27,453 nucleotides of DNA from a virus, in IMG/VR virus record IMGVR_UViG_3300042923_000274, positions 1-27,453 of that record. One strand, 5' to 3'. Positions 1 to 27,453 of this stretch are shown here, piece by piece; position 1 is the stretch's first letter; each line of letters opens with the position of its first letter. Made by a program: the position numbers and the translations under genes. The notes under the pieces were generated by a model that was given only the letters and a program-made list of their open reading frames with translations, was not told the DNA's origin and made no database searches.

Positions 1-44
1 TCCTGCGTCTTCGCCTTCAGAGCATCGGTGTGCTTCTTAGCCAT
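1..44 (-). CDS. Partial CDS, N-terminus of next tail/connector gene
   Basis: Only the first 14 codons are inside the window (MAKKHTDALKAKTQ), and the gene runs off the left edge. Its ATG overlaps the stop of the gp10-like gene as TGATG, the same coupling seen through the rest of this operon. By position after the gp10-like protein it would be expected to be a tail terminator or tail completion protein in a siphovirus, but that is inference from gene order only. The visible residues are lysine-rich and not diagnostic. Confidence 0.6.
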   Translation of the reverse strand, partial: MAKKHTDALKAKTQ

Positions 45-469
45 CAGAGCCCCGCCTTCCGCCGCGCGTCTTCCTCGGCACGCTCAACGCCGCGCATGAA
101 GTCCTCTTCGTTCTCATGCAGCGACGTGGCCAACTCGTTACCGGGCGTGAGCGAGTTCGGAGAACCGGGCGCCCCGAACTCGACAAGGTTGCCAAGCTCA
201 CCCGACGGACGCTCCTTGTCGTACCCGATCTCCGACTGGATGATATGCACACCGAAACCGGAGAAATGCTTCACCTCGAAATCGATCGCCGCCGCAGCCT
301 GCTTGAAGTGCTTCCGCCGGCCAACCTTCCGCGACGCCGCGCGCTTCACATTCACCGACGTGAACTTGACCGCAGACTCAAGGAAGGGGCCGATATTCTT
401 CGGCACCGACTCAAGGTCAGCAGCCAACCGATTCAGCTCGGAGAAGTCAAAGCTGACACCATCAGCCAT
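44..469 (-). CDS. HK97 gp10-like head-tail/tail completion protein
   Basis: This 141-residue protein starts MADGVSFDFSELNRL. It has the features of the HK97-gp10 family of neck or tail-completion proteins: an N-terminal 'ELNRLAADLE' helix, a basic middle (KRAASRKVGRRKHF), then an E-I-G-Y-D segment, 'NLVEFG' and a C-terminal acidic helix. Family members sit at the head-tail junction and help tail attachment. The ATG at 469 overlaps the stop of the upstream connector gene as TGATG. An in-frame start 30 bases further upstream is possible but would increase the overlap. Third connector in a row after the capsid gene, which is the usual siphovirus order. Confidence 0.7.
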   Translation of the reverse strand: MADGVSFDFSELNRLAADLESVPKNIGPFLESAVKFTSVNVKRAASRKVGRRKHFKQAAAAIDFEVKHFSGFGVHIIQSEIGYDKERPSGELGNLVEFGAPGSPNSLTPGNELATSLHENEEDFMRGVERAEEDARRKAGL

Positions 470-840
470 CACGTCACCCGTTCGACGGGATACCGCCACG
501 CCGTGACCTGCCCCGACTGCGGCTCACCCTTGGTCCGAAACTCACGACCGACCAGCGCCGAGTCAGACGTCGACGCGGTACACCGCCACCGGACATTCAC
601 GGTCACGTCGGGCGTAGCGCCGACGGCAACGTGGATCTCCACGTCCTGCACCGCGGGCACCTGTGCACCCTGCTCGCGCTCTGACACGGTCAGTGTCGGG
701 TACTTCACCCGACCCGCCACCGACGCGTAAACGGTCACCTCAGACTCGGTAGACAGCCCGTCCGCATCCGGCTCACTGCGCTCAATCGTGTAAGCCGCGA
801 ACGTCTCCGTGAACCGGGCTTCAGCCTGCCGGCGTCCCAT
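469..840 (-). CDS. Head closure / head-tail connector protein
   Basis: The product is a 123-residue beta-rich protein (MGRRQAEARFTETFAAYTIE...). Its length, its composition and its place between the gp6/gp15-like adaptor and the gp10-like protein fit a head-closure protein of the SPP1 gp16 kind, which plugs the portal after packaging. The call rests on synteny more than on a motif. I chose the ATG at 840 because AGGGG lies 9 nt upstream. A GTG at 867 that overlaps the previous stop (GTGA) would add nine residues and cannot be excluded. The C-terminus (RYPVERVT) overlaps the next ATG as TGATG. Confidence 0.6.
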   Translation of the reverse strand: MGRRQAEARFTETFAAYTIERSEPDADGLSTESEVTVYASVAGRVKYPTLTVSEREQGAQVPAVQDVEIHVAVGATPDVTVNVRWRCTASTSDSALVGREFRTKGEPQSGQVTAWRYPVERVT

Positions 841-863
841 GCTGAGTGCCCCTACATGGATAC

Positions 864-1421
864 TCACTTCGTGTCCACCACCCACGCGGAACGCCCGTAC
901 CGTGCGACAAGGTAGTCACGCAGATGCGGGGTGATAGTCATGCCGGCCGATGAGCCGCCGTCCGCGAACGCGTACCGGAAGTCGTCGATCGCGACCGAGC
1001 TCAGCCCGCCCGCATTGAGTCCCAGGCCGGCCTGGGCCGTCAGGAGCGCGCTCGACACGATCGCGCAATTGATGCCCACAAGGTCAGCAGGCGGGTCGTC
1101 GAGACCGAATGTGAACGTGATATCCACGGCCTCGTCGCAATCCACGATGACCGTGTCCTCGCGTTGCGTGTACTCCACAGCAACCCCCTCGCGCTCCACA
1201 GCATCCACAGACACCACAAAGTCCTGAGGGAGGTCCACCCGGCCCCCAGACGGGTACGCAACGTACGTCGCCTGGGTGGCCGGGTAAACCTGATTCCGCA
1301 TCACACCACGCATCAGTGCCGCCGCATCGTCAAGCAACGCGACGACCTGTTCCTCCTCCGACGAACTGAAGGTGCGCCCAAGACGCGCCTCCAAATCGGA
1401 AGCGCTGGCGAATGCGGCCAT
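864..1421 (-). CDS. Head-to-tail adaptor (gp6/gp15/gp19-like)
   Basis: The protein has 185 residues and begins MAAFASASDLEARLGRTFSS, the usual opening of actinophage head-to-tail adaptors: 'DLEARLGR', then an acidic 'EEEQVVALLDDAAALMRG' helix. The C-terminal part has alternating strands and ends with a helix (RDYLVARYGRSAW). Family members form the ring below the portal. The ATG lies 2 nt after the capsid stop. A longer open frame continues upstream across the capsid gene, but it is a reading-frame shadow of that gene and was not used. Confidence 0.75.
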   Translation of the reverse strand: MAAFASASDLEARLGRTFSSSEEEQVVALLDDAAALMRGVMRNQVYPATQATYVAYPSGGRVDLPQDFVVSVDAVEREGVAVEYTQREDTVIVDCDEAVDITFTFGLDDPPADLVGINCAIVSSALLTAQAGLGLNAGGLSSVAIDDFRYAFADGGSSAGMTITPHLRDYLVARYGRSAWVVDTK

Positions 1422-1423
1422 AC

Positions 1424-2626
1424 TCAGACCGCCAGACCGCGGATCACGCCGTGCGAAAGCGCGTTGCCGTACTTGAGGCCGATCTCGCCGTAGATCTGCG
1501 ACTTGATCGACGCACCCGTGCGTGCCAGCTCTTCCTCGAAGAGAACACCCTTGCCGGGGATCTCGAGGAACACGGGGTCGATCTGCTCGAGCGAGACGAG
1601 CGCGATCGTGTCCGCCGCGAGTGCGCGCTCGATGGCGATGTTCAGCGTGCCGAAGTCGGTCTCGAGGGTCTGCATGTTCAGACCACCGACGTTGCGGGTC
1701 CCACCGAACGGGTCGGCCTTGGCATACTCGGCCGCGTACGCTGCGGTCAGTGCGCGCTTCTGGCGCGAGCTGACGAACAGCGTGGCGGTCTCCTGCTCGG
1801 AGATGCCGCCGTTGTCCCAAACGGCCTGCATGAACGAGTTCACGAGGTCGACGGTCAGCGTGGTGCCGGCCTTGATGACCGAAACCGTTGCCGTCCCGAT
1901 CGTGATCGCGGAGCCGCCGAGGGTCGCGGAGACCTTGAACGACACCGTGGTCGAGACGTTGACGACGTAGTAGACGGTGTCCTGGCGGATCGCGGTGGAG
2001 GCGCCCACGTTGGTGAACACGACCTTGTCGCCGTTCGAGAACGCGTGCGTACCAGTGATGGTGTCCGTGGCGGCGGACGCGTTCACAACCTCACCAGTCG
2101 CGACACGGTTGGTGCCCGAGATCACCGAGAGGAGTCCACCGGTCTGACGCGCGGAACCGTTCGTGGACGGGTTCGACTCGACCCCGTGCCAGAACGAGAA
2201 GTTCACGTCACGGGCGATCGTCTTCAGTGCGTTCGCGACCTGATGTCCGTGCTCGTCCGCAACCGGGTTCGGCGCACCATCTGCCGAAGTCCACGGCGCC
2301 GCCTCAACGGTCTTGTACTGACCCGAAGTGGCCTGCTTGGTGTACGAGGTCGACACGGCCTCCTGGAAGATCTGGACCACGTTGTCAACGTTGGACCGCG
2401 ACCGCTCCTCAGCGGTCGGCGCGTCGGCGCCCTCCAGGCGTGCCCGAATCTCGGGAGCGCGGAGGTCCTCGGTCTGCCACTCGAAACGAGTCGAGGACGT
2501 CGAAGCGCCGCCACCGATACCGCCAGCCGCGGAAAGCAGCGGGGTGTCAGTGGGGGTGATGGCGATGAGTTCGCCGTGGAAGTTCGGGAGGTTGAACGTC
2601 GTCCCGAGACCAGAAACAGTACCCAT
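1424..2626 (-). CDS. Major capsid protein, SU10/DUF5309 type
   Basis: This 400-residue protein forms the icosahedral shell. The N-terminal part carries the pattern of SU10-type (DUF5309) capsid proteins: 'AITPTDTPLLS' at 22-32, 'FEWQTEDLRAP' at 48-58, and an acidic 'LEGADAPTAEERSR'. The C-terminal HK97-fold part has 'LFVSSRQKRALTAAY' near 283 and 'EIPGKGVLFEEELARTGASIKSQIYGE' spread over 355-381. Residues about 182-254 look like an inserted beta-sandwich (T-I-T-G-THAFSNGDKVVFTN ... VYYVV ... SFKVSATLGGSAI). The ATG lies 3 nt after the scaffold stop, with AAAGG about 8 nt upstream. A strong call from sequence plus synteny. Confidence 0.9.
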   Translation of the reverse strand: MGTVSGLGTTFNLPNFHGELIAITPTDTPLLSAAGGIGGGASTSSTRFEWQTEDLRAPEIRARLEGADAPTAEERSRSNVDNVVQIFQEAVSTSYTKQATSGQYKTVEAAPWTSADGAPNPVADEHGHQVANALKTIARDVNFSFWHGVESNPSTNGSARQTGGLLSVISGTNRVATGEVVNASAATDTITGTHAFSNGDKVVFTNVGASTAIRQDTVYYVVNVSTTVSFKVSATLGGSAITIGTATVSVIKAGTTLTVDLVNSFMQAVWDNGGISEQETATLFVSSRQKRALTAAYAAEYAKADPFGGTRNVGGLNMQTLETDFGTLNIAIERALAADTIALVSLEQIDPVFLEIPGKGVLFEEELARTGASIKSQIYGEIGLKYGNALSHGVIRGLAV

Positions 2627-2629
2627 TGT

Positions 2630-3253
2630 CTAGCCTTTCTGTGCAGCCTTCTGCTGCTTGAGAGTCGCCACGAGGGCGAAGTTCCGTGCCGCGGTTGCGG
2701 CCTTGATTGCTTCTTCGAGTTCGTCAGACGCGGGCTTGGCGGGCGCTTTGGCCCCACCGTCCCCTCCGCCCTGGAACCTGCCCTGCTGAGCCGCAAGATG
2801 CGGCTTCTTGGCAAGGAGTTCAGTGACGGCATCTGCGAGCGAGTCAGAGTCGACGTTCCCGTCGTCATCGACCTCGAACGAGTCGGGGTCAACGATGTTT
2901 GGGTAAGCGAGGATGTCGGTCGGGTCCGCCAGCTTCCCCGTCGCGGCGGCCCGAAGGTTCGCCTTCACAACGCGGAGATTCGCGGATCTGGTCGCCTCTG
3001 CGCGCGCCTCAGCCCTTGCGGCTTCGATCGCCTGCTCTTCGGCGGGCTTGTCTCGCAATGCGAGTTCGGCGCGCATCCGGTCGAGTTCGGCCTTCGCTTC
3101 TCGCGCCTCAGCTCTCGCCGCGGCACGCTCGGCCTTCATCCGATCCAGCGCCTGCTTGCCGGCGTCTCCGAGCGCTTCAGCGCCCTCAACGGTCTCCGGT
3201 GAGGCATCCTGTGTTTCGTCGTCCACCGTTGCGGTGGTTTCCTGCTCTGACAT
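2630..3253 (-). CDS. Capsid scaffolding protein
   Basis: The product is a 207-residue acidic protein with a long predicted coiled coil (about residues 30-95, rich in A, E, K and R: 'ALDRMKAERAAARAEAREAK'). An acidic D-rich segment follows (PDSFEVDDDGNVDSD), then a glycine-rich linker and a basic C-terminal helix (NFALVATLKQQKAAQKG). This layout is typical of phage scaffolds, which bind the capsid protein through a basic C-terminus. The start at 3253 (MSEQETTATVDDE) has AAGGAG 10 nt upstream. It lies directly before the capsid gene, as expected. No protease motif is visible in it. Confidence 0.85.
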   Translation of the reverse strand: MSEQETTATVDDETQDASPETVEGAEALGDAGKQALDRMKAERAAARAEAREAKAELDRMRAELALRDKPAEEQAIEAARAEARAEATRSANLRVVKANLRAAATGKLADPTDILAYPNIVDPDSFEVDDDGNVDSDSLADAVTELLAKKPHLAAQQGRFQGGGDGGAKAPAKPASDELEEAIKAATAARNFALVATLKQQKAAQKG

Positions 3254-3323
3254 GAGGAATTGCTCCTTATATGGGATGGGTGCAGCGTTGCGCCGCGTTC
3301 TTCCGCCCGTAAGGAGCGGGAAG

Positions 3324-4361
3324 TCAGTAGAGGTACCCGTACCGCTGTAAGAGCTCGCGGGCACGCTCGGGAGTGGAAGCCATCGACATGATCTGCTCAG
3401 GCATCAGGCGGAGCGTCCGAGATCGCCGATACCGGTCCATGCCGTTCTTGGTCAGATCGTTCTGCGCACGCCCGAACACTCCACGCGCCGTCGTTCCCTC
3501 GACGGTCGCGTAAACCATCAGGGGGGATCCGTCAGCGCTCACCCCGATCTGAATCTGCTTCAGCCGGGAGGGTCCGAATGTGCCGTCCGGGTGCTTCTTC
3601 GCCTGCGTGTACATCCCCCGGCGCGCGTTGACCACCTTGGCTGGGTCGGCACCCAGCCGAATCGCCTCAGCACCAGACTTCGTGAACACCCGGTCCTGCT
3701 CGGCCTCCGACAACGACTCGAAGTAATCCTCAGATGACCTGAAGAACCCCTCGGGGAACTCGTCGTCGAACAACGGCATCGACGTGCACCTACACCCCGG
3801 ATGGCGGTCGAAGTCAACCCGCCAGCCCTTGATGCCAGCAAGGATCGCGCACCTCGAGCATGCACCCGGGTGCAGCACCCGAACCGAGAACTGCGACCCG
3901 CGCCCAGTCGCCAACGTGTCGTCGGCCGATCGGCCAGCGTCCCGCACCAGCGTCGCCGCCATGACGGCCATGTAGGCCGCGCCGGCGCGAAACGCTTGCC
4001 CGACACCGACCCCTCGCCCGATAAGCGACTTGGTTGTGGTCACTGCCGTATAGAGCTCGGGTGCGACCGCTCGCCCTTCACGCGTCACCCCGCCAAACGC
4101 CTGGGGCACCACGCGAGCCGCCTCAACGCCGCCGTTTTGCGCGCGCAGGGCGGAACCCACGTAACTGGTAGATAGCGCTGCGGCCGACACCTGGGCGGCG
4201 GTCACGACCCTTTCGACTTCCGGGGCAATGGCGGACCATCCGGCCTCGAGCGACCCGGACCCGATACGCGCCCACAGCAGGGATGTCTGCCGGGAGGCTT
4301 CGTCCGAGACCGCTACGAGACGCTTTTGGTGCGCGGCGGCAATCTCAGGAAGCGTCGCCAC
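3324..4361 (-). CDS. MuF-like minor capsid protein
   Basis: This 345-residue protein lies between portal and scaffold, the usual place of MuF/SPP1 gp7-like minor head proteins that ride into the capsid with the portal. The helical N-terminal half is followed by the diagnostic zinc-type segment: HPGACSRC (164-171, Cys168 and Cys171) then DRHPGCRC (185-192, Cys190 and Cys192). The C-terminal domain (DGTFGPSRLKQIQIG ... MDRYRRSRTLRLMPEQI) has no motif I can identify. Some MuF proteins carry toxin or protease domains here, but none is evident. The gene overlaps the portal stop by 17 nt. Confidence 0.8.
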   Translation of the reverse strand: MATLPEIAAAHQKRLVAVSDEASRQTSLLWARIGSGSLEAGWSAIAPEVERVVTAAQVSAAALSTSYVGSALRAQNGGVEAARVVPQAFGGVTREGRAVAPELYTAVTTTKSLIGRGVGVGQAFRAGAAYMAVMAATLVRDAGRSADDTLATGRGSQFSVRVLHPGACSRCAILAGIKGWRVDFDRHPGCRCTSMPLFDDEFPEGFFRSSEDYFESLSEAEQDRVFTKSGAEAIRLGADPAKVVNARRGMYTQAKKHPDGTFGPSRLKQIQIGVSADGSPLMVYATVEGTTARGVFGRAQNDLTKNGMDRYRRSRTLRLMPEQIMSMASTPERARELLQRYGYLY

Positions 4362-5844
4362 CGGTCGGCTCCCCCGTCATGCCGGGCTGTTCGGCAACCA
4401 TCTCGCCCTGAACAGCCGCCTGGACGCCGATGCTCATCGCCACATCGGCCTCAGCCTTCAGCATCTGCTTGATGCGGGCCATGTCGTACGGGTCGATGCC
4501 GTCCTGCTCCATGATCCACTCGAGCGGATACCCGGTCTGTCGCTTCTTCAGCAGAGCGTCCGAGAGTTGCGCGTCGTTCTGGATCTCCGGGTTCTTCCAC
4601 ACGATCGTCGACATGCGAACTTCGTCCGCAAGCGACGATTCGCCCTTGGCTAGCGCAACGAGGCGGAAGATTTCCTGGATCGCGGGGTTCGCGAACGTCT
4701 GGAACTCTTTCTGCTTGTTGACCAGACCAATCTCGGAACCCTCCAGACCACCCTCGCTCACGTTCGACATACCCACCTTGGAGATGAGGTACGTCGGAGG
4801 CGTACGGGTCTGGGAATGAATGTGCCCGACGAGGATGTCGATGACATCCGTGAACACGTCGAGCTTCGCCGCATCCCACTGGTCGACCTTCGCGTGCTCA
4901 CCCGAGAACACCGCAAAACGGGTCTCGTTGAGCTCCTTCATCGTCAACGGCTGCTCAAGGAACGTGCCGTCAGACTGCGGGATCCGCCGCATGGGCGGAG
5001 ACGCACCGAGAAGCACACGCGCCGGCATCGACGCGTAATCCGCAGCGAAGAACAGGTACGCCCACAGCAGGTTCACCGCGTTCTGCTTCGGGATCACCGT
5101 CTCGATCTCCGAGACAGGCTCACCACGCAGCATCGGCCGGTTGGGAACCTCCACAATCGGGACCACGCCCATCGGATTACGCTGCGGGTTCGGCTCCGTG
5201 CCGGTATTACGAAGCGTCCACGCGCCCCAGTTCCCCACGTTCGTGGCGCCCATCTGAACCGACTGTGGCTGCGAATCCTGACCCGCCACCGACCGCGGGC
5301 GAGAGAACTTCCACAGCTGATCCGCCGTGTAAAGGTTCGCGTACTCTGTCGACTCGTCCACCCACGTCTTCAGCGCCGCCGTCCGCTTTCGCGGATTCAT
5401 CCAGTCGTACTCGATCTCCACGTTAGACGGGTGCTCCCACGTGATCTCCGCGTCGTCGCCCCACACCATCACATAAGACCGCTTGGCGTTGAACGACGTC
5501 AGGAACCCCTGCGACGACTGTGCGTCCATCTGATTCCGCAGCCAGTGGTCCCACAGTCCCGAAGCGCGCTTCTGAGTTGCGAGGTCGCGGACCATCGGGT
5601 CCTCGCCACGCAACTTGATCCCGAGAACCTTCGTCCGCTCACCGATCGCATTCGTCACCGACGCACACCAGTTGTCCGAGAACTCCGAATACCGGGCACC
5701 ATTAGCCTTCAACCACTCATCCGTGGCGAACGTCAGCTTCTGGTGACCCGCGTAATACTGCTCGAACATGTCAATCTGCGGACGACGAGCCGAAAGACGC
5801 TTGTTGATCTTGTTGACCAGCGCAAGGGCTTCTTTCGAATCCAT
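4345..5844 (-). CDS. Portal protein, SPP1 gp6-like
   Basis: The 499-residue portal begins MDSKEALALVNKINKRLSAR, followed by 'FEQYYAGHQKLTFATDEW', a hallmark of SPP1 gp6-like portals in actinophages. Other family-like stretches are 'VVPIVEVPNRP', 'NLLWAYLFFAADYASMPARV' and a C-terminal 'VSEGGLEGSEIGLVNKQKEFQ'. It forms the dodecameric DNA gate at one capsid vertex. Three starts are possible: a TTG at 5868 overlapping the terminase stop, an ATG at 5856, and an ATG at 5844. I prefer 5844 because GGGGG lies 5 nt upstream. It is followed by the MuF-like gene with an overlap. Confidence 0.88.
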   Translation of the reverse strand: MDSKEALALVNKINKRLSARRPQIDMFEQYYAGHQKLTFATDEWLKANGARYSEFSDNWCASVTNAIGERTKVLGIKLRGEDPMVRDLATQKRASGLWDHWLRNQMDAQSSQGFLTSFNAKRSYVMVWGDDAEITWEHPSNVEIEYDWMNPRKRTAALKTWVDESTEYANLYTADQLWKFSRPRSVAGQDSQPQSVQMGATNVGNWGAWTLRNTGTEPNPQRNPMGVVPIVEVPNRPMLRGEPVSEIETVIPKQNAVNLLWAYLFFAADYASMPARVLLGASPPMRRIPQSDGTFLEQPLTMKELNETRFAVFSGEHAKVDQWDAAKLDVFTDVIDILVGHIHSQTRTPPTYLISKVGMSNVSEGGLEGSEIGLVNKQKEFQTFANPAIQEIFRLVALAKGESSLADEVRMSTIVWKNPEIQNDAQLSDALLKKRQTGYPLEWIMEQDGIDPYDMARIKQMLKAEADVAMSIGVQAAVQGEMVAEQPGMTGEPTGGDAS

Positions 5845-5864
5845 AAAAACCCCCATCGCGAAAG

Positions 5865-7628
5865 TCAAAGAATCCAGGTGTACTCGGCGGCTTCCTCGAC
5901 GAAATCCCCCGCCGCGGTAGCGTCCATCGCCGCTTCATGAGCCAATGTCGACGACATGGCCTGATCGATCTTGAGGTGGTCGGCACCATGCGGCTTCCCG
6001 ATGACATACCGCTGCCCGGTCTTCGCGATCATCACCGCGTTAGTGACGTGCTGCCGCGTAACGATGTCCCCGTCATGCGTGAACATCGACCCCGGGGTTC
6101 TCACCGCAGACCGAAACTGCTCAAGCGAAGCGTGCATCGGCGAAACCCGCGAACAACTCCACAGAACAAACACCTTCTGCCCGTACTTCGCCGCCCACCC
6201 GGCGAGCTCCGTCCGCCACGAGTCATCATCCGGAAACGCATCAGGGTCAATAGCACCCATCGCGGCGCCGGCCGGGTCCACGTAAGCCCGGACGATCCGG
6301 AACTGGGACGCGATCTGATCCACCGCGGCAAGAACCTCACCACGCGGGATGAACCCGCCAAATTTCGACGGATCCCACACGGTCGACCGAAACTCGCCAC
6401 CCACGTTGTACGTCGGCGTGAACTGGTACTGGTCCGCGGTCTCAAGACGGATCCCGGTCCAGTCGTTGTTATTCGACAGGTCCATACCCAGCGCCACCGC
6501 AGTACGGGGCGCAACCGTGATGAGCGTCTTCGACTTACGGTCGTCCCACTCCTCAGGCGTCAACCACTTCCCCGAACCAGCGACGAGGCGGTTCCCAAAG
6601 AACCGTTCCGCCTGAGCAGGGTCACGCTTCATCAACGACTTAGCCAGAGCCTCGATCGAGTCAAGGTTGACCCACCACGAGCCCTCATACGCGAACTCGT
6701 GGATCTTCCGGCGTTCCGCGGCGACGTCGTACCGCAGTACCTTGCCGTCGTCGCCGCGCATCTCGTTCGGGTCGCGGTAGAAGACGAACACGTCTTCCTC
6801 GCCCGCTTCGAAGATCTGCTGCGCGTAAGAGTTCTCCGTTGGGTTCCATGCATTTGTCGTGAGATGCGTGCGCCCACCCATACCGGCGGCACCACGAGCC
6901 TGCGTATCCGCCGTGTCCACCATCTTGTTCTGCTTGGTGTACAGGCCAGCCTCGTCCTGCTCCGCATCCGAGATCGGATTCCCGAGTCGCGACCGGGCAG
7001 ACGCCGTAACGACATCAATACGGTCGAAATCATCCTGATCCGACAACCCCAGGATGCGGATAAAGCCCTCGCGGACAGCCAGCAGATGCTTCAGCGGTCC
7101 CAAGCGGATCATCGCCGTCAACGGGCGATAGATGTTCGCCGCCTGGTCCTCCGAGTTCGCCGTAATCTGAATCAGCGGAGACGGATGGCGCATGCCCAGC
7201 GGCTCGCCAGGCAGATACTCGTACCGGTCCGGTGAGTTCTCCCACCCGCACCCGCAACCGTTGTCAGCGCACGAGTAAACCTCGCCACCCTCCGCCCAAC
7301 CGGCGAACACAGAAGGACCGCACGCCTCAAAAGCGACCTGCGACGCCGAGAACGGCCCCTTGCCGGTCTTCTGCGGCGCCACAATCAACGTCATCCGGTA
7401 GAAGAACGCCTGATTCAGAATCGGAGGCTCATCCGGCCCGACACGCTCCGGCGGAACGAACACCGCATCCTCGCGGACCCGATACCGGTTCGCGTGGCAC
7501 CAGAACTGCCAATCCGCGAGCTCAAACGGCTTACCACGCGTAAAACCATCCGGAACACGACAGTGACGGGTGATCCACGCGTTACCTAGATCGCCGAGGG
7601 TGGGGAAGTCGACAACATACTCACTCAC
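5865..7628 (-). CDS. Terminase large subunit
   Basis: The 587-residue packaging motor has an ATPase followed by a nuclease. The Walker A-like motif is APQKTGKG (84-91), an acidic Walker B-like region is ISDAEQDEAG (219-228), and a coupling-type TTNAW follows at 257-261. The nuclease half starts at 'ALGMDLSNNNDWTG' (379-392), where Asp383 is a likely metal ligand, with further Asp residues in 'AYVDPAG'. It cuts and translocates DNA into the procapsid with the small subunit encoded upstream. The start is GTG at 7628, overlapping the small-subunit stop by 8 nt. A GTG start and the overlap suggest translational coupling. Confidence 0.92.
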   Translation of the reverse strand: MSEYVVDFPTLGDLGNAWITRHCRVPDGFTRGKPFELADWQFWCHANRYRVREDAVFVPPERVGPDEPPILNQAFFYRMTLIVAPQKTGKGPFSASQVAFEACGPSVFAGWAEGGEVYSCADNGCGCGWENSPDRYEYLPGEPLGMRHPSPLIQITANSEDQAANIYRPLTAMIRLGPLKHLLAVREGFIRILGLSDQDDFDRIDVVTASARSRLGNPISDAEQDEAGLYTKQNKMVDTADTQARGAAGMGGRTHLTTNAWNPTENSYAQQIFEAGEEDVFVFYRDPNEMRGDDGKVLRYDVAAERRKIHEFAYEGSWWVNLDSIEALAKSLMKRDPAQAERFFGNRLVAGSGKWLTPEEWDDRKSKTLITVAPRTAVALGMDLSNNNDWTGIRLETADQYQFTPTYNVGGEFRSTVWDPSKFGGFIPRGEVLAAVDQIASQFRIVRAYVDPAGAAMGAIDPDAFPDDDSWRTELAGWAAKYGQKVFVLWSCSRVSPMHASLEQFRSAVRTPGSMFTHDGDIVTRQHVTNAVMIAKTGQRYVIGKPHGADHLKIDQAMSSTLAHEAAMDATAAGDFVEEAAEYTWIL

Positions 7629-8145
7629 CGACAGCCCTCAGCCGGCGAACCGGCGCCACAGGACGGTCAGCGTCAGGTGCGGGGGCGTCAGCCTTCTTCG
7701 CGGCGATAGTCCACCCGTTCTCCTTCATCCCAGCCGGCGTCAAGCCAATCTGGTCACGGAAACGGTGCAACTGACCCACAAGAGACGCATTCGCATCCGG
7801 CTCCGTCTCAACAACCGTCTTCAGCCGGCAATACTCCGCAATGACCGTCCACCGCCACGGCTCACGAGACCACGCATCAGCCTGCGGCGTCGACCAAGCC
7901 TCTTCCCACACCGCAACCTCACGGTCACGGAACGCCTCCGTCAGATCCTCACTGAGAACCCGAGAACGGGACTTCTCCGCGTACACCCACTCATACCGAA
8001 GCGTCTTCGGCAGAGGAAACTCAGGAACCTCACCATCGAAACCACCCTGCGGCAACTGACCAAACGTCAGCCCTCGAGCATCACTACGCCCAGACGACGG
8101 ATCCACAGAAGGTCCAGAACGATTACGTGCACCACCACTAGCCAT
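7621..8145 (-). CDS. Terminase small subunit
   Basis: This 174-residue protein resembles actinophage small terminases: a basic, disordered N-terminus (MASGGARNRSGPSVDPSS), then 'WEEAWSTPQADAW' and 'WRWTVIAEYCRLKTVVE', then 'HRFRDQIGLTPAGMKENGW', which matches the C-terminal 'R..LGLTP.....' pattern of that group. It should recognise the packaging site and dock the large subunit. Two ATGs lie 6 nt apart. The one at 8145 is preferred because GAGGAG sits 6 nt before it, whereas it directly abuts the ATG at 8151. First gene of the virion operon after the HNH cluster. Confidence 0.82.
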   Translation of the reverse strand: MASGGARNRSGPSVDPSSGRSDARGLTFGQLPQGGFDGEVPEFPLPKTLRYEWVYAEKSRSRVLSEDLTEAFRDREVAVWEEAWSTPQADAWSREPWRWTVIAEYCRLKTVVETEPDANASLVGQLHRFRDQIGLTPAGMKENGWTIAAKKADAPAPDADRPVAPVRRLRAVGE

Positions 8146-8233
8146 AACCATCTCCTCAGCGTTGCGCTGGCCCCATTGCGAGACACGGACGTTCGAACAT
8201 TGGTGCCAAAACGGCCGGAATCGGAATCTTTGA

Positions 8234-8248
8234 ACCCTCCGCGAGGGT
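8234..8248. other. Short hairpin upstream of terminase
   Basis: ACCCTC and GAGGGT form a perfect 6-bp inverted repeat around a 3-nt CGC loop, in the non-coding gap (8146-8343) between an HNH gene and the small terminase gene. It may be part of a leader structure or of a packaging site. Nothing in the sequence decides between them. I see no convincing gene in this gap. Confidence 0.4.
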
Positions 8249-8312
8249 CAGAGCGCTCCCCGGCGGGCATCGGTCGGGCCGGAGGGCAAGGGTGGGTGGG
8301 CGTATCCATCCC

Positions 8313-8342
8313 GGACCTATCGAACAACCGTTCGATAGGTCC
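8313..8342 (-). terminator. Perfect 13-bp stem-loop behind HNH gene
   Basis: GGACCTATCGAAC and GTTCGATAGGTCC form a perfect 13-bp stem with a 4-nt AACC loop, beginning 2 nt after the stop of the zinc-knuckle HNH gene. The position fits a 3' transcript end, or an RNA-processing or stabilising hairpin, between the nuclease gene and the late operon. No U-run follows on the minus strand, so classic intrinsic termination is doubtful. It could also be a protein or terminase recognition site. The palindrome GTTCGAAC recurs as an isolated copy at 8191-8198 in the same gap. Confidence 0.5.
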
Positions 8343-8343
8343 G

Positions 8344-9117
8344 TCAGTGGCGAGCCCTGTGCCAACGGGATCCCTCTTGGTGAAGGTCAAGCGCGATGTG
8401 ACAGGGCTTGCACCTGGGGCTGTAGTGGTCTGCGTCGAGCGCGTATGGACCATCCGGAGAGTCGATCTCTGCCTCGGCATCGTGGTTGTATGACCAGTCC
8501 TGTGCGGGAAGACCGCAGTCCACACACGCGTGTTCGGCTGCTCTCCCGTGTTCTTTGACGATGCGGGCGTGCCACCCCGCGTATCCAACCGCGTCACCGA
8601 CCCACCACGGGTGGCCTTCACCACTGGGCGGGCCGCCTCGCAGCACGACAAGCGGGTCACCGTTGAGCCGGTTCCTGCGTGCATGGAGTTCGCACAGGCC
8701 CTTCGATTCCTTGGGCCGATCGCACCCGTCGATTTCGCACGGGCCGATCTGCCGCTGCCGGAGGGTGATGTGCGGGCTGCCGTGGCGCCGTTGGCGTGCG
8801 GCGTGCATGGCACACATGCCGCTGTTCTCCTCGGCTTCGGAACAGTCGTGCACAGTGCAGGATCCGCGCCTGTGCCATGGTGCTGCGGCGAGGGTTGAGT
8901 TGCGGTAGAGCCGGTAGTAGTGCATCTCACACCATTGGTTGGTGGTCGAGCGTGGGTTCCGGTCACAATCGTCCGCCTGGCATGTCTCGTAGCGCGCGGC
9001 CATGTATTCGGGGTCGCCGTGGTGATACCAGCGCTGGTAGTGCTTTCCGCACCATCCACGCCTCCGGGCGGGTGCGTCGCAGGTGTCAATCGTGCAGGGC
9101 TTAGCTGTCTTGTTCAT
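8344..9117 (-). CDS. HNH endonuclease with four zinc-knuckle modules
   Basis: The protein has 257 residues. The N-terminal two thirds is a tandem array of four C-x4-C-x9-11-C-x2-H modules (C8/C13/C23/H26, C46/C51/C63/H66, C87/C92/C102/H105, C127/C132/C142/H145), about 40 residues apart. Each is followed by an R-rich turn ending in G(D/S)P or similar, as in RWYHHGDP, RQRRHGSP and RNRLNGDP. The C-terminus has an HNH-type core: CVDCG (198-202), YNHD (210-213), then DADHYSPRCKPCH (228-240). The likely role is a site-specific, possibly homing, nuclease with the modules contacting DNA. The ATG at 9117 has AAGGGA just upstream, directly next to the 3' pairing strand of the structured leader. Confidence 0.75.
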   Translation of the reverse strand: MNKTAKPCTIDTCDAPARRRGWCGKHYQRWYHHGDPEYMAARYETCQADDCDRNPRSTTNQWCEMHYYRLYRNSTLAAAPWHRRGSCTVHDCSEAEENSGMCAMHAARQRRHGSPHITLRQRQIGPCEIDGCDRPKESKGLCELHARRNRLNGDPLVVLRGGPPSGEGHPWWVGDAVGYAGWHARIVKEHGRAAEHACVDCGLPAQDWSYNHDAEAEIDSPDGPYALDADHYSPRCKPCHIALDLHQEGSRWHRARH

Positions 9118-9129
9118 GGGTTGTTCCCT

Positions 9130-9203
9130 TGTCGGCGGGTACAGAAAATGCCCACCGCGACGGGAGCTAGCCGTCCGTGGGCACTCATCCCCGACAGGAT
9201 GAG
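9130..9203 (-). ncRNA. Structured mRNA leader, copy 1 (HNH-associated)
   Basis: The transcript of this segment, 13 nt before the HNH start, can fold into two hairpins. Hairpin 1 has a 7-bp stem CTCATCC/GGATGAG with loop TGTCGG (9184-9203). Hairpin 2 has GCCCAC/GTGGGC around an inner GACGG/CCGTC stem and a loop CTAGCTC (9150-9182). The hairpin-1 loop TGTCGG is perfectly complementary to CCGACA at 9135-9130, immediately upstream of the AAGGGA ribosome binding site, so a pseudoknot next to the start is possible. A second copy lies at 10064-10139. A cis-acting control element of the nuclease gene is the simplest reading. The function is inferred. Confidence 0.65.
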
Positions 9204-9206
9204 CAG

Positions 9207-9557
9207 CTATTGGTCGAGTCGGAATCCTCCGGGCTGGTTGCGGGCAGTCTCACGGTCATGGTCGGGCTTGCAGACGCCCCGGCCGTGAGCCGGGTCGTTC
9301 GGGTCCATGCCACGTTCCTCGAGCTGCTTGCGGCTTAAGGGCCAGTGGTCCGCGACGGTCGCCAAAGCGAGTCCACAGAGAACACACACCGGGTCACGTC
9401 GCAGTACGGCTGCCCGGAATCGTCGGTGTCCGGCAGTGCTGTACGGGTTACCTTCCGGCCGGCGCGCTTTGTCGGCTGCTCTGCGGTGCTGTATGCAGCG
9501 CGAGCCCTCGGACGTGGGGTACATGGTCGGACACCCGCTTACGGAGCAAACCCTCAC
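9207..9557 (-). CDS. HNH endonuclease, small phage type
   Basis: This 116-residue protein has a first zinc-like part, CSVSGCPTMYP ... RCIQHRRAAD (C-x4-C, then C-x2-H), and an HNH core: RRDPVCVLCGLALATVADHW (C-x2-C, then the D-H pair) and 'AHGRGVCKPDHDRETARNQPGG'. Small HNH proteins of this form often sit near phage terminases and some are needed for packaging-site cleavage. Here it lies about 1 kb upstream of the small terminase gene, so that role is possible but unproven. The GTG start at 9557 overlaps the previous stop as GTGA. A longer open frame upstream is a shadow of the neighbouring HNH gene. Confidence 0.75.
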   Translation of the reverse strand: MRVCSVSGCPTMYPTSEGSRCIQHRRAADKARRPEGNPYSTAGHRRFRAAVLRRDPVCVLCGLALATVADHWPLSRKQLEERGMDPNDPAHGRGVCKPDHDRETARNQPGGFRLDQ

Positions 9558-10051
9558 GCGGCTCGCTTTGTCCTGAGTCGTAGGGCTCGGGCGTGCTGCT
9601 TCGAGATGCCGAACATGCGTCCCAGTTCCGCGTCGTTGCCGACATGGTCTGCGACCGCCCTCAACTCCTCGACCTGGGAGTCGGTGAGCTTCGCCGATCG
9701 GTGGCTTTCGCCTCTCGCGGAAACCCTGCGCCCCTTGGCGTCCATGTCCCGCATGTTGTCCAGTTGCGTGCCTAGGAACAGGTGGGATGTATCGCAGCAC
9801 GGAGGGTTGTCGCATCGGTGGAGTACATTCATCCCATCGGGGATCGGGCCGTGTTCAAGCATCCATGCCACACGGTGGGTCGATTCGTACCCTGCACCGC
9901 GGGCGCCTCGGGACATGTGTCCATGTCCGAACGCTATGGTCGATCCTTGCCACTCGAGGCAGCCGCTCGCGGCGCGGATGAGTTTCTGGTTGAGCCTGTC
10001 GACGACGGTGGAACTGAAGCCGAGGGCGATCAGTGGCGTGACGTTCTGCAT
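9554..10051 (-). CDS. HNH endonuclease with C-terminal HTH
   Basis: This 165-residue protein has the HNH_3-like layout: CLEWQG (31-36), a basic strand around 'GYESTHRVAW', then VLHRCDNPPCCDTSH (76-90) followed by LFLGTQLDNMRDMDAKGR. The C-terminal part (about 116-160: SHRSAKLTDSQVEELRAV, then ELGRMFGISKQHARALR) looks like the NUMOD/AP2-type helix-turn-helix that homing nucleases use to read their target. The start ATG at 10051 has GGGGAG 6 nt upstream, and that site abuts the structured leader. Its stop overlaps the next HNH gene (GTGA), so the two nucleases are coupled. Confidence 0.82.
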   Translation of the reverse strand: MQNVTPLIALGFSSTVVDRLNQKLIRAASGCLEWQGSTIAFGHGHMSRGARGAGYESTHRVAWMLEHGPIPDGMNVLHRCDNPPCCDTSHLFLGTQLDNMRDMDAKGRRVSARGESHRSAKLTDSQVEELRAVADHVGNDAELGRMFGISKQHARALRLRTKRAA

Positions 10052-10063
10052 GGTTTCTCCCCA

Positions 10064-10139
10064 TGTCGGTGGGTACAAGAAATGCCCACCGCGACGGGAG
10101 CTAACCGTCCGTGGGCTCTCGCACCCCGACAGGTGCAAG
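10064..10139 (-). ncRNA. Structured mRNA leader, copy 2 (HNH-associated)
   Basis: Second copy of the leader at 9130-9203. Hairpin 2 (10084-10116) differs from copy 1 by a single loop base (TTAGCTC for CTAGCTC). Hairpin 1 keeps its TGTCGG loop, but its stem is CTTGCACC/GGTGCGAG instead of CTCATCC/GGATGAG, so both strands have changed together. CCGACA, complementary to the loop, is again present (10069-10064) directly before the GGGGAG ribosome binding site of the HNH gene starting at 10051. Compensatory change plus invariant loop and partner argue for selection on RNA structure. A match to a published phage RNA motif is possible but could not be tested. Confidence 0.65.
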
Positions 10140-10165
10140 CAGTCTCAATGTCGAAGGGAAATGTG

Positions 10166-10238
10166 CTGGCTCGGCAGGGTTCGAACCTGCGCGCTTCCGA
10201 TTAACAGTCGGATGCTCTGCCTACTGAGCTACAAGCCA
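10166..10238 (-). tRNA. tRNA-Asn (GUU)
   Basis: A complete 73-nt cloverleaf: acceptor TGGCTTG/CGAGCCA plus discriminator G, D arm GCTC/GAGC, anticodon arm TCCGA-CTGTTAA-TCGGA with anticodon GTT, variable loop AGCGC, T arm GCAGG-TTCGAAC-CCTGC. The CCA end is not encoded. All stems pair, apart from one G-U in the acceptor. It lies 27 nt upstream of the leader of the HNH gene, likely co-transcribed with tRNA-Thr. Confidence 0.95.
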
Positions 10239-10504
10239 ATGCACACCCAGCCAGAGGCAGATGAGGTCTTGACTCATCCGCATGGCGGGTGGCTGGTGCA
10301 GCAGTTTTGGTTTGGACTCACCTGACGGACCACCGCGTGAAACCGTTCAGCCGACCTAAATACCTCACGGAGCAGTATCGGCAAATGCTTCCTGAGAGGG
10401 GAAAGTGTCTGCGTCCCCTGCAAGGGCTGGTAGCTGACCGTGTGCCCTACACCTCGCATCGGCACCTTGTCGTGAAACCCGTTTGCAGACGGGAGCGAGG
10501 TATG
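10239..10504. other. Spacer between the two tRNA genes
   Basis: These 266 bases lie between tRNA-Thr and tRNA-Asn. I see no gene with a credible start, codon pattern or overlap coupling, and no third cloverleaf. There is a short hairpin after tRNA-Thr (10478-10493), and GATGAG/CTCATC forms a 6-bp hairpin just upstream of tRNA-Asn. It could hold processing signals for the tRNA transcript. Confidence 0.5.
10475..10493 (-). terminator. Weak terminator-like hairpin after tRNA-Thr
   Basis: On the minus strand CCCGT-CTGCAA-ACGGG is followed directly by TTT, 12 nt after the tRNA-Thr 3' end. The 5-bp stem and short T run make this a weak intrinsic terminator at best. A processing hairpin is equally possible. 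Confidence 0.35.
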
Positions 10505-10578
10505 TGCCGCCACGAGGTCTCGAACCCCGCACCCTCCGCTTACAAGGCGGACGCTCTAGCCAGATGAGCTATGGCGGC
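10505..10578 (-). tRNA. tRNA-Thr (UGU)
   Basis: A complete 74-nt cloverleaf: acceptor GCCGCCA/TGGCGGC plus discriminator A, D arm GCTC/GAGC, anticodon arm TCCGC-CTTGTAA-GCGGA with anticodon TGT, variable loop GGGTG, T arm CGGGG-TTCGAGA-CCTCG. No CCA is encoded. The UGU anticodon reads ACA, a rare codon in GC-rich hosts, which fits the usual pattern of phage tRNAs. Confidence 0.95.
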
Positions 10579-10610
10579 AGTGGTGTGGTTTGCGCCGTCA
10601 CCTCGGCGAG

Positions 10611-10639
10611 ATACGGAACCCCCTACGGTTGCGTGTCAA
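10611..10639 (-). promoter_or_regulatory. Candidate promoter for the tRNA genes
   Basis: Minus-strand TTGACA (10639-10634), a perfect -35 hexamer, is followed after 17 nt by CCGTAT (10616-10611), a weak -10. Transcription would start near 10604, about 26 nt before tRNA-Thr. The -35 overlaps the stop codon of the upstream small gene. The exact -35 and ideal spacing support it and the poor -10 does not. Confidence 0.35.
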
Positions 10640-10899
10640 TCGTCTTCTTCGTCGTCGTCTGCGTCGTACGATGCCGCGTCAATCCACGTGGCGTGGAGGC
10701 GTTGGGCGTAGTCGAGGAGACCTGACGTGTTGTGTACGGGTTGGCCGTAGGGCCATTCCCGCATGTAGTAGCCGTTGCGGTCCTCAGCGTGGACCCCGTA
10801 GACCATGAGTACCCATTCGGTGCTGTACGCGCCGGGGAACTCGTCGGAGAAGTGGTTGGCGATCGCGGTTTCGAGGGCTTCTTTGGTGGTGTCGCTCAT
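10636..10899 (-). CDS. Hypothetical acidic protein
   Basis: The product is an 87-residue protein, MSDTTKEALETAIANHFSDE at the start and a D/E-rich tail (YDADDDEEDD). I do not recognise a family. The middle has several aromatic residues (STEWVLMVYGVHAEDRNGYY), suggesting a small folded domain. The ATG overlaps the stop of the preceding gene as ATGA, and the in-frame extension upstream is a shadow. It is the last protein gene before the tRNA pair. The acidic tail could suggest a DNA-mimic or protein-binding role, but nothing in the sequence shows this. Confidence 0.65.
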   Translation of the reverse strand: MSDTTKEALETAIANHFSDEFPGAYSTEWVLMVYGVHAEDRNGYYMREWPYGQPVHNTSGLLDYAQRLHATWIDAASYDADDDEEDD

Positions 10900-11051
10900 C
10901 GGTCGTACTGCCAGAACACTCGGCCGCCTGCACCGTCGCACTTGTGTGGGCCGGCATGACCAGCAGGCAGGTAGCAGGTGAGGTTGTCGGATTCGATAAC
11001 AAGGGTCGCCGTGCAGTGCTCACCCATCGTTCTCCCTGGAACGTCCGTCAT
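10896..11051 (-). CDS. Small Cys/His protein, hypothetical
   Basis: The product has 51 residues: MTDVPGRTMGEHCTATLVIE, then LTCYLPAGHAGPHKCDG. The pattern C-x5-Y..GH-xx-H-x-C is common in small actinobacterial and phage proteins with a putative zinc site (C-x-LPAGH-xxxH). No function is known to me. The ATG at 11051 has AGGAAG 6 nt upstream, and both ends overlap neighbours as ATGA, which supports it as a real gene despite its length. Confidence 0.65.
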   Translation of the reverse strand: MTDVPGRTMGEHCTATLVIESDNLTCYLPAGHAGPHKCDGAGGRVFWQYDR

Positions 11052-11218
11052 GTGAGCTTCCTGCCGGCAGTACGCATGTACCGATCCGCCAGATATCGGC
11101 GCTCGAGGAAGTTGAGCCCGTCGTTGCCGTCGAAACGGCGCGGGAGGCGCGTCCACCACGGCAGCCCGAGCGAGTATTCGGGCGAGTATTCGTGTTCTTT
11201 CTCGGTTGCGTCGCTCAT
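11048..11218 (-). CDS. Hypothetical 56-residue protein
   Basis: A small gene of 56 codons, from MSDATEKEHEYSPEYSLGLP to the C-terminus RYMRTAGRKLT. No family is recognised. The acidic N-terminus is followed by a W-W-T-R-L-P-R-R basic stretch. It starts at an ATG that overlaps the upstream stop (TGATG) and its stop overlaps the next ATG (ATGA). The exact fit into the overlap chain is the main support. Confidence 0.6.
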   Translation of the reverse strand: MSDATEKEHEYSPEYSLGLPWWTRLPRRFDGNDGLNFLERRYLADRYMRTAGRKLT

Positions 11219-11316
11219 CAGTCGTACCCCCGGTCGAACTTGTCGTCACAACACGCATCTGCGGCTATCTGCGTCGCGTACCGGGACGTGCAATCCGGGC
11301 ACTCGAACTCAGACAT
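11218..11316 (-). CDS. Tiny zinc-ribbon-like protein
   Basis: A 32-residue product, MSEFECPDCTSRYATQIAAD then ACCDDKFDRGYD. The ECPDC and CC pairs suggest a single metal-binding knuckle. The ATG at 11316 has GGGGAAG 6 nt upstream, and the stop overlaps the next start as TGATG. The function is unknown. Its first part resembles half a C2-type zinc ribbon. Confidence 0.55.
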   Translation of the reverse strand: MSEFECPDCTSRYATQIAADACCDDKFDRGYD

Positions 11317-11362
11317 GGGCGCTTCCCCTAAGTGAGTGCACTGAGCTTTCGCCCCCTGTATA

Positions 11363-11382
11363 GACCTGTTTGAACTCAGGTC
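11363..11382. promoter_or_regulatory. Inverted repeat near a TATACA box
   Basis: GACCTG and CAGGTC form perfect 6-bp arms around an 8-nt spacer, overlapping the stop of the HNH gene. On the minus strand TATACA, close to a -10 consensus, overlaps its edge at 11364-11359, but no good -35 lies at 16-18 nt. It could be an operator or a 3' hairpin for the HNH message. Weak evidence. Confidence 0.25.
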
Positions 11383-11860
11383 AGATGCTTGCGGTACGCC
11401 GCAACGACGGACTGAACCTTGAGGGAGCCACCCGCTCAGTGTGAGTGCGGATCGCGTGGCAATTTGCGCAGACGACTTCACACTTGGCGATCTCTGCGAC
11501 CACCTGCGACATCGTCTGGTTGGTGAATGAACCGATGTTGAAGAGCTTCTGGCTCGGGTCCAGGTGGTCGAACTGCATCACGTAGGACGGGTAGCGAACC
11601 CCGCAGTCAGCGCAGGGGATGTCTTTCGCCTGAGTGATGACGGCACGGATCTCAGCCCGCGTTACCCCTCGCACTCGAGCGTCATACCGGCGCTTAGAGC
11701 CGGTGCCGCGCACGTTATTGCACGAGTTGCAGAGGTTGCAGTACCCCGTGTGGACCTGCTGCCCATCCACCTTGTTGTAGCTCTTCTTGTAGCGGGATAG
11801 ATCGTCGGAACGGAGGCCGCAATCCACGCACCGCGGCGATGTGTTCTTCGACCGCGGCAC
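11381..11860 (-). CDS. HNH endonuclease
   Basis: This 159-residue protein has a zinc-binding N-terminus (CVDCG at 11-15, then YCNLCNSCNN) and an HNH core: IPCADCGVRYPSYVMQFDHL (C-x2-C, then the D-H catalytic pair), 'DPSQKLFNIG' and 'CEVVCANCHAIRTHTER' (C-x2-C-H). It belongs to the free-standing HNH nucleases common in phages, often mobile. The start is GTG at 11860 with GTGAAG upstream. It stands somewhat apart, with 95 nt of non-coding sequence before it, unlike the coupled genes around it, which is compatible with later insertion. Confidence 0.82.
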   Translation of the reverse strand: MPRSKNTSPRCVDCGLRSDDLSRYKKSYNKVDGQQVHTGYCNLCNSCNNVRGTGSKRRYDARVRGVTRAEIRAVITQAKDIPCADCGVRYPSYVMQFDHLDPSQKLFNIGSFTNQTMSQVVAEIAKCEVVCANCHAIRTHTERVAPSRFSPSLRRTASI

Positions 11861-11955
11861 TATGCTTCACCGTTCGTCGTGTCCGTGTTCACAGGTTTCC
11901 CGTTCCCCCTCGGACTCAAAACGCACCCCACACGCACACAAAAACGGGCCGAACA

Positions 11956-12144
11956 TCACACGCCACGTTCAAGCAGCACCCGCAACCCCTCATCCCACGT
12001 ATCAACGAGTGGTTTCGCCCACCATGCGACCGTCAACGGGATGAGTGGGAGGAAACCGGGGGCAACCATGGCCATGATGGTGATGGTTGTTCCGGCTGCG
12101 ATGAACCCTGCGATCGCGTACAGGATCACCCGGAACGGGTTCAT
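11956..12144 (-). CDS. Small membrane protein
   Basis: This 62-residue protein has one or two predicted membrane segments: FRVILYAIAGFIAAGTTITI (4-23) and a second hydrophobic stretch IMAMVAPGFLPLIPLTVAWW spanning about 23-42. A charged C-terminus follows (DTWDEGLRVLLERGV). It is likely inserted in the inner membrane. No known holin or superinfection-exclusion motif is visible. It overlaps the preceding gene as ATGA, supporting the start at 12144. Confidence 0.6.
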   Translation of the reverse strand: MNPFRVILYAIAGFIAAGTTITIMAMVAPGFLPLIPLTVAWWAKPLVDTWDEGLRVLLERGV

Positions 12145-12347
12145 GGCATGTCCAACATGAACCGGAAGTCACGGATCCGGGTAGCGACCTCAACGAGCTT
12201 CGCTTCACCTATCGCGTAGTGATGGGCGCACCAGAGAAGGCCGGTGCCGTTCACTGTCGTGGATACCCATGCCTGCGCCCCACACTCGAGGCCATCGCAA
12301 CGGTCGGCCGCAACAGGACGCCACTCGCTCAGGGATTCGTCGTCCAT
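12141..12347 (-). CDS. Small zinc protein, DUF7455-like
   Basis: The product has 68 residues with DRCDGLECGAQAWVSTTVNG then LLWCAHHYAIGEAKL. The pattern D-R-C-D-x2-x-C-x-AQA-x-V ... L-x-WC-x-HH is that of small actinobacterial DUF7455-type proteins, which are thought to bind one zinc. Their function is unknown. Here the first pair is C-x3-C rather than the usual C-x2-C. The stop overlaps the membrane protein's start as ATGA. Confidence 0.65.
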   Translation of the reverse strand: MDDESLSEWRPVAADRCDGLECGAQAWVSTTVNGTGLLWCAHHYAIGEAKLVEVATRIRDFRFMLDMP

Positions 12348-12362
12348 GGCGGCACCGCCCGT

Positions 12363-13508
12363 CTAGAGCACCGTGAGTGAAGACAGGTCGAACCCGTCCT
12401 CAGTGATGTCGAACACGAGCAGGCCCGCGTCGGAGTCGCCGGCGCCAACGTTGCGGAACCATGCGGATCCGTTGTCCGTGGTGCAAGCCTGAAGCCACCA
12501 CTTCTGACGTCCCGTGTTCGGGTTGCGACCCGAGGGGAGGACGGTGAGGTGGTGGTAGTGGCCGGTGAGGAGGATGTCGGCGCGTGCAGTGGGCATTCCG
12601 CCGTGCTGCTGCTTCTGCCACCAGTCGACCGCGCGCCCTGACGAGAACTGGTTCCCGTGAACAACACCAAGGCCGGTGCCGAGGACGTCGAGGACTACGG
12701 ATTCGTCGTAGTCGCCGGGGAACGTCCAGTGGGCGTCGATCCCGGCGGCTTCAACCACCTTGCGGGTCTGCTTGTGGACGAAGAGCCCGAGGTCGTCGCC
12801 GGCCCGTCCAAGCTGCTGCTTACCCGACCGCCACTGTGTGTGGTTCGACGGGATGCAGACGACATCGACACGGCCGTGACGCTGCATGACCTCGATGAAC
12901 CGGTACAGTTCGGTTCCGGCGAGGTCCATCTGCTGCGACAGGGACAGGTCGTTCGTGAAGGCGGGGTTGCCGCCTGACTCGAACCCCTCGAACAGGTCGC
13001 CGACCTCAGCGAGGACGGTCCTGGACGGTTTCCGTGTCTTCAGATGTGCCGCGAGACGGTCACGCATCCCCGCAAGCCGATCAATCAGCTCCGGGGTGCC
13101 GCCTCGGTGGTCTACCTTGCCCGCTTGAACGTCCGAAAGTGCAACGACAGTAACTCGGCTGTCAGCCGTGCCCCTGATGGGGCTTCTCGGTTTGCGTTTT
13201 GCTTCGGCGTAGAGGGCAGGCAGGTCAATGGCCTCTTCGCCGGCCGTGATCGACTCGAAGGCGAAGAAGAAGCTGTAGGTGTCTTCCTTGTCGTGGAACG
13301 TCTTCGTCCACTGGGAGACTTTGCCGACAATGCGGAAAGCGTCGGGATCGAGACCGGCGAGCGTGAGCAGTTCACGATAGTCGGTGACCATGCGCCGGAC
13401 GGGGCCGGTTGCTGCCGTGCCGCCGGTCTCGTCGAACTCGGCGTGCTGCTGGTACTTCTTGGGCGGCATGGGGGTCGCGAGCTCGTTGATGTCGTCAGAG
13501 AGACTCAC
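12363..13508 (-). CDS. Calcineurin-like metallophosphoesterase (MRE11-like)
   Basis: This 381-residue enzyme has a phage-specific N-terminus (1-115) followed by the two-metal phosphoesterase fold: ALSDVQAGK (123-131, Asp126 and Gln128 where most family members have D-x-H), EVGDLFEG (168-175), IPSNHTQWR (219-227), VHGNQFSSG (283-291) and LTGHYHH (314-320). Related phage proteins are annotated as MRE11-like nucleases or generic phosphoesterases, so a role in DNA end processing is plausible but the substrate is not shown. The gene overlaps a small HTH-type gene upstream by 14 nt, suggesting the pair acts together. Confidence 0.82.
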   Translation of the reverse strand: MSLSDDINELATPMPPKKYQQHAEFDETGGTAATGPVRRMVTDYRELLTLAGLDPDAFRIVGKVSQWTKTFHDKEDTYSFFFAFESITAGEEAIDLPALYAEAKRKPRSPIRGTADSRVTVVALSDVQAGKVDHRGGTPELIDRLAGMRDRLAAHLKTRKPSRTVLAEVGDLFEGFESGGNPAFTNDLSLSQQMDLAGTELYRFIEVMQRHGRVDVVCIPSNHTQWRSGKQQLGRAGDDLGLFVHKQTRKVVEAAGIDAHWTFPGDYDESVVLDVLGTGLGVVHGNQFSSGRAVDWWQKQQHGGMPTARADILLTGHYHHLTVLPSGRNPNTGRQKWWLQACTTDNGSAWFRNVGAGDSDAGLLVFDITEDGFDLSSLTVL

Positions 13509-13716
13509 GACGGCTCACAATCGTCTCGCGCGTGATCGGAATGCCGTGCTTCTGAGACAGCAGCCGGGCAAGCGGGTTTGCGGGGATCGATTCGTCCTCG
13601 ATCGCTGCGAGGACTTGCGTGCGCTTGTCGTCGGGCGCCAGGGCGAGCCACTGATCGAACGTCCGGGGCTTCCCTGCCTTCAGTGCGGCGATGTCGCCTG
13701 CGAGTTCGTGAGACAT
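13495..13716 (-). CDS. Small HTH-like DNA-binding candidate
   Basis: A 73-residue protein, MSHELAGDIAALKAGKPRTF at the start and a C-terminal segment (PANPLARLLSQKHG, then ITRETIVSRRESL) that looks like a helix-turn-helix: an alanine/leucine helix, a G turn, then a recognition-type helix ending in basic residues. The ATG at 13716 has GGGGGT 5 nt upstream. It is the first gene downstream of the promoter near 14.0 kb (apart from a doubtful small frame) and overlaps the phosphoesterase gene. It may target that enzyme to DNA. This is inference. Confidence 0.6.
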   Translation of the reverse strand: MSHELAGDIAALKAGKPRTFDQWLALAPDDKRTQVLAAIEDESIPANPLARLLSQKHGIPITRETIVSRRESL

Positions 13717-13988
13717 CAGTACCCCCAGGGGGTCGGGTGTCACTCCCACAAGCCGGGAGCGGCACGGGGAATGAGAAAGGGTGCCGACCTACAGCCACCC
13801 GTGTGGGTGCTGGCTCCGGCTATGACAGGCTGCGCGTTTGCGGCGGCGACTTATGCCTGTGGTTGTGATGATGGCCGGCTCATGGGCTGCGGCCGTCTCT
13901 ACCCGCTTCGGCGCCTCTGGGTGGACACACAACGGGGAGTTGGTTAAACGAAGAAGGCGGCGGACAAAGTCCACCACCATCGATACAC
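13717..13988 (-). other. Long leader with hairpins, no confident gene
   Basis: About 270 nt between the promoter near 14.0 kb and the small HTH-like gene. It contains a near-perfect palindrome GGCGGAC-AAA-GTCCACC (13959-13975, one G-U if RNA) just after the predicted transcription start. Further down there is a bulged 8-bp hairpin (13792-13812, CAGCACCC/GGGTGCTG-like), followed by CACCC-TTTCTC, which resembles a weak terminator. One 63-codon frame (listed separately) is doubtful. The length and structure would suit an attenuated or regulated leader. Confidence 0.4.
13789..13980 (-). CDS. Doubtful 63-codon frame, possibly leaderless
   Basis: An open frame (MVVDFVRRLLRLTNSPLC..., ending SRSQHPHGWL) whose ATG would be the second or third transcribed base if the predicted promoter is right. 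Leaderless messages are common in actinobacteria, so the arrangement is suggestive. The composition (His, Arg and Ser rich, no hydrophobic core) is that of random GC-rich DNA and there is no recognisable family, so it may be non-coding. Confidence 0.2.
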   Translation of the reverse strand: MVVDFVRRLLRLTNSPLCVHPEAPKRVETAAAHEPAIITTTGISRRRKRAACHSRSQHPHGWL

Positions 13989-14017
13989 ATCATGACAGAT
14001 ATGACAGATTTTGTCAA
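13989..14017 (-). promoter_or_regulatory. Promoter with tandem operator-like repeats
   Basis: The minus strand has TTGACA (14017-14012, perfect -35), a 17-nt spacer and CATGAT (13994-13989, 4 of 6 to the -10 consensus). The spacer and -10 contain two adjacent exact copies of ATGACAGAT (plus strand 13992-14000 and 14001-14009). TGACA/TGTCA forms an inverted repeat (14002-14006 and 14012-14016). This looks like a sigma-70-type promoter covered by a repressor or activator site. It overlaps the stop of the HTH gene encoded just upstream, whose product is an obvious candidate regulator. Confidence 0.6.
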
Positions 14018-14229
14018 TCACTTGGCCGGCGAGTTTCCTCATTCTTTCGATTTGGCCTGCCTGGGCGGGCTTCTGCCTCTGCTCTTAACAGGTCAGGTAG
14101 GTTCAGCCAGACGGCGCGGAGGGGGCGGATCGTCCTGACGCGGCCGTCACGCACCCACCGATAGATCGTCCGTTTGTCCCTGGGGATCCTTTGGAGAGCT
14201 TCCTTCATCGTCACCCAGTCGTCTCGCAA
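14014..14229 (-). CDS. HTH_17/excisionase-like DNA-binding protein
   Basis: This 71-residue protein is almost entirely a MerR/excisionase-type winged helix: DDWVTMKEALQRIPRDKRTI then YRWVRDGRVRTIRPLRAVWL and NLPDLLRAEAEARPG. This matches the HTH_17 plan of 'T-x-x-E-A', 'R-T-I-Y-R-W-x-x-x-G-R', then a wing and a final helix. I chose TTG at 14229 because AGGAGAG lies 3 nt upstream and the W-V-T before Met8 belongs to the domain. An ATG at 14208 would cut into it. It overlaps the upstream gene by 83 nt, which is unusual here. It could act as an excisionase or as the regulator of the promoter at its own 3' end. Confidence 0.7.
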   Translation of the reverse strand: MRDDWVTMKEALQRIPRDKRTIYRWVRDGRVRTIRPLRAVWLNLPDLLRAEAEARPGRPNRKNEETRRPSD

Positions 14230-14728
14230 GTTCTCTCTCCTGCAACAGGGCCGCGACGGAGAACGTGTCCTCTTCCGCGACGTGGGAACACAGCATGCAC
14301 TTGACGTTGATGCGGTCGCCCTCGAATCTCGGGGGGTGGTACCGCAGCGACATGTGTTGGCATGAGGGGCACCGGATCCACTGCACGTAGTGGGTTCGGT
14401 CTTCGTAGGGCCAGCGCGCGCGGGCGGTCTCCACTTCACGCGTGAAGGTGATTGCGAGCTCGGCGCCGCCCTGGTCGCTGGCTACATCCTCGAGTTCGGG
14501 GAACCCGTTGAGTTCGTACAGGAGCCGGCTGATCGCGTCGGCCGCTAGCCAGGTTGGCGGGAGTCCGACGTGGCCTTCACGGGATGTCGCCACTGCGACG
14601 TCCGCGTCTGCCGACTTGATGTACCCGGCGATGCTCAGCCAGGCGATCAACGGGCGCGAGTGGTGCATAGCCCACCCGAACCTGTTGAACTGGTCCTCAG
14701 TCAGATACCCGACGTTCTCGTCAACCAT
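14147..14728 (-). CDS. Hypothetical zinc-ribbon protein
   Basis: This 193-residue protein begins MVDENVGYLTEDQFNRFGWA. The first 130 residues are helical with no motif I know. Residues about 119-150 form a zinc ribbon: IRCPSCQHMSLRYHPPRFEG and VKCMLCSHVAEE (two C-x2-C pairs). A short charged tail follows. The ribbon and the neighbouring HTH gene suggest a DNA-related role. The ATG overlaps the stop of the GIY-YIG gene by 8 nt. The 3' end overlaps the HTH gene by up to 83 nt. Confidence 0.65.
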   Translation of the reverse strand: MVDENVGYLTEDQFNRFGWAMHHSRPLIAWLSIAGYIKSADADVAVATSREGHVGLPPTWLAADAISRLLYELNGFPELEDVASDQGGAELAITFTREVETARARWPYEDRTHYVQWIRCPSCQHMSLRYHPPRFEGDRINVKCMLCSHVAEEDTFSVAALLQERELARRLGDDEGSSPKDPQGQTDDLSVGA

Positions 14729-15320
14729 TCGGCACCTTCCTTGCGGCCTCGTGGGCCTTGTACCGATGCATCAGCTCCGTGGGGCGTCCGAACTCCGCAA
14801 CCAGCGCGGCGATGTGCTCCGTGAGGGCGTCGGATTCGTGGAACCATTCGCGGCCCTGCGCCAGGTCGCGGGAGAACAGGCTGTGTCGCTCCCGTTCCGT
14901 CTCCCGGGTGCCCGGTTCAACGGCAAGTAGCTCCGAACCGGGCGGGTAGGCGCGGGACCGGCTACGCAGGTTCTTCGTGTATCCGATCTTCACCTGGCCG
15001 TTGATGCGGATGTAGTACACGATCCCCTCAACGTCAGGGTTCGCGCGACGTAACGGCGCCGCGGCGACAGCCTGCGCTCTTTCCTGCTCCCACTTCATGC
15101 GGGCGCGGACCTTCATCGCCTCCGATAGCTCCGGCATGTAGACGGCCTTCTCGAGGTTGCCCATGATCTCAACCTGACATTCGAGGCAGATCGTCCCACC
15201 CGCGTACTGTTCCTTTACCGCCGGGTACGGGCGTGTGTGGTGGCGCCCCCATGAACACCAGAATTCGTTGGCCGCAGCCTCGGATCTTCGCTGCTGCCTA
15301 GGATTCGCCCGACTTCTCAT
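14721..15320 (-). CDS. GIY-YIG family nuclease (MUG113/T5orf172-like)
   Basis: This 199-residue protein has an N-terminal zinc-like part (WCSWGRHHTRP ... ICLECQV) and a GIY-YIG-type core: GIVYYIRI (99-106), VKIGYTKNLRSR (110-121), TRETERERHSLFS (138-150, with the conserved Glu and His) and GREWF (156-160). This is the MUG113/T5orf172 variant in which the first motif reads V-Y-Y-I and the second V-K-I-G. Likely a site-specific DNA nuclease, possibly homing. The start at 15320 overlaps a 14-codon frame (ATGA) whose GAGGGTG would serve as its ribosome binding site. Confidence 0.78.
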   Translation of the reverse strand: MRSRANPRQQRRSEAAANEFWCSWGRHHTRPYPAVKEQYAGGTICLECQVEIMGNLEKAVYMPELSEAMKVRARMKWEQERAQAVAAAPLRRANPDVEGIVYYIRINGQVKIGYTKNLRSRSRAYPPGSELLAVEPGTRETERERHSLFSRDLAQGREWFHESDALTEHIAALVAEFGRPTELMHRYKAHEAARKVPNG

Positions 15321-15361
15321 CCGGCACCCTCCGAGACCAGTTGTTCAACGTCCAGCGTCAT
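15317..15361 (-). CDS. 14-codon ORF, possible leader peptide
   Basis: ATG-to-stop frame MTLDVEQLVSEGAG. It is preceded by the same ACAGGAGAACAG start-associated sequence found before other genes in this window, and its stop overlaps the GIY-YIG gene's ATG (ATGA). It could be a coupling leader peptide for the nuclease or the remnant of a deleted gene. Its length alone would not justify a call. The start context does. Confidence 0.35.
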   Translation of the reverse strand: MTLDVEQLVSEGAG

Positions 15362-15602
15362 GCTGTTCTCCTGTTGTGTCAGCCGGGGCGCACGCGGGGC
15401 AGAGATCGGTGTCAGCTCCGCCATCGCTCAGCCACCCTTCCTCAGCCATCAGCGCACGCATATGCGCGCAGCCCTCATCACCAGAACCTTCGAACTCGAC
15501 AAACCCCTGGAGGTACGCGCCGCACCCGTTGCACTGGAACGCGTGCTCAGCCGAGTAGGTGAACCCGTTGTGAGCGATCTGCAACATCGACGGGTCAGAC
15601 AT
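15345..15602 (-). CDS. Small zinc-ribbon protein, hypothetical
   Basis: This 85-residue protein begins MSDPSMLQIAHNGFTYSAEH and has AFQCNGCGAYLQGFVEFEGS, then a cysteine-histidine segment (EGCAHMRALM) and DLCPACAPADTTGEQ, giving two C-x2-C pairs and one C-x-H. Probably one zinc site. The function is unknown. The C-terminal codons TTGEQ are produced by the ribosome binding site of the next frame, a pattern repeated at other genes here. The start overlaps the upstream stop by 8 nt. Confidence 0.65.
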   Translation of the reverse strand: MSDPSMLQIAHNGFTYSAEHAFQCNGCGAYLQGFVEFEGSGDEGCAHMRALMAEEGWLSDGGADTDLCPACAPADTTGEQHDAGR

Positions 15603-15735
15603 AGAACACCCTTCCCAACTCGATCTCCGGGTGCTCATCGGCCATGTGCCTCAGGTGGCGCTCCTCCGCTTCGCGGTGCGTCCACCCCGCGCTCCGGTGC
15701 CCACATGTGCTGCACTGCGCGTACTTCGCGCTCAT
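15595..15735 (-). CDS. Small C2H2-like protein
   Basis: A 46-codon gene starting MSAKYAQCSTCGHRSAGWTH and ending with EIELGRVFYV. C-x2-C (CSTC) followed by H-x3-H-type histidines (REAEERHLRHMADEH) suggests a single zinc finger. It is preceded by the exact start-associated sequence GACAGGAGAACAGGC. It overlaps both neighbours (ATGA upstream, 8 nt downstream), which supports it as a real gene. Confidence 0.6.
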   Translation of the reverse strand: MSAKYAQCSTCGHRSAGWTHREAEERHLRHMADEHPEIELGRVFYV

Positions 15736-15980
15736 GCCTGTTCTCCTGTCGTTTCGAGTTCCCGGTAGAACCGGTCGAAGTTTCGTTGACTGATCCGAAC
15801 CACCGCGGCACGTTCACCCGGCAGCACATCCGCGTACACCCACCCGAGATAATGGCCAGCCCTACGCGGGAACGCATCAACAACCCGCACCGGTCGGTCC
15901 CATCGCTGCCAGCGTCGGTTGAACCCGTACTGGGTGAGGAGTTCCCCACGCTTCGTTGCAACAGCCTCGCTATACGACAT
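15732..15980 (-). CDS. Hypothetical protein, duplicated 5' end
   Basis: An 82-residue basic protein (MSYSEAVATKRGELLTQYGF ... NFDRFYRELETTGEQA) with no family I can name. It is arginine- and aromatic-rich and may be a small RNA/DNA-binding or enzyme-associated protein. The first 15 codons plus flank (15931-15982) are copied almost exactly at 16779-16830, where they begin a truncated 23-codon frame. The C-terminus ETTGEQA is encoded by the ribosome binding site of the next gene. The start overlaps the methyltransferase stop by 11 nt. Confidence 0.65.
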   Translation of the reverse strand: MSYSEAVATKRGELLTQYGFNRRWQRWDRPVRVVDAFPRRAGHYLGWVYADVLPGERAAVVRISQRNFDRFYRELETTGEQA

Positions 15981-15982
15981 CA
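15931..15982. repeat. 52-bp direct repeat, left copy
   Basis: Fifty-two bases matching 16779-16830 with one mismatch (T at 15957 against A at 16805). It covers the start of the 82-residue gene and the last codons of the methyltransferase. The two copies flank the methyltransferase and the 47-codon gene. Confidence 0.9.
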
Positions 15983-16617
15983 GGGGGCTCCAGTCCGGTC
16001 GATTGGGGGTCCGGGTCGAACGCGGCCATCGCGACCTGTAGGCCCTCGACCGGCACAACGGCGTTGCGCATCGCACGCACTCGATTCGGGACGCTGGCGC
16101 GCTCAAGCCGCGGGAGGCCGTAGGCGTCGGCGAGGTCATTCGCCGACGTGGAGTAGCCCTCCCACGTGCCTATGATGGTTCGCTCCACCGGGGCAAGCAT
16201 CAGCGGCGGCGTGCTCATCCAGTAGTAGTGACGGTCGGTCACCAGATCGGGCAGGATCGCGGGGCGGTAGTAGGTGTGCACGTTCTCAACGACGTACGCC
16301 ACGTCGATCGACGACAGATGAGCGACCTCAGCCATGAGCCGCGGATCGGGCTCGAGCTTCTTGCCGTACCGACTCGCGTTCACCTTCGCAAACCGTGAGT
16401 GCGTCGGGCACGGCGGCGATGTCCACACGGCGTCGAACTCGTGCCCGTGGTCGAGGACGAACGCGTGCGCGTCCGCGACTATCACAGTGTCGTCGGGGTA
16501 GCGCCGCGCGTACTCGGCCGCGACACGCTCGTCGAGTTCGACCGCCGTAATCTGCCACTCACTCGGCCACAGGTGCCGATTCCCGCCGATGCCGGCGTAG
16601 GCGTTCAGCACCCTCAC
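15970..16617 (-). CDS. DNA (cytosine-5) methyltransferase, compact
   Basis: This 215-residue protein has C5-methyltransferase motifs in order: motif I NAYAGIGGNRH (5-15) for AdoMet binding, ELDE (27-30), motif IV TSPPCPTHSR (66-75) with catalytic Cys70, motif VI VENVH (110-114), and a motif IX/X-like end VPNRVRAMRNAVVPVEGLQV (176-195). It is much shorter than typical 300-400-residue enzymes, mainly because the target-recognition region is minimal. It may protect phage DNA from host restriction. The start is GTG at 16617, overlapping the previous stop (GTGA). It sits inside a segment bounded by 52-bp direct repeats, so it may be a recently acquired or removable cassette. No cognate restriction enzyme is nearby. 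Confidence 0.85.
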   Translation of the reverse strand: MRVLNAYAGIGGNRHLWPSEWQITAVELDERVAAEYARRYPDDTVIVADAHAFVLDHGHEFDAVWTSPPCPTHSRFAKVNASRYGKKLEPDPRLMAEVAHLSSIDVAYVVENVHTYYRPAILPDLVTDRHYYWMSTPPLMLAPVERTIIGTWEGYSTSANDLADAYGLPRLERASVPNRVRAMRNAVVPVEGLQVAMAAFDPDPQSTGLEPPDVV

Positions 16618-16757
16618 CAGAGTCCCTTTCGATTGAGCGAGTCGAGCGCGTCATACTCCGCGTCGGTGCGGTCGTCAGTCGCCCAGTTGCTCCACTTCGC
16701 GATTGCCTCGCTGATCAGTTCGAGTTCGGCATCGTTGAGGTAGACGCGCTTGCCCAT
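16614..16757 (-). CDS. Hypothetical 47-residue protein
   Basis: A 47-codon frame, MGKRVYLNDAELELISEAIA at the start then KWSNWATDDRTDAEYDALDS. The 'V-Y-L-x-x-x-E-L-x-L-I-x-x-A-I' opening resembles small phage proteins related to ribbon-helix-helix or antitoxin-like folds, but it is too short to assign. It overlaps neighbours at both ends (TGATG and GTGA). It travels inside the repeat-flanked methyltransferase segment, so it could be a partner of that enzyme. Confidence 0.55.
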   Translation of the reverse strand: MGKRVYLNDAELELISEAIAKWSNWATDDRTDAEYDALDSLNRKGLW

Positions 16758-16828
16758 CACCGACCCCCAATCGTGTGGTGGGTGAGGAGTTCCCCACGCT
16801 TCGTAGCAACAGCCTCGCTATACGACAT
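16757..16828 (-). pseudogene. Truncated 23-codon copy of the 82-residue gene
   Basis: Frame MSYSEAVATKRGELLT followed by HHTIGGR and a stop. The first 16 residues are identical to the start of the 82-residue protein encoded at 15732-15980, then similarity ends abruptly at the repeat boundary. Start and stop fit the overlap chain (TGATG on both sides), so it is probably still translated, but it is best read as a duplication remnant. Confidence 0.6.
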
Positions 16829-16830
16829 CA
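16779..16830. repeat. 52-bp direct repeat, right copy
   Basis: Partner of 15931-15982 (51 of 52 bases identical, offset 848 bp). It covers the start of the 23-codon remnant and the stop of the 93-residue gene. Confidence 0.9.
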
Positions 16831-17109
16831 TGATGCGTCCCTCGCGGCTTCCAGAGCAGCGCGCATCGCTTCTACCCGTGTCGCCTTTCCTTCCCACCCG
16901 ACGAGAGCGGCCGTGACTTGGGCGTCGGTGATCGGCTTAGAAATCTCCTCAACATGGGTGATGGTGGCGAAAGCCTCGGCAGGATCGCCCGACCATCCGA
17001 GTTCGATTGCGCGGTCGGCGACGCCTTCGCGGGTGTGCGAGAGGACGACGACGGTGGTCTTCCCCGCCCCGCTGTGGGGACGGACTTCGATGTGGAACTT
17101 CGCGAGCAT
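16828..17109 (-). CDS. Hypothetical 93-residue protein
   Basis: The protein begins MLAKFHIEVRPHSGAGKTTV, continues as VVVLSHTREGVADRAIELGW and ends in an alanine-rich helix (RVEAMRAALEAARDAS). The GAGKTT looks like a P-loop, but the protein is too small for a P-loop NTPase and lacks a Walker B, so I read it as chance. Its alpha/beta pattern recalls small phage proteins of unknown function. The gene begins 13 nt after the DpdA-like stop. Its own stop lies at the edge of the 52-bp repeat. Confidence 0.6.
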   Translation of the reverse strand: MLAKFHIEVRPHSGAGKTTVVVLSHTREGVADRAIELGWSGDPAEAFATITHVEEISKPITDAQVTAALVGWEGKATRVEAMRAALEAARDAS

Positions 17110-17122
17110 GATCGGGCGTCCT

Positions 17123-17728
17123 TCAGATGAGGGTGGGGGCGTTGACTTGGCGGAGCCAGCCGAGCACCTTGGGTAGGTTCTGGTCTGGACCGAACACGAT
17201 GAATGTGCCGTCTGCGGAGTCGCATCCGATGGCGTTGGCGTACCGCATTCTGGATGCGGAGTTCACGCGGCCCATGTGGACTTCCTTGCCGCGCTTCTTC
17301 GCCTCCGCGGTGAGCTCGCGGGCATGGCGCCCGAGTTTCCATTCGGTTGACCCGCCAAGGAAGAGGACGTCGAACTCGTCCCACGGCACCCCGACCGTTT
17401 CCGCGCCGTCCTGAGCGACGAATGCGGCCGGGATGCCGAGGGAGCGGATCCGTGGGAGCCACGGGAGAGCTGTCTGCATCGTGACGGCGGCGTCTCCGAC
17501 CACGTCAGGAGCGACGGCGAACCGGCACCGTTCGGCGGGGAGTGTGGTGAGCCATCCCCACCACGCGTCCTCCCCCGGGTAGCCCTTGCCGAATACACCG
17601 TTGTCGGCGCAGAAGAACGCCCCGTCGGGAATCTTGTTTCCCTGACGGGGCGTCACGATGCAGTCGAGCTCTCCTGCTGCCATCCGCTCACGAACTCGCG
17701 GCGTCGACGGATTCGCGAAGTACCGCAT
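17123..17728 (-). CDS. dpdA-like: DpdA-like transglycosylase (TGT family, DNA 7-deazaguanine)
   Basis: The 201-residue protein has segments that line up in order with the tRNA-guanine transglycosylase barrel: CADNGVFG (40-47, cf. D-S-G-G-F-Q of TGT, Asp42), VAPDVVGD (72-79), FVAQDG (103-108, cf. V-Q-G-G), LFLGGSTEWKLG (122-133, cf. A-V-G-E), HMGRVNSASR (151-160, cf. L-M-G-V-G) and IGCDSADGTF (167-176, cf. I-D-M-F-D with the nucleophilic Asp). The TGT zinc motif is absent, as in DpdA proteins, which exchange guanine for a 7-deazaguanine in DNA. The ATG at 17728 follows GAGGCGG and overlaps the deoxyribosyltransferase gene by 41 nt. The neighbouring transporter supports the call. The base inserted is unknown. 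Confidence 0.72.
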   Translation of the reverse strand: MRYFANPSTPRVRERMAAGELDCIVTPRQGNKIPDGAFFCADNGVFGKGYPGEDAWWGWLTTLPAERCRFAVAPDVVGDAAVTMQTALPWLPRIRSLGIPAAFVAQDGAETVGVPWDEFDVLFLGGSTEWKLGRHARELTAEAKKRGKEVHMGRVNSASRMRYANAIGCDSADGTFIVFGPDQNLPKVLGWLRQVNAPTLI

Positions 17729-18086
17729 CAAGATCCGCCTCGGTGCGCACGAGTTGGTGCGAGTGGCAGGCGAGCCACGGGGACACTGGAGCTTCCTCCG
17801 GCACCCAGACGATAGTCGGCATGCCGAGCTGCCACGAGTAGAACACCTCCATCGAAGTGCCGACGCTTGGCTTCGGGCAGTGAGCCACGAAAACTTCGCA
17901 CGAGTCGATGTCGCCCTTGTCGCCCTCGACGATGTCTTCCACGTTCTCGGCCTCGCGGCCTCGGTAGTCGCGGACGGTTGGGTCCACGAACGTGATGTCC
18001 GCGTGGCGGTCGATGAGCGCGTTCCGCCACCCGAACACTTCGTCGTCGGAAGATCCGTTGATCGGCCCAGCCAGGTACACCCTCAC
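17688..18086 (-). CDS. Nucleoside 2-deoxyribosyltransferase-like protein
   Basis: This 132-residue protein has the compact flavodoxin-like plan of the NDT/DUF4406 group: MRVYLAGPING (1-11), W-R at 20-21, IDSCEVFVAHCP (60-71) and VGTSMEVFYSWQLGMP (75-90), where Glu80 matches the catalytic Glu of the G-T-x-x-E motif. Family enzymes cleave or transfer the base of 2'-deoxynucleosides or deoxynucleotides. Beside a DpdA-like enzyme and a deazapurine-type transporter it could act in base or nucleotide metabolism linked to DNA modification, but this is inferred. The GTG start at 18086 overlaps the transporter stop (GTGA). Confidence 0.72.
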   Translation of the reverse strand: MRVYLAGPINGSSDDEVFGWRNALIDRHADITFVDPTVRDYRGREAENVEDIVEGDKGDIDSCEVFVAHCPKPSVGTSMEVFYSWQLGMPTIVWVPEEAPVSPWLACHSHQLVRTEADLDAVLRESVDAASS

Positions 18087-18610
18087 GCTTTCACCACATG
18101 GGATGTCAGGCGGGACCGCACGAGTGAGTACAGGGCGAGGGGAACGATGGTTGCCCACAGCACCTTGCCGATGAACTGCCCGATGATCGATTCCCAGGTG
18201 AGTGGGAACCCGGCGATCCAGAGGAACAGGACGGTGTCGACGGGGGCGGCGACGATGTTCGAGATGAGCGCCGCCTTCACGAACCCTTTCGGTCGGATGC
18301 TGACGTACACGGCCAGGTCGACCAACTCTGCGACCCCGAACGCGACAGCTGACGCGAGCGCGATAGCCGGCGACGCGAAGACCCAAGACAGCGCGATGCC
18401 GAAGCCGATACCGCCAAGAACCCACCAGACGTTCGCGTACCGGTGAACGAAATCGCGCGCGAGGAGGGCGAACCCTGCCGCGTAAGTGCCTGCTGTCACG
18501 ACCAGCCCGAAGCCGACCGGGACCAGACCGAAGTGGAACGTGAGCACGTTGGCTGCGACGATCGCGCCAACGTAGACGGTGACGGCGATTGCCGCCTTGA
18601 GGGTCTTCAT
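18083..18610 (-). CDS. VUT/YhhQ-like 7-deazaguanine precursor transporter
   Basis: A 175-residue integral membrane protein with five or six hydrophobic segments (for example residues 6-25, 33-50, 62-79, 83-104, 118-136, 147-164). Conserved-looking positions are AFGVAELVDLAVYVSIRP (90-107) and ISNIVAAPVDTVLFLWIAGF (116-135), which match the E-x2-D-x3-Y and S-N-x6-D-T patterns of the VUT_1 (YhhQ) family, known to import preQ0/preQ1. The start has GGAG and a start-associated sequence upstream, and its ATG overlaps the previous stop (ATGA). Encoded next to DpdA-like and NDT-like genes, it probably supplies the modified-base precursor. Confidence 0.75.
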   Translation of the reverse strand: MKTLKAAIAVTVYVGAIVAANVLTFHFGLVPVGFGLVVTAGTYAAGFALLARDFVHRYANVWWVLGGIGFGIALSWVFASPAIALASAVAFGVAELVDLAVYVSIRPKGFVKAALISNIVAAPVDTVLFLWIAGFPLTWESIIGQFIGKVLWATIVPLALYSLVRSRLTSHVVKA

Positions 18611-18786
18611 GAGTTTTCTCCAGTGGTGTCAGGAATGAGTTCAAGTCCCGACCAGTGGCCGGGTCCGAGTGTGAGGAAGTGACCGGTTGGGCCGTCGAGC
18701 ACCAGGTAGCCGGACGCGTCGATGTGGACGACTGTCGCTTCTAGGTGGAGTGGCCAGGAACTGGGCCTACGGATCGTCGTTTTCAT
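18607..18786 (-). CDS. Hypothetical 59-residue protein
   Basis: A small beta-rich protein: MKTTIRRPSSWPLHLEATVV, then HIDASGYLVLDGPTGHFLTL and a short tail ending DTTGENS. No family is recognised. The strand-turn pattern might be a small barrel or SH3-like fold. The last codons double as the ribosome binding site (TGGAGAAAA) of the transporter gene. It overlaps on both sides (ATGA). Because of this coupling it may be co-expressed with the transporter, but its role is unknown. Confidence 0.6.
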   Translation of the reverse strand: MKTTIRRPSSWPLHLEATVVHIDASGYLVLDGPTGHFLTLGPGHWSGLELIPDTTGENS

Positions 18787-18962
18787 GTGTCCTCCTCTGC
18801 GATCACGGGTGTGCGCTTGTTGTTGGGGCAGTCGGGTCGGCCCCCGGTGAACGGGTTTCGGCATCGTCCGCAGACGTGGGCGGGTGGTTCCGGTGGGGGT
18901 GTCTTCATCTCCCGGAACCAGGCGTCTTGTTCCTTCGACACCCGGTAATAGATGTCATCCAT
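18783..18962 (-). CDS. Small CxxC protein, hypothetical
   Basis: A 59-residue protein starting MDDIYYRVSKEQDAWFREMK with HVCGRCRNPFTGGRPDCPNN, a C-x2-C ... C segment that could bind zinc. A proline-rich linker (TPPPEPP) separates the helix from the zinc part. The ATG at 18962 is 4 nt after the SSB stop. An ATG at 18986 would overlap SSB by 20 nt and add eight residues, and neither has a clear ribosome binding site. The function is unknown. Confidence 0.55.
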   Translation of the reverse strand: MDDIYYRVSKEQDAWFREMKTPPPEPPAHVCGRCRNPFTGGRPDCPNNKRTPVIAEEDT

Positions 18963-18966
18963 GAGC

Positions 18967-19365
18967 TCAGAAGGGGACGGATTCATCGTCGGGGATCGGG
19001 GTGGTGGCCCACGGGTCGCCAGATATGTCTTCTGGCACATATTCCGGCTGCGGGTTCGACTGACCGGCGCGGGTGATCGAGTCCGCCCACACCACCAGCG
19101 AGTAATGCTTCTTCCCATTGGTGTCGGTGCGGGTTTCGGTCTTCTCAGTGCCGGTGATGTCGATGCGTTCGCCGTCCTGGAACTGGGCGAGCTGGATGCC
19201 GGACTCGCGGGACACCTTCACGTCACGGAAGGTGCGTGCCGTGGTTTCCCATTCGTCGCGGTCGTTCTTGCGTCGGTGAGGTTCGGAGGTCTTCAATGCG
19301 AAAGCGTCACCCGACTGGTTGCGGATGACGCTCTCGATGAACGCGGTGTAAGTGATCTGTGCCAT
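18967..19365 (-). CDS. ssb: Single-stranded DNA-binding protein
   Basis: This 132-residue protein has an OB-fold-like region (about 1-100) with alternating strands: MAQITYTAFIESVIRNQSGD, then FRDVKVSRESGIQLAQFQDG and ERIDITGTEKTETRTDTNGK. It ends in an acidic tip, PIPDDESVPF, close to the DDxxxF tail that recruits repair and replication proteins. It binds the ssDNA exposed at forks. The ATG overlaps the previous stop as TAATG. Its place in the replication block beside a resolvase-like gene agrees with the call. Confidence 0.75.
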   Translation of the reverse strand: MAQITYTAFIESVIRNQSGDAFALKTSEPHRRKNDRDEWETTARTFRDVKVSRESGIQLAQFQDGERIDITGTEKTETRTDTNGKKHYSLVVWADSITRAGQSNPQPEYVPEDISGDPWATTPIPDDESVPF

Positions 19366-19670
19366 TAGCTCTCGCCCTTTCCGAAAAGCGCCTCAACCTC
19401 TTCTTCGTTGAGTACGCGCCCCTCGCTGTAGTAGTCGGTGTTCTCGATGCCGCTGACCGCCTTGGCCGCCTCGGGTCGGACTACCGCTGTAGCCGGGTGC
19501 TGGAGGATGCTGAGTGCGATCTGAACCCAGTGGTCCCAAGTGCCTTCGGCGTTCGAGTTGCCGTTGCGTGGACTGTGCGACACGAACCAGTCGCCCATCC
19601 AGGGGGTGTGGATGATGGTCGCCCGCTTTGCGGCCCGGATGCCGGTGACGTACTTCTCGTTGAAATCCAT
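19365..19670 (-). CDS. Hypothetical 101-residue protein
   Basis: The protein begins MDFNEKYVTGIRAAKRATII and has several aromatic residues (HTPWMGDWFVSHSPRNG, GTWDHWVQIALSILQHPAT), ending in an acidic helix (LNEEEVEALFGKGES). I cannot assign a family. It lies between SSB and the resolvase-like gene and overlaps both as TAATG, so an accessory replication or recombination role is a guess from position. Confidence 0.6.
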   Translation of the reverse strand: MDFNEKYVTGIRAAKRATIIHTPWMGDWFVSHSPRNGNSNAEGTWDHWVQIALSILQHPATAVVRPEAAKAVSGIENTDYYSEGRVLNEEEVEALFGKGES

Positions 19671-20083
19671 TAGTCGTCTTCGCTTTCGTCGTGTTCGATC
19701 GGGCAGTCGCAGTGATGTGCGGGGGTTCCTCCGAGGAGGATGGTGAAGTCTTCGAGGCGGAGGGTGACGTACTGCTCCCCCATTGACCCGCGCCCGAACC
19801 CCCGGCGTTTGTGGACGACGACACCCATTGCGGCGTCGGCGTGCCCGGCTTCGATCTGTGCTTCCTGGATCCACCCGGCAAGGTCGAGACGGTTGTGGTT
19901 CTTCGCTTCCACACAGATGGGGCCGGCGTGGGAGTTGAGTCCGGCGATGTCGCCCTCGTCGCGGGCGCCCTTGCGTGCCCGGCGTTCGATGGCGCGGGTT
20001 CCGAACGCTTCCCGCCAGTACTCGACCAGCCACGTCTCGAACGACGTCCCGGCCTGCCTGGCGGTCCTATGAGATCTGGTCAT
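19670..20083 (-). CDS. PD-(D/E)XK nuclease, Holliday junction resolvase-like
   Basis: This 137-residue protein carries a compact PD-(D/E)XK core: a first helix GTSFETWLVEYWREAFGTRA (12-31, Glu15), then DEGDIAGL (42-49, metal-binding Asp45), CVEAKN (57-62, the E-x-K pair Glu59/Lys61) and a helix QEAQIEAGHADAAMGVVVHK (73-92). This order matches archaeal Hjc and similar phage resolvases. The C-terminus has HHCDCPIEHDESEDD. Likely cleaves branched DNA during recombination or before packaging. The ATG at 20083 overlaps the previous stop (ATGA). Confidence 0.75.
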   Translation of the reverse strand: MTRSHRTARQAGTSFETWLVEYWREAFGTRAIERRARKGARDEGDIAGLNSHAGPICVEAKNHNRLDLAGWIQEAQIEAGHADAAMGVVVHKRRGFGRGSMGEQYVTLRLEDFTILLGGTPAHHCDCPIEHDESEDD

Positions 20084-20712
20084 GCTGCGGTCCCGTCTGC
20101 TTTTTCGATCCACCGGGCAAGGTCGCGTCGGTGGTGGCGGTCGGCGAGGCGTGCCAATGCGAACGGGGCACGGTTGAGAATGTTCGCGGCCTGGGTGGCG
20201 GATTCGCCAGCTTCCTTCAGGTGCTCGAGCTCGTCGATGAGATATGCGGCCCGGTCGGTTGTTTTCTCCACGCGGGCCGGTTCGGTGTCGTTGTCGATGT
20301 CGTCCCAGTCGAGCGGTCCCGCCCAGCCCTTCCGAATCGCGCGGCCGATGGTATGAACGGATCGCCCGCCCGGAGGCACCACGTTCCACAACCGGTCGTA
20401 AACGGCGGCGACCCTGCGCGCGGTCGCGGGGTACACCCACGGCCCGTCGGTCATCTGAATGACGTTCTGTTTGGTCCCGCCAATGTGAGTGGCGAGTTCC
20501 GCAGCGGTCCACCCCATGCGCATGAGGGCGCGGATTCGGCGGACTGTTCCCGTGGCGTCATGCAACCGGTCCTCGACCTTTCCCAACGGCTTCATGTGCC
20601 GGTACCAGAAGTTGTATTCGCGTTTGTGGGTGGTGCACGGCTCGCATTGGCAGCGGTGCCGGTTGTAGCAGTTCGTCGACCGATCGTGCGGGTGATCTGG
20701 TGGGCAGATCAC
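20080..20712 (-). CDS. Zinc/HTH DNA-binding protein, hypothetical
   Basis: A 210-residue protein beginning MICPPDHPHDRSTNCYNRHR, then CQCEPCTTHKREYNFWYR: cysteines and histidines that suggest a small zinc module. It continues with two HTH-like segments (RIRALMRMGWTAAELATHIG then TKQNVIQM; and RSVHTIGRAIRKGWAGPLDW). The W-x-A-x-E-L-A-x-H-I-G pattern is typical of HTH units. The start is GTG at 20712 with GGAGGT 4 nt upstream, overlapping the previous stop as GTGA. Similar proteins are common in actinobacterial phages as predicted regulators. Confidence 0.65.
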   Translation of the reverse strand: MICPPDHPHDRSTNCYNRHRCQCEPCTTHKREYNFWYRHMKPLGKVEDRLHDATGTVRRIRALMRMGWTAAELATHIGGTKQNVIQMTDGPWVYPATARRVAAVYDRLWNVVPPGGRSVHTIGRAIRKGWAGPLDWDDIDNDTEPARVEKTTDRAAYLIDELEHLKEAGESATQAANILNRAPFALARLADRHHRRDLARWIEKADGTAA

Positions 20713-20984
20713 GTGGACCTCCGGTAGCGGCGGTTGGCTGGGAGGCCCATGCCGCGTCGTGCGGCAGCGACCGTTCCGACCGTGGGCCACACGAGGTCCG
20801 AGGCGATGTCGGCGTCGCACATGCCCGTCTTCACGCGAGCTCGGACGGCGTCGAGGAAGTCGCGTCCGTGGCGGGTGCGGGTCATCTCCGCCCGAAGCAC
20901 TTCACCGGGTGTGACGCCGCGACGTTCCGCCATCTCCTGGATCCGCCAGACGTCTTTCGGGTCCAGGTCGACCATGATCTTCAT
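20709..20984 (-). CDS. RHH/HTH-like DNA-binding protein
   Basis: This 91-residue protein begins MKIMVDLDPKDVWRIQEMAE then RRGVTPGEVLRAEMTRTRHG: a short strand followed by two helices, as in ribbon-helix-helix proteins. The C-terminal half (GMCDADIASDLVWPTVGTVA, then AARRGMGLPANRRYRR) resembles an HTH. GGAG lies 8 nt before the ATG at 20984. It is the first gene after a terminator-like hairpin, so it may start its own transcript. The target is unknown. Confidence 0.6.
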   Translation of the reverse strand: MKIMVDLDPKDVWRIQEMAERRGVTPGEVLRAEMTRTRHGRDFLDAVRARVKTGMCDADIASDLVWPTVGTVAAARRGMGLPANRRYRRST

Positions 20985-21005
20985 TCGGTTGCTCCGGGGT
21001 ATGAG

Positions 21006-21036
21006 AAAGGGCCACACCAGACCGGTGCGACCCTTT
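21006..21036 (-). terminator. Intrinsic terminator-like hairpin
   Basis: On the minus strand AAAGGG ... CACC-GGTCT-GGTG ... CCCTTT forms an outer 6-bp and inner 4-bp stem, followed by CTCAT. It lies 18 nt after the stop of the small zinc gene and before the next ribosome binding site. Good stem, weak U-tract. Confidence 0.55.
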
Positions 21037-21053
21037 GGGATGGATGATGCTGT

Positions 21054-21296
21054 TCAGTTCTTCAAGGGTGGGCGCAGCGTCGCGCTTACACCCGAGCCAT
21101 AGACGGTGGGCGGCACAGTGATGCCCTGGAATCTGGCTACCCACTCGACCGCGCCGTAGCAGATGCCGCAGAGCCACACGGTCTGCTCACGGAGCACAAC
21201 GCGGGTGTAGCCGCGTGCCGCCTCGCCGTGCGCGATCGTCGATGTCGCCTTGCACCCGTCGCATGTATAGATCGTGACGTCTCGTCGTCCCATCAT
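21054..21296 (-). CDS. Small zinc protein, hypothetical
   Basis: An 80-residue protein, MMGRRDVTIYTCDGCKATST at the start, then VWLCGICYGAVEWVARFQGI. Two C-x2-C pairs (CDGC and CGIC), about 30 residues apart, look like one treble-clef or ribbon zinc site. The function is unknown. Two ATGs are adjacent: the first overlaps the previous stop (TGATG), the second (21293) has better spacing to GGGAG. It ends just before the terminator-like hairpin. Confidence 0.6.
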   Translation of the reverse strand: MMGRRDVTIYTCDGCKATSTIAHGEAARGYTRVVLREQTVWLCGICYGAVEWVARFQGITVPPTVYGSGVSATLRPPLKN

Positions 21297-21649
21297 CAGC
21301 TCCCGCTCGGTTGTTTCGAGGTCTTGAGTTCTTTGAGCCGGCGTACTTCTTCCCAGTAGGCGTTGAGCCCTTCCTGGGAGAACTCTGGTTCGGGAGCCGG
21401 GTTCAACTGCCGTTGGATTCGCGCCCGTCTTGCTTCTGATTCGTGGATCTTCTTGACGTTCGCGATGACATGTCCGGGCATGAGCCAGGTGGTGGTTTCG
21501 CGGTAGTGCATGCGAGCGGCCTCGACAGCGTCAGTGAGGTTCACATGGGCGAGGTCGTCGGCCCACACGATCGCTACTTCCTTGTCGACGGTGCGTCCGT
21601 CACGGGCTGACGCCAGGGTCAAGAGCTGGAATGCCTCTTGCAGGTTCAT
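21296..21649 (-). CDS. Probable helicase loader (G39P-like)
   Basis: This 117-residue protein, MNLQEAFQLLTLASARDGRT then VDKEVAIVWADDLAHVNLTD, has a helical N-terminus with W-A-D-D-L ... V-E-A-A-R-M-H-Y and WLMPGHVIANVKKI. This pattern is shared by phage replisome loaders of the G39P/DnaI-N type ('W...L......A...L..YY......P..I...V'). The C-terminus is charged and probably flexible. It directly follows the initiator gene and overlaps it by 50 nt, as loader genes often do. It would bring the replicative helicase to the origin. Moderate confidence. Confidence 0.6.
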   Translation of the reverse strand: MNLQEAFQLLTLASARDGRTVDKEVAIVWADDLAHVNLTDAVEAARMHYRETTTWLMPGHVIANVKKIHESEARRARIQRQLNPAPEPEFSQEGLNAYWEEVRRLKELKTSKQPSGS

Positions 21650-22394
21650 CTCCGAACAACCTCCTGTATTCGGCCGCGTTCTGAGCGGCTTTCGAAACCT
21701 TCGGGGCACCACCGCGGGTGGTGTCGCCCTGTTTGCGGCGCATCCAGTTCCGCCACGTCGCTTCCCAGTCCAACTTCACGCCCTTCGCGCCGGGCTGGGC
21801 GATCCAGTAGTCGACGAACGTGGCGTGTTCGCGGCGGTAGTCGACGCCGGGGCATTCGGCTTGGATCTTGTCGACGGTTTCCTGTGATGGGCGCCAGTCG
21901 ATGTGTAGCCGAGACCCCCGCGTAGCGGGTTCTCTCTTCTTCGTAGAAGAAGATGTCTCTGTCTCTGTCTCTGTCTCTGAGCTATCGCTTGCCGAAGCTT
22001 TGCCATCCTTTTGCCATCGTTTTGCCGCACCTTTGCTACCCGCTCGAGACCGGGCTGCTGAAACCTCCGCACGCTTCGCGTCAATCTCGGCCCGCAGGGG
22101 GTGATGCTTCTCGAAGTCGTGGATGCGCCACCCCGGCTTCGGCGACTCGACGCGGATCCAGGACGGCTTCTCCGGGTCATTGCAGGAGAGTTCTGAGGCG
22201 ACGTCGGCGCCCCACCGCCTCAGCACGACGCGTTCGTCGAGGAACCCGTCAGACAGCATCCGGCGGGAGTAGAACGTGGCCTCGAAGATCGCCCTGAACG
22301 CTGCGTCCGTGAGCCCGATGATCTTCGGGTGTTCGTCCATCTCGATGGGGAACGGGGCGAACAGCCGGTCGTCCTTGTTCGGGTCTTTGGGCAC
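21600..22394 (-). CDS. Replication initiator (DnaD/lambda O-like)
   Basis: A 264-residue protein with two domains and a low-complexity linker. Residues 1-100 (FAPFPIEMDEHPKIIGLTDA, then AFRAIFEATFYSRRMLSDGF and WRIHDFEKHHPL) form a winged-helix-like DNA-binding domain typical of phage initiators. The linker (about 105-160) contains ETETETET. The C-terminus (DYRREHATFVDYWIAQPGAK then GVKLDWEATWRNWMRRKQG) matches the DnaT/DnaD-like 'F-x-D-Y-W ... D-W-x-x-T-W-x-N-W' pattern that binds DNA or helicase partners. The start is GTG at 22394 (TAGTG overlap). The linker DNA carries repeats (21936-21978), as expected if the origin lies inside the gene. Confidence 0.75.
   Translation of the reverse strand: MPKDPNKDDRLFAPFPIEMDEHPKIIGLTDAAFRAIFEATFYSRRMLSDGFLDERVVLRRWGADVASELSCNDPEKPSWIRVESPKPGWRIHDFEKHHPLRAEIDAKRAEVSAARSRAGSKGAAKRWQKDGKASASDSSETETETETSSSTKKREPATRGSRLHIDWRPSQETVDKIQAECPGVDYRREHATFVDYWIAQPGAKGVKLDWEATWRNWMRRKQGDTTRGGAPKVSKAAQNAAEYRRLFGDEPARGIPALDPGVSP
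21936..21978. repeat. Repeat cluster inside initiator gene, candidate origin
   Basis: Two features lie side by side: a perfect 7-bp inverted repeat CTTCTTC-GTA-GAAGAAG (21936-21952), and four tandem copies of GTCTCT (21955-21978). They encode the low-complexity linker of the initiator. In lambdoid phages the origin iterons sit in the middle of the O gene, so this could be the origin. Alternatively the DNA repeat is only the consequence of a repetitive linker. Confidence 0.45.
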
Positions 22395-22777
22395 TAGCCT
22401 GTCTCCCTCGTTGGTGCAGCCATCTCCCGTGCTTCCCGGTTGGCTTTCTTCCGTGCCTTGATCTCGGCCCACGACTGACCCGTCCGCCTGTACCCGAAAT
22501 GCCACAACGCCATCGCCCGAACACAGAACATGCACGCACACGCCTGACGGTCCGCCTTCGCCAGGTTGCAGTCAGCACACGCCGGCACGAGGTTCCACCA
22601 ACTCCTAGACCCACCGGCCGTGTCCGGAACGATGTGGTCACGGGTGTTCGCCAGTAACCCGCAGTAGTGGCATCGCGTACCCGGTGGGATGGGTTTGGAG
22701 TAGGTGATTGTCCTCACGCCGCACTGGGTGGCGAGGGTGTCACGGTACGGCGGGCCGGCTGGAGGCTTGCGTGCCAT
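22394..22777 (-). CDS. HNH endonuclease
   Basis: A 127-residue protein with an HNH core: TRCHYCGLLANTRDHIVPDT (C-x2-C, then R-D-H), then GGSRSWWNLVPACADCNLAK (second C-x2-C and the N-x-x-K end typical of the HNH fold). A second cysteine pair (CACMFC) follows, and the C-terminus is basic. A free-standing phage HNH nuclease directly upstream of, and coupled (TAGTG) to, the initiator gene. The ATG at 22777 overlaps the previous stop (TGATG). The role could be homing or DNA processing. Confidence 0.82.
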   Translation of the reverse strand: MARKPPAGPPYRDTLATQCGVRTITYSKPIPPGTRCHYCGLLANTRDHIVPDTAGGSRSWWNLVPACADCNLAKADRQACACMFCVRAMALWHFGYRRTGQSWAEIKARKKANREAREMAAPTRETG

Positions 22778-22977
22778 CACTCGTCTCCGGTCCGGATGAC
22801 GGGTGCGTGATTCAACGCCCATCGGATGACACCGAGGTCCACGGAGCAGGCTTCGTTGATCTCCTCGACGGTCCAGCCGCGGCGGATCCAGAGTGCGCGG
22901 ATGGCGGCGTCTCGCGCCGGCGCGGCCGGACCTGATGCCATGCTGATGAGGTTCATCACCCAGGGGTCATCAGCCAT
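22777..22977 (-). CDS. Small HTH-like protein
   Basis: A 66-residue protein, MADDPWVMNLISMASGPAAP then ARDAAIRALWIRRGWTVEEI and NEACSVDLGVIRWALNH. The last part reads as a short helix-turn-helix (RGWTVEEINEACSVDLGVIR). AGGAGGTGA lies 4 nt before the ATG, an unusually strong ribosome binding site placed at the stop of the previous gene. A small DNA-binding protein is likely. The target is unknown. Confidence 0.6.
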   Translation of the reverse strand: MADDPWVMNLISMASGPAAPARDAAIRALWIRRGWTVEEINEACSVDLGVIRWALNHAPVIRTGDE

Positions 22978-22988
22978 CACGTCACCTC

Positions 22989-23333
22989 CTAGAAGTCGGG
23001 TTCGGGTTTGACCGGTACAGCGCGCCCGTCTGTGGTCAGCCAGGTTTGTTCGCCGCGATAGTGGACTGGCGAGAGTTGCGGGTTGCCCCAGGAGTTGACG
23101 GACCATCCGAGCTCGTGACCTTCCGCGGAGTGCGCGACCCCGTGGCAGCCGGTGTGGTTTCCCCAACCGCACAGGTAGATCAGGTTGGAGACTTCGTGCC
23201 CGCCGCCACGGGACCGGTACTTCCGGTGGTGGAGTTCGGTGGCTGGTTGTTTCCCGCAGCCCTCACAGAGACCGCCGCACCGTTCTTGGACGATGCGGCG
23301 GTTGCGGGCCGGGATGGGTGTGGCGCGGCTCAT
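22989..23333 (-). CDS. HNH endonuclease
   Basis: A 114-residue canonical HNH protein: MSRATPIPARNRRIVQERCG at the start, then GLCEGCGKQPATELHHRKYR (C-x2-C and the catalytic HH), SRGGGHEVSNLIYLCGWGNH and TGCHGVAHSAEGHELGWSVN. The R-x-R-G-G-G-H and the final C-H belong to the phage and restriction-type HNH family, such as those near replication genes. It starts at 23333 with an ATGA overlap and ends in TAG, inside the ribosome binding site of the following gene. Confidence 0.85.
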   Translation of the reverse strand: MSRATPIPARNRRIVQERCGGLCEGCGKQPATELHHRKYRSRGGGHEVSNLIYLCGWGNHTGCHGVAHSAEGHELGWSVNSWGNPQLSPVHYRGEQTWLTTDGRAVPVKPEPDF

Positions 23334-23587
23334 ATTGGGCGTTCCCAGAACAGGTCATCCCACTCCCACGACTGCGACCAACACCCCTTGCAGTAGTAGT
23401 TGTCGAACCGTTCCGCCATGATCTCGATGCGTTTCAGCGTGCGGTGGTCGACGCACCAGTATGCGGTGCGGGGGCAGGCGCGGCATCCGACGATCCATGC
23501 GGCGCCGTGGGAGCAGGACCGGCAGGTGAGTTCGTTGTGGAGCCAGGTTTCGTTGAAGGTGTCCGACGATTCGAGAACAGAAGTCAT
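23330..23587 (-). CDS. Cysteine-rich zinc protein, hypothetical
   Basis: An 85-residue protein, MTSVLESSDTFNETWLHNEL then TCRSCSHGAAWIVGCRACPR, with CVDHRTLKRIEIM and YYCKGCW near the end. Three C-x2-C-type pairs point to one or two zinc sites. The first pair looks like a treble-clef start. Overlaps on both sides (ATGA). The function is not recognisable. Confidence 0.6.
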   Translation of the reverse strand: MTSVLESSDTFNETWLHNELTCRSCSHGAAWIVGCRACPRTAYWCVDHRTLKRIEIMAERFDNYYCKGCWSQSWEWDDLFWERPI

Positions 23588-23865
23588 GACACCGACTCCC
23601 ACGGTCCAGCGGTGATGACCCGCTTCGGCGTGCGCCGGTAGTGGATCACGTTCGACCCGTCGCAGTCCGACGAGATGGTGTACTCGTAGGTGCCATCGTT
23701 GACGAGCGAGTCCTGGAACTCGTTCTGCCATCCGACGTCGGCGCCGGGGGCCAGCTCATCGAGCAGGGCGCGAAGGTCTTCAACGGGAATCGGAATCGTC
23801 GTCCCGTCCTTCTCCCCGCGGATGGCGTCACGGATCTTCGCCAGCACCTTGTCTCGTGCGTTCAT
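23584..23865 (-). CDS. Hypothetical 93-residue protein
   Basis: The product has 93 residues: MNARDKVLAKIRDAIRGEKD, then GTTIPIPVEDLRALLDELAP, and a C-terminal beta-rich part (EYTISSDCDGSNVIHYRRTP). The opening resembles proteins with a short helix and loop that bind nucleotides or nucleic acid, but I do not recognise the family. The start ATG at 23865 has AAAGGA 8 nt upstream and overlaps the previous stop as ATGA. Confidence 0.6.
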   Translation of the reverse strand: MNARDKVLAKIRDAIRGEKDGTTIPIPVEDLRALLDELAPGADVGWQNEFQDSLVNDGTYEYTISSDCDGSNVIHYRRTPKRVITAGPWESVS

Positions 23866-24017
23866 GTTCCGTGTCCTTTCTGTCCGCACGTCGGCAACAT
23901 CACCCCGTCAACATCCGGCGCAGTACCAACCATGGGCCGCAACCCACACCAGGCACACGTGAACGTGGAGAACGCCATGGCCCGCACAGCATCACCAATC
24001 CGAGACGGCTCAGTCAT
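23862..24017 (-). CDS. Small zinc-knuckle protein
   Basis: A 51-residue protein, MTEPSRIGDAVRAMAFSTFT then CAWCGLRPMVGTAPDVDGVM and LPTCGQKGHGT. C-x2-C plus a C-x5-H-type end suggests one zinc. Overlaps on both sides as ATGA. The function is unknown. Confidence 0.55.
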   Translation of the reverse strand: MTEPSRIGDAVRAMAFSTFTCAWCGLRPMVGTAPDVDGVMLPTCGQKGHGT

Positions 24018-24238
24018 GACAACCCCTCCTGCACGTAAGTGAGCACGTCGCCGCGCTCGGGTACCCAGTCCCACATCTGCACGGCGGCTTCGATGTTCGC
24101 GAGCGCCATCCGCGCCCGGTCCTTACGCGACCGCTCTCTTGCGGCCACGCCCCTCTCGGCATCGACGAGCAGGCTGAGCGCGTTCTCGCGGAACGCTGGT
24201 GTCTGCGAGCGCCAATACCCGTCACGGGGGTAGTTCAT
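24014..24238 (-). CDS. Hypothetical helical protein
   Basis: A 74-residue mostly helical protein: MNYPRDGYWRSQTPAFRENA, then LSLLVDAERGVAARERSRKD and RARMALANIEAAVQMWDWVP. It is charged, with many arginines in the centre, perhaps an RNA/DNA or protein-binding helix pair. No family is recognised. Start and stop overlap neighbours (ATGA). Confidence 0.55.
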   Translation of the reverse strand: MNYPRDGYWRSQTPAFRENALSLLVDAERGVAARERSRKDRARMALANIEAAVQMWDWVPERGDVLTYVQEGLS

Positions 24239-24378
24239 TTCCGCTCCTCGGGTTCGGGGAAGATGTCGTCGAGGTGTTCAGGCATCGACCCAAGCGACCC
24301 CGCACCCGAGTTCTTCCACAACTCCGCAAGGGACTTCTGAACCCGGTTGATGGTCTCCTGCTGGTACGGGGCATCCAT
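24235..24378 (-). CDS. Hypothetical 47-residue protein
   Basis: A 47-codon gene, MDAPYQQETINRVQKSLAEL then WKNSGAGSLGSMPEHLDDIF and PEPEERK. A short amphipathic helix and a charged tail. It begins at an ATG overlapping the annealing-protein stop (TGATG) and ends with ATGA onto the next gene. The overlap chain is the main support. The function is unknown. Confidence 0.5.
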   Translation of the reverse strand: MDAPYQQETINRVQKSLAELWKNSGAGSLGSMPEHLDDIFPEPEERK

Positions 24379-24761
24379 CACGACTCCTCGTGCTTCAGGC
24401 CGGGGAAGAAGCGGAGCGCGCGGCCGATCGCGACGGACTCCGCGGTCTCGGTTGCACGGTTCGCGTACAGGTCGCCGTCTGTGTAGGAACGGGATGCATG
24501 CGCGGTCGTGGTGGGCTTCCGGTCGCTCGCGTCCCGCCAGACGCGAGCGGTCGCTACGACAACGTCGCCGGACTGCTGGTAGATGACGTCGGTGACGATG
24601 CGGCCTTCCGGGTACTTGTCCCAGAACGCGAGGACCTTCTGGTCGACGGTGCGAACGTCGTCCGGGTCCTGGTCCGGGTCGAACATTGACACCGGAGATG
24701 ATTGACGCCCCCTGTCGATGCGAGAGGGGGCGTCGTCGGTGGGAAGAAGGATGTCGGTCAT
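24378..24761 (-). CDS. Erf/Rad52-like ssDNA annealing protein (candidate)
   Basis: The protein has 127 residues. After a disordered N-terminus (1-40) comes a domain with KYPEGRIVTDVIYQQSGDVV (49-68), ATARVWRDASDRKPTT (70-85) and ATETAESVAIGRALRFFPG (103-121). The 'ETAE-x-x-AIGRAL' sequence recurs in phage proteins annotated as ssDNA-annealing/recombination proteins of the Erf/Rad52 kind, where it ends the central fold. It lies directly downstream of a RecE-like exonuclease and overlaps it (ATGA), as recT/erf genes usually do. It probably anneals complementary strands after resection. Moderate confidence, as the protein is short. Confidence 0.6.
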   Translation of the reverse strand: MTDILLPTDDAPSRIDRGRQSSPVSMFDPDQDPDDVRTVDQKVLAFWDKYPEGRIVTDVIYQQSGDVVVATARVWRDASDRKPTTTAHASRSYTDGDLYANRATETAESVAIGRALRFFPGLKHEES

Positions 24762-25606
24762 GCGACTGCTCCTTGGTGGTTGTCGATGTAGTTGTAGATG
24801 GCATACTGGGGTGCCTTGACCATTCCGATAGGGCCGCGGGTGGAGTGCTGATATCCGGGCCACCGGTTCGTCTCAAGGCATTCGGCGTACAGGTTGATTG
24901 CTCTGCGGGCTTCGTCCCGGCCCATGCGCTGCTCGTCCTCCCCGAGCGCAAACACCGACGCGAGGTAAGGTGCGTCCGTTTCCACCACAACCCACAGCCA
25001 CGGCAGTTGCTCCCCGGTGATGAGCTCGTAGATGTGTTCGTATAGGGCGTACTGGACGTGGTAGCCGAAGTTGAAGACTGACTTCGAGAACCCCGCCTCC
25101 GACGCTTCCCCTGATGTCGTCTTCAGGTCGGCGATGGTCTTACCCGGGCGGAGGTAGTCCAGCCGGCCACGCAGCGCCACACCCGTCTCGGGATCGGTGG
25201 TGAACATGGATACTTCCGGGCGTCCGCCTTCGACGAGCGCGCGGGCGGTGTCGTTCTGCAAGACCGCCTCCGCCATCTTGTTGACCACGTTGAACTGAAC
25301 GCGCTTCAAGGGGATCTTCCCTTCGGCGCGGCAGGCGTCCTCGAACTCTCGGGCCGCGTTCGTGTTGGTTGAGCCGTTCTTCGCCAGCACGTCTTCGGGG
25401 TACACCTCTACCTGCGCGCCCACCCCGAGGACTCGCGCATGGCACGCCGAGCCGAGGTCGTAGGCGTCTTTCGTCGCCTGCGGGCGGGAGATGTAGTCCT
25501 GATAGTGCGCCGGGGACTGAAGGATCTTCTTCGCGCCCGTTGAGCTCAGGCCCGCCTGCGAGTGGTAATAGCTCTCAGGCATCGAGTACACGAGGCCACT
25601 GTTCAT
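24758..25606 (-). CDS. RecE-like PD-(D/E)XK exonuclease
   Basis: This 282-residue protein matches the RecE/exonuclease VIII group: YYHSQAGLSSTGAKKIL (13-29), LGSACHARVL (51-60, His56), GRLDYLRPG (147-155, Asp150), IADLKTT (158-164, the D-x-K pair Asp160/Lys162) and GYHVQYALYEHI (181-192, Q-x-x-x-Y). These are the metal-binding motifs of the family, which degrades one strand from a double-strand end. With the next gene it forms an exonuclease/annealing recombination pair. The start ATG at 25606 overlaps the HNH stop as ATGA. A longer frame upstream is a shadow of that gene. Confidence 0.85.
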   Translation of the reverse strand: MNSGLVYSMPESYYHSQAGLSSTGAKKILQSPAHYQDYISRPQATKDAYDLGSACHARVLGVGAQVEVYPEDVLAKNGSTNTNAAREFEDACRAEGKIPLKRVQFNVVNKMAEAVLQNDTARALVEGGRPEVSMFTTDPETGVALRGRLDYLRPGKTIADLKTTSGEASEAGFSKSVFNFGYHVQYALYEHIYELITGEQLPWLWVVVETDAPYLASVFALGEDEQRMGRDEARRAINLYAECLETNRWPGYQHSTRGPIGMVKAPQYAIYNYIDNHQGAVA

Positions 25607-26226
25607 GCGTGCTCCCCCAAGATCTTCCGGGCGACGGCGGTGGACATGCCGTGCAGCTTTTCGTAGGCGTTGCGCGACAAGCCCAGGCGCTTTGCGGCGA
25701 GGTCTAGCACAGCGCGCCGCCGGCGTTCCCCGAGGCGCTTGCACTCGAGGCAGGTTCGCTTTCCCCGGGTAAGACTCACAACGGCGCCCGCCACCGCGAC
25801 GTCATGCAGACCGGCACGGCACATTCCGGTGAAGTCGAGCGATGTCGCCCCGCGCACCGTGTTCTCGCGCATCGTTACGGGTTCGAGATGGTCTGGCCGG
25901 ACGCACAGAGGCGTGCGGCACAGATGGTCGAGCACGAGCCCGTCAGGAATGGGGCCGTTCACAAGCTGGTATGCGCGTCGGTGAGCGAGGCCGGTCTTCC
26001 GGTTCGGCATATGTACCTTGCCGTAGCCCATGCTGGTTCGACCGGCAGTCCACAGCCAACACTCGCCAGACTTGTCCACACGCTCCCAGAAGGCGTCTTC
26101 GCTGCGCGGGTCATGCAGTTTGCGCGGAACGGTGAACGGCTTGCCGCGGTGCTGCTGCTCCCAGTGGGAGCGGCACCACCCCCGCACCTCCGCCACCTTC
26201 TCGCAGAAGTCCACGTCGCACTTCAC
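25603..26226 (-). CDS. HNH endonuclease with zinc-knuckle N-terminus
   Basis: A 207-residue protein starting with one C-x4-C-x9-C-x2-H knuckle (C3/C8/C18/H21, then RGKP), the same unit that is repeated four times in the HNH protein encoded at 8344-9117. It continues with CWLWTAG (56-62), GYGKVHMP, then the HNH core VLDHLCRTPLCVRPDHLEPV (98-117) and MRENTVRG. A C-x6-H and a C-x2-C (near 136-162) and a basic HTH-like C-terminus (RLGLSRNAYEKLHGMSTAVA) follow. The start is GTG at 26226 (GTGA overlap). It lies directly upstream of the recombination genes. Confidence 0.8.
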   Translation of the reverse strand: MKCDVDFCEKVAEVRGWCRSHWEQQHRGKPFTVPRKLHDPRSEDAFWERVDKSGECWLWTAGRTSMGYGKVHMPNRKTGLAHRRAYQLVNGPIPDGLVLDHLCRTPLCVRPDHLEPVTMRENTVRGATSLDFTGMCRAGLHDVAVAGAVVSLTRGKRTCLECKRLGERRRRAVLDLAAKRLGLSRNAYEKLHGMSTAVARKILGEHA

Positions 26227-26393
26227 TGGTTCTTCCCCTGTTGTGTGGTTGCGCCGGCGAGGTACCCGTCGATGTATGCGGCGTACCTGTCGTAGTCGGG
26301 GTCGCCGTAGTTTCGGTGGCCCATACGGTTGCGTGCGTACACGACGGCTTGCGTTTCAACATCCGCAACCGACGGGACGGGATTCACGGTCAT
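26223..26393 (-). CDS. Hypothetical 56-residue protein
   Basis: A 56-codon gene: MTVNPVPSVADVETQAVVYA, then RNRMGHRNYGDPDYDRYAAY and IDGYLAGATTQQGKNQ. It contains a Y-x-x-R-N-R-M-G motif and tyrosine-rich centre, with no family I can name. It is preceded by the exact start-associated sequence GACAGGAGAACAGGC. Overlaps on both sides (ATGA, GTGA) support it. Confidence 0.55.
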   Translation of the reverse strand: MTVNPVPSVADVETQAVVYARNRMGHRNYGDPDYDRYAAYIDGYLAGATTQQGKNQ

Positions 26394-26608
26394 GCCTGTT
26401 CTCCTGTCGTGTCAGCCGGAACCGCCTCGCGTGCCAGCAATGTGAGACACAGGCGGCATGTCACCTCCGCTGAGTTGCGGGTGGTGTGCTCGGATGCCGA
26501 CGCACCGTTGCCGTGCAGGCTCGTGGGTGCGTCACCGATCCAGTGGACGATCGACGCCCGCCGCTCGCTGAGAGATTGGCGCAGTCGCCCCATGAGGTCG
26601 TCGGTCAC
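26390..26608 (-). CDS. Hypothetical 72-residue protein
   Basis: A protein of 72 residues, MTDDLMGRLRQSLSERRASI then VHWIGDAPTSLHGNGASASE and a C-x2-C (TCRLCLTLLARE), ending DTTGEQA. The last codons form the ribosome binding site of the next gene, the same arrangement as at 15.7 kb. A small zinc-like protein with no recognised function. The ATG at 26608 is preceded by AAGGAGA about 8 nt upstream. Confidence 0.55.
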   Translation of the reverse strand: MTDDLMGRLRQSLSERRASIVHWIGDAPTSLHGNGASASEHTTRNSAEVTCRLCLTLLAREAVPADTTGEQA

Positions 26609-26626
26609 GGTAGGTCTCCTTCTTGG

Positions 26627-26806
26627 TCAGTCGCGTCGTCGCGGGCTGAACAGCACGGTCAGTACGGCGTGAACAATGAGGGCGATGAGTAGCCCGTTCC
26701 TTACCGCGAGTGCGATGGCGTGGGCTTTATGGATCCGCACTAGGCCCCCGTAACCATCGAGAGCTGGACGACGACCCCAACGACGCGGAGGCTGAACGAT
26801 AGTCAC
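26627..26806 (-). CDS. Small membrane protein
   Basis: A 59-residue product (starting with GTG) that ends with one hydrophobic helix, HAIALAVRNGLLIALIVHAV then LTVLFSPRRRD. The positive C-terminus RRRD suggests its orientation with the C-terminus in the cytoplasm. The arginine-rich N-terminus (TIVQPPRRWGRRPALDGYGG) may be cytoplasmic too. The GTG at 26806 overlaps the stop of a 20-codon frame (GTGA). A start further downstream (GTG, V-R-I-H-K) is possible. Function unknown. Small membrane proteins near the early genes can act in exclusion or lysis control. Confidence 0.5.
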   Translation of the reverse strand: MTIVQPPRRWGRRPALDGYGGLVRIHKAHAIALAVRNGLLIALIVHAVLTVLFSPRRRD

Positions 26807-26865
26807 GGCGCGTCCTCGAGTAATCCGGTGTGGATGGCGCGCGCTTCCAACCACAGGTCTTTCAA
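26803..26865 (-). CDS. 20-codon frame, low confidence
   Basis: Frame MKDLWLEARAIHTGLLEDAP if TTG is the start. Its TTG overlaps the upstream stop (TTGA) and its stop overlaps the next GTG (GTGA), with AAAGAG 4 nt before the TTG. The position in the overlap chain is the only support. It may be a coupling element rather than a functional protein. Confidence 0.25.
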   Translation of the reverse strand: MKDLWLEARAIHTGLLEDAP

Positions 26866-27317
26866 GATCTCTTTGGAGATCCGGCGCAGCGCTCTGGCGT
26901 GCTGGTGTCCGGGGGACAGCGGCGTGCCGGCGGCGGCTGGCTTTCCGCTGGGGCCGCACCGGATGCAGTCCTGCGCATCTGCGCGATGAAGTTCAGATCG
27001 TCCACCGTCGCGTCCGCGAGTTTCTTGTAACCGTGCGGAAGGCTGATCACCTGATTCAAGAACGACGGCCAGTACTCGTCCCGGATGAGCGCTTGCTTCG
27101 TTGACAGGCTCTTGCGGGCAGGCGTCGACTGTGCACGGAGGTATCCAGCCTCGCTCGAGACGCGCTGTGCGATGAGGTCGAGGAAGTAACCCCGCATGTC
27201 AGGCTCGGCAATACGACTGACCACAGTCTCCGCAATTTCTCTGGGCTCGACGTTTTCGGATTCGGCGATGACCCCGCGGATGATCGCACCGATCGAGATT
27301 CTGTCTGTCGCTTCCAT
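26862..27317 (-). CDS. Hypothetical helical protein
   Basis: A 151-residue protein, MEATDRISIGAIIRGVIAES at the start. A helical N-terminus (PREIAETVVSRIAEPD ... GYFLDLIAQRV) is followed by IRDEYWPSFLNQVISLPHGY and KKLADATVDDLNFIAQMRRT. The block W-P-x-F-L-N-x-x-V ... G-x-K-x-L-x-D-x-T-x-x-D-L is common in small phage proteins of unknown function in actinobacteria. GGGGG lies about 6 nt before the ATG at 27317. The C-terminus is proline-rich and probably disordered. First complete gene of the window in the direction of transcription. Confidence 0.65.
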   Translation of the reverse strand: MEATDRISIGAIIRGVIAESENVEPREIAETVVSRIAEPDMRGYFLDLIAQRVSSEAGYLRAQSTPARKSLSTKQALIRDEYWPSFLNQVISLPHGYKKLADATVDDLNFIAQMRRTASGAAPAESQPPPARRCPPDTSTPERCAGSPKRS

Positions 27318-27340
27318 GACGACCCCCTTCGTTGTTGTGT

Positions 27341-27381
27341 GCTCGGCGGTGGAGTCGAACCACCGCTGCGACCATCCGAGC
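27341..27381 (-). other. tRNA T-arm/acceptor-like hairpin
   Basis: On the minus strand GCTCGG, then an 11-nt insert, then the T arm GGTGG-TTCGACT-CCACC, then GCCGAGC. The T arm has a perfect 5-bp stem and a canonical T-loop, and the flanking strands pair as an acceptor stem. There is no room for D or anticodon arms. It could be a decayed tRNA gene, a tRNA-like regulatory hairpin, or the 3' end of a host tRNA used as an attachment site. It lies 23 nt upstream of the first complete gene. Confidence 0.4.
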
Positions 27382-27453
27382 CACCCCGCGCCTTCATTCC
27401 CCCGACCCATCACGGGTTCGTTCGGAAAATCCTTGAGCGCGATGTATCAGAGC

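Follow-up and report, generated by a model that had tools for sequence, protein, structure and literature searches.

Three overlapping genes at positions 17123-18610 of the window, encoding a VUT/YhhQ-type transporter, an enzyme with the NDT fold and a small DpdA-like protein (mini-TGT), probably form an import-fed 7-deazaguanine DNA-modification cassette of an actinobacterial phage. The assignment to 7-deazaguanine chemistry is well supported, because mini-TGT is repeatedly linked to VUT, QueC/E/D and QueF-like genes and the NDT-like gene recurs. The window spans a whole IMG/VR record of 27,453 bases, which represents a linear piece of a tailed phage genome; the remainder of that genome lies outside. 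The genes called in it all run on the minus strand, with the terminase, portal, protease and major head protein genes at one end and recombination and HNH genes at the opposite end. The features of the region are as follows:

18607-18864, minus strand: small ORF directly upstream of the transporter and overlapping its start, with no confident family
18083-18610, minus strand: VUT/YhhQ-type transporter, 175 aa, membrane protein (PF02592, 4.8e-10)
17688-18086, minus strand: NDT/DNPH1-fold enzyme, 132 aa (PF05014, 7.4e-7; AlphaFold model)
17123-17728, minus strand: mini-TGT, DpdA-like single-domain TIM barrel, 201 aa (phrog_15826, 3e-85; AlphaFold model)

The three ORFs were confirmed at these coordinates. 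The NDT-like ORF begins with GTG and shares 4 bp with the transporter stop (GTGA). The mini-TGT ORF starts with ATG (an in-frame TTG precedes it by one codon), and 41 bp of it are shared with the end of the NDT-like ORF. This gene order and these overlaps suggest translational coupling. The start of the small ORF at 18607-18864 is uncertain (an alternative gene call prefers 18786), and we do not count it as part of the cassette function. Among the scanned proteins of the 27.5-kb fragment, no QueC, QueD, QueE or FolE was recognised, in agreement with the earlier reading. The window also contains, some 500 bases away from the cassette, a DNA methyltransferase-like gene at 15970-16617 (phrog_363, 1e-14), which may provide a second DNA-protection function. 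Two tRNA genes, at 10165-10238 and 10504-10578, encode tRNA-Asn(GTT), which is of the queuosine type, and tRNA-Thr(TGT).

The evidence from gene neighbourhoods is stronger than that from fold and residues. Relatives of mini-TGT were gathered from viral contigs, bacterial genomes and phage records, yielding 101 non-redundant loci with context. A VUT gene was found in 60 of the 101 loci, directly upstream and on the same strand in all 59 that were measured, and QueC or QueE in 11. VUT and QueC/E were never found together (0/101; P = 2e-5 under independence, with shared ancestry ignored). The Que genes (QueC, QueE, QueD) directly flank mini-TGT in most of the Que-bearing loci, and neither VUT nor Que genes are present in ~ 30% of the loci with context that were seeded with mini-TGT. 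A QueF-like gene is present in 11 of the 101 loci, and in about ten it lies between VUT and mini-TGT; this family of ~ 85-127 aa scores above the PF14489 cut-off and matches TIGR03139 at 6e-9, below the cut-off of the latter model. With preQ0 genes nearby at these frequencies, mini-TGT shows the linkage expected of DpdA, and the 7-deazaguanine connection first proposed from the window alone is upheld.

Searches of whole records gave the same picture, with QueC absent from the 25 VUT-type records and Vut_1 absent from the 31 no-VUT records, in accord with the suggestion that the phage imports or scavenges its precursor. An independent sample of 75 loci, seeded with the transporter alone, had mini-TGT immediately downstream of it in 59. 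That import (VUT) and synthesis (Que) are alternative feeds for mini-TGT is well supported. On the mini-TGT tree, in which most internal branches are weakly supported, the VUT/Que labels need at least nine changes. Strict exclusivity has an exception in the Seuratvirus phiG7 (Escherichia phage), where a Vut_1 gene occurs alongside QueD, FolE and DpdA. A QueD-like match lies ~ 1 kb downstream in the VUT locus L091, and in L207 and L221 VUT stands beside QueC without mini-TGT.

The transporter passes the Vut_1 profile (PF02592) with 40.4 bits against a cut-off of 27.2. Its best NCBIfam match is TIGR00697, the queuosine precursor transporter (7.7e-6), at 25.8 bits, below the cut-off of 50.95. We regard it as a VUT/YhhQ-type queuosine-precursor transporter with a predicted substrate, which retains its initial classification. 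YhhQ (COG1738), a preQ0 transporter cited by Hutinet et al. (PMC6884629), belongs to the same Vut_1 family, whereas the phage protein, at 175 aa, is shorter and remains below the TIGR00697 cut-off. Hutinet et al. reported that phage YhhQ does not correlate with any group (PMC6884629). The mini-TGT family is a strong exception to that pattern, as VUT tracks mini-TGT.

Mini-TGT matches phrog_15826, a family of “unknown function”. Direct searches of Pfam, NCBIfam and the PDB with its sequence gave no TGT match, so family membership is not proved by sequence alone. There was no significant match to the DpdA profiles phrog_887 and phrog_7068 or to the TGT profile PF01702, and BLAST against the DpdA of HRTV-29 also gave no match. 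The best PDB profile match, Prod 1 (2jve, 0.0046), was judged to be due to chance. A profile-profile comparison (hhalign) of mini-TGT with ten phage DpdA proteins reached 93.6% probability, pairing the mini-TGT motif ADNG (D42) with DSGA of DpdA, and APDVVGD (D75) with LDVIGD.

The AlphaFold model of mini-TGT, built from a 43-sequence alignment, is a TIM barrel with a mean pLDDT of 96.7 and pTM of 0.92. It is a single barrel with no extra nucleic-acid-binding domain. In the Foldseek search of the PDB, ribulose-phosphate epimerases ranked above the TGT structures. DpdA (7ui4), the bacterial enzyme that inserts preQ0 into DNA, was matched with E = 4e-4, probability 1.00 and 16% identity. In a viral structure library, phage queuine tRNA-ribosyltransferases were prominent among the named top matches. 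The predicted structure of the 17123-17728 product thus has both TGT and DpdA among its significant matches, as the TGT/DpdA assignment had anticipated, and by its modelled fold mini-TGT would belong to that superfamily. Because generic TIM barrels come first in the PDB, the fold alone is not specific for TGT/DpdA.

Across 135 non-redundant relatives, D42, D75, Q106, G126, H151, G153, R154 and D173 are invariant. The motifs ADNG (D42), APDVVGD (D75), VAQDG (Q106) and DSADG (D173) follow the order seen in TGT, as had been noticed in the window. These residues are the ones expected of the TGT/DpdA group, with Q106 and D173 matched only by order and spacing. In Z. mobilis TGT the catalytic aspartates are D102 and D280, and D156 and Q203 bind the base; mini-TGT Q106 would presumably correspond to Q203, and D173 to D280. 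The invariant residues are consistent with TGT chemistry. In Arthrobacter and mycobacterial phages the family is annotated as “DpdA-like tRNA-guanine transglycosylase”, and our literature search found no functional study of these relatives.

Insertion into DNA by mini-TGT is our best inference. The canonical TGT (PF01702) was found in 0 of 50 records, and profile searches of the records found phrog_887 only in Sonali; among 16 records, phrog_7068 was likewise detected only in Sonali. Since records with full QueC/E/D sets beside mini-TGT usually lack another transglycosylase that could be recognised, mini-TGT is the favoured candidate for the inserter. Mini-TGT and a normal DpdA coexist in Sonali, L078 and phiG7, meaning that mini-TGT may have an accessory role, as a partner subunit, a free-nucleotide exchange enzyme or hydrolase, or a base remover, while a host or undetected transglycosylase inserts the base. 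We consider this unlikely. The single barrel domain of mini-TGT would fit it, as would its NDT-fold neighbour, which would likewise act on free nucleosides or nucleotides, and some actinobacteria have DNA 7-deazaguanine systems of their own. However, the near-absence of other transglycosylase profiles despite full QueC/E/D sets beside mini-TGT argues against an accessory role, as does the retention of all TGT catalytic-type residues.

Still less probable is that mini-TGT acts on tRNA, placing imported queuine or preQ1 into tRNAs with a GUN anticodon and thereby tuning translation. The TGT-like fold and residues would suit this equally. Q106 is a glutamine like Q203 of bacterial TGT, at a position where the DpdA1 alignment has histidine, and the tRNA-Asn(GTT) of the window is a classic type of TGT substrate. 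On the other hand, no gene for a GUN-anticodon tRNA was found in 60 related loci, and several relatives adjoin DNA-modification DpdA, SSB or recombination genes. Moreover, canonical TGT is missing from most host genomes with the mini-TGT family, including Microbacterium trichothecenolyticum. The latter, the nearest bacterial genome, shows neither QueC nor TGT, and a phage in a host of this kind would have to obtain the base from outside. Other hosts of the family do have QueC. The idea that VUT phages are confined to QueC-less hosts was rejected, as VUT host genomes occur with and without QueC.

The NDT-like protein scores just above the cut-off of PF05014 (Nuc_deoxyrib_tr; 29.8 bits against 28.8), and its AlphaFold model has a pLDDT of 93.7. 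The model matched NDT, MilB and DNPH1 structures at only 14-22% identity. E79, at the nucleophile position, and D55 are invariant in the alignment. The protein shares its fold and these two residues with DNPH1/Rcl, the MilB/BlsM N-hydrolases and NDT (PF05014), and, unlike that comparison set, its gene is found in 7-deazaguanine clusters. The NDT family alignment was too diverse for scanning contigs. Five contigs (the window, L017, L021, L083 and L208) have the gene immediately adjoining the cassette, in four arrangements, with no further NDT matches among the mini-TGT/VUT loci. Both of the closest relatives in phage records belong to 7-deazaguanine clusters: the gene in Aminobacter phage Erebus is flanked by QueD and FolE, and the one in Edwardsiella phage ZHS has QueC, FolE and a queuine tRNA-ribosyltransferase in its vicinity. 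The homologs in PhiCh1 and a Moorella phage are not adjacent to 7-deazaguanine genes; in HRTV-29, DpdA is present elsewhere in the genome. The NDT-fold assignment holds, given the PF05014 score and the NDT-type structure matches, whereas the view that such an enzyme would be unusual in this kind of module does not, since both mini-TGT and DpdA clusters repeatedly include one.

The label “deoxyribosyltransferase-like” was correct for the fold; as to the class, the solved relatives include nucleoside-monophosphate N-glycoside hydrolases as much as deoxyribosyltransferases. The closest solved structure is a 2'-deoxyribosyltransferase, and Hutinet et al. raised undetected 2'-deoxyribosyltransferases as a possibility (PMC6884629). 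Both points would support a true deoxyribosyltransferase that makes 2'-deoxy-7-deazaguanosine, which would be converted to a modified dGTP and incorporated by the polymerase during replication. This route seems to us very improbable, since the sequence-profile matches are nearer to DNPH1/Rcl, YtoQ and BlsM, NDT is missing from most VUT/mini-TGT loci, and DpdA, which belongs to a post-replicative route, coexists with NDT in Erebus and ZHS. On its sequence, the likeliest reading is that the NDT-like protein may be a base-releasing N-glycosidase (DNPH1-like) rather than a transferase. It is hardly credible that the neighbours are everyday genes of nucleotide or vitamin metabolism and that mini-TGT resembles TGT only by a generic TIM-barrel coincidence: the epimerases at the top of the PDB matches and the name of the Vut_1 family (vitamin transporter) would fit, but the QueC/E/D and QueF-like linkage, the exclusivity statistics and the DpdA profile similarity would not.

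The preferred reading, an import-fed cassette that modifies DNA, can be set against known systems. Phage DpdA (DpdA1; CAjan, 9g, Rosebush and Sonali gp87; PMC6884629) likewise combines a TGT-type barrel with a QueC/D/E context, and its motif order DSGAF/LDVIGD/HFGE/GG/VDSSS parallels ADNG/APDVVGD/VAQDG/GG/DSADG of mini-TGT. In contrast, mini-TGT has ~ 200 aa (~ 300 aa in phage DpdA), lacks a single-sequence HMM match, carries glutamine in place of the DpdA histidine, and is usually VUT-fed rather than QueCDE-fed. StevieRay gp54, Aoka gp40 and Sonali gp81, named “DpdA-like” by SEA-PHAGES, belong to the same family, with 56-59% identity over nearly the full length. For these relatives there is annotation only, and our literature search found no account of the linkage to transporter, QueF or NDT genes. 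Bacterial DpdA, the 7ui4 match of mini-TGT, is larger and works within a modification-restriction system of the host. Further DpdA subfamilies were reportedly defined in a 2023 Nucleic Acids Res. study, and the mini-TGT family may overlap with the later-named DpdA3 or DpdA4. Mycobacterium, the genus of M. smegmatis, lacks the 7-deazaguanine pathway (PMC6884629). Relatives of mini-TGT were thus already named “DpdA-like” in databases, and what would be new is an import-fed variant of a known DpdA-type modification.

In the mechanism that we propose, the VUT transporter would supply the infected cell with a 7-deazaguanine base from outside, such as preQ0, preQ1 or a similar one, which the QueF-like protein, if present, would alter. 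Mini-TGT would then swap guanine in phage DNA for this base via a covalent aspartate intermediate. The NDT/DNPH1-fold enzyme, as an auxiliary N-glycosidase, would most likely free or recycle the modified base from nucleotides, or remove modified dNMPs, and the 7-deazaguanine in phage DNA would protect it from restriction. More tentatively, and with somewhat less than even confidence, we suggest a wider picture in which minimal single-domain DNA-guanine transglycosylases working on a scavenged base are widespread, with phages of hosts unable to make preQ0 carrying their own importer, recycling by the N-glycosidase and modification that depends on the chemistry of the environment. If true, many actinophages would modify their DNA with an imported and not a self-made base, and their restriction resistance would hinge on the environment or on nearby microbes. 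Phages with a DpdA-like gene but without synthesis genes would likewise be explained, and mini-TGT may then be the smallest DNA transglycosylase.

Several members of the family have unusual architectures or surroundings. In L023 (5911-7689), mini-TGT forms the N-terminal domain of a protein of 592 aa, whose C-terminal region has no confident family. A short zinc-ribbon-like insertion (CxxC-type pairs) follows the GG motif in L006 (2090-2782) and L013 (6001-6696). A 34%-identical relative in Erythrobacter phage ZS04 (L228, 6001-6642) has been labelled a DarB-like antirestriction protein, yet it has only the length of mini-TGT. In Escherichia phage phiG7 (L148, 4711-5303), two overlapping ORFs each hold a part of mini-TGT, next to a complete DpdA cluster. 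Streptomyces members (L110-L118 and L137) have no nearby VUT or Que genes and lie in a conserved neighbourhood common to several strains. Finally, L083 (1-5566) contains three mini-TGT paralogs, two QueC genes, QueE, QueD and the NDT-like gene in one run.
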